In this document: one piece after another, positions 1-64,000 of the stretch
Position numbering within the stretch: the first letter of the stretch is position 1
Layout: every line of letters begins with the position of its first letter
NCBI GenBank assembly: GCA_003543135.1
Contig: DPJG01000027.1
Span: 248,001 to 312,000, forward strand
Reading direction: 5' to 3'
DNA: 64,000 nt
Source: Rheinheimera sp.
Lineage (GTDB): Bacteria; Pseudomonadota; Gammaproteobacteria; Enterobacterales; Alteromonadaceae
Program-made: the position numbers and the translations under genes
The notes under the pieces: model-generated
Databases searched by the model: none
Seen by the model: the letters and a program-made list of their open reading frames with translations, nothing else
What the model was told of the DNA's origin: nothing

Positions 1-2
1 CT

Positions 3-152
3 TTTGCGGTGTTTGCTGATGAACTGCCGTTATTGTTTCCAAATGCCAGCATTCAGCTCGCCGGTATTCGCAATCTGACAGGGCAGGGCTTTGCCAGGCG
101 TAAGTTTTCGACCAGTCAGCTGGTGGAAAAAAGTTGGTGGATTTGCTGGTAA
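3..152 (+). CDS. C-terminal end of an unidentified protein (partial)
   Basis: An open frame enters from the left edge and runs 49 codons to a TAA; the other two forward frames are closed early by TGA. The visible tail is basic in the middle (GFARRKFS) and ends in a tryptophan-rich stretch (WWICW). I do not recognise the family from so little. It lies upstream of, and convergent with, the symporter gene, and a two-way terminator follows it. The start is outside the window. Confidence 0.5.
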   Translation, partial: FAVFADELPLLFPNASIQLAGIRNLTGQGFARRKFSTSQLVEKSWWICW

Positions 153-211
153 TGGGAGTTTTGTTGGTAAGCGCAACAGAATCCGTACTCACATAGTTTG
201 AAATCGAGAAA

Positions 212-249
212 CATAATAAAAAAACCGGCTTAGCCGGTTTTTTTATTAT
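212..249. terminator. Bidirectional intrinsic terminator
   Basis: A perfect palindrome AAAACCGGCT/AGCCGGTTTT is flanked by A-rich and T-rich runs, so it makes a GC stem followed by a U tract on both strands. It sits between the partial gene ending at 152 and the convergent symporter gene ending at 274, and probably serves both. Confidence 0.85.
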
Positions 250-273
250 GTAAAAGTGCGTTGGCCCGGGTTG

Positions 274-1587
274 TTATAACTTGTCGCTTTTACCTGCATC
301 CGGATCATTAAACACATTCATATCCATACATTTTTCACTTTTGCCTACCAGACAGGAAACCATGGCATCGCCTGTAATATTGACTGCAGTGCGGGTCATA
401 TCCAGTAAACGGTCTACACCAATAATCAGGGCAATACCTTCCACAGGTAAACCAACCTGTTGTAATACCATGGCCAGCATCACTAAACCCACACCCGGAA
501 CACCGGCAGTACCAATTGATGCCAGAGTGGCAGTTAATACCACCAGTACATAATCAGCTGCGGTCAGGTCAATATTGTAAACCTGGGCAATAAACACAGT
601 AGCGACACCCTGCATGATAGCGGTGCCGTCCATGTTAATAGTGGCGCCAAGCGGAATGGTAAAAGAAGCAACCTTGTTATCAATGCCAAGCTTGCCAGTG
701 GTGGTAGCCATATTACTGGCGATAGTGGCGTTACTGCTGGAGGTACTAAATGCAAATAAAGCTGTTTCTTTCATTTTGCGAAAGAACATGATTGGGTTTA
801 AGCCACCAATCAGTTTAATAAAAGCGCCATACACCACTAAACCGTGGAAGAACAACACAAAAAGTACAACCAGGAAATATTTGCCGAGATTGGCCATATC
901 ATTCAGTTCAAGGGTGGTGAACAGTTTAGCCATCAGGAAAAACACACCATAAGGTGATAAATGCATCACAATATTCACCAGATGCATCACTACAGTGTTT
1001 AAATCTTCAAACATCTGACGTACACGTTGACCTGCTTCACCGCTTAACGCGATGGCAATTCCAAATAACACTGCAAAAATAATAATTTGCAACATTTCAC
1101 CTTTGGCCATGGCTTCCACCGGGTTACTCGGGAACATGTTAATAAAAACCTGCGCCACTGAAGGTGCTTCTGCCACCTGATAGCTTTGTGCCAACGGCAT
1201 ATTAACGCCAACACCAGGGCTAAAAAGTAATGCAAAAAAGATGGCGATGGCGATGGCGATGGCAGTTGTCAGAATATATAAGCCCATGGATTTTGAACCT
1301 ATACGGCCAAGGGTGCTGATATCCTTTAACGAGCTGGTACCGCAGATCAAAGAAACCAGTACCAGTGGCACCACCAGCATTTTTAAACTGGCCACAAATA
1401 TTTGACCACCAACGTGGAAAATACCGTCAACGAACAACGCTTTGATACCAATAGTAAAACCAGCAAGCGAAACTTCTTTTTCCGCCGCGCCGCCCAGGAT
1501 CCACTGGAAGAAGGAACCCACCAAAACACCCAGCGCCATGGCAATTAAAATCCGGCTGGTCAGATTAAATTTTGTATTTGTAGTCAT
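274..1587 (-). CDS. Dicarboxylate/amino acid:cation symporter (DAACS family)
   Basis: Inner-membrane secondary transporter of the glutamate/aspartate/C4-dicarboxylate:cation symporter family (GltP/DctA/SstT relatives). About 437 residues, the normal family length. Family marks are the serine-rich re-entrant loop (FAFSTSSSNATI), the segment GATINMDGTA and the later NITGDAMV segment, which in this family form the substrate and cation sites. An upstream in-frame ATG at 1644 would add 19 residues unlike other members and neither start has a good ribosome site, so I chose the start beginning MTTNTKF. Substrate (glutamate, aspartate or dicarboxylate) cannot be fixed from sequence alone. Confidence 0.9.
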   Translation of the reverse strand: MTTNTKFNLTSRILIAMALGVLVGSFFQWILGGAAEKEVSLAGFTIGIKALFVDGIFHVGGQIFVASLKMLVVPLVLVSLICGTSSLKDISTLGRIGSKSMGLYILTTAIAIAIAIFFALLFSPGVGVNMPLAQSYQVAEAPSVAQVFINMFPSNPVEAMAKGEMLQIIIFAVLFGIAIALSGEAGQRVRQMFEDLNTVVMHLVNIVMHLSPYGVFFLMAKLFTTLELNDMANLGKYFLVVLFVLFFHGLVVYGAFIKLIGGLNPIMFFRKMKETALFAFSTSSSNATIASNMATTTGKLGIDNKVASFTIPLGATINMDGTAIMQGVATVFIAQVYNIDLTAADYVLVVLTATLASIGTAGVPGVGLVMLAMVLQQVGLPVEGIALIIGVDRLLDMTRTAVNITGDAMVSCLVGKSEKCMDMNVFNDPDAGKSDKL

Positions 1588-1757
1588 CAGGGGAGTTGAG
1601 TTATAACTGTTGAAAATGGCGGTTAGCCTAACAGTTTCTGCCATAAAAGAAAAATTTACTGAAAATCCGAGAATTAGCGCTGCCGGTTTTTAAATTAATC
1701 GGCTAAGATGCAGAATTAACAAAATCTAAATATAAGAAACAGCTAGGGAGAGTTTTC

Positions 1758-3986
1758 ATGCGAAACATCCGGCAACTTCTCGTTGCGTTTTTGATGAGTG
1801 CAGTAGTCGCTTGTGGTGGTGGTGGAACCATCGGTGATGATGGTACTACGGTAGTTCCAACTTACAGTTTGGCCGTTGCATTATCCGGTGAAGAAGTCGC
1901 CAAAGGTACTGATTTAGTCGTCACTGCAGAGCTTAAATCAAGCAGCAGTGCAGCAGTATCTGGCAAGCTGATTCGGTTTTCGCTTGATGACAGCGCTCTG
2001 GCAAGTTTTGACAATGGTGCTGCTACCTCAGTCACAGACGCAAACGGCAAAGCAACCATTGGTTTAAAAGTAGGCACCAAAAGCGGCGCCGGTATTATTA
2101 CCGCAACTTTTGACAGCGGTTCAGCATCCAGCTCTGCCACTGTAGGTACAGTCAGCTTCAGGTCAAAAGGGGATGGTGGTGTGGTTGATACCACCCCGGT
2201 ACGTTCCGTATTGTTATCTGCAGACAAACTTGAACTGGGCACAGGCGGTACTGACCGAGTTGAGCTTTTTGCCATTGTTAAAGATGACAACAATATTCTG
2301 ATGAAAAATGTGCCGGTGCAATTTTCAGCAGACGGTAATGCAGATTTAGAAATTGTCTCCAGCGTTACTGGTGCTGATGGTATTGCCAAAGCTTATTTAT
2401 CTTCAAAAACAGACTTTTCCAAACGTAGCATTAATGTAACTGCAACAGCAGGTGCTAACCAGGTATCGTCAAAAGCAACGATTAATGTGGTAGGTACTTC
2501 GATTGATGTGCTTGCCCCTGCCGCTGTGGTGTTAGGTGGCTCTACTAAACTGACCATCGCTTTATTAGATGCAACAGGAAAAGGCATTAAGAATACCCAG
2601 CTTGAAATCAGCTCTAGTCTGGGGAACAGCTTTAGCAACACCACACCAGTGACAGATGCAGCAACAGGCCGTGTTGTAGTTGACTATCAGGCAACCAACG
2701 GTGGTAGTGATATCATTACCGTAAGTGCTTTAGGTGTGACCAACAGATTCAGTATTTTTGTTGACCCGGATGCATTTGCGTTTGAACCCGCCAGCAATAA
2801 TGTGGTGGAAATCCCGTTAAATACAGCGTCTTTACAAGGCATTAAATGGACGCGGAACAATTCACCTTTAGTAGGCAACGATGTTTCTTTTACTACAACT
2901 CGTGGTGAAATTGCGGCCGTGCCTGACGACGTCACTCCAGCAGTATTTGAAGGTAAGGTTGCTGTGACCAATAAAACGGATGATGCAGGGAAGTCCCGGG
3001 TTGCTGTGCGCTCAGACTATGCGGGCCTGACGAATATCTCAGCGAGCTCAACAACTAATGGCAGCAAAATCTCCACGAATAAATTAGTGGAATTTATAGC
3101 AACTGAATCCAATAAAATTGAAGTGCAGGCTTTCCCTGCGCAAATTGGTCCTGGTGAAAAAGCAACAGTACAAGCCATAGTACGGGATGCCAAAAATAAC
3201 CCGGTAAAAAATCAGGTGATTGCGTTTTCACTGGCCCAGTCCGCCGGTGGCCAGTTAAGCCCGGCGACCAGCACTACTAACTCACAAGGTGTTGCGACAA
3301 CCGAATTTACTGCAGACAGTAATACGGCTGGCTCTGGCACACCACAAGATCCTTCAGGTTTACGGATTAACGCTGTAGTGGTGTCAAATACGGCAGTAAA
3401 AGGGGATACCGGTATTTCCGTGGGCCGCAGAACCTTATTTTTCCGTTTTGGTACTGGTGGTGAAGTTCAGACAATAGGTCCTAATCTCACTTCGGTTCCT
3501 TACGCCATCATAGTTACTGATGCATCTGGTAACCCAGTCCCTAATCAGGAGCTTAATGTTGCGGTGACTCCTCGGCAGTATCTGAAAGGAGAAAAGTTGA
3601 GGGTTCCGGAAGTTGGTTCTTTCATTCGGTGGGATGTGCAGATTTATGCGACTTGTCCTTCTGAAGATGCAAACAGAAATGGTATTCTGGATGATGGTGA
3701 AGACACCAACCTGGACAAGTTAATTACACCTGGTAACGTTGCGACTATAAACCGTACTGTTGTTGCAGATGTTAACGGTATAGCTCAAGTGAATCTGATT
3801 TATCCTCGAGAGTATGCTCCATACACTATCGTCGATATTCAAGTGACAGCTACTGCTCAGGGCACCGAGAACATCAGTAGCCGAAGCGTCGCATTAACCA
3901 GATTAAATACAGATTACAATAGGGAAGAAAACCCACCTAAACCGAGTCCTTTTGGTATAGGAAATCTTTGTACAAATACAATTTAA
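1758..3986 (+). CDS. Ig-like (Big-1/invasin-type) repeat lipoprotein
   Basis: A 742-residue exported protein. The N terminus is a lipoprotein signal with lipobox VVAC (Cys19) followed by a glycine linker, so it should be lipid-anchored, probably in the outer membrane. The rest is a chain of about six beta-sandwich units of roughly 100 residues. Each carries Big-1/invasin-like signatures such as the 'V..G....TAxVKDANGNPV' style strand and 'T(D/N)A.G.A.....' repeats (for example TDANGKATIGLKVG and TTNSQGVATTEFT). Near the C terminus a DANRNGILDDGED segment resembles a calcium-binding loop. It has its own ribosome site (AGGGAG) and terminator. A role in surface structure or adhesion is inferred; no partner gene is adjacent. 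Confidence 0.8.
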   Translation: MRNIRQLLVAFLMSAVVACGGGGTIGDDGTTVVPTYSLAVALSGEEVAKGTDLVVTAELKSSSSAAVSGKLIRFSLDDSALASFDNGAATSVTDANGKATIGLKVGTKSGAGIITATFDSGSASSSATVGTVSFRSKGDGGVVDTTPVRSVLLSADKLELGTGGTDRVELFAIVKDDNNILMKNVPVQFSADGNADLEIVSSVTGADGIAKAYLSSKTDFSKRSINVTATAGANQVSSKATINVVGTSIDVLAPAAVVLGGSTKLTIALLDATGKGIKNTQLEISSSLGNSFSNTTPVTDAATGRVVVDYQATNGGSDIITVSALGVTNRFSIFVDPDAFAFEPASNNVVEIPLNTASLQGIKWTRNNSPLVGNDVSFTTTRGEIAAVPDDVTPAVFEGKVAVTNKTDDAGKSRVAVRSDYAGLTNISASSTTNGSKISTNKLVEFIATESNKIEVQAFPAQIGPGEKATVQAIVRDAKNNPVKNQVIAFSLAQSAGGQLSPATSTTNSQGVATTEFTADSNTAGSGTPQDPSGLRINAVVVSNTAVKGDTGISVGRRTLFFRFGTGGEVQTIGPNLTSVPYAIIVTDASGNPVPNQELNVAVTPRQYLKGEKLRVPEVGSFIRWDVQIYATCPSEDANRNGILDDGEDTNLDKLITPGNVATINRTVVADVNGIAQVNLIYPREYAPYTIVDIQVTATAQGTENISSRSVALTRLNTDYNREENPPKPSPFGIGNLCTNTI

Positions 3987-3990
3987 AATA

Positions 3991-4022
3991 AATAAGCCAG
4001 CTTTCTTTAAGCTGGCTTATTT
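3991..4022 (+). terminator. Intrinsic terminator of the Ig-like lipoprotein gene
   Basis: Inverted repeat AATAAGCCAGC / GCTGGCTTATT just 5 bases after the stop codon, with a short T-rich tail. The stem is near-symmetric, so weak activity on the other strand is possible. Confidence 0.75.
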
Positions 4023-4062
4023 CTGATATAAGAGTTCTTGCTTTTGTCAGTGAAATGGATTT

Positions 4063-4097
4063 AAAAAAGGCTACCTAAGGTAGCCTTTGTCTTTTGC
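4063..4097 (-). terminator. Intrinsic terminator of astB
   Basis: Stem AAAGGCTACC / GGTAGCCTTT with a 3-base loop. Read on the minus strand it is followed by six T residues, and it lies 19 bases beyond the astB stop. Confidence 0.8.
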
Positions 4098-4115
4098 ACT
4101 TATCACTAATTAAAC

Positions 4116-5456
4116 TTAACGCTGGAACTGATACACCGACCCCAGTTGCAGAATTTGTGTTAGTTCATCCAAAGCAGTGCGTGACTCATTCAGCAGCAAC
4201 GGATCTGCTAAATCAGCTTCAGAAATTTGATCGCGGTAATGGGTATTGACCCATAGATTCAGGCGGTTAAACAAAGCATCGTTCAGCAGTACATTGGGGT
4301 TGACCGCTTGTTTTTCCGCTTCGCTCATGGCGACGCGTAAACGCAGGCAAGCAGGACCACCGCCGTTTCTCATACTTTGTTTTACATCGTAATAATGTAC
4401 TTGACGGATAGGGGTGTCGCGGCCGGTCAGTTGCTCCAGATAAGCCGACACCTGCGGATGGTCACGACATTCAGTAGGGGCAATAATGGCCATTTCACCT
4501 GAAGGCAGCGTAATCACCTGGGTGTTAAATAAATAGGTTTGGATGGCCTGTTGCACTGTCACTTCATGATCCAGCACTTCAATCAGATAAAGTTCTGATT
4601 TGTCACCAAATTTACGTTTTACTTCATCCAGTTTCTGCGCGCTGTCAACAAAAGCTTGCTGATGGTAAAACAGCACGTTTTGGTTGCCGACTGCAATAAC
4701 GTCGTTATGGAACACACCCTGGTCAATCACTTCCGGGCTTTGCTGGATATACACCACTTTGTCATCAGATAAACCGTGTAAGCGGGCTACCGCCTCGCAG
4801 GCTTCAAAGGTATGACGGGCCGGGAAGTTACGTGGCGCTGGTTTGTTGTAGTCAAAGGCATAACGGCCAAATACAAACAACTCAACGCCGGTTTCACCGT
4901 ATTCGCTGCATAAGCGGGTATGGTTAGCCGCGCCTTCGTCACCGAAATGGTCATTATCCGGCAAGTGTTGGTGGTGGTGAAAATGGCGTTCATCCGAGAA
5001 CATCGCCTTTAAAATCCGGCCTGTAGTTTCAGGTTCTAACGAACGGTGAAATTTGTTGGTCAGATTGGCAGGTGTAAAATGAATTTTGCCATCAGCGGTG
5101 TCTTTACTGGGGGAGATAGTGGCGGCGTTGGCTGTCCACATGCTGGATGCTGAACAGACGGCACGAAACACTGCCGGTGCCTGTTTGGCGGCTTTAGCAA
5201 TAACTTCTGCATCTGTGCCGCTAAAACCAAGCCGGCGTAAAGTGTAAACATCAGGCCGTTCTTGTGGCGCCAATACGCCCTGCACCATACCTAAATCGGC
5301 CAGTGCTTTCATTTTTTGTAAGCCCTGTAATGCAGCTTGTTTTGGGCTTGAGGTATTTTTTGCGTTGTTAAGCGACGCCACGTTGCCGACTGATAAACCG
5401 GCATAGTTATGCGTTGGCCCAACTAAGCCATCAAAGTTTGCTTCAAAGTACTTCAT
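4116..5456 (-). CDS. astB: N-succinylarginine dihydrolase
   Basis: Cytosolic enzyme of the arginine succinyltransferase (AST) pathway; it converts N2-succinylarginine to N2-succinylornithine, releasing ammonia and CO2. 446 residues, full length. The family catalytic triad is visible: Glu174 in GDEGAANH, His250 in QGVFHND, and nucleophile Cys370 in [10 protein letters not shown]. The N terminus [20 protein letters not shown] is typical. No other ast gene (astC, A, D, E) is present in the window, so the gene is transcribed alone, with its own terminator and a dyad in its upstream region. Confidence 0.97.
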
Positions 5457-5535
5457 TTTTGCTTTATTCCTTCAGTTGGGAAGGGGCACTGTTTTTATTG
5501 TTTTTGCGGCCGTTATTGGATTGCTTCATTTTTTT

Positions 5536-5560
5536 ATTTTGCTGATTTAACCAGCAAAAT
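5536..5560. repeat. 9-bp inverted repeat between astB and topA
   Basis: ATTTTGCTG and CAGCAAAAT separated by 7 bases, located about 80 bases upstream of the astB start and 126 bases upstream of topA. No T tract follows on the minus strand, so it is not a terminator for anything reading toward astB. It could be an operator for either divergent gene, but it matches no consensus I can name with confidence. Confidence 0.4.
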
Positions 5561-5686
5561 GACCCTGTAAAGACAGAGTCAACCGAATAATAATGAGTTT
5601 ATTCACTTGTCACAACTTGAGTTTGCGGATATACGTTAAAAAGACATGTAGAATGCCCACCAAAGTTTAGGGATCTCGGAACAACG

Positions 5687-8284
5687 ATGGCGAAATCACT
5701 GGTAATAGTCGAATCACCGGCAAAAGCTAAAACAATTAATAAATATTTAGGTAATGATTTTATTGTAAAAAGTAGTGTGGGCCATATCCGCGATTTGCCT
5801 ACCAGCAGCAATAAAGACAAAGAAAAAAGCAAAACCGACAAAAAGCTGGAAAAGGCGCAAAAAGAGTATTTAGCGCTGGTTGACCGTATGGGCATAGATC
5901 CGGAAAACGGCTGGAAAGCCCGTTATGAAATTCTGCCGGGCAAAGAAAAGGTTGTGAAAGAACTCAAAGCCTTAGCCGAAAAAGCCGACACTGTTTATCT
6001 GGCAACGGACTTAGACCGCGAAGGAGAAGCTATTGCATGGCATTTGCAACAGATCATCGGCGGTGAAGAGCAAAAATTTAAAAGGGTGGTCTTTAACGAG
6101 ATCACGCAAAATGCCATTAAAAATGCTTTTGTTGAACCTGGTCAGGTGAATGTAGACCGGGTAAACGCCCAGCAAGCCCGCCGGTTTTTAGACCGGGTGG
6201 TGGGTTTTATGGTATCCCCGCTGCTGTGGAAAAAAGTTGCCCGCGGTTTATCAGCAGGCCGGGTGCAATCTGTTGCAGTACGGTTAGTGGTTGAGCGTGA
6301 ACGTGAAATTAAAGCTTTTGTACCTGAAGAATACTGGACAGTAGATGCACAAACGCTGTCGGCGGCCAAAGCTGCGTTAAACCTTGAAGTGGTGCGGCAA
6401 AACGGTAAAACCTTCAGGCCGGAAAATAAAGCGCAAACTGATGCTGCGGTAGCGCTTCTGCAACGCGCCAGTTATCAGGTGACAGAGCGCGAAGACAAAC
6501 CGTCCAGCAGTAAACCTCAGGCCCCTTTTATTACGTCCACCTTGCAGCAAGCCGCCAGTACCAGGCTGGGTTATGGTGTGAAAAAAACCATGATGCTGGC
6601 GCAGCGTTTGTACGAAGCCGGTTACATCACTTATATGCGTACCGACTCGACGAATTTGTCGACCGAAGCTGTTACTGCCGCGCGCGAATTTATTGAACAG
6701 CAATTTGGCAAAAAATATCTTCCTCCTGAGCCTTTAAGCTACGGCAGTAAAGCCAATGCCCAGGAAGCGCACGAAGCTATTCGTCCTTCAGATGTGAACA
6801 TTCAGGCCAGCATGCTGGGGGATATGGAAGCTGACGCCAAAAAACTCTACGAGCTGATTTGGCGGCAATTTGTGGCTTGCCAGATGCCAAATGCGCTGTA
6901 TGACGTGACCAATATTACAGTCCAGGCCGGCGACTTTGAGCTCAAAGCCAAAGGCCGTGTATTGCGTTTTGATGGTTGGACCCGGGTACAACCGGCGCAA
7001 AAACGCAAAGATGAAGAAGAAAGAGAATTACCTGATTTAACAGTGGGTGAAAAGCTGGTGCTGGAACAGCTGTTACCGGCGCAGCACTTTACCAAACCAC
7101 CGGCTCGTTTTAGTGAGGCCAGTCTGGTCAAAGAGCTGGAAAAACGTGGTATTGGCCGTCCTTCTACTTATGCGGCCATTATCTCCACTATTCAGGAACG
7201 TGGTTATGTCAAGGTTGAGAACAAAAGGTTCTACGCCGAAAAAATGGGTGAAATAGTGACAGACCGGCTGGTGGAAAACTTCAGCGATTTGATGAACTAT
7301 GACTTCACCGCCAATATGGAATTAAAATTGGATGATATTGCCCATGGCGAATTGTCCTGGCGCCAGGTGCTGGACCAGTTTTATGGCGACTTTTCCACCA
7401 AGTTAAAAACCGCCGAAGCCGATGTTGAACATGGCGGCATGCGTACCAATCAGTTTGTGTTAACGGACATTGACTGCCCGAGTTGTGGCCGGAAAATGGG
7501 GATCCGCACCGCCAGTACCGGCGTGTTTTTAGGCTGCTCCGGTTATAACCTGCCGCCCAAAGAACGTTGCACCACCACCATGAATTTAACCCCTGGTGAT
7601 GAAGCAGTGTTAGTAGCGGACGAAGATGAGCTGGAAACTGAGGTACTGCGCCATAAAAAACGTTGTGCCAAATGTGGTACCGCTATGGATTCTTATCTGC
7701 TGGACGAGCATCGCAAGCTGTATGTGTGTGGTAATAACCCAGGCTGTGATGGTTATCTGGTGGAAAGTGGTGCCTTTAAAATTAAAGGGTACGATGGCCC
7801 GCTGATCGAATGTGAAAAATGCGGCTCAGACATGCAATTAAAGTCGGGGCGTTTTGGTAAATATTTTGGTTGTACCAACAGCGACTGTAAAAATACCCGC
7901 AAACTGCTGAAAAACGGGGAAGCAGCGCCGCCAAAAGAAGATCCGGTGCACTTACCTGAACTGCTTTGTGAAAAGTCAGACGCCTATTTTGTGCTGCGTG
8001 ATGGTGCTGCCGGTCTGTTCCTGGCTGCCTCTACTTTCCCGCGCTCACGTGAGACCAGAGCGCCGTTAGTGGCTGAATTACAACGCTTTAAAGACAGATT
8101 AGTGCCGAAGTTTTTATATCTGACCCAGGCACCGGCCACAGATCCTGCCGGCAACCCAAGCATAGTGCGCTGGAGTCGCAAGACCAAACAGCAGTATGTG
8201 ATGTCGGAAAAAGACGGCAAAGCAACAGGCTGGTCTTTATGGTTTAAAGACGGTAAATGGCAGGAAAGTAAAGCCGAAGCTTAA
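5687..8284 (+). CDS. topA: DNA topoisomerase I (type IA)
   Basis: Relaxes negative supercoils by transient single-strand cleavage. 865 residues, the usual length. The N-terminal Toprim domain begins [16 protein letters not shown] and has the acidic DLDREGEA motif. The catalytic tyrosine is Tyr316 in [10 protein letters not shown]. The C-terminal part carries three four-cysteine zinc-ribbon modules (starting [16 protein letters not shown] and CEKCGSDM), then a basic tail. cysB lies downstream in the same orientation, as in E. coli, but here two minus-strand genes are inserted between them. A strong terminator follows. Confidence 0.98.
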
Positions 8285-8315
8285 GCTGACAAAGCGCATA
8301 ACTACGACATAGCAA

Positions 8316-8352
8316 CAAAAAAACCACCTCCACAACAGGTGGTTTTTTTATT
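8316..8352 (+). terminator. Intrinsic terminator after topA
   Basis: Stem AACCACCT / AGGTGGTT with a CCACAAC loop, preceded by an A run and followed by seven T residues, 32 bases after the topA stop. Confidence 0.9.
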
Positions 8353-8567
8353 TGAGCAGCGTTTTATCCGTGTGTTTGTGAAGAACACTCATGGCGATTT
8401 TTTGCCCTAATTGCAGATTATCAAAAGTAGAAAGCTGCCTGCGGAAAATCAGGTTGCAATATTTGCGAAAGTGCCGGGTTAATATAAAAACGCCGTGCTA
8501 ATTAAAATGAGCAGGGGGGACAGAGAATATAATAGGGCAAGCTTTGATTAAAACTGCACTGTGCTTG

Positions 8568-9332
8568 TTACCATTTGCGTTTGGGCGCAAATAACACATC
8601 GAGGTCGTTATTTTCCGCTTCGGCACGTTTTTGCCGGTCACGCAAATTACCTTCTTTCAGCTCTTCGGCAATTTCTGCTAATAACGAGGTCATTTCATTA
8701 CGCCTTGCTGTGACATATTCATCAACATGACTGGCGTTGGATAAAGTGATCAGTGCTTTTTCATAACATTGACGGGCAGAACCGAGCATTTCACTGGCGC
8801 GGGCCTGATTGCCTCTTTTGATCTGGCTTTCAACATTAATCCGCAGTTGCAGGTTTTCCAGTCGTCTGTCTTCCTGCACCACCACCTGGGTATCAATATT
8901 GCCGCGGGCATGCTCAGCCCGCAAAATAGTTCTGAGCTTTTTAATGCCCTGGATCATGCCGATGATTTGTTTGTCGTTATCAGGCAGCGTGATATGTTCG
9001 CTCGGCGCTTGCATATTGCTACCCATATCCTCAAGCTTTTTTTCGGTGTCGGCCAGACGGCTTTTTAAATCGCGGGAACCAGGTTCCAGCTCCACCATGG
9101 CTTTGAGTGTGTAAGCAATACGTTTAAGCAGCATTTGTGAGGTGGCAGGGGTCAGAGGAACGTTTGCCGCGTTTAACAAAATTTCTTCGGTATCTTCCAG
9201 CATGCCACGCAACTTTGAGAACTCGGCCCGTTTTAACGTAGCCAACCGCTCTTTATGTTGTTGTATGGCGTTCGAGATAACAGCAAAAACCACCAATGCT
9301 ATTACCAGAACAATGATCATGGTCAAAACCAT
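8568..9332 (-). CDS. Membrane-anchored coiled-coil protein of unknown function
   Basis: 254 residues. One N-terminal transmembrane helix (about residues 2-22, IIVLVIALVVFAVI) and no cleavage site, so the protein is probably anchored with its bulk in the cytoplasm. The remainder is charged, alpha-helical and coiled-coil prone, and the C terminus ends in the short basic motif LFAPKRKW. The start has a fitting AGAGG ribosome site. It lies just upstream of the histidine kinase gene's 3' side on the same strand, 73 bases downstream of that kinase's... upstream region in reverse order: the kinase gene is the next gene toward cysB. No enzymatic motif is visible and I do not assign a function; a scaffold tied to the neighbouring kinase is only a guess. 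Confidence 0.75.
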   Translation of the reverse strand: MVLTMIIVLVIALVVFAVISNAIQQHKERLATLKRAEFSKLRGMLEDTEEILLNAANVPLTPATSQMLLKRIAYTLKAMVELEPGSRDLKSRLADTEKKLEDMGSNMQAPSEHITLPDNDKQIIGMIQGIKKLRTILRAEHARGNIDTQVVVQEDRRLENLQLRINVESQIKRGNQARASEMLGSARQCYEKALITLSNASHVDEYVTARRNEMTSLLAEIAEELKEGNLRDRQKRAEAENNDLDVLFAPKRKW

Positions 9333-9405
9333 CTGAACCTCTGACTTGGTTTATCATCCGCATCTTAAACAGAAATTGGCAAAATTACCAATGTTCCGCT
9401 GCCCG

Positions 9406-10092
9406 TCAGGGCAGATACAACCGGAAAACCCCACCACCAAACTGACCACCGTTGGCTAATTCAATCCGGCCAATCCGGCCCTGATTGCGGTGTGCTTTGG
9501 CGATAAGATGTGCAAAAAACAGGCCTAAACCTGTGCGCCCGGCCGATAAATTAAAATGCATCATACTATTGTCGCTATTTTCCAGCATATATTGTGGAAA
9601 ACCTTCGCCATCATCATGTAATTCGATACACAGATAATCGTCGGCTATGCTGGCTTTTAGTAACAGCTGGGTCGTGCTGTAACGCAACGCATTGACAAAC
9701 ATATCATTAATCAGATTACCGACCAAATCGTTGTCAAAAAACCAACACAGATTGTGGCTGGATTCCAGCTGCACTGCGATTTGTTTTTGTTGGCTGTACA
9801 TCTCATTTTTGATCAGCACTTCTTCCAGTAAATCTTCAACAAAATATTCGTCCAGATGCAGCGGAAGTTGTTCTTTTTCAATACGATATAACGACAATAA
9901 CTGCATCAGGTTGCTGTTTAACCGCGAGGCTTCGTAGTGAATGCGTGCCAGTTCCTGACTGGCTGTTTCCGAATGAGGGGCGAGATCCTGCTGTAATAAA
10001 TCCATCGACTGGATCAGCATACAGAGTGAGTTTTTCATGTCATGTACGGCTGAAGCCAGCACAGTGGCAAAATCAATGTCCGGTTGTTCCAC
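9406..10092 (-). CDS. Sensor-less cytosolic histidine kinase
   Basis: 228-residue protein consisting only of kinase core: an H-box with His17 in VHDMKNSL, a dimerisation helix pair, then an HATPase_c domain with N-box NALRYS (preceded by Asn and Asp), G1 box DDGEGFP and G2 box GRTGLGLFFAH. It lacks transmembrane segments and any input domain, which is unusual for this class. The start is GTG with AAGGA 12 bases upstream. No response regulator is adjacent; the TPR response regulator at 58.1-59.8 kb is the only stand-alone one in the window. It lies between topA and cysB, divergent from cysB. Confidence 0.85.
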   Translation of the reverse strand: MEQPDIDFATVLASAVHDMKNSLCMLIQSMDLLQQDLAPHSETASQELARIHYEASRLNSNLMQLLSLYRIEKEQLPLHLDEYFVEDLLEEVLIKNEMYSQQKQIAVQLESSHNLCWFFDNDLVGNLINDMFVNALRYSTTQLLLKASIADDYLCIELHDDGEGFPQYMLENSDNSMMHFNLSAGRTGLGLFFAHLIAKAHRNQGRIGRIELANGGQFGGGVFRLYLP

Positions 10093-10263
10093 GTTATTTA
10101 AAATCCTTCACCGCTGCTTTGTCACCATGGTCAGTAAAAAGAACTACTGCTTGGGCAGGTTTTTAGCTACTATTGGTTATACTAAACGCCAAAATATGAA
10201 TTGGCTGGAATAATCACATCATCCGCGCATATGGCTAATCATATGTCAATAACGGAAGCCTGA

Positions 10264-11244
<981 letters not shown>

Positions 11245-11256
11245 GCTGTTTTGCTG

Positions 11257-11289
11257 ATAAAAAAAGACCGCCGCAGCGGTCTTTTTTTT
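11257..11289 (+). terminator. Intrinsic terminator after cysB
   Basis: Stem AAAAGACCGC / GCGGTCTTTT around a short loop with A tract before and eight T residues after, shortly after the cysB stop. The symmetry could also let it act on metE transcription from the other side. Confidence 0.9.
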
Positions 11290-11385
11290 GCGTATAAATA
11301 GAAGGGGCAACAGCCCGGATCTCTGCGAAGCAACAGGCTGCTGCAGTAACAGCCTGTGCCGGCAACAGAGACTGCCCTAAGCCGC

Positions 11386-13656
11386 TTAAGCCAGTTCCTG
11401 CCTTAACTCGCGGCAAGCCTGCACCATTTGGGCAAGAGCCGCTTCCGCTTCCGGCCAGCTGCGGGTTTTCAGGCCACAATCCGGATTCACCCACAACTGT
11501 TGTAGTGGCAGTTTGCCGGCCGCTTTATTAATCAACTGTTTGATCCAATCAAGCTGCGGCACATTGGGCGAGTGAATATCATAAACACCGGGGCCTATCT
11601 GGTTTGGATAGGCAAAATCTTCAAAGGCCCCCAGCAGCTCCATGTTCGAACGTGAAGTTTCAATGGTGATCACATCAGCATCCATAGCGGCAATAGCGGC
11701 AATAATGTCGTTAAACTCGGAATAACACATATGGGTATGAATTTGTGTACTGTGCTGCACTTTGCTGCTGCATCTTTTAAAGGCATCCACTGCCCAGTCA
11801 AGATACTGCTGCCACTGGCTTTGTTTTAGTGGCAAACCTTCCCGAAAAGCCGGCTCGTCAATCTGAATGATCTGAATACCGGCCTGCTCCAGCGCTTTTA
11901 CTTCATCCGCCAGTGCCAGACTAAGCTGTAGTGCAATATCAGCGCGGCTAAGATCTTCCCTTGGGAAAGACCAGGCCAGCATTGTGACAGGACCGGTCAG
12001 CATGCCTTTGACCGGCTTTGGGGTCAGCGACTGCGCGTAGCTTGTCCAGCTCACTGTCATATCCGCGCTGCGGCTGATATCCCCGATAATAATGGGCGGT
12101 TTGACACAGCGGCTGCCGTAACTTTGTACCCAGCCAAACTGACTGAACACATAACCTTGCAGTTGTTCGCCAAAATACTCCACCATGTCGTTGCGCTCAG
12201 CTTCACCATGCACCAGTACATCCAGCCCTAATTGTTCCTGCAGTGTGATGGCTTTGGCAATTTGCTGCTCGATCTGCTGCTGATACTGCTGCTCGCTGAT
12301 GCGGCCAGCTTTGAGGTCCAGCCGTAACTTGCGGATGTCGCTGCTTTGCGGGAATGAGCCAATAGTGGTGGTGGGCAACAGGGGGAGTTGCAGCTGTTGT
12401 TGTTGCAGTTTGATACGCGCGGCAAAAGGCAAAGCCCGGTCTGAACTTTCGGCCTTGGCGCGCTTGCAGGCTTGTTGTACTGCCGGGTTATGCACCAGCG
12501 ACGAATTCTGGCGTGCTGTCAGCGGCGAGCTGTAACTGCGAATAACGCCGGTATCACCACTTTGCAGTGCCTGTTGTAATAACTTCAGCTCTTCACACTT
12601 TTGCCGGGCAAAAGCAAACCAGCTTTTTACTTCAGGTTGCAGCTGTTTTTCCAGTGTTAAATCTACCGGGCAATGTAATAAAGAGCAGGAGGTGCCAAGC
12701 CAGAGTTTATCGCCTCTGCGCTCAAATAAAGGTTTAAGTTGTTGATAGGCTTTGGTTAAATCGGCACGCCAGATATTACGGCCATTAATAATGCCAGCCG
12801 AAAGCACAAAGTGTGGTGGGATCAACAAATCAGCAGCTGCCAGGTCGGATTGCTCTGCGGATAAGTCCAGATGAATACCATCGAGGGGTAAATCCACCAG
12901 CTGCGGTAAATACGCGGAAATATCGCCAAAATAGCTGGCAAGCAACAACTTTAGCTGTCCTTTTTGCAGGCTCTGGTAACTGGTCTGAATTGCATTGAGC
13001 CATGCTGCCGACAGTTCCAGCGCCAGCACGGGCTCATCAAGTTGCAGCCACTCTACACCTGCAGCATTAAGCGCATCCAGCAGCTGCTGATAACCCTTTA
13101 ATAATGCCGGCAGCAGGCTAAGTTTATCAACCCCATCAGCCACTTTGCCGCAATAGAGGTAAGTGACAGGGCCTGGCAGCACCAGCTTAAAATGAAGTCC
13201 CAGCGCTTTGGCTTCCTCAATCTGCCGGAACAGGCTCAGATCCGACAGCTGAAATTGTTGCTTGGCGTCAAATTCCGGCACCAGATAGTGATAATTGGTG
13301 TTAAACCATTTGGTCATATCGCTGGCAGCTGCCGCCGGGCCAGTAGGTGCGCGGCCGCGGCCAATACGAAACTGACAGTCAAAATCAATCTGGCCATCAG
13401 CACTTTGATGCCGCTTAGGCACCACACCCAACAATAACGAGGTATTGAGGATATGATCGTAAAAAGCAAAGTCACCCACAGGCACTAAATCAATACCGGC
13501 CTGTTGCTGCAACTGCCAGTGCTGCGCTCTGAGTTTTTTGCCGATCTGTTCCAGCTCTGCCTGGCTGATCTCTTGTTGCCAATATTGTTCTAAAGCACGT
13601 TTTAACTGGCGTTTAGTGCCAATACGCGGAAAACCAAGGCTGTGTGTTGTTGACAT
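11386..13656 (-). CDS. metE: Cobalamin-independent methionine synthase
   Basis: 5-methyltetrahydropteroyltriglutamate–homocysteine methyltransferase, the last step of methionine synthesis without B12. 756 residues, full length. Zinc ligands are all present: His642 and Cys644 (HTHMCYSEF), Glu666 (TIETSRS) and Cys727 (NPDCGLKTR), one off from E. coli numbering. The N-terminal half is the duplicated barrel starting [13 protein letters not shown]. The start has a strong AAGGAGA ribosome site. Divergent from metR, with MetJ and MetR operator candidates in the 107-base gap. Confidence 0.98.
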
Positions 13657-13671
13657 ATCTTCTCCTTATTT

Positions 13672-13695
13672 GGACGTCTGGATGTTGATATGTCT
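13672..13695. promoter_or_regulatory. Tandem MetJ operator (three met boxes) upstream of metE
   Basis: Three contiguous 8-mers GGACGTCT, GGATGTTG, ATATGTCT match the MetJ met-box consensus AGACGTCT at 7/8, 4/8 and 6/8. On the metE strand they read AGACATAT-CAACATCC-AGACGTCC. Tandem boxes in phase are how MetJ dimers bind cooperatively. They lie 15-38 bases upstream of the metE start codon, suitable for repression. metJ itself is not in the window. Confidence 0.75.
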
Positions 13696-13748
13696 ATTTT
13701 TGCCGGTTATGCTGTGGCGCCACAACTGAATAACTGGCCTCTGTTGCA

Positions 13749-13761
13749 TGAGAAAAATTCA
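13749..13761. promoter_or_regulatory. MetR-like half-palindrome at the metR start
   Basis: TGAGAAAAATTCA fits the MetR site TGAA-N5-TTCA with one mismatch in the left arm. It ends two bases before the metR ATG, a position suited to autorepression, and is about 93 bases upstream of metE. Single site with one mismatch, so moderate support only. Confidence 0.5.
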
Positions 13762-13763
13762 TT

Positions 13764-14669
13764 ATGATTGAGCTGAAACTACTGCGCACTTTACAGGCAT
13801 TACAACAAACCGGCTCCTTACAGGGCGCGGCAAGCCGGCTTTTTGTCACCCAGTCGGCCTTGTCACATCAACTTAAAGATGCTGAGCAAATGCTGGGCGC
13901 CAGTTTGTTTGTGCGTAAGTCGCAACCAGTGCAATTTAGCGCTCAGGGCAAATTATTGCTCGATTTGGCCGCTACTGTATTACCGCAACTTGATGTGGCC
14001 TGGCAGCAGCTCAAAAGTGGTCAGTTACCGGCACAACAACTGCGTTTAACTGTGGAGTGTCATGCCTGTGTGCATTGGTTATTGCCGGCATTAAAAGCAT
14101 TTCGCCAGCAATGGCCGCAGGTTCAGCTCAGCCTTGAAACCGATATTCAGCACCATGCTATTGAAGCCATGCTCAGGGATGAACTGGATTTAGTGCTGAC
14201 CACCGACAGACGGCTGGAGCAGCAGGTGAGTTATCAGCCGTTATTTGAACTGGAGTTGTTTGCTTTTATGGCGCCTGAGCATCGTCTGGCGGCACAGGAG
14301 TTTGTGACTGCAGCTGATCTGGCTAAAGAAAAGTTGTTGGTGTACCCGATTGAACCAGAGCGACAGGATTTATTCCGCCATTTTTTGCAAAAAACGCCTT
14401 TTAGCGGTGAACTCAGGCAAGTGGCGCAGGCCAGTCAGATGTTGCAATTGGTGGCCGCTGGTGAGGGTATTGCAGTGCTGCCAGGCTGGCTGGCCGAGCC
14501 TTTTGTCAGTCAGGGGCTGATTGTAGTGAAAAAGCTCGGTGCCCATGGTTTGACACGCCAAATGTATCTGGCAAGTCAACGTCATCAACACAGTTTGGCG
14601 CTCAAGGCTTTGTATCAGCAGCTTCGCCTGTATTCGCCGGTATCTGTGCCACAAACTCTGGTGGTGTAA
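13764..14669 (+). CDS. metR: LysR-type activator of methionine genes
   Basis: 301 residues, MetR length. Helix-turn-helix at about residues 18-37 (LQGAASRLFVTQSALSHQLK) and a LysR substrate domain; TVECHACVHWLLPAL is the MetR-type homocysteine-sensing region. In the family it activates metE, with homocysteine as coactivator. Divergent arrangement with metE is the classical one. No ribosome site stands out before the ATG, whose upstream bases are taken up by the putative MetR site. Confidence 0.95.
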   Translation: MIELKLLRTLQALQQTGSLQGAASRLFVTQSALSHQLKDAEQMLGASLFVRKSQPVQFSAQGKLLLDLAATVLPQLDVAWQQLKSGQLPAQQLRLTVECHACVHWLLPALKAFRQQWPQVQLSLETDIQHHAIEAMLRDELDLVLTTDRRLEQQVSYQPLFELELFAFMAPEHRLAAQEFVTAADLAKEKLLVYPIEPERQDLFRHFLQKTPFSGELRQVAQASQMLQLVAAGEGIAVLPGWLAEPFVSQGLIVVKKLGAHGLTRQMYLASQRHQHSLALKALYQQLRLYSPVSVPQTLVV

Positions 14670-14762
14670 TGGGCGCTGCAGGGGGGGTATCAAGACATTA
14701 TCCAGACGATACCAAGCGCCGGCCAATAGTTTTGACAGACGCTTAGGGCAGCAAGTACGGTT

Positions 14763-15419
14763 TTATTCGTAGGGCAGCGGATCTGTCACCTGATTTAATG
14801 CAAAAGCTTCCAGCCGTTCCTGACAGGAGCCACATTTGCCACAGGCTTTTTCGCGGCCGTTATAACAGGTCCAGGTTTTGCTGTAATCAAGCCCCATCTT
14901 AAGACCATCTTTAAGGATTTCAATTTTGGTCTGATGCAGATAAGGGCTGATAATATCCACCGGCTCGTAGTTGGCAATTTGGCAAACATCATGCATTTTT
15001 TGCACAAATTCAGGCCGGCAATCCGGATAAATAAAGTGATCACCCGAATGCGCGCCGTAATAGACCGCCTGCGCATCCAGCGACACTGCATAACCCACCG
15101 CCAGACTTAATAAAATCATATTGCGGTTTGGCACCACGGTTGATTTCATATTATCGGCAGCATAATGGCCTTCAGGTACTTCAATATCATCGGTCAGAGA
15201 TGAGCCGCCAATTAACTGATTAATTGCTGATATATCAACAATTTTATGATGAATGCCAAGCTCCTGGCAGACATTTTGTGCACAAATCAGCTCTTTGACA
15301 TGGCGCTGACCATAGTTAAAGGACAGGGCATACACTTGATGGCCGGCACGAATGGCATTGTGCAGCACGGTAAACGAATCCATGCCACCGGAATAAATCA
15401 CAACAACTTTTTGCGGCAT
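14763..15419 (-). CDS. queC: 7-cyano-7-deazaguanine (preQ0) synthase
   Basis: Converts 7-carboxy-7-deazaguanine to preQ0 with ATP and ammonia, in queuosine synthesis. 218 residues from the chosen start [12 protein letters not shown]. The PP-loop SGGMDS is at residues 10-15 and the C-terminal zinc site has four cysteines ([15 protein letters not shown]). An upstream start at 15482 would add 21 atypical residues, while the chosen ATG has a GGGAG ribosome site. Divergent from queE, 86 bases apart. Confidence 0.97.
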
Positions 15420-15505
15420 TCTTGCAGCTCCCGTTATAATGGTCAGCAATTTGGGGCGCGCATTGTACTGCATAATCGCCAAGGGCTAAAGGAAATCAAC
15501 TCAGC

Positions 15506-16171
15506 GTGTATAAAGTTAACGAAATTTTTGAAACTATTCAGGGTGAAGGTAATTACACCGGCACACCGTCCATTTTTCTGCGGTTGCAGGGTTGTCCTGT
15601 TGGTTGCTCCTGGTGTGATACCAAACATACCTGGGACATTCATCCTGATTTGTTAATACAGCTGGGAGAGACGACACAAAAAAAAGCCGATTCTGATCAT
15701 TGGGCAAATACCGACGCAAAGGGCATTGTTGAACTGTTTCGTGAGCGCGGTTATCGTGCCCGTCATGTGGTAATTACAGGCGGCGAGCCTTGTATGTATG
15801 ACTTAAACCCGCTGTGTGAACTGTTACATCAGCAGGGGTTCAGCACTCAGATTGAAACTTCCGGTACTTTTGAAATTCTGGCACCCGACAGCACCTGGGT
15901 GACTGTGTCACCCAAGGTGAATATGAAAGGGGGTTATCCGGTGTTAACCAGCTGTCTGGAGCGGGCCAACGAAATTAAACATCCGGTGGCGATGGAAAAA
16001 CATGTAGAAGAGCTTAAAGAGCTACTGCAGAGCATCAACACCACAGGCAAATATATTTATCTGCAGCCGATTAGCCAAAAAGCCAAAGCCACTAAACTCG
16101 CCATTGAAGCCTGTATGGCCAATAACTGGCGGTTAAGTGTGCAGGTGCATAAATACCTCGGTATTAACTAA
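15506..16171 (+). CDS. queE: 7-carboxy-7-deazaguanine synthase (radical SAM)
   Basis: Radical SAM enzyme making 7-carboxy-7-deazaguanine, the step just before QueC. 221 residues. The Fe-S cluster motif is CPVGCSWC (CX3CX2C) near residue 31, with N-terminal ETIQGEGNYTGTPSIFLRLQ and GGEPCMY further on. The start is GTG, with AAAGGA 12 bases upstream; no ATG is available near this position. The stop overlaps the convergent LON-domain gene by four bases. Confidence 0.97.
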   Translation: MYKVNEIFETIQGEGNYTGTPSIFLRLQGCPVGCSWCDTKHTWDIHPDLLIQLGETTQKKADSDHWANTDAKGIVELFRERGYRARHVVITGGEPCMYDLNPLCELLHQQGFSTQIETSGTFEILAPDSTWVTVSPKVNMKGGYPVLTSCLERANEIKHPVAMEKHVEELKELLQSINTTGKYIYLQPISQKAKATKLAIEACMANNWRLSVQVHKYLGIN

Positions 16172-16779
16172 GCATCTTTATTGTTTGCTGTGTAGTCGTC
16201 AGCGCAAGGTTCCAGCCATTGCTGTAATGCCTCCAGCGTCGGACTGGCATCGGCTGCTGCCATCAGCTGATACTTCAGCGGTGGTTGCATATTTAAAATT
16301 TCCAGCCAGCGCTGCGCCAGCCAGTTGCTGCAATGCCAGACAGGTTCCGGGTACAAAGCCGCAAGTTGCGGGTTTTGCCGGAATACGGTTTGAAGCTCCG
16401 CAGCAATCAGGCGGTCTCTGTGCTGAAAGGGCAACTCAGGCCAGGCAGGCAATGCGCTGACTTTAGCCACATGCAGGCCATCCGGCTCCTGAAAACGCTG
16501 CTGGATCAGCACCCGCTCTGTGCCGGTGATAGTGATCCCTAATAAACCATCTTCCAGCTGCTGAAAGTCGGTAACTTTCACTAAAGTTGCAACTTTAAAG
16601 ATCCGATCCGGATGTTGCTGGGCCACATAAGGGTTTAGTAAAGCGCTGGCGAAGGGCCTGACGCCGGCACAGGCTTCTTTGACCAGCCGGATGTATCTGG
16701 CTTCAAATACCCGAAGTTGCATCTGCCCTTGCGGCAACACCACCTGACTTAATGGAAACAAGGCTATCTCAGACCACAT
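16168..16779 (-). CDS. LON N-terminal (substrate-binding) domain protein
   Basis: About 203 residues comprising only the LON peptidase N-terminal PUA-like domain; there is no AAA or protease domain. Recognisable by the opening WSEIALFPLSQVVLPQG and the LRVFEARYIRLV segment. Such stand-alone proteins are common in proteobacteria with no firm role. I chose the internal ATG because family members begin just before the ALFPL strand; a GTG at 16803 is possible. Convergent and overlapping with queE. Confidence 0.85.
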   Translation of the reverse strand: MWSEIALFPLSQVVLPQGQMQLRVFEARYIRLVKEACAGVRPFASALLNPYVAQQHPDRIFKVATLVKVTDFQQLEDGLLGITITGTERVLIQQRFQEPDGLHVAKVSALPAWPELPFQHRDRLIAAELQTVFRQNPQLAALYPEPVWHCSNWLAQRWLEILNMQPPLKYQLMAAADASPTLEALQQWLEPCADDYTANNKDA

Positions 16780-16957
16780 TTTCAGACCACGTTCATTGTT
16801 CACCTTTTGATTGCTGTAACAGATTACGTGGCGCCTTGCATTTCGGATTGAAAACTACTGTCACAGAAGGTGATTTTTGCTATGGTTAACCTCAGGTTTG
16901 GCCTTTACAACAGCTACCAGTGCTGGCTCTGTTGTGATGGTCTGTAGTCAGAGGTAT

Positions 16958-17752
16958 ATGCAGTTGATAAAAGCAATAAGGGTAAAAACAGCGTTGCTGT
17001 ATGGTGCTGCATTGGCGCTGAGTTCATTGGCACCGGGCCCACAGGTGCAAGCCAGTGAAATTAAAGCCGTGGTTAGTGATACCAATCCTGTGCCTTATGC
17101 CATGTTTTCGCAGGATGGTAGCCTCAGTGGTGGCATCAGCAAACAACTGATTGATGAAGTTGGCAAAATTACCGCTTTGCCTGTGCTCTATCTGCCGTTA
17201 ACCCGCGCCAGAGTAGAGCAGTGGATTGCGTCAGGGAAGGCCGACCTTGGCTGTTTTATCAGCCCGGACTGGGTCAGCAAACCAAAAGATCTGCAGTGGG
17301 TTGGCCCTTTGTTTTATTCGGCGCAATATATAGTGCGGCGCAGCGACAGCAAACCCAACCGGCAACTCAGCGATTTATTTCACAAAAGAGTGGGTACGAT
17401 CCGCGGTTTTGTCTATCCCGAGCTGGAACAGGCTTTTGCCGAAGAATTATTAGTGCGGGATGACGCCCACTCACTGGAAAGTAACTTAACCCGGCTGGCG
17501 CAGGGGCGGCTGGATGCAGTGATGACAGTGGATTTATCTTATGGTTATGTGATGGCGCGTCAGCAGTTTGGCGTGAGCCTGAGCTACGATCCACTCTGGA
17601 CCAAAGCACCGGGTTTATATTGTGCGCTCAGTCCAAAATCCAGCCACCTGACGGCTATCAAACAAGCTTTTGAAAAGCTGCAACAGCAGCAGTTTATTGA
17701 AACTATTATCCGGCCCTACTTGCCTGCCGGCACATCGCCAAACGCATCATAA
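16958..17752 (+). CDS. Periplasmic solute-binding-like protein (SBP_bac_3 fold)
   Basis: 264 residues from the ATG with AGAGGT upstream. A signal peptide (about residues 1-33, ending VQA) is followed by a two-lobed amino-acid-binding-protein fold: VSDTNPVPYAMF opening strand, 'ASGKADLGCFISPDW' and 'GRLDAVMTVDLSYGYVMA' lobes. No ABC permease or ATPase is next to it, so a solo periplasmic sensor or scavenging role is possible; the ligand is unknown. An upstream ATG at 16877 adds residues not resembling a signal. Confidence 0.8.
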   Translation: MQLIKAIRVKTALLYGAALALSSLAPGPQVQASEIKAVVSDTNPVPYAMFSQDGSLSGGISKQLIDEVGKITALPVLYLPLTRARVEQWIASGKADLGCFISPDWVSKPKDLQWVGPLFYSAQYIVRRSDSKPNRQLSDLFHKRVGTIRGFVYPELEQAFAEELLVRDDAHSLESNLTRLAQGRLDAVMTVDLSYGYVMARQQFGVSLSYDPLWTKAPGLYCALSPKSSHLTAIKQAFEKLQQQQFIETIIRPYLPAGTSPNAS

Positions 17753-17921
17753 AACCAGCACAAGATTGATGTCAGAACAAAACGGCTTTATCAGCAATAT
17801 AAAGTCGCTTCATAAAAAAGCTGTCCTACCTTGTTTTAAGCAGACTGTCAGACTGACATTTTACTGCATGCAACTGCACACAATCCCCATATGCCCGGCG
17901 GCAAGATGCAGACTGGGCTGA

Positions 17922-18350
17922 TTATTGCCGTACCGGATCATCTTTCAGTTTCGGGATCTTTAATCCCAGTTCCTGACCACGATACTTAGCGTAATAGGTA
18001 CAACCGGCGAACATCAGGCAGGCCGCCGCAAGCTCAGCAAGCGCCAGATAAAAAGTAGTGCCGCTGCTGATCCACAGGTGGGTCAGGCTGTGCACAAAAT
18101 AAATCATCACAATAAAATTGGCCCAGGCAAAGGTGTAAGCCTTACCGCGTAAAATTCCCATCATAGGCAACCATAAAGGTCCCCACAACAGGGCCAGCAA
18201 TACTCTGCTACTGCCAAGTTCTGGCGGATCCAGCCATAACACCCAGGCTGGTATCAACAAAAATAACGATAAAAAACCTGCTTGTCCTAACCGCAAATAA
18301 CGGCGGGTGCGAGGGGCAAGCGGGATATGGGATGCAATCAACCAGGTCAT
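17922..18350 (-). CDS. DUF2069 inner-membrane protein
   Basis: 142 residues with four hydrophobic helices (about 22-40, 48-64, 72-90, 98-116) and a polar C-terminal tail. Matches the DUF2069 family of small gammaproteobacterial membrane proteins, function unknown. Last gene of the bepA–arsC–wrbA operon; its ATG overlaps the wrbA stop by four bases, so translation is probably coupled. Confidence 0.88.
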   Translation of the reverse strand: MTWLIASHIPLAPRTRRYLRLGQAGFLSLFLLIPAWVLWLDPPELGSSRVLLALLWGPLWLPMMGILRGKAYTFAWANFIVMIYFVHSLTHLWISSGTTFYLALAELAAACLMFAGCTYYAKYRGQELGLKIPKLKDDPVRQ

Positions 18351-18940
18351 TGTAGTTTTCCGGCCACCAGGGCTAAACGTTTACCAAACTGAACAGCCAG
18401 TTGCTGTTCATGGGCTGTCAGGACAGAGCTGTGCTCAGGGCCTGTAACATGGCTTGGACCGTAGGGCGTACCGCCACTTTGAGTCTGATGCAACGCGGGT
18501 TGATCATAAGGCGTGCCGAGCAGCACCATGCCATGGTGTAACAGCGGCAGCATCATACCCAGTAAGGTGGCCTCATTGCCACCATGCATTGATGAAGAAG
18601 AGGTAAAAACGCCGGCAGGCTTGTCGATCAGTGTACCTTTTAACCAACAAGCACTGGTGTTGTCCCAGAATGCTTTCATTTCGGCGCTCATCAGGCCAAA
18701 CCGCACCGGGCTACCGACGGCCAGCGCATCCACCTGTGCCAGCTCTTCGTTGCTGACCACCGGATGGCGGCTTAAGTGAGGCGCAGGAGCCGCACCTTCG
18801 ATTGCCGTAAAATGCAGCGCCGGTACCGTGCGTAGCATAGCAGTGGCGCCGGCAGCTTCTACACCTACGGCAATTTTTTCAGCCAAAGCCGCCACAGAGC
18901 CATGGCGGGAGTGATACAACACTAAAACAGTCACCGGCAT
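18347..18940 (-). CDS. wrbA: WrbA-type NAD(P)H:quinone oxidoreductase
   Basis: 197 residues. Flavodoxin-like protein of the WrbA family, which carries out two-electron reduction of quinones with FMN. Phosphate-binding loop YHSRHGSVAALA is at residues 9-20; the GSPVRFGLMSAEMKAFWD segment and SSSSMHGGNEAT are FMN-site strands of the family. Starts with a one-base overlap (TAATG) on arsC and ends overlapping DUF2069. Confidence 0.92.
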   Translation of the reverse strand: MPVTVLVLYHSRHGSVAALAEKIAVGVEAAGATAMLRTVPALHFTAIEGAAPAPHLSRHPVVSNEELAQVDALAVGSPVRFGLMSAEMKAFWDNTSACWLKGTLIDKPAGVFTSSSSMHGGNEATLLGMMLPLLHHGMVLLGTPYDQPALHQTQSGGTPYGPSHVTGPEHSSVLTAHEQQLAVQFGKRLALVAGKLQ

Positions 18941-19284
18941 TAAAACAATTCCAGTAAACGACTGGCCGGGCGGGCAATCACAGCTTTGTTGCCATGCACC
19001 ACCACTGGGCGTTCAATCAGTTTTGGCTGGCTCAGCATCGCCTGAATAATGATATCGTCCGACAAATTTTCATTATCCAGCCCCATGCTTTTGTATTCTT
19101 CTTCTTTATTTCTGAGCAGCTCCCGTGGGGACAATTGCAGTTGTTTTAATAAAGTACGCAATGCACTTTCGTCCAGCGGTTCATTCAGGTAATTGATCAC
19201 CTGGAATGGGCGGCCCAGCTGTTCCAGCAGTGACAAGACTTCGCGGCTTTTGGAGCAACGGTTGTTGTGATAAATGGTCAGCAT
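18940..19284 (-). CDS. arsC: Arsenate reductase (glutaredoxin-type, ArsC family)
   Basis: 114 residues with thioredoxin-like fold. Catalytic Cys is in NNRCSKSRE near residue 10, the ArsC signature, with a distal Pro-Val (IERPVVV). It reduces arsenate using glutathione/glutaredoxin in the family. No arsR or arsB is nearby, so a housekeeping role in this operon is as likely as true arsenic resistance. GAGGA lies 9 bases before the chosen ATG; an in-frame TTG two codons upstream is less likely. Confidence 0.92.
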   Translation of the reverse strand: MLTIYHNNRCSKSREVLSLLEQLGRPFQVINYLNEPLDESALRTLLKQLQLSPRELLRNKEEEYKSMGLDNENLSDDIIIQAMLSQPKLIERPVVVHGNKAVIARPASRLLELF

Positions 19285-19305
19285 GGGCAAGTCCTCAGCT
19301 TAGTT

Positions 19306-20760
19306 TTAATTTAATTTTTTCAATCGGCTAAATTCAGTGTGCAGCGCTTTTTTCTTGGCTTCAAGCCGGCGGTTTTCCAGTTGATCTTCCGTCCCGAGCT
19401 CGTTGAGCGCCATATTGATATCGTCAATCGCTTTTTGATAATTGGCCATCTGGTAATACAGATCCGCCCGGGCTTCATAATAACGCGCCATATCACCCAA
19501 ACCTTTGTAAGCCTGGGTCAGCATTTCATAGGCCAGAAAATTATCGTTTTTGTAATACAACAGGTTTTTCAGTAAGTGCAGCGCCAGCCGGTGGGAATTG
19601 CCCTGCATCGCCGCGTTGGCGTAATTAAGGGTGATCACCTGATTATTGGGTCTGAGCAGGTATTGTTGCTCCAGCATTTCCAGCGCCTGTTTCACCCTGT
19701 TGGTGCTCAGATAAACGTCGGTCATGGCGTCTAAATAAAACAGGTTTTTGTCGTCGCTGGCCCTGAGTTTGCTCAGTAACTGTTCGGCACCCTGATAGTC
19801 TTTGCTGTCAAATAAAGCCAGCGCCAGACCATATTGATTGGCTTTGGTATTACCGCCAGGCTGTGCCAGTTTTTTCTGAAAATGGGCAATAGCTGCGGCG
19901 TTATCCAGTTGATATCTGGCCCAAATCCTTGCTTTGATATGGGCAAAGTCTGCGCTGTCCGGCACAAATTTTTGTTCAAACTGTTGCGCTCTGACTCTGG
20001 AATCGCTGATCCTTGCTCTGGACAACGGGTGGGTGTACAAAAACGCCAGCTGAGAGTTGGCAAATCGGGTTTTTTCACTGAGTTTATTAAAAAACTCCGG
20101 CATGGCATAAGGGTCATAACCTGCACTTGCCAAAAGCTGAATACCAATACGGTCAGCTTCCTGTTCGTTACTGCGGGTAAAGTTAATGGCAGATTGTTGT
20201 GCCACCCCCTGTGACGCCATTAAACCCGCCATACCGGCTTCAGGGTTTACCGCCGCCAGCAAAATAGAACCCAGTATTGATGCCATGGTCAGCGGCGCTG
20301 ACTGTGAACGGGCTTCAACAGAACGTGCAATATGACGTTGTGTCACGTGCACAATTTCATGCGACATGACAGAGGCAAATTCACTTTCGGTTTCGGCCAC
20401 AGCCAGAGTACCGGTATTGGCCGCTATATGACCACCTAAAGTGGCAAAAGCGTTAATGTCCGGGTCATTGACCCAATAAAAATGAAATGGAAAACGAACA
20501 CCTTCAGCCTTGGCAATCAGGCTCTGGCCAAGGTTATTCAGGTATTCATCCAATAAAGGGTCATTGACTATCGGCAATCTGGAGCGGGTCTGGCGCATCA
20601 TCACATCGCCGATTTGTTTTTCTTTTTCCGGTGTTAAAGTTGAGAATGCGTTGCTGCCAAGATCAGGCAACTGAGTGTTATTGGCCAGGGCCGGAAAAGT
20701 TAACAGGGCTGTCAGGCCCAGAGCCTTCAGCCAACGGCAGTTTACACACATAAACTTCAT
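19306..20760 (-). CDS. bepA: Outer-membrane-protein assembly metalloprotease with TPR domain
   Basis: 484 residues. Signal peptide (cleavage after FPALA) leads to an M48 zinc metallopeptidase domain with HEIVH (in MSHEIVHVTQRH) and the downstream glutamate in NEQEADRIG. The C-terminal half (about 290-470) is tetratricopeptide repeats. This is the BepA/YfgC layout: a periplasmic chaperone-protease that helps LptD and BamA assembly and degrades stalled substrates. First gene of the operon with arsC, wrbA and DUF2069. Confidence 0.93.
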   Translation of the reverse strand: MKFMCVNCRWLKALGLTALLTFPALANNTQLPDLGSNAFSTLTPEKEKQIGDVMMRQTRSRLPIVNDPLLDEYLNNLGQSLIAKAEGVRFPFHFYWVNDPDINAFATLGGHIAANTGTLAVAETESEFASVMSHEIVHVTQRHIARSVEARSQSAPLTMASILGSILLAAVNPEAGMAGLMASQGVAQQSAINFTRSNEQEADRIGIQLLASAGYDPYAMPEFFNKLSEKTRFANSQLAFLYTHPLSRARISDSRVRAQQFEQKFVPDSADFAHIKARIWARYQLDNAAAIAHFQKKLAQPGGNTKANQYGLALALFDSKDYQGAEQLLSKLRASDDKNLFYLDAMTDVYLSTNRVKQALEMLEQQYLLRPNNQVITLNYANAAMQGNSHRLALHLLKNLLYYKNDNFLAYEMLTQAYKGLGDMARYYEARADLYYQMANYQKAIDDINMALNELGTEDQLENRRLEAKKKALHTEFSRLKKLN

Positions 20761-21129
20761 TAATTCTCTGCTCTGATCGTACGGCTTTTTTCAGCCATTT
20801 TTACTGCATCTGTATCCGGAGCTGCAAAGCTGTTTCTGCAGCAAAAACCGGATGGATACGCCATTTACCTTGCATCCTTGCTGCTGTGGTTGCCACTTGA
20901 CGGCAAAGGCTGCCCGCAACTGAAAGTTTTCAAGTCAGGCTAGGATAGGCCATGGCAGGGTAAATGTTGCCTTGGATCTGACCTGAATATCAAGCACAAC
21001 CTTGTGATAGCCAGTTAACTGCTGCAAGTTACGGCAGCGGATTTATGGGGCAAGGTGTTTTCTTTGGCAGAGCTTTGGCTGCGAAGTTCCATCTGAGGCG
21101 CAGAATTCGGGAAAAAACAGTTTGATGGC
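20761..21129. other. 369-base intergenic region, no gene seen
   Basis: Upstream side of bepA and downstream side of the solute-binding-like gene. All frames are broken by stops, and I see no tRNA fold, terminator or operator I can defend. It should contain the bepA promoter, which is not identifiable by eye. Confidence 0.5.
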
Positions 21130-21948
21130 TCAGGGGTGACTCAGACCGTACTTAACCCAGAGCTTGTCAAGCAGGCCTTGTCTGGCCTGTAATTGCAGTT
21201 CTGCCTCAAGTTGTGGTGCTATCGCAAAATTGGGCGACAACCTGGAAAACGCCAGGTAACCGTCAATTTTCTGTTGCTGAAAATAAGGCTGACGCTGCAG
21301 ATCCGTTAATTGCAAACCGGCATCGTGAAAGGAGCCCAAAGCGGTTTTTTCCACGGTAATGGCATAATCCACCCGGCCCATTGCCACCATATCCAAAGCC
21401 ACGCTCTCAGAGGGCACTTTCACCCGGGTAAAAATCTGGCTGTTATCAAAATCAGGGAAATACACAGCGTCACGCATCACGGCAACAGTACGGCCTTTTA
21501 AATCGGCAAGTTGCGTCAGCTTAAATGGCGCTTGCGGGCGACTGTAAAACACAAAAGCCGAGTGAAACTGCATCATAGGCGGCGATAAAAAATATAAAAA
21601 CTTTTCCCGCTCCTGGTTATTGATTAAACCTGCCACTAAATCCAATTCCCCCTGCGCCGCCATTTTCAGGCAGCGCGGGAAAGGGCAAGGCACCACTTCA
21701 AGCCGGTACCCCAGTGCTGCTGCCACCGGCGTTAAAATATCCAGCGATAAACCTGTAGGCTTTTTTACATCTTCAGTGTGGTAATAAGGCGGGGAGTGGT
21801 ACATGCCAAGTTTCAGCACCCGCTGTTTCTGAGGCTGAGCGGGCGTGCTGCCGTTATCTGCCGCAAAAGCAGGCGGCAGCAAGCAACAGAAGGCACTGAG
21901 CAACAACAAAAATGAGGCTAACAACAATAAACTTTGTCTGAACTGCAT
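21130..21948 (-). CDS. Periplasmic solute-binding-like protein (SBP_bac_3 fold)
   Basis: 272 residues. Signal peptide with a very leucine-rich core ending AFA, then a Ser/Gln linker and the two-lobe binding domain: LKLGMYHSPPYYHT opening strand, GLSLDILTPVAAALGY, and 'MGRVDYAITVEKTALG'. Two cysteines in the first lobe (PCPFPRC) could form a disulfide. No transporter partner is adjacent, as with the protein at 16.9 kb, though sequence similarity between the two is low. Ligand unknown. Confidence 0.8.
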   Translation of the reverse strand: MQFRQSLLLLASFLLLLSAFCCLLPPAFAADNGSTPAQPQKQRVLKLGMYHSPPYYHTEDVKKPTGLSLDILTPVAAALGYRLEVVPCPFPRCLKMAAQGELDLVAGLINNQEREKFLYFLSPPMMQFHSAFVFYSRPQAPFKLTQLADLKGRTVAVMRDAVYFPDFDNSQIFTRVKVPSESVALDMVAMGRVDYAITVEKTALGSFHDAGLQLTDLQRQPYFQQQKIDGYLAFSRLSPNFAIAPQLEAELQLQARQGLLDKLWVKYGLSHP

Positions 21949-22090
21949 TACAAAGCTCCGGCCAGAACATGCCTTGGCTGCTGTTTGTTTAGAGTCTGAC
22001 TCAGCTCACTTAAAAAGCCAGCAGGCCATCACAACAGCAGCACGGGGCATCACAACATTGCTCCAGTATAACGGGTACAGCTAATCTAAC

Positions 22091-24190
22091 CTAGTCTGTC
22101 AGCAGTTGTACCCGAAAACCAAGCTGAAATTGCCTTGGGGTACCGGGTTCAAAACTGCGGCCGTTGGCCTGATTCACCACCACAGCGCCGGCATAATCCT
22201 GGTTGGTCAGGTTATCGATGGCCAGCCACCAGCTCCAGTTGGTTTGCCGCCACCCGGTTTGCCAGCTGCTCTTGAGATCCCACAGGGTGGCGCTATCGGC
22301 CGCCATACTATTGTTATCATCAATCCAGAGTTTGCCACGGTAACTGAGCTGACTACTGAGCTGCCAGAAGGGGCTGGCAAAAGGGGCATAACTCAGGCCA
22401 AGCTGATGTTGCACCCTGGCAACACCAGGCAGATTGTTACCTGCACTGCTGTCGGCTTTAAAACTGGCATCCAGCAAGGTGCTGCTCCATTGCAGTTCAA
22501 GCTTTTCACTAAAACGATGTAACAGCCAGACTTCAGCGCCTGTTCTTTGCGTTTTGGCGGCATTACGATAACTGGTACGTCCGCCCAGCGATTGCGCCAC
22601 CACCAGCTCGTCACGGCTTTGAATATAAAACCAGTCCAGTGAGGCCTGGGTGTGTTGTTGCAGCCATTTCAGCCCCAAATCCAGCTGGCGGTTACGCGCC
22701 GGTTTTAACGCCAGATTTAAACCACTGCCATTGGGTTGATAAGCCATTTCGGTCAGGGTTGGTGTTTCAAAACCCCGGCCGCTACTGACGTAAAAATGCA
22801 GCTGCTCAGTCAATGGGTAAGAAGCGCCAAGCGCAAAAGCCGCCAGTTGCTCGCTACTTTGGCCGCCATCGTCCGGGTTGCCAGGCCTGATAAAAAAATC
22901 TTCGACTTTAAACTTGATGCGGCTGAGTCTGGAACCCAGATGTAGTGCCCATAACAAGTCGGTCTGGTATTCACTTTGCCAGGCGATTTCGCTGTTTTGC
23001 ACTTTACCGCTTTCGTCGCGGCGTAAGTCACCGGCAATGCCACGCAGATTGACATAACCCTGACGCTGGTCGGTATTTTCCTCCAGCTGGGCAACAAACT
23101 GATGTTGCCAGTTGTTCCATTGCAGCAGCTGCTGGGCTTTGAGACCGCGATAGTGCCGGGTCAGCGCCACCACACCACCGGCCGCTGTCGGTCCATCCCC
23201 GCTAAAAGAAAGAAACTGGGTGATATCACGCTCGCCCTGCCAGGCCGATACCTGCCAATTGTGGTCATCAGGCGTTAACGTCATGCTGAGCTGGCGCTGT
23301 GCGCTGCTTTTGCGGCTGTTAAACAAGGTGGCAACAGCTGCAGTCTGATTGGGATCCCGCTCAAACTCAGCTTTGGTCAGACCCAATGGATCTTCCAGCA
23401 GCGGATCGTCGCTCCAGTCGTAACGAAAGTTCAGCGCCACGCTGTCAAACTGATAACTGCTGCGAAGGGCGGCCTGACGTTTTTCGGCGCTGTTATGCGC
23501 ACGGTAGCCGTCGTGATCCAGCGTTTTCAGATAAAGTTCGGTCTGACCGTCGCCGGCCTGCAGACTGTGCTGGCGGTAATCACTGCTTTGTTGAGATTGC
23601 ACCGATGCTCCCGCTATCGGTGCGTTGCTTTGCAGTGTTAACACCCCACCGGCGGCATTGCCATACAGCGCGGCAAAAGGGCCACGCAGCACTTCAACAG
23701 CGCTCAGTTGTTCAAATGGAATACTGGAGGGTTGGCTCTGACCATCGCTGGTTGACCAGGGAATGCCGTCAAACAATACTTCAATACCGCGCACACCAAA
23801 ACTGCTGCGACTGCCAAAACCGCGCAGACTAATGCGGCTGTCCTGCGCAAAATTGGCGCGCTGATCGGCCTGCAGCCCCGGCATTTGTTTCAGTAAAGCC
23901 GCAATATCCAGTGCCGGGCTGGCGTCAAGCTCAAGCCGGCTCACCGCAGCAACCGAACTTAACCAGGGTTTGGCCTGCTGCTGCACACTGACCACCAAGC
24001 GTTCCAGTTGCTCTTCCTCACTTGTTGTTGCAGTTTTGGCAGGCGCTTGCTGCTGAGCATTCAGTGTAAAACTGCAGCTTAGCGCGAGCAGAGGCAACAA
24101 CGGGAACAAAACAGGGCAGCGCTGAGTGCGCGGGAACAGTGCCCTGGCTAACGGGGTTTGGCGGTCAAGGTACATCAGATCCGTCCTCAA
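22091..24190 (-). CDS. TonB-dependent outer-membrane receptor, PqqU/YncD-like
   Basis: 699 residues. Signal peptide, then a plug domain (about 65-200) and a 22-strand beta-barrel ending in an aromatic-rich strand (FQLGFRVQL). The plug segment with LRGFGSRSSFGVRG, VLFDGIPWSTSDGQ and VEVLRGPFAALYGNAAGGV resembles E. coli YncD/PqqU, the receptor reported for pyrroloquinoline quinone. The next gene upstream makes a PQQ-dependent sugar dehydrogenase, which supports PQQ as the cargo. Resemblance is from memory of the family, so substrate is inferred. It is separated from that gene by a terminator, so probably has its own promoter. Confidence 0.85.
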   Translation of the reverse strand: MRTDLMYLDRQTPLARALFPRTQRCPVLFPLLPLLALSCSFTLNAQQQAPAKTATTSEEEQLERLVVSVQQQAKPWLSSVAAVSRLELDASPALDIAALLKQMPGLQADQRANFAQDSRISLRGFGSRSSFGVRGIEVLFDGIPWSTSDGQSQPSSIPFEQLSAVEVLRGPFAALYGNAAGGVLTLQSNAPIAGASVQSQQSSDYRQHSLQAGDGQTELYLKTLDHDGYRAHNSAEKRQAALRSSYQFDSVALNFRYDWSDDPLLEDPLGLTKAEFERDPNQTAAVATLFNSRKSSAQRQLSMTLTPDDHNWQVSAWQGERDITQFLSFSGDGPTAAGGVVALTRHYRGLKAQQLLQWNNWQHQFVAQLEENTDQRQGYVNLRGIAGDLRRDESGKVQNSEIAWQSEYQTDLLWALHLGSRLSRIKFKVEDFFIRPGNPDDGGQSSEQLAAFALGASYPLTEQLHFYVSSGRGFETPTLTEMAYQPNGSGLNLALKPARNRQLDLGLKWLQQHTQASLDWFYIQSRDELVVAQSLGGRTSYRNAAKTQRTGAEVWLLHRFSEKLELQWSSTLLDASFKADSSAGNNLPGVARVQHQLGLSYAPFASPFWQLSSQLSYRGKLWIDDNNSMAADSATLWDLKSSWQTGWRQTNWSWWLAIDNLTNQDYAGAVVVNQANGRSFEPGTPRQFQLGFRVQLLTD

Positions 24191-24287
24191 TCAGGTTTTT
24201 TAGGGTGTTGCAGCTGGATGTTTGGTGCTGTCTGTTATTTTGGCGCTCTTTGCCGGCAAGGTGTTCAGGCGACAACGGCTGAACAGT

Positions 24288-24315
24288 AAAAAGCCGGTGC
24301 AGACACCGGCCTTTT
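24288..24315 (-). terminator. Intrinsic terminator of the sugar dehydrogenase gene
   Basis: Stem GCCGGTG / CACCGGC with a 4-base loop; on the minus strand it is followed by CTTTTTA. It lies 16 bases past the dehydrogenase stop and 98 bases upstream of the TonB receptor start. Confidence 0.85.
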
Positions 24316-24330
24316 AATAACCCCGCTTTG

Positions 24331-25443
24331 TTATGGCTGCGGAGTCAGCCGTAAAATAGCACCGTTATCTTCATCCGTTAATAAATACACACTGCCATCC
24401 GGTGCTACTTCCACATCCCGTACTCTGCTGCCAATGCGGATACGCTCTTCGTGAACTACTTTGTCGTCTTTGATTTCAAGCCGTACCAGCTGACCAAATT
24501 TTAGTGAGCCCACCAGCAGGTTTTGCTGCCACTTGTTAAATAGTGGTTTGTGGTAAAAGGTCATGCCGCTTGGTGCAATGGAAGGTACCCAATAATGCAG
24601 CGGTTGCTCCAGCCCATCGGCTTTGGTTTTACCAATCACACCACCGCCATATTCTTCACCGTATGTAATGAGCGGCCAGCCATAATTTTTAGCAGCCTGG
24701 GTGATATTAATTTCATCGCCACCTTGTGGGCCATGTTCGTGGGTCCAGAGCCGGCCTTGCGTGTCTAAAGTGGCGCCCTGAATATTACGGTGGCCATTGG
24801 ACCAAACTTCAGCTTTGGCGTTTTTATCAGTCAAAAAAGGATTGCCAGGCGCTGCACTGCCATCCGGCATTACTTTGACCACTTTGCCGATATGAGTGGA
24901 CAGTGGTTGTACGTCTTCACGACGACTGCCTCTGTCACCTAAAGTAATAAAAAGTGCACCATTGTTGTCCTGCACCAGCCGGCCGCCAAAGTGGTATTTG
25001 CTGTTAAATTTAGGTTGCTGGCTAAACAGCACTTTGCTGTCGGTCAGGCTGTTGCCCACCAGTTTGGCACTGAGCACTGCTGTGCTATTGGTGTCATCTT
25101 TACCTGGTTCAGAAAAACTTAAATACAGTGTCTGGTTGCTGGCAAAATTTTTATCCAGCATCACATCCAGTAAACCACCCTGACCACCCACCGCGAGTGC
25201 CGGTAAACCTGTGACAGGCTCGCCTAATTTACCCTCTGTTACTATCCGAAGTTTACCATCACGTTCTGTCACTAAGATGCGGCCGTCCGGTAAAAACGCC
25301 ATGCCCCAGGGGTGGGATAAACCTTCAGCCACAGTTTCAATTTTCAGCTTGTGTTGCTCTGTTGCTAAAAATGCCGGTTCAGCGCTAACAGCGGCCGTTG
25401 TGGTCAGTAGCAGGGCTAAAGGTAAAGTTTGAGTTATTTTCAT
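24331..25443 (-). CDS. PQQ-dependent aldose sugar dehydrogenase (YliI/Asd family)
   Basis: 370 residues. Sec signal peptide (cleavage near VSA-EPAF), then a six-bladed beta-propeller of the soluble glucose/aldose dehydrogenase superfamily. Landmarks are SHPWGMAFLPDGRILVTER in blade 1, a catalytic-region LGDRGSRR, and HEHGPQGGDEINI, the stretch that forms part of the PQQ and Ca site. Oxidises aldoses in the periplasm in the E. coli relative, which must obtain PQQ from outside. No pqq synthesis genes are visible here. Begins 3 bases after the GST gene stop, so cotranscribed with it. Confidence 0.92.
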   Translation of the reverse strand: MKITQTLPLALLLTTTAAVSAEPAFLATEQHKLKIETVAEGLSHPWGMAFLPDGRILVTERDGKLRIVTEGKLGEPVTGLPALAVGGQGGLLDVMLDKNFASNQTLYLSFSEPGKDDTNSTAVLSAKLVGNSLTDSKVLFSQQPKFNSKYHFGGRLVQDNNGALFITLGDRGSRREDVQPLSTHIGKVVKVMPDGSAAPGNPFLTDKNAKAEVWSNGHRNIQGATLDTQGRLWTHEHGPQGGDEINITQAAKNYGWPLITYGEEYGGGVIGKTKADGLEQPLHYWVPSIAPSGMTFYHKPLFNKWQQNLLVGSLKFGQLVRLEIKDDKVVHEERIRIGSRVRDVEVAPDGSVYLLTDEDNGAILRLTPQP

Positions 25444-25446
25444 TGG

Positions 25447-26064
25447 TTATTCTCCATGCCTTAACAGGCCTTCTTCCTGCAATGCGTGACGCACCGCAGG
25501 GCGTTTGGCAATCCGCTCCAGATAAGCCTGAAGTTGGGGGTAAGGGGTTAAATCAAATTTCACCAGCCGCGCCCAAAGCGCCACGTTAAACAAATAGGCA
25601 TCGGCCAGAGTAAATTGCTCGCCGGTCAGAAACTGCGGGTTCACCAGCGTCTGCTCGAGCTGACCAAAACGCAGTTGCAGTTTTTGCACTGCCGCTTGTT
25701 TGGTGGGCTCGGCCGCTGTAGGGTCGAATAAAGGTGAAAAGTTTTTGTGCAGCTCGGTGGCAATAAAGTTCAGCACACTTTGTTGTTTATAACGGGCAAA
25801 ACTACCATTGGCTGGCGCCAGATTACTGGCAGGGGACTGATCGGCAATGTATTGCAAAATAGCCGGGCATTCAGTCAGCACTTCGCCATTTTTTAACTGC
25901 AGTGCCGGCACATAACCCAGCGGGTTGATATCGGTAAAACTGCTGCCATCGGGCAACAGTTTGCTTTTTAAATCCACTTTGACAGGTGTGAATTTTAAAC
26001 CGGCTTCAAACAAACAAATATGGGCGGCCAGTGAACTGGCCCCCGGGGCGTAATACAATTTCAT
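25447..26064 (-). CDS. Beta-class glutathione S-transferase
   Basis: 205 residues: thioredoxin-like N domain (MKLYYAPGASSLAAHI, with the beta-class position 10 region) and an all-helical C domain. The cis-proline motif is VPAL at about residue 53, followed by the TECPAILQYIAD glutathione-contact helix. E. coli GstA is the closest match I recognise. First gene of a two-gene operon with the sugar dehydrogenase; the functional link is not obvious. Confidence 0.92.
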   Translation of the reverse strand: MKLYYAPGASSLAAHICLFEAGLKFTPVKVDLKSKLLPDGSSFTDINPLGYVPALQLKNGEVLTECPAILQYIADQSPASNLAPANGSFARYKQQSVLNFIATELHKNFSPLFDPTAAEPTKQAAVQKLQLRFGQLEQTLVNPQFLTGEQFTLADAYLFNVALWARLVKFDLTPYPQLQAYLERIAKRPAVRHALQEEGLLRHGE

Positions 26065-26103
26065 CGAATAGAGCTCCTGACAGTTCGGCGGGTGTACACC
26101 GGA

Positions 26104-26571
26104 TTATGGCAGAGACTTTAGCACCACTTCATGATGATTGCTGGTTTTAAAGTCCTGATAAACCTGCACAATAACGCCATCTTGCCCAATGAGAAAACTG
26201 GTGCGATGAATACCATCGTACACTTTACCCATAAACTTTTTTTCGCCCCATACACCAAAAGCTGCGGCAGTCTGATGTTCCGGATCGGACAGCAGGGTAA
26301 AATTCAGCGCATCACGCTGGGTAAATTTGGCCAGACTTTTTACCGGATCTGTGCTGATGCCAACAATCTGCACCCCTTTGGCGGTGAAGTCAGCCTGATG
26401 GTCGCGCAGGTTACAGGCCTGCACAGTGCAGCCTGGTGTCATGGCTTTAGGGTAAAAATAAACCAGCACTGCACCGGATTTTAATAAGTCAGACAGCACC
26501 ACAGTGTTGCCATGTTGGTCCAGTAGTGAAAATTCAGGGGCCCTCTGGCCGGCAGTCAGCATATTCATCAT
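26104..26571 (-). CDS. bcp: Thioredoxin-dependent peroxiredoxin (BCP/PrxQ type)
   Basis: 155 residues. Peroxidatic cysteine in MTPGCTVQACNLRD, with the second cysteine five residues on, the PrxQ/BCP arrangement. Reduces hydroperoxides with thioredoxin in the cytosol. AAGGA precedes the ATG; two other in-frame ATGs follow at codons 2 and 4. Downstream of gcvR as in E. coli, but separated from it by a terminator. Confidence 0.95.
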   Translation of the reverse strand: MMNMLTAGQRAPEFSLLDQHGNTVVLSDLLKSGAVLVYFYPKAMTPGCTVQACNLRDHQADFTAKGVQIVGISTDPVKSLAKFTQRDALNFTLLSDPEHQTAAAFGVWGEKKFMGKVYDGIHRTSFLIGQDGVIVQVYQDFKTSNHHEVVLKSLP

Positions 26572-26611
26572 GATTCCTTTTTATAAAAAACGTTTTCATA
26601 AAACCGGTTTA

Positions 26612-26647
26612 TAAAAAAACCGGCGCAAAACAGAGTTGTGGCCGGTT
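26612..26647 (-). terminator. Intrinsic terminator between gcvR and bcp
   Basis: Minus-strand stem AACCGGC / GCCGGTT with a 16-base loop, followed by seven T residues. It follows gcvR and precedes bcp, so bcp should have its own promoter in the AT-rich 40 bases after it. Confidence 0.75.
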
Positions 26648-26728
26648 TCTGCTGGATTGAACCTCAGTATGGGTTCACCAGAGCTTGTCGCTGCTGCATA
26701 ACAGCACGCAGGCATCGCTTGGGAAAGC

Positions 26729-27250
26729 TTAACTCTGCAATTCAAAACTACCTGTTAACGACAGTTGGGCAAGCTTTTCCAGCACCAGACTGCGCACTGT
26801 CGCCGCATCAATAGAACCCGGCAGCTGCACTGTCATCTGGGTGTGGGTGTGAGCTACCCCGTCCAGTTGATGGGTTTCCGAGCGTAAAGCACCAATGTAA
26901 ATCTGATGGTCAGCCAACAAACTGGAAATCGTGCCCAGCGTGCCCACTTTATCCGGCCCTGTGTAAGACAGCAGATAAGGCGCCGACAACGGTGGCGGTT
27001 TGTGAGCAGATGTACGTTTGGTCATGGTCAGCAGATCAAGTTCAACACCGGAACTTGGCAGCAGATATTCAATTTTGCTGATGGCTGCCGCGTCGCCGGA
27101 CAACAACATAATAAAAGTAAATTCATTGCCAAAAATCGCCATTCTGCTGTCGACGATATTACAGTTGCAGTCACTGACCAGCCGGGACAGTTGACTGACG
27201 ATACCGGTACGGTCGGCGCCTATTGCAGTCACCACCAGTTGTTGAGCCAT
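26729..27250 (-). CDS. gcvR: Glycine cleavage system regulator (tandem ACT domains)
   Basis: 173 residues beginning MAQQLVVTAIGADRTG, with two ACT domains (about 3-80 and 90-168). In E. coli GcvR binds glycine and controls GcvA at the gcv operon. A much longer in-frame opening to 27490 exists but overlaps the dapA promoter region and has no family likeness, so the short start is chosen. Divergent from dapA, keeping the dapA–gcvR–bcp neighbourhood of enterobacteria. Confidence 0.93.
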   Translation of the reverse strand: MAQQLVVTAIGADRTGIVSQLSRLVSDCNCNIVDSRMAIFGNEFTFIMLLSGDAAAISKIEYLLPSSGVELDLLTMTKRTSAHKPPPLSAPYLLSYTGPDKVGTLGTISSLLADHQIYIGALRSETHQLDGVAHTHTQMTVQLPGSIDAATVRSLVLEKLAQLSLTGSFELQS

Positions 27251-27391
27251 CTTTACAAGCGACCTTGAACAGAAAAGGGGCGCCGAGTTTAGCACAGTTC
27301 GCCGAAAATTCATCAGCATAGTCAGCTGTTGCTTGTGTTTGTATGACGGCGTCATTACCATAGGCAGCCTGAAAATTACGGAGCAGTAGCC

Positions 27392-28273
27392 ATGTTCAGA
27401 GGAAGTTACGTCGCCCTTATTACCCCGATGACAGAAACAGGTGAGGTGGATTACGCCAGCCTGCGCACTCTGGTGGATTACCAGTTGCAAAATGGCACTG
27501 ATGGTCTGGTTATTATGGGGACAACAGGCGAAGCAGCCACTATTCCTTTTAGCGAGCAGCTGGCCGTATTACAGGCGGTGATTGAACAAGTAGCCGGCCG
27601 TTGTCAGATTCTGGCGGGTAATGGTTCAAATTCAACAGCTGAAGCTATTGCCAAAACCGAGGCTCTGAATGCTTATGCCATCGACGGCTTTTTGACCGTT
27701 ACGCCTTATTACAACAAACCGACGCAAAAAGGCATGCTGGCACATTTTCAGGCCGTAGCTGCCGCCACCGACAAACCAGTGCTGCTTTACAATGTGCCGG
27801 GTCGCACCGGTGTTGACTTGCAAGCCGCCACAGTGGCTGAACTGAGCAAAGTCAATAATATCGTTGGTATTAAAGAAGCGACGGGTTCGATGCAGCGGCT
27901 GGCAGAACTTAAAGCCAGTTGCAGTGCCGACTTTGATTTACTCAGTGGTGATGACGCCAGTGCCAAAGAATTTATTCTGCAAGGCGGCCATGGCGTGATT
28001 TCGGTCACCACCAATGTGGCGCCAGCTGGCATGACAGCGATGATAGCGGCGGCCCGGCAGGGGAGTCGTCAGCAAGCGTCTGACATTGATGACAGCCTGC
28101 AAGCGCTGCATCGTGATTTATTTATTGAAAGTAACCCTATTCCAACCAAGTGGGCGCTCAAACGTATGGGGCTGATAGCCTCTGATTTTGCCCGTTTGCC
28201 GTTAACCCGGCTGGAACCAATTCATCAGGCTGTAATCGAACAAGCGCTACAACAAGCCAAAATTAATCTTTAG
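27392..28273 (+). CDS. dapA: 4-hydroxy-tetrahydrodipicolinate synthase
   Basis: Condenses pyruvate with aspartate semialdehyde, first committed step to diaminopimelate and lysine. 293 codons. Schiff-base Lys161 (GIKEATG), Tyr133 (LLYNVPGRT), Thr44/Thr45 (GTTGEAA) and Tyr107 all sit at the E. coli positions; Arg138 is in PGRTG. Good GGAG ribosome site. Followed after 10 bases by bamC, the conserved pair. Confidence 0.98.
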   Translation: MFRGSYVALITPMTETGEVDYASLRTLVDYQLQNGTDGLVIMGTTGEAATIPFSEQLAVLQAVIEQVAGRCQILAGNGSNSTAEAIAKTEALNAYAIDGFLTVTPYYNKPTQKGMLAHFQAVAAATDKPVLLYNVPGRTGVDLQAATVAELSKVNNIVGIKEATGSMQRLAELKASCSADFDLLSGDDASAKEFILQGGHGVISVTTNVAPAGMTAMIAAARQGSRQQASDIDDSLQALHRDLFIESNPIPTKWALKRMGLIASDFARLPLTRLEPIHQAVIEQALQQAKINL

Positions 28274-28283
28274 GAGTTTTTAG

Positions 28284-29345
28284 GTGCAATATTGGATCCC
28301 CGGCACTGTATTTGCCACCCTGCTGTTATCTGGCTGTTCGTTATGGACCGCACCCGAAACCACTAAGGCGCAAGCTGCGCCTACCGTCAAAGAACTGGCT
28401 GTTCCTGCCGGTTTAAAAGCGCCAAAAACGCCGGCGCAATATGATATTCCTGCCAGAGTGGCCGGTGGAGCCCGCGGCGAAGCCGTTGAGCTGCGCGCGC
28501 CTATGCAGGTGCTGGCGGTTGCTACCAACGCCCGGGTTGAAGAAGACGATAAAGAAGTGCGGGTGTTTTTTGAACGCACCGAATTTACCGGCGATCTGTT
28601 GCCGTTTTTAACCAGCAATATCAACGACTTTTTCACCGAACAGCAGATTGAACTGACAAAAACTTCAGACAACAGCTGGCAATCAGGCTGGGTGAGTGAA
28701 TATGAGGAAACCGGCTGGTGGTGGTGGAAAGGGCAGAGCCTGACCCAACAAAGCCGTTTTAAAGTTGATTTTGAGCCGCGTCCTCATGGCCGTACCGTTG
28801 GGGTGAAAGTCCAGCTGACCGAGCATAAATATGCCGATTCTGCGGAACGCATTACCCCGATAGCCCAGCGCCGTGAAGAAGTGCATTTTTTAAACCGCTT
28901 GATTGATAAAGTGGCCACTGTGGAGCTGGCGCGTATTCAGGAAGCCAAAGCCAGACAGCCTGATGTGTTATTAACCCGCGCTACCAATGACAAAAACGAG
29001 GCTGTATTGTTAACCAGTCAACCTTTAGAAGTGGCATGGGCGCAGCTGGAATTATTGTTTGAACACTTATCTTTGGAAGTGACAGACTTAAACCGCACCG
29101 ACTATGTGTATTACGTCACCTTCACTAAACCGGAAGCAGGCTTCTGGAGTGCGCTTTGGGGTGAGGAAGAACTGCCGGTATTGCCAATTGCTGAAGGTGA
29201 ATATCAGCTGGCACTGAGTAAAACCGACAAAGGCACTGCGATTAAGTGGCGTGATAAAGAAGGCAATGCGCTGGACCAGGCCACTATTGATGCGATTTAC
29301 GAAGTAGTTGTTGCTGCTATCCGTAAGTCAAAAGTTGAGCTTTAA
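28284..29345 (+). CDS. bamC: BAM complex lipoprotein BamC
   Basis: 353 residues, GTG start with TAGGAG upstream. Lipoprotein signal ends in LLSGC (Cys18). The N-terminal flexible part (about 20-90) is followed by two helix-grip domains typical of BamC; an exposed WWWWK loop lies near residue 150. Accessory component of the outer-membrane protein assembly machine. Forms an operon with dapA, as in E. coli (formerly nlpB). Confidence 0.92.
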   Translation: MQYWIPGTVFATLLLSGCSLWTAPETTKAQAAPTVKELAVPAGLKAPKTPAQYDIPARVAGGARGEAVELRAPMQVLAVATNARVEEDDKEVRVFFERTEFTGDLLPFLTSNINDFFTEQQIELTKTSDNSWQSGWVSEYEETGWWWWKGQSLTQQSRFKVDFEPRPHGRTVGVKVQLTEHKYADSAERITPIAQRREEVHFLNRLIDKVATVELARIQEAKARQPDVLLTRATNDKNEAVLLTSQPLEVAWAQLELLFEHLSLEVTDLNRTDYVYYVTFTKPEAGFWSALWGEEELPVLPIAEGEYQLALSKTDKGTAIKWRDKEGNALDQATIDAIYEVVVAAIRKSKVEL

Positions 29346-29411
29346 TACCAGGCTCAGATAAAACCTGCACTTTGGCCTGATACCCTATGGCATTGGGTTA
29401 GAGCACGGTAC

Positions 29412-29445
29412 TACAAAGCCACCTGATGGTGGCTTTGTTATTTTG
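29412..29445 (+). terminator. Intrinsic terminator after bamC
   Basis: Stem ACAAAGCCACC / GGTGGCTTTGT with a 4-base loop followed by TATTTTG, about 67 bases after the bamC stop. Confidence 0.85.
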
Positions 29446-29625
29446 ACAACCAGGATAAAAAACCTTGGCCATTCAGCAGGCCAAAGTTAATAATAAATAG
29501 CAGCAAGATATTGAAATAAAACATTATTTCTTGACGATTGGTTGCAGCTTTCAGGTTGTTGTTATTACACTAACCTCAGGTGAAATTATCTGCCTGTGCA
29601 AAAGACGGACAGCAAGGAAAACGCA

Positions 29626-30261
29626 GTGTTAGAAATCCAGGATTATCTGAAAATTTTTATCGGTATTCTCGCCATTCTGAACCCGCTGGGGGCATTGCCG
29701 ATGTACTTGTCGCTGACGCAGCACCACAGTGAAACCGATAAAAAATACGTTGCTTTGACGGCCGCCAAAGGTGCCACTGTTATTTTGCTGGTGACATTGT
29801 TTTTTGGCGAAATGATCCTGAATTTTTTTGGTATTTCGGTGAATTCATTTCGCGTTGGGGGTGGCATTCTGATTTTATTAATGGCCATTTCGATGTTACA
29901 CGCCCAAACCAGTGGCGCTAAAAATACCGAAGCGGAAAGGTTAGAAGCCACCAAACGTGAGTCTATTGCCATAGTGCCACTGGCAATGCCGATGCTGGCC
30001 GGGCCTGGAGCCATTAGTTCTATTATTTTATACGGCAATAGAGCTGAAGGCTGGCAACACTATCTGATTGTTTCGGCGGAAATTATTGTTGTTGGCATAA
30101 TTCTGGCCATTCTGATGCGGTTATCAGGTAAAATAGCCGGCAAACTTGGCCAAACCGGGATGAATATTATTACCCGGGTGATGGGCCTGATCCTGGCCGC
30201 CATTTCTATCGAATTTATCAGTCTGGGTCTTAAGGGCTTGTTCCCTGTGCTGGCCCGATGA
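29626..30261 (+). CDS. MarC/YchE-family membrane protein
   Basis: About 211 residues, six hydrophobic segments. Matches the UPF0056 family; strongest likeness is to E. coli YchE (NPLGALPMYLSLT, FGISVNSFRVGGGILI, VPLAMPMLAGPGAISS). Function unknown; the family was once linked to multiple antibiotic resistance but that was not upheld. Of two in-frame GTG starts (29596 and 29626) the second has AAGGA seven bases upstream and fits family length. First of a three-gene operon with DUF2066 and hda. Confidence 0.88.
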   Translation: MLEIQDYLKIFIGILAILNPLGALPMYLSLTQHHSETDKKYVALTAAKGATVILLVTLFFGEMILNFFGISVNSFRVGGGILILLMAISMLHAQTSGAKNTEAERLEATKRESIAIVPLAMPMLAGPGAISSIILYGNRAEGWQHYLIVSAEIIVVGIILAILMRLSGKIAGKLGQTGMNIITRVMGLILAAISIEFISLGLKGLFPVLAR

Positions 30262-30271
30262 GGACATAACC

Positions 30272-31525
30272 ATGCGCTTTTTGCCTGCACTTGTTTTGAC
30301 TTTTATGATGCTGTTTCGCGGCGCGCCTCTGGCTGCCGCTGAATTAACGGATTTGTATCAGGCCGAAGTGGACGCAAATCAAAGCCAGCAAGCCTGGCAG
30401 CAGGCGGCTTTTGCTGCAGTGCTACTGAAGCTGACCGGTAGCGACGCTATTATGGCCAATGCGCAGGTACAGGCAGAGCTGAAACAGGCCGGCAACTATA
30501 TCAAGCAGTATCAGATGGTGCAGCGTGAGGGCCGTCATCTGTTTGTGGTGAGTCTGGACCAGCAAAAAATCACCGCTTTATTGGCACAGCAACAAGTGCC
30601 GGTTTGGGGCAGTCGCCGCCCGGATGTGTTGTTATGGCTCAGTGAAAAAACGCTGTCAGAACCAAAGTTTGTGCTGGAACATCAACATCCGCTGCGCACA
30701 GCACTGGCCGAGCAGGCGAAAAAATACGGTTTAAGTTTTATTTATCCTTTTTATGATGTGGACGATCTGGCGCTGGTGAATGAAAGCAGCGTCTGGACCG
30801 GTGACTGGACGTCACTTGGCAGTGCGTCGTTAAGATACAATGCCGAGCGGGTACAAAACCTGCTGATCGAACAATTACAGGATGCGTCAGGCCAGTTGCA
30901 ATACCGGCTGACCCGCCAGCAACAACAAAATGGCGAGCTGGTATTGCAGGAGTTTACTGCCGCTACCATGCCTGAACTGATGGCGCAATTTGCTAAAACC
31001 CTGGCGGCCGAGCTGTCGGCACAATACGCCATTAATTTACATCAGACCAGCAGCGCAGGCGGCGAAGCAGGACTGCAACTGACCATTTCTGGCCTGCAAA
31101 GCCTGACCGATCTGGTGCAGCTACAGAAGATTTTTAGTTCTATGCTCACAGTGCGCCAACATCAGCTGGTGAGTTTTAGCCAGCAACAAGCGGTAATTGC
31201 ACTGCAACTGACAGCCACTGCGGACGATTTTTACCGGGCGCTGGCACTGGAAAAACAATTGCAGCCAGAACAGCCGGCAGAGTCATCAGCCACAGAACCA
31301 TCAGTGACAGACACGCCAGATGCAGAAGCTGCCGTTCCAGCGGGCACAGAATCATCAGACAACACAGACTCCGGCATCAGCGCCGCTGAGCTTGCGATGG
31401 AGCAGGCACTGCAACAGGGTGTTGCTGCCGCAGAAGCGCCAACAGATACAACACTGCCGCAGCAAGATAACAGCGGCACCACTTTGGCGCCCAAAAGCAG
31501 CCATTACCGTTATATCAAACCCTGA
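30272..31525 (+). CDS. DUF2066 exported protein
   Basis: 417 residues. Signal peptide (about 1-23, ending LAAA), then a DUF2066 body of unknown function with paired LxxAL helices (LYQAEVDANQSQQAW). A low-complexity tail from about residue 330 is rich in Glu, Ser, Thr, Ala and Gln and looks disordered. Next to hda in related gammaproteobacteria too. Its stop shares one base with the hda ATG (TGATG). Confidence 0.85.
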   Translation: MRFLPALVLTFMMLFRGAPLAAAELTDLYQAEVDANQSQQAWQQAAFAAVLLKLTGSDAIMANAQVQAELKQAGNYIKQYQMVQREGRHLFVVSLDQQKITALLAQQQVPVWGSRRPDVLLWLSEKTLSEPKFVLEHQHPLRTALAEQAKKYGLSFIYPFYDVDDLALVNESSVWTGDWTSLGSASLRYNAERVQNLLIEQLQDASGQLQYRLTRQQQQNGELVLQEFTAATMPELMAQFAKTLAAELSAQYAINLHQTSSAGGEAGLQLTISGLQSLTDLVQLQKIFSSMLTVRQHQLVSFSQQQAVIALQLTATADDFYRALALEKQLQPEQPAESSATEPSVTDTPDAEAAVPAGTESSDNTDSGISAAELAMEQALQQGVAAAEAPTDTTLPQQDNSGTTLAPKSSHYRYIKP

Positions 31526-32232
31526 TGCAGCCAACCCAATTTACCCTGGCGGTCACGCTGCCGGACGATGAAACTTTGCAGAGTTTTTATGGTGCTGACA
31601 GCAGTCCGGCGGTGCAGTTTATCCGGCAGTATTTGCAGCCTCAGGCAGCTGCTTTGCCAGTGTATTTGTTCGGAGCCAGCGGCAGTGGTAAATCACATTT
31701 GTTATATGCAGCTTGTGTGCAGGCGCAGGAGTTGGGCCTGACCAGTCAGCTGTTAGCACTGGATGATTTTCGCCAGTACAGCCCGCGTCTGTTTGATGGT
31801 TTAGAGCAGCTGGATTTAGTCTGCCTTGATAATATTCAGGCCATTGCCGGGGACAGTCACTGGCAGGTGGCCTTGTTTGATTTATATAACCGCATGGTGG
31901 AGCAAGGCAAAAAACTCATTATCGTGGCCGATGAAGCGCCGACTCAGCTTGGCATCACTTTGCCGGATCTGGTGTCGCGGCTGCAGGCCTGCACCAGTTT
32001 CCAGCTGCGGTTATTAAGCGACGACGATAAACAGAAGTTATTACAACAAAAAGCCCGGCTGCGTGGCATTGAGTTGCCGGATGAAGTGGCGCGTTATTTG
32101 TTTAACCGTCAGCAACGTGATTTACGTGCTTTGGTGGCGATCCTCGATAAACTCGATAAAGCGTCGATGGTGCATCAGCGCAAACTGACCATTCCTTTTG
32201 TTAAAGATGTGTTGGCCGAAGGCACCGATTAA
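31525..32232 (+). CDS. hda: DnaA regulatory inactivator Hda
   Basis: 235 residues, a DnaA-like AAA+ protein without the DNA-binding domain. With the clamp it promotes hydrolysis of DnaA-bound ATP after initiation. Walker A is GASGSGKS (50-57), Walker B is LVCLDNIQ near 100, and sensor 2 lies in RDLRALVAIL. The N-terminal clamp-binding region appears as QFTLAVTLPD near residues 5-14, a diverged form of the QL.LPL peptide. Translationally coupled to DUF2066. Confidence 0.95.
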   Translation: MQPTQFTLAVTLPDDETLQSFYGADSSPAVQFIRQYLQPQAAALPVYLFGASGSGKSHLLYAACVQAQELGLTSQLLALDDFRQYSPRLFDGLEQLDLVCLDNIQAIAGDSHWQVALFDLYNRMVEQGKKLIIVADEAPTQLGITLPDLVSRLQACTSFQLRLLSDDDKQKLLQQKARLRGIELPDEVARYLFNRQQRDLRALVAILDKLDKASMVHQRKLTIPFVKDVLAEGTD

Positions 32233-32405
32233 TTTGTCTGTGTCTTGCTGCATAGTCGCAGTAGCCTAACCGTCTTTGTCTGGTATTTTTTTAAACTCAC
32301 CCAGGCCATACTCTGCACCAGCTTTTGAAAAAGTCATTTCTCAAGAAAAAACCTCAGCAGAAACAGCCATTCTGCGCACTTTCTGGTGTATTATTGCCGG
32401 TTTAA

Positions 32406-33422
<1,017 letters not shown>

Positions 33423-33437
33423 GCGGGGAGTTTATTG

Positions 33438-35825
33438 ATGAAATTCAGCGAATCCTGGTTACGTGAGTGGGTAAACCCACAATTATCAACATTGGAACTG
33501 TCTGAACAAATTTCGATGGCCGGTCTGGAAGTGGACGGTATCGACGCTATTGCCGGCGAGTTCAGCGGTGTGGTGGTGGGCCATGTGGTTGAATGTGGCC
33601 GCCATCCGGAAGCCGACAAATTACAAGTGACCAAAATAGACATTGGCAGCGGCGAATTACTGGACATCGTTTGTGGTGCCGCCAACTGCCGTCAGGGTTT
33701 AAAAGTGGCGGTGGCGACTGTGGGCGCTGTGCTGCCTGGCGATTTTAAAATTAAAGCTGCTAAGTTACGTGGCCAGCCGTCCAATGGCATGCTCTGTTCT
33801 TTATCTGAGCTCGGCATGGCCGAAAGTTCAGATGGCATTATTGAGCTGCCACAGGATGCACCTCTGGGCGTTAATATCCGCGACTATTTAAAACTTGATG
33901 ACAACGCCATTGAAGTGGATTTAACGCCAAACCGGGCTGACTGTTTAGGTTTGATTGGTTTAGCGCGTGAAGTGGGTGTATTAAACCAGCTGGATGTCAA
34001 AGTACCAGCGGTGAACCCTGTTGCCGCCACTATCGGTGACAAACTGAGCATAGAGTTAGCAGCGCCAAAAGCTTGTCCACGTTATTTAGGCCGGGTTATT
34101 AAAAACATCAACCCGGCAGCCAACACGCCGCTCTGGATGGTCGAAAAACTGCGTCGTAGTGGTATCCGTTCTATTGACCCTGTGGTTGATGTCACCAACT
34201 TTGTGCTGCTTGAATTGGGTCATCCAATGCACGCCTTTGATTTAAGTAAAATTGAAGGTGGCATTGTGGTACGTCTGGCCAAGCCTGAAGAAAAGCTGGT
34301 GCTGCTCGATGAAAGCGAAGTGACGCTCAAGCCAGACACTTTAGTCATTGCCGACGAGAAAAAAGCACTCGCCATGGCCGGTATTTTTGGTGGGCTGCAC
34401 AGTGGTGTGACCAAATCGACCACCGACATCTTCCTGGAAAGTGCGTTCTTCTCACCGGTGGAAATGGCCGGTAAAGCACGTCAATACGGTTTACACACCG
34501 ACGCTTCACACCGTTATGAGCGTGGTGTTGACCCAGAGCTGCAACACAAGGCAATGGAGCGCGCAACTCAGTTGCTGCTGGAGATTGTTGGTGGCGAAGC
34601 TGGCCCTGTGGTGGAAGCTAAGTCTGATGAACATCTGCCAAAACCTGCCAATATCAGCCTAAGCCGGCAAAAACTGGACCGTATTCTGGGTATTTCAATA
34701 GCCACTGACACTGTGACAGAAATTTTCCAGCGTCTTGGTTTTGCTGTAACTGTTGATAACAACAGCTGGCAGGTCACAGTGCCAACTTATCGCTTTGATA
34801 TTCGGATTGGCGAAGATCTGATTGAAGAAGTTGCCCGGGTCTATGGTTACAACAACATCCCGAATGTTGCGCCAGTGGCCAGCTTAAAAATGCGCGACCA
34901 TCATGAGGCCGACATTTCTGTGCACAGCCTGAAAGATGTGCTGGTGGTGCGCGGTTATCAGGAAGCCATTACCTATAGTTTTGTTGACCCTAAAGTACAA
35001 CAGGCGTTATTCCCTGGTGTGGAAGCTTTAGTGCTGCCCAACCCTATTTCTGCTGATATGTCCGCCATGCGGTTAAATCTGTGGCCAGGCTTATTGCAGG
35101 CAGTGCAATACAACCAGAACCGTCAGCAAAACCGTATTCGTTTATTTGAATTTGGTCTGAAGTTTGTGCCTGATGCAAAAGCAGAAGGGGGCGTTCGTCA
35201 GGTGCCGGTGATTGGTGGTGTTATTGTGGGTAGTTTTGGCAATGAACACTGGAGTATTGCCGAGCGTGCTGTTGATTTTTATGACATCAAAGGTGACGTT
35301 GAAGCCTTAATTGCGATGACCTCAGCGAACAGCGAATTCAGCTTTGAAAAAGGTGAGCATAGCGCCTTACATCCGGGGCAGACTGCAGCTATTAGCCGCA
35401 ACGGCCGTCAGGTTGGTCTGGTGGGTGCCTTACATCCGGAAGCAGAGCGTAAACTCGGCATCAAAGGCAAAGCTTTCCTGTTTGAACTCGAACTTGAAGC
35501 TTTTGGCCCGAAACACATTGTTTTAGCTCAGGAAGTGTCAAAATATCCGGCAAACCGCCGCGATTTGGCAATAGTTGTAAAATCTGATGTGCGTTTTTCA
35601 GATATCCTTGCTACTATTAGAAAAGTTGGCGGAAATCAACTAGTTGACCTAAAGTTGTTTGATGTGTACACAGGGCAGGGCGTTGCTGAGGGCATGAAGT
35701 CTCTGGCAATAGCGCTGACGATGCAGGACAAGGCGCGGACGCTGGAAGATAAAGACATCCAACAGGTAGTTTCTTCAGTGGTGCAAGCGCTTGGTGATGA
35801 GTTCAACGCAACGTTGAGGGATTGA
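33438..35825 (+). CDS. pheT: Phenylalanyl-tRNA synthetase beta chain
   Basis: 795 residues from the ATG with GGGAG eight bases upstream. Domain order is standard: N-terminal OB/EMAP-like tRNA-binding domain (about 40-150, [13 protein letters not shown]), B3/B4 editing domain (211-400, with AMAGIFGG), B5, a degenerate synthetase core, and the C-terminal ferredoxin-fold anticodon-binding domain ([14 protein letters not shown]). Ends two bases before the ihfA start. Confidence 0.98.
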
Positions 35826-35827
35826 GA

Positions 35828-36124
35828 ATGGCGCTTACCAAAGCCGATTTAGCAGAACGTTTATTTACCAAATTTGGCATCAGCAAACGCGACGCCAAAA
35901 TGATAGTCGAAGCTTTTTTTGAAGAGATCCGAGTGGCTTTGGAAGCGGGCGACCAGGTGAAGCTGTCGGGCTTTGGTAATTTTGACCTGCGGGTTAAAAA
36001 TCAGCGCCCGGGCCGTAACCCGAAAACCGGTGAAGATATTCCAATTTCCGCCCGTTGTGTGGTGACTTTCCGTCCAGGCCAGAAACTCAAAAGCCGGGTT
36101 GAAGTAGGCACCGCCAAAAAATAA
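35828..36124 (+). CDS. ihfA: Integration host factor alpha subunit
   Basis: 98 residues beginning [18 protein letters not shown]-fold DNA-bending protein; the intercalating Pro is in [14 protein letters not shown] and GNFDLR is family-typical. Partner IhfB is not in the window. Directly downstream of pheT, as in E. coli, so expressed from the pheST operon and perhaps an internal promoter. Confidence 0.97.
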
Positions 36125-36206
36125 ATTTCAGCCGATGCGCTGCAGCTTGTTGCAGTGCTCTGCTGACGCTGATACCAATAGCCATTTCAGGCTTATTGCG
36201 TAAAGC

Positions 36207-36243
36207 AAAAAGGAGCAAACCTCAGGGAATGCTCCTTTTTTAT
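36207..36243 (+). terminator. Intrinsic terminator of pheST–ihfA
   Basis: Stem AAAAGGAGCA / TGCTCCTTTT around an 11-base loop, followed by T residues (TTTTTTATT). Confidence 0.88.
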
Positions 36244-36422
36244 TGGCTTATTGATTAACTTCCACAGCGGCGTCTCTGCGTAAAGCCAGACTCAGGTATG
36301 GTAACTTTGGTCTTACCCTGAGTTTTATTCAGACGTTTTATCTCAGTCTCCCTGCAGCCAGTTTCCGGATGTTTTTCTGCAAGTCTTACATGCAGTACTT
36401 TTCAATAAATTTAATCATTCAT

Positions 36423-36452
36423 TGATCCAAATTGATGGTTAGACTGTAAAGC
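36423..36452 (+). promoter_or_regulatory. Candidate ECF (RpoE/ChrR-type) promoter of the photolyase operon
   Basis: TGATCC at 36423-36428, an 18-base spacer, and TAAAGC at 36447-36452. As I recall it, the singlet-oxygen sigma factor of Rhodobacter sphaeroides (ECF11 type, held by ChrR) uses a TGATCC -35 and a TAA-type -10 at this spacing, and its regulon includes photolyase and a Cfa-like gene, as here. The element would start transcription about 25 bases before the first ATG. A TGATCC hexamer alone is common, so the call rests on position plus gene content. Confidence 0.5.
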
Positions 36453-36484
36453 ATTGTATCCGCGACAGTAATTGAAGAATCATT

Positions 36485-37426
36485 ATGACAATTCAGATTG
36501 GCATCAGCGCCTGTGTACTGGGTGAAAAAGTGCGTTATGACGGTGGTCATAAAAACTCGCCATTTTGCTCCGATGTATTAGCCAACTTTGTATCTTATGT
36601 ACCGGTGTGTCCTGAGCTGGCGATAGGTCTTGGCACACCAAGGCCAGCCATCCGCCTGATGCAAAAGTCGGATGGTGAAGTCCGCCTGGTGAACAATAAA
36701 GACAGCAGCATTGATTTTACTGAAAAAATGCACGCTTTCAGCGACGCTAAACTGCCGTCCTTGCAGCAGCTGTCGGGTTATATTGTCTGTGCTAAGTCTC
36801 CCAGCTGTGGCATGGAGCGGGTGCGTCTGGTCAATGAAAAAGGTGAGTTACAGGGAAAAATTGCCACCGGGCTTTTTACCCGCCGTCTGATGCAGGCTTA
36901 CCCCTGGTTGCCGGTGGAAGAAGATGGCAGGTTGCTGGACGCTGAGCTCAGAGAAAACTTTATTACCCGGGTCTATGCCATTCATGCCTGGCAACAGCAG
37001 ATGCAGGATGGTTTTAGCATTGGCAAGCTGGTGAGTTTTCACAGCCAGTTTAAATTTTTGATCATGGCGCATCACCCAGGTGCTTACCGTGAGCTGGGCC
37101 GTTTGGTGGCCAATGCCAAACTATTCAGTCCGGATGAGTTGGCAAATCGTTATTTACTGGATTTTAGCCGGGCGCTGAAACAACAGGCCACGCGCAAACA
37201 ACAAGCCAATGTGCTGATGCACCTGCAGGGCTTTTTTAAACAGATGTTGTCAGCCGATGCCAAACAGGAATTGTTGCAGCTTATCCATCAGTACCGGCTT
37301 GGGCACGCACCTTTGCTGGCGCCACTGACTTTATTAAAACACCATCTTCGTCAGCATCCACAACCCTATCTGGCTGCGCAAAGATACCTGCAGCCTTTTC
37401 CGGCTGAGCTGGGTTTAAGAGCGTAA
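36485..37426 (+). CDS. DUF523–DUF1722 fusion protein (TudS/YbgA type)
   Basis: 313 residues. N-terminal half (1-150) is DUF523, the family that includes the Fe-S thiouracil desulfidase TudS, with the three conserved cysteines in ISACVLG (Cys10), VCPE (Cys42) and SPSCG (Cys108). C-terminal half (about 190-305) is DUF1722, the E. coli YbgA domain. YbgA neighbours phrB in E. coli, and phrB follows here after 4 bases. First gene of a six-gene operon. A role in repair or detoxification of modified bases is inference. Confidence 0.9.
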   Translation: MTIQIGISACVLGEKVRYDGGHKNSPFCSDVLANFVSYVPVCPELAIGLGTPRPAIRLMQKSDGEVRLVNNKDSSIDFTEKMHAFSDAKLPSLQQLSGYIVCAKSPSCGMERVRLVNEKGELQGKIATGLFTRRLMQAYPWLPVEEDGRLLDAELRENFITRVYAIHAWQQQMQDGFSIGKLVSFHSQFKFLIMAHHPGAYRELGRLVANAKLFSPDELANRYLLDFSRALKQQATRKQQANVLMHLQGFFKQMLSADAKQELLQLIHQYRLGHAPLLAPLTLLKHHLRQHPQPYLAAQRYLQPFPAELGLRA

Positions 37427-37430
37427 CGTT

Positions 37431-38861
37431 ATGGCTGGTTTTTCAATTTTGTGGTTACGTAACGATTTACGTTGTTATGACAACGCCGCGCTGCACAGTG
37501 CTGTCGCGCTCGGTTTGCCGGTGCTTGCCGTTTTTATTGCCACGCCAAAAAGCTGGCAGCAACATCAGATGGCGCCGATAAAACAGGATCTGATCCGCCG
37601 CCGGGTGCAGGCGATGCAACAAGAGCTTGCCGCCTGTGGCGTAACTTTATTGGCGATTGAAGGCTCAGACTATCAGCACTGCGCCGGACAACTGGCCACT
37701 CTTGCCGAACTTGGCGCTGTGGCTTTGTTTGCGCAAACAGACTATGAACTGCGTGAACAGCAAAGAGATGCAGCTGTCAGTTCCAAACTGGCACAAATCG
37801 GCATCCCTTGTCATTTTGTTGATACCCAGTGTTGTTTTGCACCAGGCACTGTGCTCAGTAAAACCGCTGAAGTTTATAAAGTATTTACCCCTTTTAAGAA
37901 AACCTGGCTGCAAAAACTGCAGGCTGCGCCCCTGATATGTTTACCAAAACCAAAACAGTTGGCCGCGCCAGGGCTGACTTTGCCAGCATCACTGACGCCT
38001 ATGCTGCCAGGTGACAACAGATCGGCTGCGTATCCGGTAGAGGAGCGGCAAGTGCTCGACATGCTCCGCAGTTTTTGTACTGAGCGGGTGCAGGATTACC
38101 AGAAGCTGCGCGACTTTCCGGCCAAACCCGGCACTTCGGGTTTATCGCCTTATCTTGCTATTGGCGTGCTGTCTCCCCGTCAGGCGGTTGCCAGATTGTT
38201 GCTGGAGCAAGGCGACAGCTGTTATCAGGAGGGCTCAGGTGCGGCTGTGTGGCTCAGTGAGCTGATTTGGCGCGAGTTTTATAAACATATTCTGGTTGCT
38301 TATCCAAAATTGATTAAACATCAGCCATTTCAGCAAGATACCGCAGCTATCGTTTGGGGCAATAATGAAAAATGGTTTCAGGCCTGGTGTGAAGGCCGCA
38401 CCGGTTACCCTATTGTCGATGCGGCTATGCGCCAGTTGAATCAAACCGGTTGGATGCATAACAGGCTCAGGATGATAGTGGCTAGTTTTCTGGTGAAAGA
38501 TTTACAAATCGACTGGCGCTGGGGTGAAGCTTATTTTATGTCCAGGCTGATTGACGGCGATTTTGCCGCTAATAATGGCGGCTGGCAGTGGGCCGCTTCC
38601 ACCGGTACAGACGCTGCGCCTTATTTCCGTATTTTTAATCCGGTGACACAAAGCGAAAAATTTGATCCCAATGGCGATTTTATCCGTTGTTTTGTCCCTG
38701 AGCTGGCAAAGTGCAATAACAAAGAGGTGCACTGGCCTCATCCGTTGCCGATGTCGGTCAATTACGTGAAACCTCTGGTGGACCATGCCAAAGCCAGGCT
38801 CAGAACCCTTGAGATCTTTAATGCGGTGAAAAAGCCGGCAGGAGTGCTAAGCAGTGATTGA
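37431..38861 (+). CDS. phrB: Deoxyribodipyrimidine (CPD) photolyase
   Basis: 476 residues. Light-driven repair of cyclobutane pyrimidine dimers with FADH-. N-terminal antenna domain (FSILWLRNDLRCYDNAAL) and C-terminal FAD domain with the class I signatures TGYPIVDAAMRQL, TGWMHNRLRMIVASFL and DGDFAANNGGWQWAASTGTD, which supply FAD contacts and electron-transfer tryptophans. Overlaps the next gene by eight bases. Confidence 0.97.
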   Translation: MAGFSILWLRNDLRCYDNAALHSAVALGLPVLAVFIATPKSWQQHQMAPIKQDLIRRRVQAMQQELAACGVTLLAIEGSDYQHCAGQLATLAELGAVALFAQTDYELREQQRDAAVSSKLAQIGIPCHFVDTQCCFAPGTVLSKTAEVYKVFTPFKKTWLQKLQAAPLICLPKPKQLAAPGLTLPASLTPMLPGDNRSAAYPVEERQVLDMLRSFCTERVQDYQKLRDFPAKPGTSGLSPYLAIGVLSPRQAVARLLLEQGDSCYQEGSGAAVWLSELIWREFYKHILVAYPKLIKHQPFQQDTAAIVWGNNEKWFQAWCEGRTGYPIVDAAMRQLNQTGWMHNRLRMIVASFLVKDLQIDWRWGEAYFMSRLIDGDFAANNGGWQWAASTGTDAAPYFRIFNPVTQSEKFDPNGDFIRCFVPELAKCNNKEVHWPHPLPMSVNYVKPLVDHAKARLRTLEIFNAVKKPAGVLSSD

Positions 38862-39324
38862 TTTTGCCGAACATAACTCACAAAGCACGCAAAATTCCTT
38901 GCGTTTGCAGCAATTTGTCGATTTTTATAATGCGTTATCAGCCAGTAATCTGGCCGATTTAAGCCGGCTGTATCACCAGGATGTAGTTTTTGTTGATCCC
39001 GTGCATCAGATCAAAGGGCTGCAAGGGCTGCAGAGTTATTTTGAGCATGCTTATGAAAGGCTCAACAGCTGTCATTTTACGCCGGTGCAGCAAGCAGGCA
39101 CAGCTGAACAGGGTTTTATCAGCTGGCGTATGCGTTTAAGTCATCCGGCTATCAATAAAGGCGAGTTGTTTGACGTAGAAGGTTGCTCTGAGCTGCGCTG
39201 GCATCAGGATGGCCGCATTATTTACCATCGTGATTATTACGATTTAACCGACATGGTGTACCGGCATATTCCGCTACTTGGCTGGCTGACAGCAAAAGTG
39301 AAACAAAAAATGGCGCAAGACTAA
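38854..39324 (+). CDS. NTF2-like/SnoaL-like protein
   Basis: 156 residues, GTG start inside the end of phrB. Predicted cone-shaped NTF2-like fold: FVDFYNALSASNLADLSRLY helix pair, then VVFVDPVHQIKGLQGLQSYF and later beta strands (GRIIYHRDYYDLTDMVY). Proteins of this type accompany the FAD oxidoreductase–DUF1365–Cfa set in other gammaproteobacteria. Substrate unknown. Confidence 0.85.
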   Translation: MIDFAEHNSQSTQNSLRLQQFVDFYNALSASNLADLSRLYHQDVVFVDPVHQIKGLQGLQSYFEHAYERLNSCHFTPVQQAGTAEQGFISWRMRLSHPAINKGELFDVEGCSELRWHQDGRIIYHRDYYDLTDMVYRHIPLLGWLTAKVKQKMAQD

Positions 39325-39335
39325 GGAACAAATTG

Positions 39336-40589
39336 ATGCAAATTGCAGTAATAGGCGGCGGTATCGCCGGCATGATGAGTTGGTACTTATTAAAACCTGA
39401 GCATCAGGTGACCTTGTTTGAAGCCAATGATTACCTGGGCGGTCACACTGCCACTGTGGATGTCAGTGTTGGCGGAAAAAATTACGCTATAGACACTGGT
39501 TTTATCGTGTTTAATAACTGGACTTACCCGCTATTTAACCGTTTTCTGGCCCAGCTAAAGGTGCCGTTTCAGCCAACTGAAATGAGCTTTTCGGTGAAAA
39601 AGCCTGCGGCAAACCTGGAGTATAACGGCAATACCTTCTGGAGCTTATTTGCACAAAAACGTAATTTGCTGCGCCCGTCGTTCTGGCGGATGCTCAGACA
39701 TATTGTGCGTTTTAATAACACGTCCAAGCAGCTGTTGGCTGAAAATAGCCCGGATCTCGACTTAAAAATGGATGATTTTTTGCACAAATATGGTTTTGGC
39801 AAAGAGCTGCGTGACCACTATCTGTTGCCGATGGGCGCTGCCATCTGGTCTTCCGGCCTGACTGAGATGCCGGAGTTTCCGCTGAGATTTTTCCTGCAAT
39901 TTTTTAAAAACCATGGACTACTCAATATTACCGACCGGCCACAGTGGGCGGTAATTAAAGGTGGTTCCCGCAGTTATGTAGAGGCCATGTTGCAGCAGCA
40001 AGGCTCGGACGGCATCAGGTTAAATAGCCCGGTGCGAGAAGTTCGCCGTTTTGAGGATAAAGTGGCTATCACGCTGGTAACGGGTGAAACCCAGTATTTT
40101 GACCAGGTCATTTTTGCCTGCCACAGCGATCAGGCGTTAAAGATGCTCGCAGACGCCAGCCTGGCTGAACAGCAGGTGCTGGGTGGCATTGCTTATCAGG
40201 AGAATACTGTAGTGCTGCATACCGACAGCAGCATTTTGCCAAAACGCCATGCCGCCTGGGCGTCGTGGAATTATCTGCTGGATGACAGTTCAAAGCAAAA
40301 AGCGACGCTCAGCTACAATATGAACATATTGCAAGGCATTGAAAGCGAACATACTTTTGTTGTTTCACTCAATGCCGGTGATAAGATTGATCCACAAAAA
40401 GTACTGAGAACTTTTAACTACGCCCATCCGGTGTATAACCATTTTACGATGTTGTCGCAGCAGCGCCGCCATGAAATCAATGGCCAGAACCGCAGTTATT
40501 TTTGTGGTGCTTATTGGTATAACGGTTTTCATGAAGACGGTGTGCGAAGTGCAGTGGATGTCGCCGCTATGCTTGGAGTGAAATTCTGA
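39336..40589 (+). CDS. FAD-dependent oxidoreductase (amine-oxidase/desaturase-like)
   Basis: 417 residues. Rossmann dinucleotide site IAVIGGGIAGM at the N terminus, followed by the FEANDYLGGHTATV segment that binds FAD, and a C-terminal closing region (YFCGAYWYNGFHEDGVRSA), the pattern of the NAD(P)/FAD-binding amine oxidase superfamily. The ATG with AAGGA upstream is chosen over a TTG one codon earlier. Its stop shares one base with the DUF1365 start. Probably acts on lipid acyl chains with the downstream methyltransferase; that is inference. Confidence 0.9.
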   Translation: MQIAVIGGGIAGMMSWYLLKPEHQVTLFEANDYLGGHTATVDVSVGGKNYAIDTGFIVFNNWTYPLFNRFLAQLKVPFQPTEMSFSVKKPAANLEYNGNTFWSLFAQKRNLLRPSFWRMLRHIVRFNNTSKQLLAENSPDLDLKMDDFLHKYGFGKELRDHYLLPMGAAIWSSGLTEMPEFPLRFFLQFFKNHGLLNITDRPQWAVIKGGSRSYVEAMLQQQGSDGIRLNSPVREVRRFEDKVAITLVTGETQYFDQVIFACHSDQALKMLADASLAEQQVLGGIAYQENTVVLHTDSSILPKRHAAWASWNYLLDDSSKQKATLSYNMNILQGIESEHTFVVSLNAGDKIDPQKVLRTFNYAHPVYNHFTMLSQQRRHEINGQNRSYFCGAYWYNGFHEDGVRSAVDVAAMLGVKF

Positions 40590-41338
40590 TGCAATCAGGG
40601 CACGCCTGGTACCAGGGCCGGGTTGGCCATCAGCGTTATTCGCCAAAATCACATGGTTTTGGCTATAACGTCAGTTATTTATGGCTTGATTTACAGCAAC
40701 TTGACACATTGGCGGGGTTTGGGCGCTATTTAGGGCTGGAAAAGTTTGCCGCCTGGAGTTTCAGACGCAGTGATTACCTGCAAGGCTCAGTTGATTTGGC
40801 GCAGGCGGTAAAAGACAAAGTGAAAGTGCTGGGCGGCGATAAAGAAGTACAGCAGGTGTTTTTGCTAAGCCCATTAGCGAACTTTGGCGTTTTTTTTAGC
40901 CCTTTGACTTTGTATTACTGTTATGCTGATTCTAAGCCATTGTATTTACTAGCAGAAGTAAGTAACACCCCCTGGAACGAACGGCATTATTACCTGATCC
41001 CGTTAAATCCGATGGGTGACACCGAGTTTTGCCATGATAAAAATTTTCATGTATCGCCTTTTAATCCGCTCGATATGCAGTATCAGTGGAAAATTGCCGC
41101 GCCTGATGCAGCCTGTCAGCTCAGTATCAGTAACTGGCGTTGCGGCGAGAGGGTGTTCAGTGCCTGGCTGGATTTGACCCGGCACGAGCTGAGCCGCCGC
41201 AGTGTGCGACAGCAGCTGATCCGCACGCCATGGCAGAACGTACAAGTGGTGTTTCGAATTTATTGGCATGCACTGAAACTTTTGGCAAAAAGACTACCAG
41301 TGTATGACCACCCGCAGCCTAAGGAACCTTTGTTATGA
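40589..41338 (+). CDS. DUF1365 protein
   Basis: 249 residues, DUF1365: opens GRVGHQRYSPKSHGFGYNVSY and contains LSPLANFGVFFSPLTLYYCY and the DKNFHVSPFNPLDMQY stretch, with conserved His and Asn. Function unproven in most organisms; in lipid-modifying clusters it may be an oxygenase-type partner of the methyltransferase. Overlaps both neighbours (1 and 4 bases), so it is coupled in translation. Confidence 0.9.
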   Translation: MQSGHAWYQGRVGHQRYSPKSHGFGYNVSYLWLDLQQLDTLAGFGRYLGLEKFAAWSFRRSDYLQGSVDLAQAVKDKVKVLGGDKEVQQVFLLSPLANFGVFFSPLTLYYCYADSKPLYLLAEVSNTPWNERHYYLIPLNPMGDTEFCHDKNFHVSPFNPLDMQYQWKIAAPDAACQLSISNWRCGERVFSAWLDLTRHELSRRSVRQQLIRTPWQNVQVVFRIYWHALKLLAKRLPVYDHPQPKEPLL

Positions 41339-42579
41339 CATTATCAATTGCCGGATCCTCGGTACTGGCCAATCTGGGTATGCTGGATAAAATCTGCCGT
41401 AATCTGATGCTGAGTTATCTTGCCAGTCTGCAGCAGGGTTGTATTGAACTGGTGGAAGGCCACGATAAACAACTGCTGGGCGACCCTCAGGCTGATTTGC
41501 GGGTCACGCTCACTGTAGTTGACCCTGCTTTTTATCAAAAGCTGGTGCTGGGCGGCTCAGTAGGCGCAGGAGAGTCTTATATTGAAGGGCACTGGCGCAC
41601 CGATAATCTGACGGCGCTGGTGCAGATTTTTGCCCGCAATATGGCGTTGCTGGACAAACTGGAGTCGGGCTGGGCCAGACTAAGCAAACCAGCGCTCAAG
41701 TTATTAAACTGGCGTAACCGCAATTCAGTTTCACAATCTAAAAAGAATATTTCTGCCCATTATGATTTGGGTAACAGCATGTATCAGCTGTTTCTCGATA
41801 ACAGCATGATGTATTCAAGCGCTGTGTATCCATCCCCTGAAGCCAGTCTGGCTGAAGCGCAGCAACACAAACTGAAGCTGATTTGTGACAAGTTACAGCT
41901 TAAAGCCTCGGATCATCTGATAGAAATTGGCACCGGCTGGGGCAGTCTGGCTATTTTTGCCGCCCGCAATTATGGCTGTCGGGTCACCACCACCACGATT
42001 TCACGTGAGCAGTTTGACTACGCCAAAAAACAAATTGAAGCGGCTGGTCTGTCTGAACAAATCACTTTGTTGTTTCAGGATTACCGTGAGCTCAGCGGTC
42101 AGTACGACAAGCTGGTGTCGGTAGAAATGATTGAAGCCGTAGGCCACGAATACCTGGATGGTTATTTTGCCAAGTGTTCGTCTTTACTCAAACCAGAAGG
42201 TCTGATGGTGCTGCAGGCCATTACCATTGCCGATCAGCGGTATGAATTTTATCGTCGTGAAGTCGACTTTATTAAAAAGTTTGTGTTTCCGGGCGGATGT
42301 TTACCTTCGATGCTGCGGATGACTCAGGCTGCTGCACAACATACCGATTTGGTGATCCGTCATGTGCAGGATATTGGTCTGGACTACGCCCGTACTTTAG
42401 CCGACTGGTGTAATAATTTTATGGCGGCCAGAGATGCGGTGCATCAGCTGGGCTATGACGATCGTTTTGTCAGGCTGTGGCACTTTTATCTTTGTTATTG
42501 TGAAGGTGGCTTTTTAGAGCGCGCCACCAGTGCCGTGCATCTGGTATTAACCAAGCCGGGGCATCGTCAGCCGGTTTAA
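41335..42579 (+). CDS. Cyclopropane-fatty-acyl-phospholipid synthase family methyltransferase
   Basis: 414 residues. SAM-dependent methyltransferase of the Cfa/CmaA class: SAM motif I LIEIGTGWGSLAI near 196, ISAHYDLGNSMYQLFLD before it, SREQFDYAKKQI after it, and the C-terminal HFYLCYCEGGF with the catalytic-region cysteine. Methylates unsaturated acyl chains in membrane lipids to cyclopropane or methylated products. In Rhodobacter a relative works in furan fatty acid synthesis, so the exact product here is open. Last gene of the operon. Confidence 0.92.
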   Translation: MTLSIAGSSVLANLGMLDKICRNLMLSYLASLQQGCIELVEGHDKQLLGDPQADLRVTLTVVDPAFYQKLVLGGSVGAGESYIEGHWRTDNLTALVQIFARNMALLDKLESGWARLSKPALKLLNWRNRNSVSQSKKNISAHYDLGNSMYQLFLDNSMMYSSAVYPSPEASLAEAQQHKLKLICDKLQLKASDHLIEIGTGWGSLAIFAARNYGCRVTTTTISREQFDYAKKQIEAAGLSEQITLLFQDYRELSGQYDKLVSVEMIEAVGHEYLDGYFAKCSSLLKPEGLMVLQAITIADQRYEFYRREVDFIKKFVFPGGCLPSMLRMTQAAAQHTDLVIRHVQDIGLDYARTLADWCNNFMAARDAVHQLGYDDRFVRLWHFYLCYCEGGFLERATSAVHLVLTKPGHRQPV

Positions 42580-42690
42580 AACAGCTGATTTACCACCGGC
42601 GCTGAACTATGTTATAACTTTCTTAAGCTAAACAATTAGTTCGGTCCGGTGGGACCGTTACAGGTGGTTCTGTATTATGGATCCTGTACT

Positions 42691-45141
42691 ATGACCCGCG
42701 CTATGGATGAGTGGTCTGCAGCCCAGCCTGCCGATGTAGCAGAGCTACAACAACAAAACAAAACCTTGTTGGCGCAACGCCATGAATTGCTGCAGCAAAA
42801 CCTGCAGCTGCAACGTGAAACCTCTATTCTGCATCTGATCAACAAATTGGCGTTACAGCTTAACGAGTTGATGACGCCCGCCGATATTTATCCTTTTGTC
42901 GCACAGCAAGTAGCCGCTGCTCTTGGTTTTGAAGATTGTGCTATTTTTGTCGCCGATGCCAAAAGCCGCACTCTGACCCGGGTGGCTGCTGTGGGTTCCA
43001 GAGACTTACCGCATCATCAGGGCCTGGGTGTATTGTCTTATGGCCAGGGGATAGTCGGGCAATGTGCGGTGCAGCAACAAAGTATTCTGGTGGCCGACAC
43101 CAGGCAATGTCAGCATTATCTGAAGGATGTTTCAGAGCGGTTATCTGAGCTCGCCGTGCCCGTACTGGAGCAGGGCGAATTACTGGCCGTGATTGACTGT
43201 GAGCAGTGGGACGCGCACTTTTTTAATGATCAGCATCAGCAGATCCTGGAGCATGTAGCCTCTATTCTCAGCAGCCGGCTACGCAAATTACAGGATTTGG
43301 CGGCCCTTGAGCTGTCGATTAAAAAGCTGGAATATGCTGAGCTGGTGCAAAAGGCGTTATTTAATATTGCATCACTGAGTTACGACGCCGACGACTTTAA
43401 CGCTTTTTACCAGCATATCCACCAGAACGTCAGTTCGTTAATTTACGCGCCAAATTTTTATATTGCTTTGTATGATGACAAAGACGAGGTGCTGCATTTT
43501 CCCTATTTTGTTGATACCACAGAACATATCAGCCCAACCACCATTTACCCCAAGGAAATTCTGGCCAATAGTCTGACCGGCTTTGTGTTTCGCACCGATG
43601 AGCCGCTGTTGGCCGACAGGGCATTGCTGGAAGAGTTTGACCGCACCAAGGTGGTGACCGCCTATGGCTCAGCTCCTGAAAGCTGGCTGGGGGTGCCATT
43701 TCGCTCCGGCGACGCTGTGCGTGGCGTGGTGGTGGTGCAAAGTTATGATCCCGGCATCAGTTATGATCAAAAAGATTTAGAGCTGCTGACCTTTGTGTCC
43801 CAGCATATTTCCAGTGCGCTGGAGCGTGCTTTTGTACAACAAAGGCTGCGCCATCAGGCGCTGCATGACGCGCTGACCAATCTGCCAAACCGGCTGTTAT
43901 TTATCGACAGAGTCAATCACGCTTTTAAACGGCGGTTTCGTTATCCGGACAAACTGGTGGCTGTGCTTTATCTGGATTTAGACCGGTTTAAAATGGTTAA
44001 CGACACCCTGGGTCATCAGGTGGGCGATGAATTTTTAATAGCAGTGAGCGGGGCACTGAAAAGTTGCCTGCGGCAAAATGACACCCTGGCGCGCCTTGGC
44101 GGTGATGAGTTTGCCATCTTGCTGGAAGACGCCAAAACAGTGCCTGATGTGATTGAAGTTGCCGAGCGGATAGCTGCTACATTGCAGCAGCCTTTTGCCT
44201 TAAAACAGCATCAGTTGCAAACATCCACCAGTATTGGTATTGCGCTGGCGGATGTCACCACAGAGCAGATGGACACGGACGAGCTTATCCGCCGTGCGGA
44301 TATTGCCATGTATCAGGCCAAACAGGATGGCCGTGGCATTTGGCGGCAATTTTGCAGTGAAATGGATTTTGCCACCACAGCCCATTATCAGCTGGAAACT
44401 GAACTTAAAGCAGCCCTGCAACATAGCCAGTTTGTACTTTATTATCAGCCTATTATCGATTTATCAAGCGAAGAAACCCTAGGTTTTGAGGCGCTGATCC
44501 GCTGGCAGCATCCGGAGCGGGGGCTGTTGTCACCAGCGGACTTTGTGCCGCTGGCCGAAGAGCTTGGACTGTTAACCCAGATTGATTTGTATGTAGTGCA
44601 GGCTGCGGTGAAGCAGCTGAATGCATGGCGGCTTGATTTTGCCAACCCCTTTTATGTCAGCGTGAATGTGTCGGGCCGCAGTTTTTCCGATGCTGATTTT
44701 TCGCATAAGGTGCTGGATTTGCTGGCGCAGGCCGGTGTACAGCCGCATTATCTGGCGATTGAAATTACCGAAAGTGCACTGATTGATAAAATGGCGCAGG
44801 CCAAAATCAGCATTGATTGTTTAAGAGCAGCCGGTGTAAAAGTGTTGCTGGATGACTTTGGCACCGGTTATTCCAGCTTAAGTTATCTGCACGAATTTCA
44901 GCTGGATGTACTAAAAATTGACCGCAGTTTTATCGCCGGCATTCGCCCGAGAATTCAGGAAAACCCGGTGGTTAATACCATCATTACCCTGGCAAAAACT
45001 TTGTCACTGACCGTCATTGCCGAAGGCATTGAAACCAGCTTACAACGCAAATTGTTATCAGAGCTCGGTTGTGATGCCGGTCAGGGGTATTGGTTTGCCA
45101 AAGCACTGACGGCTAAAGAGGCCAGTAGCTGGCTGCGCTAA
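42691..45141 (+). CDS. GAF–GAF–GGDEF–EAL cyclic-di-GMP protein
   Basis: 816 residues. A short N-terminal coiled coil (about 15-45) precedes two GAF-type sensor domains (about 45-190 and 225-370). The GGDEF domain has GGDEF at 470-474 with an RxxD inhibitory site (RQND) five residues earlier, and the EAL domain has EALIR at 600-604 and DDFGTGYSS at 721-729. Both catalytic motifs are intact, so it could make or degrade c-di-GMP; bifunctional activity needs assay. No transmembrane segment, so cytosolic. Start choice: ATG (MTRAMDEWS); a GTG 42 bases upstream also lacks a clear ribosome site. Confidence 0.9.
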   Translation: MTRAMDEWSAAQPADVAELQQQNKTLLAQRHELLQQNLQLQRETSILHLINKLALQLNELMTPADIYPFVAQQVAAALGFEDCAIFVADAKSRTLTRVAAVGSRDLPHHQGLGVLSYGQGIVGQCAVQQQSILVADTRQCQHYLKDVSERLSELAVPVLEQGELLAVIDCEQWDAHFFNDQHQQILEHVASILSSRLRKLQDLAALELSIKKLEYAELVQKALFNIASLSYDADDFNAFYQHIHQNVSSLIYAPNFYIALYDDKDEVLHFPYFVDTTEHISPTTIYPKEILANSLTGFVFRTDEPLLADRALLEEFDRTKVVTAYGSAPESWLGVPFRSGDAVRGVVVVQSYDPGISYDQKDLELLTFVSQHISSALERAFVQQRLRHQALHDALTNLPNRLLFIDRVNHAFKRRFRYPDKLVAVLYLDLDRFKMVNDTLGHQVGDEFLIAVSGALKSCLRQNDTLARLGGDEFAILLEDAKTVPDVIEVAERIAATLQQPFALKQHQLQTSTSIGIALADVTTEQMDTDELIRRADIAMYQAKQDGRGIWRQFCSEMDFATTAHYQLETELKAALQHSQFVLYYQPIIDLSSEETLGFEALIRWQHPERGLLSPADFVPLAEELGLLTQIDLYVVQAAVKQLNAWRLDFANPFYVSVNVSGRSFSDADFSHKVLDLLAQAGVQPHYLAIEITESALIDKMAQAKISIDCLRAAGVKVLLDDFGTGYSSLSYLHEFQLDVLKIDRSFIAGIRPRIQENPVVNTIITLAKTLSLTVIAEGIETSLQRKLLSELGCDAGQGYWFAKALTAKEASSWLR

Positions 45142-45171
45142 TCGCTTGTTGCTGTGAAGCATTTTTATCCA

Positions 45172-45206
45172 TAAAAAAGGGCTGAGTTCAACTCAGCCCT
45201 TGTTTA
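45172..45206. terminator. Bidirectional intrinsic terminator
   Basis: Near-perfect 12-bp stem AAGGGCTGAGTT / AACTCAGCCCTT with A tract on one side and TTGTTT on the other. It separates the convergent GGDEF-EAL gene and cvfB. Confidence 0.85.
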
Positions 45207-45233
45207 GATGCTGCGCAAAACAGCCTTAAAAGC

Positions 45234-46061
45234 TTATTTTTTTAGCCTGATCAGGTTGGGCTCAATATCAATTTTGCCTTCTTTCATCAGGCCTCCAATG
45301 GCTTGTTTAAACACTTTTTTACTGACGCCAAAAGCGGCATAAATGGCCTCGGGTTCACTTTTGTCGGACAACGGTAATTCACCACCGGCGCTGGTCAGTT
45401 TTTCGATGATTTGTTCGGCAAAACTTGTGGTTTTGGCATAACCGGGTTTGTCGAGCAACAAATCAATTTTGCCATCGTCCCGCACCTTGCCAATATAAGC
45501 TTTGCAACGATAACCACGACGCAGTGGCTTAAACACCTGATCTTTATACAACACACCCCAGTGTGCGTTATCTACCACAGCTTTGTAGCCCAGATCTGTG
45601 GGTTCAGTCACCACAATCTCAACTTCATCACCACGCTGATAAGACGGCTGGGTTTTACCGATAAATTTATCCAGCTTGCTGGAGGCAACAATACGGTTGC
45701 TGCGGTCGACATAACAGTACACCAGATAGCTGTAATCCTGTTGCATCGGCACCGCCTGCTCGGAAAAAGGCACCAGTAAGTCTTTTTTCAGACCCCAGTT
45801 TAAAAAAGCGCCCACTTTGGTGGTGGCCACAACCTTCAGCTGTGCAACCTGGCCAACCATCACCAGCGGCTTTTCGGTGGTGGCAATCAGCTGATCTTCA
45901 GAGTCCAGGTATAAAAACACTTCCACTGAACTGCCTAAATCCAGATCTTTGGGCACATAACGGCGCGGCAGCAGTATGTCACCCCAGCTTTTGCCGTCCA
46001 GATAGACGCCAAATTCAACCTGCTTTTTCATCACTAAGGTGTTGAGTTTGCCTAAAAACAT
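45234..46061 (-). CDS. cvfB: S1-type RNA-binding protein, CvfB family
   Basis: 275 residues, built of S1/OB-like domains followed by a winged helix: VGQVAQLKVVATTKVGAFLNWGL (S1-like, about 72-140), a second S1-like region near 140-210 (QRGDEVEIVVTEPTDLGYKA), and a C-terminal helix-turn-helix (SEPEAIYAAFGVSKKVFKQAI). The family is named for a Staphylococcus virulence regulator; its role in gammaproteobacteria is unknown. TGGAG ribosome site. Starts 2 bases after yaeQ ends. Confidence 0.9.
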   Translation of the reverse strand: MFLGKLNTLVMKKQVEFGVYLDGKSWGDILLPRRYVPKDLDLGSSVEVFLYLDSEDQLIATTEKPLVMVGQVAQLKVVATTKVGAFLNWGLKKDLLVPFSEQAVPMQQDYSYLVYCYVDRSNRIVASSKLDKFIGKTQPSYQRGDEVEIVVTEPTDLGYKAVVDNAHWGVLYKDQVFKPLRRGYRCKAYIGKVRDDGKIDLLLDKPGYAKTTSFAEQIIEKLTSAGGELPLSDKSEPEAIYAAFGVSKKVFKQAIGGLMKEGKIDIEPNLIRLKK

Positions 46062-46063
46062 AA

Positions 46064-46630
46064 TTACTCCAGCGTAAAAAGAGGCGATGCTGCGCTTTTC
46101 AGCACAACGGGGTTGATCACCACAGATTGTTGATTGTCAGCAAACCACAGCTGACCTTCCTGAATGGTACATTGCAGCTGCATACTGCGCTGACAAAGTT
46201 TAGCAAGGGCGGCAGATTCATCGGCTTTAATTGCTACCACCGTCAGGTTGCTCAGTTCCTGCGCACTTTTTTGTGCATCTTTCCACCATTTATCCACCAC
46301 AGTGCCACCATAAGCCAGCACCAGACCTTGTTTGGCTCTGTGGCTGGCACGGCGCAGCAGTTTTTCATCCGGTAAACCCAGTTCAACCCAAAGTTCAATT
46401 TCACCACTTAAGTTGTGTTGCCACAGATCCGGCTCGCTGTCTTCGGAAATACCTTTGCCAAATACCAGACGTTCATCAGCGCAAAGGGTAAAAGCAACCA
46501 GCCGTAACATCATGCGCTCAATAGTTTCAGACGGATGTTGTGCTAAGGTCAGGCTGTGGGTTTGATAATAATGCCGTGTCATATCGGCAATCGCGAGTTC
46601 AGCTTTATAAATGGTTGCTTTAAGGGCCAT
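46064..46630 (-). CDS. yaeQ: YaeQ family protein
   Basis: 188 residues, full-length YaeQ: MALKATIYKAELAIADMTRHYY opening and the ETIERMMLRLVAFTLCADERL segment. PD-(D/E)XK-like fold in the family, with function not established (reports of linkage to transcription elongation are suggestive only). Operon leader for cvfB. Confidence 0.93.
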   Translation of the reverse strand: MALKATIYKAELAIADMTRHYYQTHSLTLAQHPSETIERMMLRLVAFTLCADERLVFGKGISEDSEPDLWQHNLSGEIELWVELGLPDEKLLRRASHRAKQGLVLAYGGTVVDKWWKDAQKSAQELSNLTVVAIKADESAALAKLCQRSMQLQCTIQEGQLWFADNQQSVVINPVVLKSAASPLFTLE

Positions 46631-46729
46631 GCGCCAGAAATCCTGCTTCCCGTAACATTACGGGGTGGGTGTCGGAAAAAGGCGCTAGTGTAAACCTTTT
46701 TCAGCGTTGAAGGTATGGCATGTTGTAAA

Positions 46730-46927
46730 TCAAAGCTGCGCTGATGGTGCCAGTTTTTGCTGTTGCAGCCGCTGCCAGATTTTTTCGTGAAAAACATAAG
46801 CAATGGTATTCACGGCCGGTTCCACCAAAGCAATTAAACCGCCGATCAGCATGTCGCCGGTTAACAAATAGGCCACAGTAAAAGCAATGCTAAAGTGCAT
46901 CAGGGCAAAAGTCAGGGTTTTTAGCAT
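46730..46927 (-). CDS. DUF2061 small membrane protein
   Basis: 65 residues from MLKTLTFALMHF, with a GGAG ribosome site ahead. Two hydrophobic helices and the family motifs LMHFSIAFTVAYLLTGD and VEPAVNTIAYVFHEKIW. Inner-membrane protein of unknown function. A start 16 codons earlier is open but lacks family likeness. Confidence 0.85.
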   Translation of the reverse strand: MLKTLTFALMHFSIAFTVAYLLTGDMLIGGLIALVEPAVNTIAYVFHEKIWQRLQQQKLAPSAQL

Positions 46928-47233
46928 GGCAACAGCTCCGCTCAAAGTTGATATTAAAATGCTAGTTATTCGCAATTAAAACTGCCAATGTGATTAATGG
47001 CTTGTGGGTATCGGAAAAATTCATCAAGGCTGTTTCCGGGCGCTGTCACTGCCCGCTGTTAGCGCGATGTCTGTACCTGCTGTTGCCACTTTGTCCGGCT
47101 GTGCTTGCTGGCAAAACACAGACTGGCGGCAAATAAAGCAGACAAAAGTGAAAGCTGTTGCGACCCCCTGTGCATGGGCAGCAGCCTGTGTAGTAGGTAA
47201 ACTAACGCAGTAGTGTGCAAGCAGGTGATAACT
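46928..47233. other. 306-base intergenic region, no convincing gene
   Basis: Holds the promoter side of the DUF2061 gene and of the 99-residue gene at 47234. One forward frame (47004-47213) stays open for 69 codons, but its composition (Ala, Cys, Val-rich with no conserved motif) and lack of a ribosome site make it doubtful. Confidence 0.4.
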
Positions 47234-47533
47234 ATGAGTATGGATTGCCGTGATTTTCTTGACGTAAAGCAGTATGAGTTTTTACTGAATTATTTTATGC
47301 GCCGACAAAAAGAGATGGGTCTAGCCGATTTGGCGGAGCCTTTGTCTTATGATGGGGACAGTCAGTATGACCGGCTGGCGGCTCAGTTGATGGCCGAAGC
47401 AGCGCTGGCGTATAAAGAGCGTTTTGCCGAGGCTGCGCCGGCAATCGTCTTTACCAATTTATTCCATCTGGCTGAACTTGAATTAAGTGGCAAAAGGGTA
47501 CTCAGGCCCAAAGTCAGTAAAAACATACAATAA
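47234..47533 (+). CDS. Small conserved-looking hypothetical protein
   Basis: 99 residues from the ATG with CAGGTG upstream. Soluble, helical: CRDFLDVKQYEFLLNYFMRR, then an alanine-rich helix (LMAEAALAYKERFAE) and a basic tail (VLRPKVSKNIQ). Its base composition resembles neighbours and the ribosome site is plausible, so I take it as real. I do not recognise the family. Convergent with yejM. Confidence 0.6.
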   Translation: MSMDCRDFLDVKQYEFLLNYFMRRQKEMGLADLAEPLSYDGDSQYDRLAAQLMAEAALAYKERFAEAAPAIVFTNLFHLAELELSGKRVLRPKVSKNIQ

Positions 47534-47562
47534 AAAGCTGCAATTGCAGGCTTAGTTGCCTG

Positions 47563-49086
47563 TTATTGCTGTTGTGAGGGCAAACGTTTTAGTGCGTCAG
47601 TCAGCATCGGCAGGTCGAGCCGCTGCTCCAGCCGCACTGCAGTGCCTGCCGACCAGACGCTAAAACTGCCGTCTTCTTCCACCAGCAACATTTTGTCTTT
47701 ACGGAAGCTATACAACTGATTATTCACAATATTCAGCTTGGTTTGGCTTTGTGGCTGCAACAAATTGTCGCCAGTCCAGTTTTGCTGGTTAAAACAGCCG
47801 AGTTCAGCCAGCAGGGTAGGTAAAATATCCAGATGCTGGGTCACGTCACTGATACGCTGTTGCTGTAACTGTGGCCAGCGATACCAGAATGCTGCAGGAC
47901 CCAACGCAAACTTGTCGCTGTGACCCGACAGCTCCAGCACCAACACTGTGCCTTCTGCTGCTTGCTGCACTCTGGTTGTCAGATCTGTATCCTTATCCAG
48001 AAAATGCCAGTGTAACAGCGCCTTATCGTTCGAATAAGTGCTTAACCAGGGCAGCTGTTGTTGCCAGCTGGCCGTGGCTTCAAAGGCCACATAAGCCTCT
48101 GGTAACTGACTTAACCAGGCCGGTTGTTCTGCCGGTTTATTCGGTGCCATGTCTGCATATAACAAATTATTCAGTGCCTGATCTGCGGCGACCGGCGCAA
48201 AATGAGTTTCCATTCTGCGCAGACCAAGCTGTTTCAGCTGCTGTTGTTGGACGCTGGTTAATTTGGGCAGCAGCAACACATGCAATGGCGCTGCATTAGC
48301 CACTGCGGCGCAGCTTAATTGCACAGGCTTTTGGCGCAACGCGTCGGGTGCCAGCCAGTTTTGTTGTAATCCGCTGGCGGTAATTGCAGTGGTAGAATTA
48401 TCCAGCAGATTATAACGCGCCAGCATAGTGCGGGCTGTTGCCGGATAACTCAGTGGCAGAATATTGTCTTGCCGGGTAATGGTATCGTTCTGACTGGCAT
48501 CTCCCCAGATATGCAACAGGTGACTGAGCACAAAACAGCCAAGGAGGATCACCAGCGCCGGTTTGCCGCTACCCGAGTGGCTTAAGCGGGCGATTTTTTT
48601 CCAGCAAAAGTTACTGAGCACCAGTTGCACCGACAACAACAGCGCGCCCACTGCGGCTGTGATCAGCACAAAGTTGCGTAAATTGGTGACCACCTGCTGG
48701 CGTAATAAATCTAAGGTTTGTTCATAAGAGGCGCTGCCTGCGTGATAACCCAGGCTATGGTAGACATAAGCATCAAAAATCAGTGCAACAAAACCACAGG
48801 TCGCAAGCACTGCGGCCAGACCGCGGACATGGCGCTGATAAGGGAAAATCAGACTGATCGGAAAGATGGTGATAATAAAAAATAAAAAACATAAAAAGGC
48901 GGTATGACCCAACCAGGTGACCAGCAGATAAGCCCAGCCTAACACCGACTGCGGCAGTGGATCGGCCAGGAAATAACTGCCGGTAACGACCAGCGCCAGC
49001 AATATATTAAAAAAGGTAAACCAGTGCCCCCAGCGTAACAAGCGGTCAATTTTATTGACGAGTGACAGGTTTTGCTCGAGCACCAT
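47563..49086 (-). CDS. yejM: YejM/PbgA-like inner-membrane protein with degenerate sulfatase domain
   Basis: 507 residues, shorter than the roughly 585 of E. coli YejM. DUF3413 region with five transmembrane segments (about 20-190: HWFTFFNILLALVVTG, FLCFLFFIITIFPISLIFP and so on), then a periplasmic sulfatase-like domain that has lost the usual nucleophile/metal motifs. In E. coli YejM (PbgA, LapC) senses periplasmic LPS and controls LpxC turnover. The downstream place of yejL and yejK is conserved. Starts 6 bases after yejL. Confidence 0.85.
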   Translation of the reverse strand: MVLEQNLSLVNKIDRLLRWGHWFTFFNILLALVVTGSYFLADPLPQSVLGWAYLLVTWLGHTAFLCFLFFIITIFPISLIFPYQRHVRGLAAVLATCGFVALIFDAYVYHSLGYHAGSASYEQTLDLLRQQVVTNLRNFVLITAAVGALLLSVQLVLSNFCWKKIARLSHSGSGKPALVILLGCFVLSHLLHIWGDASQNDTITRQDNILPLSYPATARTMLARYNLLDNSTTAITASGLQQNWLAPDALRQKPVQLSCAAVANAAPLHVLLLPKLTSVQQQQLKQLGLRRMETHFAPVAADQALNNLLYADMAPNKPAEQPAWLSQLPEAYVAFEATASWQQQLPWLSTYSNDKALLHWHFLDKDTDLTTRVQQAAEGTVLVLELSGHSDKFALGPAAFWYRWPQLQQQRISDVTQHLDILPTLLAELGCFNQQNWTGDNLLQPQSQTKLNIVNNQLYSFRKDKMLLVEEDGSFSVWSAGTAVRLEQRLDLPMLTDALKRLPSQQQ

Positions 49087-49092
49087 AACGGC

Positions 49093-49317
49093 TTAGTGCG
49101 CCTTGCTGCTAACGGCGTCCTGTAACGCCTGGCTGAAGTGTCTGGCCACTTCACCCTGCTGCGCGGCAGGTACATTGGTTTTGATAATGTGGCTGATGGT
49201 ATTACCCAGACACATCAGGCTCAACTCGGTGGTGGCGTTTTGTTGCCGCAAGGTTTCCAACAGAATGTTGACGAGGGTTTCGATTTGCTGGTTGGAATAC
49301 TTGGATTGGATCGGCAT
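49093..49317 (-). CDS. yejL: YejL/UPF0352 (DUF1414) protein
   Basis: 74 residues, the full family length: MPIQSKYSNQQIETLVNILL. Small helical protein of unknown role, always beside yejK and yejM. Divergent from yejK with about 70 bases between. Confidence 0.93.
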   Translation of the reverse strand: MPIQSKYSNQQIETLVNILLETLRQQNATTELSLMCLGNTISHIIKTNVPAAQQGEVARHFSQALQDAVSSKAH

Positions 49318-49387
49318 GAATTACTCTGAAATTAACTGAATGAAACAGGTAGAATATTAACAGAAATCCATTTAAACAGGAAAACTT

Positions 49388-50434
49388 ATGTCTGTCGATG
49401 TGCACTTGCTGGCCATTAATTATATCGAAGCCAATGAATCTGCTCAGTTAACCGCACATTTCCGTCAGGAACTGGTGCCGGTCAGTCAGCATGTAGCTTT
49501 ATTAATTGAACAACTGCATTTGGCCTACAACGGCAAACCGGCGAAAGGTTATGCCGCCTTTAGCAGTGACAAAAATCCGGAGTTTTGTGAGGCCATTCAT
49601 CAGTGGCAACAACAGGAACGTAATTTTGTCAGTCTGGCTGAGCTGGCCACAGGTCAGCTGGTGGTGGAACTGACCAAACATCAAATTCCGGAAACCGGTT
49701 ATTTTATGTTGTGTCATTACCGTTATCTGGCCAATGAATATTTGTTTATTGCCCTGTTGGGCAGCAAAGAGCATTTTTCAGTGTCGGCCGATTTACAGCT
49801 CTCCAGCGCCAAACATCTGGATATTGCAAGGATGCAACTGGCGGCACGGCTTGATTTAACTGAATATCAAATGTCGCCAGAGCAGGGCAAATACATCAGT
49901 TTTATCCGCGGCAGAGCAGGTCGCAAAGTGGCAGACTTTTTCCTCGACTTTTTAGGTTGTGAAGAAGGGGTGGACCCCAAACAAAGCAGTAAAGTGGTGC
50001 TGGCATCGGTTGAAGAGTATCTGGCCGAAGGCGACTATGACAGCGCGGAAAAACATGATGTACGCAAACAGGTGTACCAGTATTGTGAAGAACGCGCCAA
50101 ACAAGGCCAGGATGTGACTTTGCAGGAGCTTTCTGCCACAGTTGACAGTTCAGACGACAACGCTTTTGCCCGTTATTGTGCAGAACGTGAACTGCCGGTG
50201 GCTGAGCAGTTCCCGGTGGATGTCAAAGAGTTAAAAACCCTGGTGAAATTTTCAGGTGCCGGTGCCGGTTTAAGCCTGAGTTTTGAGCAAAAACTGCTTG
50301 GCGACAGAGTGCAATATGACGCCGAACGCGATGTGCTGGTGATCAAAGGCACACCACCCAATCTGCGCGACCAGCTACAAAAGTTTATTCGTGGTTATTC
50401 CAGCTTTGACCGCAATCAAGACCCATCTGAATAA
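49388..50434 (+). CDS. yejK: Nucleoid-associated protein YejK (NdpA)
   Basis: 348 residues, the family length. DNA- and topoisomerase IV-interacting nucleoid protein in E. coli. AGGAAAACTT-ATG ribosome site. Recognisable by the N-terminal HFRQELVPVSQHVALLIEQL and the conserved FLGCEEGVDPKQSSKVVL. Transcribed away from yejL. Confidence 0.93.
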   Translation: MSVDVHLLAINYIEANESAQLTAHFRQELVPVSQHVALLIEQLHLAYNGKPAKGYAAFSSDKNPEFCEAIHQWQQQERNFVSLAELATGQLVVELTKHQIPETGYFMLCHYRYLANEYLFIALLGSKEHFSVSADLQLSSAKHLDIARMQLAARLDLTEYQMSPEQGKYISFIRGRAGRKVADFFLDFLGCEEGVDPKQSSKVVLASVEEYLAEGDYDSAEKHDVRKQVYQYCEERAKQGQDVTLQELSATVDSSDDNAFARYCAERELPVAEQFPVDVKELKTLVKFSGAGAGLSLSFEQKLLGDRVQYDAERDVLVIKGTPPNLRDQLQKFIRGYSSFDRNQDPSE

Positions 50435-50454
50435 ACAGAGGGGTTGATCCTTGC

Positions 50455-50483
50455 AGCTGCTGTGACATTTTATCGCAGCAGCT
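50455..50483 (+). terminator. Possible terminator after yejK
   Basis: Stem AGCTGCTG / CAGCAGCT with a 13-base loop, then TTACAACTTTT, 20 bases beyond the yejK stop. The T tract is interrupted, so only moderate. Confidence 0.45.
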
Positions 50484-50492
50484 TTACAACTT

Positions 50493-50765
50493 TTAACTGT
50501 CGCCGCCGTCCGATCCGTCTGAGCTGTCCGCAGTGCTCTGGGTGTCTTTGGGTTTGGCCTCGTTATTTGTTTTGTCATTGTCATGGGTCACAGCAGGTGC
50601 CGTGCTGGCACTCGCCTGCACTTTCTGTTGCTGAGCCGTGTTTTGCCCTTGTTTGGCCCTGGCTAAAGGACGTTGGTTTTTTTTGCTGCCATGTTTAAGT
50701 AAAGCCAGATTGGCGGCAATTAAGCCCACCACCAGCAATAACATGCCGATAAAAGTCCAGCTCAC
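50493..50765 (-). CDS. DUF2897 small membrane protein
   Basis: 90 residues. A single N-terminal transmembrane helix (WTFIGMLLLVVGLIAANLALL), then a basic linker and a low-complexity, Ser/Asp/Gly-rich tail ending SDGGDS. Matches DUF2897 by its short hydrophobic head and position after dapE-type operons, where E. coli has ypfN. Starts with a four-base overlap on the M15 gene. Confidence 0.8.
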   Translation of the reverse strand: MSWTFIGMLLLVVGLIAANLALLKHGSKKNQRPLARAKQGQNTAQQQKVQASASTAPAVTHDNDKTNNEAKPKDTQSTADSSDGSDGGDS

Positions 50766-51439
50766 AGAGCCTCCTTATTGATATTAAAGACATAACGCTG
50801 AAAAATTTCCGGCAGATATTGCAGGATCAGCGCCTTTTCATAAAGTGAGCTGCCGGCAATAGCCTGCTGCAACATCTGTAGTTCAAATTGCTGTAAATAA
50901 GACTCCGCCAAAGGGCGATAACTTAAATGCCAGGGTTCTGCGGCTACGCCCCCCTGATAAATCCGGTAAGGCCGGAAAAAGCCAAAATCACTGGCATAAC
51001 GGCTTAACCAGTGGCTCAGATGGGCAAAAGGGCCGTCACTTTGATACTCAGCTTCCAACAGTTGCAGCTGATAATCAGCAGGCACAGCTGCGGCGTCAAA
51101 CACATCCAGATCTGTACCCCAGTGATGCCGGCTGGCGCCTGGTAAAGCCGAATATAAAAGTACAGCTTCCAGTTTGGCAAAACCGCTGAGTTGTTTTATG
51201 TCGATCTGCTGTTGTGCCTGGTTATAAACGGCTCTTATCCCCTGCATTTTACCATTCCAGATAGCAGCCTGGCGGTCAAAATTGCGATAGGCCGAAACCG
51301 GCTTCAGTTCAATGCCATCCAGCCGTGCCGCCTGCTGCATTCTGATAAAAGCAGCAGCACTTTCCGGCTCCAGCTGCAGGTTATCAACAGCAACCAGATT
51401 TGGCTCAACGCGACCTGTCAGCAGCAGCGATAGGTCCAT
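50762..51439 (-). CDS. M15-family (VanY-like) D-alanyl-D-alanine carboxypeptidase
   Basis: 225 residues. Zinc-peptidase motifs SRHHWGTDLDVF (His and Asp ligands) and EPWHLSYRP (catalytic Glu and third ligand). No signal peptide or membrane anchor is visible from the coupled ATG, so it is probably cytosolic, which suggests murein peptide recycling rather than cross-link control. It sits between dapE and DUF2897, with TGATG overlap on dapE. Confidence 0.88.
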   Translation of the reverse strand: MDLSLLLTGRVEPNLVAVDNLQLEPESAAAFIRMQQAARLDGIELKPVSAYRNFDRQAAIWNGKMQGIRAVYNQAQQQIDIKQLSGFAKLEAVLLYSALPGASRHHWGTDLDVFDAAAVPADYQLQLLEAEYQSDGPFAHLSHWLSRYASDFGFFRPYRIYQGGVAAEPWHLSYRPLAESYLQQFELQMLQQAIAGSSLYEKALILQYLPEIFQRYVFNINKEAL

Positions 51440-52596
51440 CAGCACAACATCTCGTTGAGAATGGCTTCGTACATATCGGTGAGAAGTTCCAAATCAGCGA
51501 TGCTTACACATTCATTAATTTTATGAATGGTGCCGTTACAAGGGCCAAGTTCGAGCACCTGAGCACCGGTTGGTGCAATAAAACGCCCATCCGAAGTGCC
51601 GCCTGAGGTTTCCAGCGACGGGGTAAAGCCCTGAATTTGTTCTACCGCATTGACGGCTGCAGCCACCAAAGCCCCGCTGTCGGTTAAAAACGGCAGACCG
51701 TTCAGTACCCAGTCCAGTTGATAGCTCAGCTGGTGTTTATCCAGAATGGCCAACACTTGTTGTTGCAGCTGCTCAGCCGTCACTTCTGTGCTGTAGCGGA
51801 AATTAAAAGTGAGGGTCATCTCACCAGGCACCACATTGGTGGCACCTGTGCCGGCATGAATATTGGAAATCTGAAAACTGGTGGCTGGAAAAAACGCATT
51901 GCCGTGGTCCCAAACCTGCTGACTGAGTTCAGCCAGTGCCGGGGCGGCCAGATGAATAGGGTTTTTCACCAGATGCGGATAAGCCACATGGCCCTGCACA
52001 CCACGAATAGTCAGATAACCTGTTAATGAACCACGGCGGCCGTTTTTAATCACATCACCGACAACTTTGGTACTGGAAGGTTCACCGACTAAACACCAGC
52101 GTATTTTTTCCTGACGAGCTTCCAGCACTTCAATCACTCTTTTGGTGCCGTTGATAAAAGGGCCTTCTTCATCACTGGTAATTAAAAAGGCAATGTCGCC
52201 GGTGAGCTCTGGTTTTTTCGCCAGAAAGCGCTCAGTGGCCACTATCATGGCGGCCAAACTGCCTTTCATATCAGCAGTGCCACGGCCATACATCATGCCG
52301 TCGATAATAGTGGGTTCAAAAGGCGGGGTATGCCATTGTTCCAGTGGTCCTGTAGGCACCACATCAGTGTGGCCGGCAAAACAAAACAGCGGTTTGCCCT
52401 GACCACGGCGCGCCCATAAATTTAAGGTGTCTTCAAAAAACATCGATTCAATCTGAAAACCGAGTTTGCTTAAGCGCTCCGCCATCAGTTGCTGGCAGCC
52501 TTCGTCAGCGGGTGTGACTGAGGCCCGGCGGATCAGGTCTGCCGTCAGCGCCACTACCGGGCTCATTGTTGTTTCTACTGGGGTAAAAGATGTCAT
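51439..52596 (-). CDS. dapE: Succinyl-diaminopimelate desuccinylase
   Basis: 385 residues. M20 dizinc hydrolase making LL-diaminopimelate in lysine and murein synthesis. Ligands and catalytic residues: [10 protein letters not shown] (His), [10 protein letters not shown] (Asp), [12 protein letters not shown] (Glu-Glu), and the C-terminal GTIHKINE (His). The start overlaps the yffB stop (ATGA); an ATG ten codons later is possible but breaks that coupling. Confidence 0.97.
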
Positions 52597-52946
52597 TTTA
52601 AACCCGCCACAAGTTGCTGATATTGTTCGGCATTAAAACCAAGATAAAAACGGCCATTCACATCCAGTAATGGACGTTTAATCAGTGCCGGCTGTGCCAG
52701 CATCAGCGCCATAGCTTTTTCAGCGGTCATATCAGCTTTTTGTTCATCCGGTAAAGCTCGGTAGGTGGTGCCTTTGGTATTTAATAACGCCTGCCAGCCA
52801 AGCTCAGCCACAAAATGTGCGAGTAGTTCCTGACTCAGACCATCGGCCCGGTAATCAATAAACTGGTGCTCAACACCGGCCTGAGCTAAAAAAGCGCGGG
52901 CTTTTTTCATGGTGTCGCAGTTCTTAATGCCATAAATTTTTATCAT
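52593..52946 (-). CDS. yffB: ArsC/Spx-family protein YffB
   Basis: 117 residues, thioredoxin-like fold, with [16 protein letters not shown] at the N terminus (single active-site-like Cys10, CDTMKK). The family's biochemical role is unsettled. E. coli also pairs yffB with dapE. Head of the four-gene operon. Confidence 0.92.
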
Positions 52947-53027
52947 CGGTATTCAGTATTCCGGTTTATACATCAACAAAAGCAGCTGCAGCAGCTTACC
53001 CGCAGCGGGACGGCATGCAATACAAGA

Positions 53028-53561
53028 TCAGGCGTTTTGGCTCTGACCTTGTGCTGCCAGTTCAATAAAAAATAACGGGTCTTGCCCGGCCTGATGGTAA
53101 CAGCTGCGATACCAGATGGTGCTGAATCTGGCATGCTGTTTTAAGGTGATCAGGCAATACAAGGGTTGCACCCACTGGCTAAGTAGCGCTGAGTCCACAC
53201 AAAGCACCGGTTGTCCTGCTGCTACTTTGGCTTTTTCATTAACAAGCCAATCAAATCCTCTGCCGTGCTGGTGGTAGCATTGCGGCGGAAAATGTATATC
53301 CAGCTGTAGGCCATTTGCGTGGTGAAACCTGAGTTGTTGTCCGGCCTGATCCTGACGGCTACAAAGTCCGGCAAAGGGGGCAACCAGCTGATTTCCTTGC
53401 AAGTGCAGCAATACTCCTTCACCAAGGTAACCGGCAGCAGCTGCAGGCTCCGGTGATTCGGACAATGGCAACACCAGACCGCTGGCCGGGCATTGGATCA
53501 TAAGCCCTTTGCTGACAGGCAACACTGTAGTTTGTTGCATTCGGGAAAACGCCACCGGCAT
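53028..53561 (-). CDS. Stand-alone EIIA-Glc-like protein (PTS, altered active site)
   Basis: 177 residues, close to E. coli Crr (169). The fold-typical strands are visible: CPASGLVLPLSESPEP, YLGEGVLLHLQGNQLVAPFAG and KAKVAAGQPVLCVD. Aligning to EIIA-Glc, phospho-accepting His90 is kept (DIHF, His90 here), whereas the partner His75 lines up with Gln76 (AGQQLRF). No ptsH, ptsI or other EII gene is nearby. The ATG at 53561 has GGAG 10 bases upstream; longer openings upstream lack family likeness. Regulatory rather than sugar-transfer function is likely. Confidence 0.75.
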   Translation of the reverse strand: MPVAFSRMQQTTVLPVSKGLMIQCPASGLVLPLSESPEPAAAAGYLGEGVLLHLQGNQLVAPFAGLCSRQDQAGQQLRFHHANGLQLDIHFPPQCYHQHGRGFDWLVNEKAKVAAGQPVLCVDSALLSQWVQPLYCLITLKQHARFSTIWYRSCYHQAGQDPLFFIELAAQGQSQNA

Positions 53562-54172
53562 GTTGTTGTTTCTCCAACACAATAATGAAGCTGATAGTAC
53601 CCAAACTCCGGGTGCAAAGGCTAGCGAACAATGGTGGTTTTTCGAAAGAAACAGCGACATAAAACATCGCTGTAACTCAGGCAAGCTGAGCATTGGCATT
53701 ATTTTGCAGTTCTGGAAAAATGTAATTATGAGCATTTAGTATGATTTATTCATGATAGCCGGCATTTTTACCAGTCAACTTTCAGTACCCTCCACTGTGG
53801 TGCCGGTTTTAATCAAAAAAAGTTGTCCACAGATTCTGTGGGTAACTTTGTGCATTTCTCTGTTTATGTTTGGTAAGTTGTTGAAGTATATATATTAAAA
53901 CGAATGGCATATTTTTTGTTATTTCGGCTCAGATGTAAAAGTGTGTGAAGAGGTTAAAAAATAACAATTTTGTCAGGCACGCAAAGGCAGCTGTGTATTT
54001 GTCCAGCTCTTTTCGGGCATGTAACCGCTGTTATTGTCGGGAAAACTTACATATAGTTGCAGTGCCGACTGTTTTCTTACAGGTTTTTTAGCCGTAAATG
54101 CACTGACAAACTGGCCGCAATCCCGGCAATTATGCTAAGGTAAAAGTCAGTACATCAGGTCGTGGGGTTCAG
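53562..54172. other. 611-base AT-rich intergenic region
   Basis: Separates the divergent EIIA-like gene and yfbV. The stretch 53860-53960 is the most AT-rich part of the window (including TATATATATTAAAA). At 53821-53843 lie TTGTCCACA and, in reverse, TTACCCACA, each one mismatch from the DnaA box TTATCCACA. The only open frame (47 codons at 53752) has no ribosome site and no motif. Promoters are expected but not resolvable. Confidence 0.5.
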
Positions 54173-54619
54173 ATGCAGCGCAGTTTAATTGCCACCCTGC
54201 AGCAGGGGGTTGTTTATAGTCAGACCTGGCCTTTGGTGAACGAGCTCAACAGTGTCTTTCCGGAAAATCAAATTATTCGTCTGACCAAAAGGGCGCAGCA
54301 GTTGTTGCCGGCCTTTAGTGTGATTTCGCTACTGGTACAGTTGCAATGGATGGGGCAAAGTTATCTGGCACCAGCCCTTGCCAGCACCTTATTTATGTTG
54401 TCATTACCGTTGCAAGGCTGGTACTGGCTGGGTAAAAGAGCAGATTCAGTGTTGCCGCCTGCCATGTTGCAATGGTATCTGGATATTGCCGATAAAATGC
54501 AACAAAGCGGCGTGGCCGTGCCTAGACCTGCCGCCAAACCCTGTTATGCCGATCTGGCCACTTTGTTAAGTCTGGCGGTCAGACAACTGGATAAAACCTT
54601 TATCCGTCAGTGTTTATAG
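54173..54619 (+). CDS. yfbV: YfbV/UPF0208 (DUF412) membrane protein
   Basis: 148 residues with two hydrophobic helices (about 45-63, 67-85). Family segments: YSQTWPLVNELNSVFPENQII and LSLPLQGWYWLGKRA, with the C-terminal DLATLLSLAVRQLDKTFI. Function unknown; named with a proposed role in chromosome terminus/fatty acid context in some work but not established. GGGG ribosome site. Confidence 0.93.
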   Translation: MQRSLIATLQQGVVYSQTWPLVNELNSVFPENQIIRLTKRAQQLLPAFSVISLLVQLQWMGQSYLAPALASTLFMLSLPLQGWYWLGKRADSVLPPAMLQWYLDIADKMQQSGVAVPRPAAKPCYADLATLLSLAVRQLDKTFIRQCL

Positions 54620-54655
54620 TCACTTTCAACAGCTACGCAGTTTGCAGAAAGCACC

Positions 54656-54688
54656 AGAGCGGTTTTCAGAACTATCCGCTCTGTCTGC
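54656..54688 (+). terminator. Possible terminator between yfbV and the CbiM-like gene
   Basis: Stem AGAGCGG / CCGCTCT with a 13-base loop, then GTCTGCTGTTTTATT. It lies in the 73-base gap between two convergent genes. Confidence 0.45.
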
Positions 54689-54692
54689 TGTT

Positions 54693-55328
54693 TTATTGTT
54701 CAGTATTCTGGCGATAAGTGGCTACCCATTCAGGGCGATATACCAGCAACAGCGTGATTGCCATGCCATTTAAAATGGCTTCGGGCAGTGCCAGTAAAGG
54801 CGATAATGCCAGATATTCGCCAGGATCCAGCACTACATCTGGTTGCAATAGCCACAAAGCGCTGCTTTGCAGCAGCACAAAGCTGACTGTGCATAAAGCT
54901 GAGCCGATAAAAGCCGCTAGAAAAATATACACAAACAGGTGCTGACCAAATTGTCTGTGTACCAGATACAACTGCAGATAACTTTGCAAAGCCAGCACCG
55001 TGAGTACAGCCCAATCGGCCAGCCATAAAGTAGCTGAGCCCAGTTTAGCAGGGGCCACCAACCAGCTGGCGGCAACGGTGGTGAGCAATATTGCCGGGAT
55101 CAGGCACAAACTGAGTCGAAGTCCAAGTAATAAGGTTACTGCTGTGATACCAAGAAAATGTAATGCCGGGCCTTGGGGCAGCTGAGCTTTTACCTGCCAC
55201 AGTACCAGTAAACACAGGCCGCTCCCGGCAAACAGTTGACGCAAAAGCGGCTGTTGCCAGAGCGTCAGCAGTTTTTTATCCAGCGTTAAGTAATAAAGCG
55301 GCAGCAGCCAGCATAACAGCCAAAGCAT
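54693..55328 (-). CDS. CbiM-like energy-coupling-factor transporter permease
   Basis: 211 residues, about seven transmembrane helices. The stretch LPQGPALHFLGITAVTLLLGLRLSL and the end PEAILNGMAITLLLVYRPEW match the CbiM/substrate-component family of Ni/Co ECF transporters. No ATPase (CbiO), CbiQ or CbiN is nearby. AGGAG ribosome site. Lone CbiM-like genes occur in related bacteria; transport without partners is unproven. Confidence 0.82.
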   Translation of the reverse strand: MLWLLCWLLPLYYLTLDKKLLTLWQQPLLRQLFAGSGLCLLVLWQVKAQLPQGPALHFLGITAVTLLLGLRLSLCLIPAILLTTVAASWLVAPAKLGSATLWLADWAVLTVLALQSYLQLYLVHRQFGQHLFVYIFLAAFIGSALCTVSFVLLQSSALWLLQPDVVLDPGEYLALSPLLALPEAILNGMAITLLLVYRPEWVATYRQNTEQ

Positions 55329-55431
55329 CCATCAGCTCCTGTAGTTATTTGCTGTCAGGCTATTACCAGAATTCTGGCTGACTCCATTGTGGCTGAAGTC
55401 ACACTGATGCACGCTGCTTGTCATTTTTGTC

Positions 55432-56241
55432 TCAGAGGCTAAAGCTGGACCAAACCGGTGCATGATCTGAAGGTCTTTCCATGGCGCGTAGCTCATAATC
55501 CACATCTGACTCCACACATAAGGCGGCCAGTGGCGCTGTTGCCATTACCACGTCTATGCGCAGACCTCTGTTATCGTCAAAACCTTTGGAGCGGTAATCA
55601 AACCAGCTGTACCTTTCTGTACGCTCCGGGTGCAAAGCGCGGAAAGTATCCACCAGACCCCAGTCTTTTAAACGTTGCAGCATGTCGCGCTCTTCCGGCA
55701 AAAATGAACATTTGCCTTCTTTTAACCAGCGTTTGCGGTTAGGTTCACCAATGCCGATGTCCAGATCCAGCGGCGAAATATTAATGTCGCCTATCACTGC
55801 CAGTAGTTCGTCTGGTTTGTGGTTCTGTTCGAGATATTGCATTAAATCGGCATAAAACTTTTGCTTAGCCGGGAACTTGGTTGGGTGGTCGCGGTTTTCG
55901 CCTTGAGGGAAATAACCATTGAGTAACGTAAAGCTGCGGCCATCAGCCAGCGTCCAGCGACCAATCAGCATACGGCGTTGTGCGTCCGCTTCATCGGTGG
56001 GAAAACCATACAACATCCTATCGGCCGGAGATTTGCTCAGAATAGCCACGCCATAATGACCTTTCTGGCCAAAGTGATACACCGAATAACCCAGCGCTTT
56101 GACTTCATCCATTGGAAATTCATCGTCATGCACTTTAATTTCCTGCAGGCCAATAAAATCCGGCTGATGCGTTTGCACCAGAGCCGCCAATTGATGAGGG
56201 CGTGCACGTAGTCCGTTAATATTAAAAGAAATAATTTTCAT
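55432..56241 (-). CDS. xthA: Exodeoxyribonuclease III
   Basis: 269 residues, the usual length. AP endonuclease / 3'-5' exonuclease of base excision repair. Motifs: [28 protein letters not shown] (Glu metal ligand), [13 protein letters not shown] (Asp/Asn), [16 protein letters not shown], and DHAPVWSSF (catalytic His). Confidence 0.97.
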
Positions 56242-56355
56242 AATGCCTGAGCCTGTTTGAAGTCAAAAATGCGATTGGCGCTCATCATAACATCAAGATA
56301 GAGTGGCTGCTAAGGGGCAGTCTTGCCCGGATAAGGCTGCATCCGTTATGCTGCC

Positions 56356-57093
56356 GTGCCAAAAACAAGCCAGAGAATCCCATCCTTGTCTGAGATTTGC
56401 CAGTTTACCGCCATTCCTTATCAGCTGAAGCCATCACTGCGCCGGCGCAGTGTGGCACTTCAGATCCGAAATGGACAACTGACAGTGTTAGCACCAGCAG
56501 GTGTTGCCAAACAGCAGATCGATGGTTTTATTTTGCAAAAACAGCAATGGGTAGCGCGGCATTTGCAACTTCAGCAACAGGCCGCAGTGCCGCCTGATTA
56601 TTTATTGGCGGGTTTATTACCGCTGCTCGATGAAAAACTGCAGTTAAAGGTGGTGAGCGACAGCTGCAGTGCTGTGAGTCGTGATGGCCAGACCTTGTGG
56701 CTGCAGTTGTCCAATCGCGTGAGTACGGCAAGACGCCGGCAAAAACAGCTGGAGCTGCTGGGCGCCTGGTATCAGCAGCAGGCAGAGCTCTGGTTTGCGG
56801 CCAGAGTGGCTTATTGGCAACAGCAAATGCAGGTTCAGGCCAGCGCAGTGCACATCAAAAACTGGCAAAGTAAGTGGGGGAGTTGCACCAGCAAGGGGTT
56901 ACTGAGTTTTAACTGGCGGCTGATGCTGGCGCCTTGCTGGGTGGCCGATTATGTGGTGGTGCATGAGCTGGCGCATCTGAGCCATATGGACCATTCCAGT
57001 GCTTTCTGGCAAAGGGTAGCCAAGTTTTACCCTGAGTTTAAACAGGCAAAACAATGGTTTAAACAGCATCAGCATTTGCTGCAGCTGGTGTAG
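56356..57093 (+). CDS. YgjP-like (DUF45/M48-like) metallopeptidase
   Basis: 245 residues. Zinc peptidase-like motif HELAHLSHMDHSSAFW (HExxH with a third histidine downstream), preceded by NWQSKWGSCTSKGLLSFNWRLMLAP, the signature of YgjP/SprT-like proteins. Cytosolic; substrate unknown. Start GTG chosen as the longest; no ribosome site separates it from downstream alternatives, so the first 15-20 residues are uncertain. Confidence 0.88.
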   Translation: MPKTSQRIPSLSEICQFTAIPYQLKPSLRRRSVALQIRNGQLTVLAPAGVAKQQIDGFILQKQQWVARHLQLQQQAAVPPDYLLAGLLPLLDEKLQLKVVSDSCSAVSRDGQTLWLQLSNRVSTARRRQKQLELLGAWYQQQAELWFAARVAYWQQQMQVQASAVHIKNWQSKWGSCTSKGLLSFNWRLMLAPCWVADYVVVHELAHLSHMDHSSAFWQRVAKFYPEFKQAKQWFKQHQHLLQLV

Positions 57094-57356
57094 CAACGCA
57101 AAAAGAGCTGCCAAGGTTCTTCCGTGCCATCAGCTGAAGTTTACTGCCCTGTTGGTGCAATCATGCAGTTGTCTGCACTGCAGCGTGATGCCATCAGGCC
57201 CCCAAGCCGCCATCAGGGTTATTTGTTGGTATTTCTGCGCTGCAGGGCTTTATTTGTGCCAACTATTTCTGCTTTAATCGCACACCCGACAAAGCGACTT
57301 AACAAGCCGGCACTCTTATAACAGCCAAAAGCCGGCCCGGATCCAGGACCTCTGCG

Positions 57357-58097
57357 ATGACAAATCAACTAAAACTGCAGCAGTTATTAAAGCTGCTTGA
57401 TTTAACCCGTTTAACCGATAACGACAACAGCGCTGAAATGGCCGCATGGTTGGCAGAGCACATGCTGAGTGAAAAATTGCCGGCTGCTTTTTGTGTTTAC
57501 CCGGCGTTTTTGGGCCAGTGCCGTGCGCGGCTGGCGGAGCTTGGTGTACAAAGCACACTTGCCACAGTGGTGAACTTTCCATCCGGCAATGCTGCCGCCG
57601 ATATGGTGGTACAGGAAATTCAACAGGCATTGGCACTTGGTGCTGATGAAATCGACTGCGTGCTGCCTTATCAGGCGTTGTTGGCTGGCGACACAGGCCG
57701 GGTAAAAAGCTTTTTATATGATGTGCGTGAAGCCTGTGGCAAAGCCTGCCTGAAAATTATTATTGAATCGGGCGAGTTGGTCACTCCGCAACAAATTATT
57801 AAAGCCACTGAACTTGCCATTGAATGTGGGGCTGATTTTGTCAAATCGTCTACCGGCAAAGTACCTGTTGGTATTACCATGGAAGCGGCCCGTATTATGC
57901 TAACCGTGATAGCGGCGGCAAAACGTCCTGTTGGCTTTAAAGCCTCAGGTGGGGTACGTACAGTGGCGCAGGCACTGGAGCTGATGGCGATGTATGAAGA
58001 TATTACCGGTCGTCTGGCGCAGCCTGAGCTGATGCGTATTGGCGCCAGTGTGCTTTTTACTGAGTTATCTGCATTATTGGCGCAGCCGCAAGCCTGA
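57357..58097 (+). CDS. deoC: Deoxyribose-phosphate aldolase
   Basis: 246 residues. Class I aldolase splitting deoxyribose-5-phosphate to acetaldehyde and glyceraldehyde-3-phosphate. Schiff-base lysine Lys163 is in FVKSSTGKVPVG, the second active-site lysine in FKASGGVRT, and Asp100 in DEIDCVLP. No deoA, B or D nearby, so not in the usual deo operon. AGGA lies upstream of the ATG. Confidence 0.95.
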   Translation: MTNQLKLQQLLKLLDLTRLTDNDNSAEMAAWLAEHMLSEKLPAAFCVYPAFLGQCRARLAELGVQSTLATVVNFPSGNAAADMVVQEIQQALALGADEIDCVLPYQALLAGDTGRVKSFLYDVREACGKACLKIIIESGELVTPQQIIKATELAIECGADFVKSSTGKVPVGITMEAARIMLTVIAAAKRPVGFKASGGVRTVAQALELMAMYEDITGRLAQPELMRIGASVLFTELSALLAQPQA

Positions 58098-58127
58098 TCT
58101 GCTTCGTTTAACATCAGCAACGACGTT

Positions 58128-59765
58128 TCAGCTGCTTTGTTTTAATTCGTGGCGGTAGCCCTGATATTGCTGCTGTAACTCATTGTAACGCTGCTGGTGG
58201 TGTTCCATCAGCAGCGCCTGTTCGATGGTTTTAAACACCTGGCGACAGCGTTGGTAAAGTGCCAGCGATTTATGTTTTTGCTGCGATTCCAGTACCTGTA
58301 ACATCGCCTGAATTAAGTTCAGTGCGGCGACCGTATTGGCGGGAGCTACCTGAAGTGCCTGCTCAAATAACTGCATCGCTTCCTGATATTTACCATCCTG
58401 ATATCTGTCCATACCGGCTTTATTGAGTGTGCTCAGCTGCTGACGTTTATCTTCAGATTGTTGCTGATGTTGCGCCAGCATATCGGCCAGCACCGGATCC
58501 GGTGTGGTGTGACTGCTGTATCTGGCAAAAAAATGGTCGGCGCCTTCAAATTCACCGATGTCCATCAACAGCATCACCAGATCCGGCGTTTCGGCTTCAA
58601 TGCCGGTCATCTTGTCACACACCTTGTCGGCGGTTTTTTTCGCCTGGTGAAAGCGGCCTTCAATAGCGTCCAGCCGCGCCATACAAAGTTGTTCAAAACG
58701 CTCAAAATCAACGTCTTTTAGCGCCAGTTCGTCTTTTTGGCTGCGGTGTAATAACAACAGGGTTTCCTGTTGTAATTTATTGCGTTTGGCCGGTTCATCC
58801 AGACTGCCGATGGCGTCGAGCATGGTTCTGATGTAATTGAGCAAATGCATCACGTCTTGTTTGGCGGTGCGCCGGGTTAATTCGTAAATTTGTTTGCTGG
58901 CCTGTACCATATCCAGCGGGCTGGTGGCCTGGCGGGCAACGCGCAGCAATAAATATTGGCGGCCAAGCTGAAAGGGTGCAATGTTGATGGCTTGATTGAT
59001 ACTTTGCATGGCACCGGCAGTGTCGCCCTGTGCCAATTGACAATGGCATTTAATGTCGAGCGCCTGGGCACAAAGCCGGTTGACCTCAATAATCTCGTCA
59101 CATAACTGAGTGCAGCTTTGATAATCCTGTTGTTGTAACCTGGCACGGGCAGAAAGTAGCAACGCCCAGGTGGGGCGTCTTAGTTGCATACTGTCGCCGA
59201 GCAGCTGCTCTAGTGCCGGGAAGTTTTGCTGGTTTAATAAGGTTTCCGCCAGTACCCGCCGGCAATATTGTTCATAACGACCATTGGCAGCAATTTCGTT
59301 CTCACATTCGGCAATCACATCCTCGCTTTGATGCTGATATAAAGCTTCATATAAAGCGGCTAAGTGCTGTTTTTTTTGTTGTAGTTTTAGCAGGCGCGTC
59401 TTGAGCAGGCTCTGTGAAAAAGGTTTAATTAAATAGTCGTCTGGTTCAGTTTCAACCGCACTCATCACCATGCTGACGGTGTTTTCACCTGTCACAATAA
59501 TAAAAATGGCGCTGGGTTTAAGCAGTTGTTTTTCTCTTAAGTCTTCCAGTAACTGACGGCCATTTTTACCAGCGCCAAGGTTATAGTCGACGAACAACAA
59601 ATCAAATTCGGTTTGGCTGCATCTGTTCAGTGCCTGCTCGCCACTGTTGGCAAACTGGATGTTGGCCATGCCCAGACTTTTCAGAATACCTTTGAGCATC
59701 ACCTGAAAAGGGCGCTGATCATCAACCACCAGTATGTGAAGTCCAGACAGAGCTAATTTGTGCAT
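58128..59765 (-). CDS. Response regulator with TPR output domain
   Basis: 545 residues. N-terminal receiver domain (1-120) with Asp15/Asp16, phospho-acceptor Asp60 (FVDYNLGAGKNG), Thr92 and Lys114 in the canonical places. From about 130 onward come helical tetratricopeptide-like repeats, with a clear TPR near 450-520 (MDRYQDGKYQEAMQLFEQAL). There is no DNA-binding or enzyme domain, so output should be by protein-protein contact. No kinase is adjacent; the sensor-less kinase at 9.4 kb is one candidate partner. Confidence 0.9.
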   Translation of the reverse strand: MHKLALSGLHILVVDDQRPFQVMLKGILKSLGMANIQFANSGEQALNRCSQTEFDLLFVDYNLGAGKNGRQLLEDLREKQLLKPSAIFIIVTGENTVSMVMSAVETEPDDYLIKPFSQSLLKTRLLKLQQKKQHLAALYEALYQHQSEDVIAECENEIAANGRYEQYCRRVLAETLLNQQNFPALEQLLGDSMQLRRPTWALLLSARARLQQQDYQSCTQLCDEIIEVNRLCAQALDIKCHCQLAQGDTAGAMQSINQAINIAPFQLGRQYLLLRVARQATSPLDMVQASKQIYELTRRTAKQDVMHLLNYIRTMLDAIGSLDEPAKRNKLQQETLLLLHRSQKDELALKDVDFERFEQLCMARLDAIEGRFHQAKKTADKVCDKMTGIEAETPDLVMLLMDIGEFEGADHFFARYSSHTTPDPVLADMLAQHQQQSEDKRQQLSTLNKAGMDRYQDGKYQEAMQLFEQALQVAPANTVAALNLIQAMLQVLESQQKHKSLALYQRCRQVFKTIEQALLMEHHQQRYNELQQQYQGYRHELKQSS

Positions 59766-59902
59766 GCGGCAAGCCGGCCAACTAAACCTGGTTAGATTGT
59801 GAGAAACAAAAGGTGAATTCGCAAGTTTGTAAACGGCTGAAATGTGTTGGTTTTATTTGTTTTGAACAGATGTAACTCAGAAGTGCTGAAGCAGCAGGAA
59901 GA

Positions 59903-59987
<85 letters not shown>

Positions 59988-60094
59988 ACGTGGCCGGCAT
60001 CTTATCAAATCAAACGTCGATGTAAAGAAATAAACTTAAGAAAGCTGTTTAACTGCCGATAAAGTCAGCAGTTTTCATTAAAAATATTATTTTT

Positions 60095-60559
60095 ATGCTG
60101 CAGCTGGTCAACGAATGGCAATTACAGGGACAATTAAATCAGGCGCTGTTACAGCATCAGCGCGCTGATTTTGCCTTGTGGCTGGCAATGTTATCGCCGG
60201 CAGTTGATGAAATGGCGGCCTTTTGTCTGCCAACAGGCGAAGCTGAGCCTGGCAGACCCAGTTTGTACCAACAGCTTGGCGTACAACCACAGCGTGATTA
60301 TGCCATGCAGCAGCAAGATATCGGCTGTTTGACGGCGCAGCATCAGGCTTTGATCCAGAGCGGTTTGACGCAGTGTCGCTTGCTGCAACTGCTGACTCCA
60401 CCTCCTGCGGTAGTGCGTCACGACGCGAAAAAACTATCGGCCGAAGTGCTGGATAGTCTTGATTTTCATACCAGGCGCCATCTGGCAAAACAAAAAGCCG
60501 ATGTGATCACTCCGGATCCGACGGCTTTATACGATATTTTGCAGGAAATGCACGCCTGA
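60095..60559 (+). CDS. VC2046/SO_2500-like hypothetical protein
   Basis: 154 residues, soluble. LQGQLNQALLQHQRADFALWLAMLSPAV and the PSLYQQLGV stretch recall the small gammaproteobacterial family named for Vibrio VC2046 and Shewanella SO_2500; that match is from memory. Function unknown. No strong ribosome site. Confidence 0.7.
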   Translation: MLQLVNEWQLQGQLNQALLQHQRADFALWLAMLSPAVDEMAAFCLPTGEAEPGRPSLYQQLGVQPQRDYAMQQQDIGCLTAQHQALIQSGLTQCRLLQLLTPPPAVVRHDAKKLSAEVLDSLDFHTRRHLAKQKADVITPDPTALYDILQEMHA

Positions 60560-60577
60560 GTGAGCCAAGGTAGCTGA

Positions 60578-61168
60578 TTAACTTTGTTGTGCGGACATCA
60601 GGTGCGGGCGACAGACTTTGTATTTTTTGCCGCTGCCACAGGGGCAGGCATCATTCCGGTTAATTTTCTGACCCGCATGGGAAAATAAACAGCCATCCAG
60701 ATACCACCATTGCTGCTGCTCAAAGATAAATCTGGACTGTTCTTCCAGCTGTTGCAGCTTATCCTGCATGATAAAACGGGCGATAAAATGCACATAATCG
60801 ATACAGCCTTCAGCTGCTGTTGTTACTGTTTTAGCGGAGTCAGGCGCGGCAAGGCTCAACGTACCAGTGTAAGATTCCAGATAAGGGTTATCCGGCATCC
60901 GTTGTTGCAGCAGGCTTTTATCGCTGATTGGCAAGACCGATAAACCAACAAAATGGGCCGCATCAGCAAAAGCGGCAATGTCCGCTTCAGCCTGATCAGA
61001 TTGCTGGCTTGGATGATAGGTGTTTTTAATGTAATGAATATGGCCGGTGCAATAAGCACTGTATCTGGAACGCATCAGCTCTGGCGCAGTTTGTGGCAGC
61101 ACTGTGCCAGTTAAAAAAGGCTGGCAGCAATTGGCAAAAACCTGATCTGAGCCACAATAACACCCCAT
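60578..61168 (-). CDS. ychJ: YchJ-family (UPF0225) SEC-C protein
   Basis: 196 residues from MGCYCGSDQVFANCC, with AGGAG upstream. N-terminal CYCGSDQVFANCCQPFL zinc-binding motif, a NTF2-like centre (LMRSRYSAYCTGHIHYIKNTYH), and a C-terminal SEC-C motif CPCGSGKKYKVCR. Family function unknown. A longer start 15 codons upstream is less likely. Confidence 0.93.
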   Translation of the reverse strand: MGCYCGSDQVFANCCQPFLTGTVLPQTAPELMRSRYSAYCTGHIHYIKNTYHPSQQSDQAEADIAAFADAAHFVGLSVLPISDKSLLQQRMPDNPYLESYTGTLSLAAPDSAKTVTTAAEGCIDYVHFIARFIMQDKLQQLEEQSRFIFEQQQWWYLDGCLFSHAGQKINRNDACPCGSGKKYKVCRPHLMSAQQS

Positions 61169-61528
61169 ATTTTGCTCCTGTAGTTGATGCAATTGCCGCT
61201 GTGTCAGCAGCACGGTTCAGAGGCGGATAACAGGGGGCAGAGTGTAATGGGTTTTTCCGGGCGCCGGTAGTTGGTTTAGCCATCATCTTGAATAAAGACC
61301 AGGCTACGGAATAAAGCGCAGCCTGCTTGCAGATTGCGATGAAAGGATAGTTAGGGGACTACGACTATCCAACAACCGCCAGCTAAAAGGTGACTTAATA
61401 ACCGCTCGCCTATAAAACATCAGTCGTGTGGTTTGGGTCTCTTGCTGCCTTGCTCTTGCGGAAGTCCCCGCAGCGGCTTTCAAATCAGTGCTATCTGGCG
61501 CAGGGCATATCCAGCTATTGGTGAGCCA
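61169..61528. other. 360-base intergenic region with stem-loops, no coding gene seen
   Basis: Between ychJ and sulA, both on the minus strand. It contains GGATAGT / ACTATCC at 61345-61370 with a loop holding AGGGGA, and CAGGCT / AGCCTG at 61302-61327. No convincing gene is open. It could hold a sulA terminator, the ychJ promoter or a small RNA; none is proven. Confidence 0.45.
61345..61370. repeat. 7-bp inverted repeat with AGGGGA loop
   Basis: GGATAGT (61345-61351) and ACTATCC (61364-61370), 12-base loop. On the plus strand the loop shows AGGGGA, similar to a CsrA/RsmA-type GGA loop; on the minus strand only a short TTTC follows, so terminator strength is poor. Confidence 0.4.
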
Positions 61529-61960
61529 TTAATGCGCCAGCTGCGGCTGTACCATTGCATCTGTTGGCAGATTAATTAAGGGGGTGCCGTATTTGGCTGA
61601 TAAATAACGATAATCTTCAAGTTCTTGCTGATCTTCAGGTAAAAAACTCACCACAGCACTGCAGGTAGAGCAGGTAAGCGCATCGCGCATCAGGTTATCA
61701 AAACGGCCAATTTGTTTTTGTGGGATCAACAAAATGCGCTGGCTTTGAATACCGGCTTGTTCCAGCATTTGTTTAGTCAGCTGCCATGGTGGTGCAATCA
61801 CTAACAACCAGCCATGCTGCAACCCTTGTTGTTGGGTAAGCGCAGCCAGGGTTGTTAACACAGCTTGTACATTCAGCGTTGTGGCTGCTTTTGCTGGCAA
61901 AGTGAAAGTTTTGCCAAACTGGATACCGGATAAAGGTAATGGATAGCTGTGCTGGATCAT
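61529..61960 (-). CDS. sulA: SOS cell-division inhibitor SulA-like protein
   Basis: 143 residues from MIQHSYPLP, with AGGGG upstream. FtsZ inhibitor of the SulA family: HGWLLVIAPPWQLTKQMLEQAGI and the core 'QIGRFDNLMRDALTCSTCSAVVSFLP' arrangement match the family pattern. A longer start to 62044 would cover the LexA boxes and so is rejected. SOS control is strongly suggested by two or three LexA boxes directly upstream. Confidence 0.88.
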   Translation of the reverse strand: MIQHSYPLPLSGIQFGKTFTLPAKAATTLNVQAVLTTLAALTQQQGLQHGWLLVIAPPWQLTKQMLEQAGIQSQRILLIPQKQIGRFDNLMRDALTCSTCSAVVSFLPEDQQELEDYRYLSAKYGTPLINLPTDAMVQPQLAH

Positions 61961-61988
61961 AATAAAGCCCCTGACTGAATTTGGATAA

Positions 61989-62004
61989 CTGTTTGCATAT
62001 ACAG
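61989..62004. promoter_or_regulatory. LexA (SOS) box 1
   Basis: CTGTTTGCATATACAG matches CTGT-N8-ACAG exactly at both ends and CTGTATATATATACAG at 13/16. It lies 28 bases upstream of the sulA start. Confidence 0.9.
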
Positions 62005-62019
62005 TGGATGTATATACAG
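62004..62019. promoter_or_regulatory. LexA (SOS) box 2
   Basis: GTGGATGTATATACAG, adjoining box 1. The right half is perfect, the left half is degenerate (13/16 overall). Tandem boxes give tighter SOS repression in other sulA genes. Confidence 0.7.
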
Positions 62020-62051
62020 TAATCAGGCTTCGTTTAAAAAGCAAGCGAAAA

Positions 62052-62067
62052 CTGTTGAAATATACAG
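62052..62067. promoter_or_regulatory. LexA (SOS) box 3
   Basis: CTGTTGAAATATACAG, again with exact CTGT/ACAG ends and 13/16 overall. It is 92 bases from sulA and 137 from the divergent DUF3581 gene, so it could act on either. Confidence 0.75.
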
Positions 62068-62203
62068 TGCTTTTGTGGTTCAGGGCATTTTTGTGAAGAT
62101 AAACAACGGCTAAGCCTTGTTATTGCTGTGCATACTGGTAAAACCATTGTATTGATACTGTTTTGCTACACTCCGCCTCTTGCGAACAGGATGAGAATTT
62201 TTG

Positions 62204-62920
62204 ATGTTGTTACAGCCCTATGTAAATGTGCAGGGTGAAGAATTTAGTTTCAGCCGGGCACAGGCCAGTCAATTTGCCAAGCAAATTGCTTCAGACTTTA
62301 ATCCGATCCACGATGAAGACAGCAAAAGATTTTGTGTGCCCGGCGATTTGTTGTTTGCTTTTTTGCTGCACAAATACGGTTTGTCGGAGCGTTTAAGCTG
62401 TACTTTTAATGGTATGGTCGGCTCTGATGTGGTGTTGCATTGCCGTGAAGAGGGCAACAGCGTTGAGGTGCTTGATCAGAACGATAAATCTTATCTGATG
62501 CTGGAGCAAAGCGGCAGTAAACAGCAGAATTGTCAGTTTATTGAGGCGCTGGTGCGTGATTATGTGCGTTTTTCCGGTCAGAACTTCCCGCATATTCTGC
62601 AGCCGCTGATGCAGCAGCATCAGGTCATGATCCACCCGCAGCGCCCGTTGGTGATTTATCAGAGTATGGCTTTGCATTTTTTCCGTTTTAGTGACAATTG
62701 CCCGCAATTAAAGTTATCCGATTCGAGTCTGGAAATTGATGGTAAAAGAGGCAATGTGTTGCTGAAATTTGAATTGCTGGATGGTTCTGAAGTGATTGGT
62801 GCCGGTGAAAAACGCATGATCCTGAGTAATCTGGTGCCTTATGATGCGGAACAAATGCAGGGGCTGGTCGATATTTATAACGAGCGTAAATTACGCTTGG
62901 GTGGCGACGCTACGGTCTGA
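62204..62920 (+). CDS. DUF3581 protein
   Basis: 238 residues. Opens with LLQPYVNVQGEEFSFSRAQASQFAK, carrying a hot-dog/MaoC-like pattern (FNPIHDEDSKRFCVPGDLLFAFLL), which in enzymes of that class binds acyl-CoA; activity is unproven. ATG one codon after a TTG is preferred. Conserved in Shewanella-type genomes. Terminator follows. Confidence 0.85.
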   Translation: MLLQPYVNVQGEEFSFSRAQASQFAKQIASDFNPIHDEDSKRFCVPGDLLFAFLLHKYGLSERLSCTFNGMVGSDVVLHCREEGNSVEVLDQNDKSYLMLEQSGSKQQNCQFIEALVRDYVRFSGQNFPHILQPLMQQHQVMIHPQRPLVIYQSMALHFFRFSDNCPQLKLSDSSLEIDGKRGNVLLKFELLDGSEVIGAGEKRMILSNLVPYDAEQMQGLVDIYNERKLRLGGDATV

Positions 62921-62945
62921 TCCCCTTTGATGATGCAAAGATAAG

Positions 62946-62976
62946 CAAAGCCAGCTCACCATGCTGGCTTTTTTCT
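62946..62976 (+). terminator. Intrinsic terminator after DUF3581 gene
   Basis: Stem AAAGCCAGC / GCTGGCTTT with a 7-base loop and a T run (TTTTTT), 26 bases beyond the stop. Confidence 0.88.
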
Positions 62977-63176
62977 GCCCCGCAATGCTGCCTTGCCCTA
63001 AAGTCACAGCATTAAACTGCCGCATTGCACCAGGGTTCTGAGGCTGCCGGAGCTTTTATAAAAGCAGGTTACCAGCCACAGAGCAGACACAGTGTGATGT
63101 GCAGAGTCAGGCGCAGTGCACAATGGAAAACAGGGCGGCTATCTGGTATCTTCGGCCAATAACTGAAGGGAAGTGC

Positions 63177-63479
63177 ATGATGTATTACATGATTTATTCT
63201 GAAGATGTCGCCGATAGTCTGGCGCAGCGTAAAATCACCCGTCCGGCGCATCTGGCGCGTTTAGAGCAACTGGCAGCTGAAAACCGCTTGTTAGTGGCTG
63301 GTCCATTACCTGCCGTGGATGCGGAAGATCCGGGCGAAGCCGGTTTTACCGGTTCATTGGTGGTGGCTGAATTTGCATCACTTGAGGAGGCTCAGCAGTG
63401 GGCAGCTGCTGATCCTTATCTGGCGGCAGGTGTGTATAAAGAAAGCACCGTCAAACCATTTCGCAAAGTATTGCCGTAA
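63177..63479 (+). CDS. yciI: YciI-family protein
   Basis: About 100 residues from [14 protein letters not shown], with GAAGGGA upstream (the second Met is an equal start). Ferredoxin-like YciI fold: [24 protein letters not shown] and [18 protein letters not shown], with the family His-Asp pair (HLARL, D-P-Y). Role unknown. Ten bases upstream of galE. Confidence 0.93.
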
Positions 63480-63489
63480 GGACACTTAG

Positions 63490-64000
63490 ATGCCCGTTAT
63501 TTTACTGACCGGCGGCGCCGGTTACATTGCCACTCATACTGCTATCTGCCTGCTCGAGGCTGGGTTTGAGGTGCTGGCACTGGATAATTTCAGCAATTCA
63601 CAGCCACAGGCGCTGCAGCGGGTGGCGCAAATTTGTGGCCGGCCAGTGCCGCTGGTCAAAGCCGATATTCGTGATGAAGCAGCGCTGGAACGGGTGTTTT
63701 CTGAGCACAACATCAGTGCTGTCGTGCATTTTGCCGGTTTAAAGGCGGTGGGTGAATCAACAGAGCAGCCGCTGGCGTATTACGACAATAATGTGGCCGG
63801 TACCGTTACGTTGTGCCGGGTGATGGCGCGCCATGGTGTCAAACAGCTGGTGTTCAGCTCTTCGGCTACTGTATATGGTGATGCCCGGCAGATGCCGATC
63901 CGTGAGGATGCGCCACGCTCGGCCACCAATCCTTATGGCCAGAGCAAACTGATGCTGGAATATATCCTTGCGGATCTGCAGGCTTCAGATCCAGCCTGGC
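63490..64000 (+). CDS. galE: UDP-glucose 4-epimerase (N-terminal part)
   Basis: 170 codons visible, open to the window edge. Extended SDR: NAD-binding TGGAGYIATHTA (third glycine replaced by Ala compared with the usual GGAGYIGSH), DNFSNSQP, HFAGLKAVGES, SSSATVYGD and catalytic YGQSK. Interconverts UDP-galactose and UDP-glucose. The ATG follows the yciI stop by 10 bases, so the genes may be co-transcribed. Remainder lies beyond the window. Confidence 0.93.
   Translation, partial: MPVILLTGGAGYIATHTAICLLEAGFEVLALDNFSNSQPQALQRVAQICGRPVPLVKADIRDEAALERVFSEHNISAVVHFAGLKAVGESTEQPLAYYDNNVAGTVTLCRVMARHGVKQLVFSSSATVYGDARQMPIREDAPRSATNPYGQSKLMLEYILADLQASDPAW

Follow-up and report, generated by a model that had tools for sequence, protein, structure and literature searches.

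What do six tightly packed genes, joining a desulfidase-like protein and a photolyase to a set of lipid-modifying enzymes, do together, and what switches them on? In the window, that is the whole 64,000-nucleotide stretch of Rheinheimera sp. DNA analysed here, the ORF calls place six same-strand ORFs at 36485–42579 on the + strand, with junctions of +4, −8, +8, −1 and −4 nt, and overlaps at three of the five. A sequence-only reading of this stretch had proposed a photo-oxidative stress operon coupling the photolyase with the lipid set. Its account of the packing agrees with these junctions (−8 to +8 nt), its domain calls (2-thiour_desulf and DUF1722, photolyase, SnoaL_2/NTF2-like, Amino_oxidase-type FAD, DUF1365 and CMAS) were recovered, and the core of the proposal is upheld by the promoter, the synteny and published homologues; what it said of the sigma factor/ChrR pair, of the SDR and of roles that it called open has to be mended. 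I put at roughly 80% the probability that this operon is a target of the singlet-oxygen (RpoE2/ChrR) response, combining removal of 4-thiouridine (s4U) from tRNA, DNA repair and furan fatty acid synthesis. The features are as follows:

36423..36450, + strand: predicted RpoE2/ECF11-type promoter; motif form as in Shewanella, kept in relatives
36485..37426, + strand: RudS (TudS/DUF523 and DUF1722 fusion), 313 aa; PF04463 and PF08349; predicted tRNA 4-thiouridine desulfidase
37431..38861, + strand: PhrB, class I deoxyribodipyrimidine photolyase, 476 aa; NF007955, PF00875 and PF03441
38854..39324, + strand: SnoaL_2/NTF2-like protein, 156 aa; PF12680, 59 bits; equal position in relatives
39333..40589, + strand: UfaD-like FAD oxidoreductase (Amino_oxidase family), 418 aa; PF01593
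40589..41338, + strand: UfaO-like DUF1365 protein, 249 aa; PF07103, 232 bits
41335..42579, + strand: UfaM-like SAM-dependent fatty acyl methylase (Cfa homologue), 414 aa; PF02353
42649..45141, + strand: GAF-GAF-GGDEF-EAL protein, flanking and counted outside the operon; downstream in part of the clade

Two samples of relatives, which have genomes in common, were used for comparison. The first was selected on the presence of DUF1365 (46 of 60 genomes), and can therefore not show how often DUF1365 accompanies other genes. The RudS-based set holds the best 80 of at least 567 relatives, 20 from the Rheinheimera/Arsukibacterium/Alishewanella clade and the 60 nearest outside it; two of the clade loci (L147 and L150) come from metagenome assemblies that carry the title Gammaproteobacteria, and were assigned to the clade on their RudS identities (73% and 65%).

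The first gene product matches both PF04463 (130 bits) and PF08349 (140 bits), the TudS domain-DUF1722 fusion of RudS. The cluster cysteines and the catalytic Glu, Ser, Ser and Arg residues of Pseudomonas putida RudS have been described (PMC11417400), and residues C10, C42, C108, E44, R53, S105 and S107 match those required in that protein; its tRNA-contact residue N26 corresponds to D19 here, and likewise in all 11 aligned sequences. A ThiI match (224.6 bits, contig C28 of the same genome) indicates that the s4U substrate is made. By these features the first gene is RudS, a predicted tRNA 4-thiouridine desulfidase with its catalytic residues intact. The role of the DUF523/DUF1722 protein, earlier called open, is thus already in print (PMC11417400), and such a protein at the head of the operon is not unusual, as Shewanella has the same arrangement under RpoE2, with the gene named 'ybgA' (PMC4336711). 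The second product scores 591.3 bits against the PhrB equivalog NF007955 (cut-off 506), as expected of a class I CPD photolyase. In Salinivibrio, the counterpart of the NTF2-like protein carries the annotation 'nuclear transport factor 2 family protein'.

Upstream of RudS, TGATCC (36423–36428) is followed after 16 nt by TGTAAA (36445–36450), with the first ATG 34 nt further on; the displayed piece of the window starts at the first base of this site. It has the TGATCC-N16-(C/T)GTAA form of the ECF11 RpoE2/ChrR regulon, which is also that of five published RpoE2 promoters of Shewanella (PMC4336711), the −10 element being TGTAAA in Rheinheimera as against CGTAAT in Shewanella. The 3.99-Mb genome contains 6 copies of the exact TGATCC-N16-YGTAA pattern, among 17 matches at spacings of 15–18 nt, and four of the six head genes: the RudS operon, a three-photolyase operon, folE2 and DUF2805-SDR. 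As the strict site was found in only 86 of 20,000 random 230-nt stretches drawn from clade loci, and given the 6 exact genomic sites, a chance match is unlikely. A TGATCC-N16-CGT match inside phrB, at 38663, was set aside and attributed to the photolyase protein motif FDPxGxFIR.

The site precedes RudS in all 19 genus loci of the first relatives set, and in 14 of the 20 clade loci among the best 80 of at least 567 relatives. A looser pattern, [TC]GATC[CT]-N16-NGTA[AT], picked post hoc after the strict misses and controlled with 20,000 random stretches (127 matches), is present in 18 of these 20, or in 19 if the start of L150 is taken at the start of its match; in L148, L149, L150, L153 and L154 the −35 element opens with C instead of T, closes with T instead of C, or does both, and at the remaining locus, that of Rheinheimera D18 (L152), no site can be recognised. 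Among the 60 non-clade loci of the same best 80, only 14 reach a promoter score of 12 or more ahead of RudS, therefore RudS may be under other control in many genera.

It could be argued that these are neighbouring genes with no shared function and that the promoter match is fortuitous, since sigma-70 promoter and terminator scans gave no excess over shuffled sequence and the operon is itself predicted from sequence. However, gene order, junctions and promoter are kept across the clade, and the corresponding Shewanella operon is headed by SO_3386, whose transcription depends on RpoE2 (PMC4336711), which leaves this explanation with very little probability.

A sigma factor/ChrR pair, which had been reported as missing, is indeed not found in the window, but a search of the genome, which the sequence-only reading had asked for, located one on another contig (C9, locus L005). 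The sigma factor is 220 aa long and the ChrR 235 aa, the latter with a Cupin_7 match over the cut-off and an H-x3-C-x2-C motif, as expected of a cognate pair. Cupin_7 matches on contig C7 were rejected as ChrR, as they belong to a 231-aa protein with no sigma gene seen by eye in the 3.3-kb locus. Strong ChrR matches (E <= 1e-20) occur in 42 of the 46 genomes of the first set with a DUF1365 gene and in none of the 14 without. A TGATCC site is found at rpoE-chrR itself in 0 of 21 genus loci, which makes autoregulation of the pair doubtful; the Rheinheimera sp. locus carries TGATGT-N16-GATAAT.

Could the operon instead be controlled by a B12-dependent MerR/LitR repressor, as in the Pseudomonas operon with PhrB, LitR and RudS (PMC11417400)? 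A MerR gene is present at 39 of the 60 non-clade RudS loci among the best 80 of at least 567 (commonly in Vibrio, Photobacterium, Aeromonas and Shewanella), and the blue-light response of V. cholerae has been described as requiring both MerR and ChrR. It is however missing from all 20 clade loci of that set, no MerR/LitR gene lies in or near the operon, as LitR light control would need, and no match of orthologue grade was found in the genome, where the closest match has 33% identity over residues 4–76 of 276 (E 2.8e-6). With a promoter of the sigma-E form ahead of the operon, LitR control is improbable, and control by sigma-E/ChrR is preferred.

The last three genes correspond to the UfaD-UfaO-UfaM set that makes furan fatty acids, the match being by family and gene context rather than by direct alignment to the characterised Rhodobacter/Rhodopseudomonas sequences. 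The DUF1365 protein (PF07103) is the clearest of these, as UfaO contains DUF1365 and forms the furan ring (PMC7380195); the lipid chemistry described as open is therefore mostly in print. Compared to the proteins of Mesorhizobium terrae, the FAD protein shows 40% identity to one encoded beside rpoE-chrR, and the DUF1365 protein 30%. The FAD oxidase and the methylase fit UfaD and UfaM by family and context. The SDR usually found with such sets, although absent from the window as stated earlier, probably has its counterpart on contig C8, with DUF2878 and Chalcone_3.

The methylase belongs to the CMAS family, and a cyclopropane or simply methyl-branched acid may be considered as the product in place of a furan acid. 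It scores 290 bits against the Cfa equivalog NF008686 (cut-off 400), and the bicarbonate-site positions of Cfa (PMC3132707), C139, E239, H266, I268 and Y317, are S, E, Q, I and Y (S162 and Q294 stand at the positions of E. coli C139 and H266), so that it is not a classical Cfa. These substitutions were dropped as an argument against a cyclopropane product, since cotton GhCPS1, which has Q and S at the same places, makes cyclopropane acids. The UfaM of Halomonas yields 11-methyloctadec-12-enoate in E. coli, and cyclic acids were detected as well in that strain (PMC12089945). However, FAD and DUF1365 genes accompany the methylase in 49 of the 49 loci that have it among the best 80 of at least 567 relatives, and this, together with the ring-forming activity of UfaO and the sub-threshold Cfa score, makes a non-furan product unlikely, and a furan acid the favoured one.

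The gene order from RudS to DUF1365 is kept in 18 of the 18 genus loci spanning both (L056–L073, with Cfa off the contig in L069), and one further genus genome has the same order split across two contigs. Among the best 80 of at least 567 relatives, it is kept in all 20 clade loci, the last gene being clipped by the contig end in L147, and the six-gene form lacking MerR and SDR is found in these 20 and in none of the other 60. The GAF-GGDEF-EAL gene was rejected as a seventh member, since 8 of the 20 clade loci have it after Cfa, whereas in 11 more it was not found between Cfa and CvfB, and one contig is too short. Because of the distribution of the six-gene form and of the site in the clade versus other loci, I regard the operon as a known photo-oxidative cluster in a form specific to this clade.

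The closest known system is Shewanella oneidensis SO_3386-SO_3374, which also starts with ybgA, includes phrB and cfa, has the same promoter type, and in which RpoE2 raises SO_3386 transcription (PMC4336711). The promoter letters of the Shewanella ANA-3 RudS locus (L176) are identical to those published for SO_3386, but this locus adds MerR, SDR, Chalcone_3-like and DUF3833 genes, giving ten families as opposed to six genes in the Rheinheimera clade. Rhodobacter sphaeroides has UfaD and UfaO (RSP1091-1087) and UfaM with sigma-E/ChrR (PMC7380195, PMC3818230, PMC6852236), but there ufaM is unlinked (PMC12089945), the ufaD/ufaO operon adjoins rpoE-chrR, and the portions of these sources available do not describe RudS or a photolyase in it. 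Pseudomonas phrB-litR-rudS similarly joins photolyase and RudS in one light-responsive operon, but under light-sensitive LitR rather than sigma-E/ChrR, and with ufa genes not mentioned in the text available (PMC11417400). In Halomonas sp. YLGW01, also a gammaproteobacterium, ufaM, ufaD and ufaO are consecutive, but the available part of the source does not describe RudS and photolyase neighbours (PMC12089945).

From these homologues, promoter use, enzyme activities and the lipid product can be proposed for Rheinheimera, where the operon is probably switched on by singlet oxygen. Light and photosensitisers would generate singlet oxygen, which would inactivate ChrR and release the ECF sigma factor, and this would drive a transcript from the 36423 site. 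RudS would then strip s4U from tRNA, removing a near-UV crosslinking target and a singlet-oxygen sensitiser, while PhrB would repair pyrimidine dimers. UfaM would methylate an unsaturated phospholipid acyl chain, UfaD introduce a conjugated double bond, and UfaO insert oxygen, yielding a methylated furan fatty acid. This acid, a presumed scavenger of singlet oxygen, would also sustain ChrR turnover if Rhodobacter is a guide.

The presence of RudS in a singlet-oxygen regulon is the less obvious point. It is suggested by chrR adjacency in one of the two samples, rudS lying directly after chrR in 7 of the 14 RudS loci that the first relatives set has from other genera, as against 0 of the 60 non-clade loci among the best 80 of at least 567; in the latter set ChrR is encoded in the fetched stretch in 2 of these 60, divergent from rudS in both, and in 0 of the 20 clade loci. 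4-thiouridine, an abundant near-UV/UVA chromophore of tRNA, forms crosslinks there and is itself able to produce singlet oxygen, and RudS may therefore remove a source of the signal. I propose only tentatively that RudS serves as source control in the sigma-E/ChrR regulon, stripping s4U so that the chromophore and singlet-oxygen source is gone, and that in the MerR-less clade only singlet oxygen, rather than light in itself, governs s4U erasure. If so, the signal releasing the sigma factor would also lead to the removal of one of its own sources.

Each of these parts is known. The 2015 Shewanella paper places the gene, as 'ybgA', in the RpoE2 regulon (PMC4336711), and the words RpoE, ChrR and singlet oxygen are absent from the 2024 RudS paper (PMC11417400), which suggests that, within the open-access literature searched, what is new is the joining of the tRNA enzyme RudS to the singlet-oxygen switch. 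Taken together, the two papers raise the question of whether singlet oxygen leads to s4U removal from tRNA, and this in turn to less singlet-oxygen damage. With no MerR gene, and with one sigma-E-like promoter ahead of the genes for tRNA, DNA and membrane, the Rheinheimera operon would offer a clean test case.

Six co-directional genes lie at positions 36485–42579 of the window, separated by junctions of +4, −8, +8, −1 and −4 nt. The sequence-only reading of 36423..42579 as a six-gene unit is correct, and its interpretation as a photo-oxidative stress operon broadly holds. A photo-oxidative stress cluster of the RpoE2/ChrR (ECF sigma factor/anti-sigma pair) kind is already known from gamma-proteobacteria; the operon is a clade-specific version of it that has neither MerR nor SDR. 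The genes are, in order:

Gene 1: RudS, TudS/DUF523 fused to DUF1722
Gene 2: PhrB photolyase
Gene 3: NTF2/SnoaL-like protein
Gene 4: FAD protein of the Amino_oxidase family
Gene 5: DUF1365 protein
Gene 6: Cfa-type methylase

On the 5' side are a PheT-like gene (name assigned by eye) and a HU/IHF-family gene, which from its position would be ihfA; on the 3' side is a GAF-GGDEF-EAL gene, followed by opposite-strand CvfB- and YaeQ-family genes. PheT, IHF and CvfB border the operon in 19 of 20 loci from the Rheinheimera/Arsukibacterium/Alishewanella clade, the contig ending too early in the other (L147). The GAF-GAF-GGDEF-EAL protein is encoded on the operon strand at 42649–45141, 69 nt past its end, and was left out of the unit because it occupies that place in only 8 of the 20 clade loci.

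Relatives were picked by the DUF1365 gene (set 1, present in 46 of 60 genomes) or by RudS (set 2, the best 80 of at least 567 loci), with genomes shared between the sets. All 20 clade loci of set 2 (18 so titled, 2 assigned by identity) show the six-gene order without MerR or SDR, the last gene being cut in one. Among the 60 non-clade loci of these best 80, PhrB is found in 53 and MerR in 39; all three furan fatty acid synthesis genes (ufaM, ufaD, ufaO) occur in 30, of which 30 carry SDR and 28 MerR.

The noted stretch starts exactly at a sigma-E-like sequence, TGATCC-N16-TGTAAA (36423–36450), 34 nt upstream of the first ATG. In Shewanella, RpoE2 promoters are reported to be of the TGATCC/CGTAAT type, and the rpoE2 and pgpD starts were mapped; SO_3386 (named 'ybgA'), phrB and cfa are listed there as a single RpoE2 target operon, and expressing RpoE2 raised SO_3386 transcription (PMC4336711). 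In set 1, TGATCC-N16-YGTAA precedes rudS in 19/19 Rheinheimera loci that include the rudS start, while a further locus is truncated at the edge of its contig (G007) and a match is absent from one genome (G018). The latter, with an assembly 91% complete, is the sole one of 22 Rheinheimera genomes without a DUF1365 match, and also has no strong ChrR match. In set 2, the exact site was found in 14/20 clade loci against 86/20000 random stretches, and a looser site in 18/20 against 127/20000; the looser site also appears in L150 once the gene start is placed at the match start, and is absent before rudS in Rheinheimera D18 (L152). A promoter score of at least 12 was reached in 15/20 clade loci (68/3000 random stretches) and in 14 of the 60 non-clade loci of set 2 (74/3000).

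Other matches occur in the window. One at 38663, inside phrB (TGATCC-N16-CGT), has similar counterparts upstream of the NTF2-like gene in the phrB of relatives, often with CGTAA, and is accounted for by the protein motif FDPxGxFIR. Another, TGATCC-N17-TGTAT, lies at 63410 on the + strand.

Across the genome there are 17 matches to TGATCC-N15-18-YGTAA and 2 to the reversed pattern. The spacing is 16 nt in six of the 17; two of these are inside ORFs and four head genes:

Site 1: the six-gene operon
Site 2: a three-photolyase operon, DPRP type then two FAD_binding_7 proteins
Site 3: folE2, about 199 nt downstream of the site
Site 4: DUF2805 and a short-chain dehydrogenase

The three-photolyase operon (locus L272, 5482–10135, contig C34) consists of photolyase/cryptochrome-family genes in tandem, and the Shewanella RpoE2 target SO_4169 is also named photolyase-related (PMC4336711). 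These two operons are plainly light-related, and the folE2 and DUF2805-dehydrogenase targets may be so too. The folE2 site is kept in 8/19 Rheinheimera genomes and 0/4 others having a match. For DUF2805, the site is kept in 4/21 genomes having a match; both are therefore lineage-specific.

A search for rpoE-chrR elsewhere in the genome, proposed with the sequence-only reading, located the pair on contig C9; the ECF sigma factor has 220 aa and ChrR 235 aa (Cupin_7, H-x3-C-x2-C motif). A strong ChrR match (E ≤1e-20) was found in 42/46 genomes with the DUF1365 gene and 0/14 without it, but these genomes are related and should not be counted as 60 independent cases. Outside Rheinheimera, 16/25 set 1 loci include rpoE-chrR in the fetched stretch; 14 of the loci outside the genus have RudS, and in 7 of these rudS comes directly after chrR in the same orientation (gaps −1 to 95 nt). 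Linkage is weaker in set 2, with 2/60 non-clade loci (both Photobacterium, divergent from rudS) and 0/20 clade loci having the pair in the fetched stretch. Two alpha-proteobacteria, Mesorhizobium terrae and Azospirillum sp. B510, carry FAD-DUF1365-Cfa genes on plasmids, where these run divergently from rpoE-chrR, and RSP1091-1090 homologues are reported often to adjoin it (PMC3818230). No TGATCC site precedes rpoE-chrR in 21 Rheinheimera loci, which counts against a simple regulatory loop; other TGATNN matches do in 7/21. Since a TGATCC promoter precedes rpoE in several other genera, unlike in Rheinheimera (L005, L105–L125), control of the pair may differ in this genus.

UfaM is reported to methylate cis-vaccenate chains, UfaD to desaturate the methylated product, and UfaO, a DUF1365 protein, to insert oxygen from O2 (PMC7380195); a UfaM from Halomonas, where ufaD and ufaO are consecutive genes, yielded 11-methyloctadec-12-enoate in E. 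coli (PMC12089945). The operon FAD gene is read as a putative UfaD, because UfaD resembles Arabidopsis AT3G23510 (38.5% identity; PMC10940516) and the related synthases of cotton have an FAD oxidase domain at the N terminus (PMC3132707). Compared with the Mesorhizobium proteins encoded next to rpoE-chrR, identity is 40% for the FAD protein, 30% for the DUF1365 protein and 38% for the Cfa-type protein. Where E. coli Cfa has H266, the methylase and 96/96 cluster-linked sequences (sets pooled, not de-duplicated) have Gln; where it has C139, these 96 have Ser (84), Ala (9) or Cys (3). His and Cys occupy the two positions in a second Mesorhizobium Cfa and in three solved Cfas. The Gln/Ser residues are a subfamily mark and do not fix the product. 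A search of the genome gave no second Cfa; the next match had 28% identity over 136 residues (E 4.6e-6).

The Salinivibrio kushneri cluster reads RudS-MerR-PhrB-NTF2-SDR-FAD-DUF1365-Cfa-DUF2878-Chalcone_3-like-DUF3833 (Chalcone_3 match below the Pfam cut-off). The usual SDR, described earlier as lacking, is indeed absent from the operon, but contig C8 encodes a candidate (44% identity to the Salinivibrio SDR, residues 4–239 of 241) with DUF2878 and Chalcone_3 genes after it, and contig C10 a DUF3833 gene. These candidate counterparts suggest that the genes probably became separated from the operon and did not disappear from the genome. The C8 set showed no sigma-E-like site ahead of it; directly 5' of it (locus L135, ~7610–7770) are many CTTCAAA(C/T)-like tandem units. 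No MerR orthologue was found in the genome.

RudS enzymes are reported to strip 4-thiouridine (s4U) from tRNA, the P. putida enzyme requiring C17, C49, C114, E51, S111, S113 and R60 (PMC11417400). The window RudS keeps all of them (C10, C42, C108, E44, S105, S107, R53), and the genome encodes ThiI, the s4U-making enzyme. The RudS paper drew attention to light-responsive operons and to control by LitR, and its authors suggested that RudS keeps s4U crosslinking in check; the words ChrR, RpoE, furan and singlet oxygen are absent from that text (PMC11417400). Thiobases are reported to sensitise singlet oxygen with yields of 0.14–0.58, 4-thiouracil being termed an effective sensitiser (PMC6152766, PMC7695249). 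I therefore hypothesize that RudS could take away a singlet-oxygen source besides a crosslinking target; compared with flavins and porphyrins, s4U may be a far smaller source. What is mainly new here is the link drawn between RudS and the singlet-oxygen regulon, together with the resulting hypothesis of source control.
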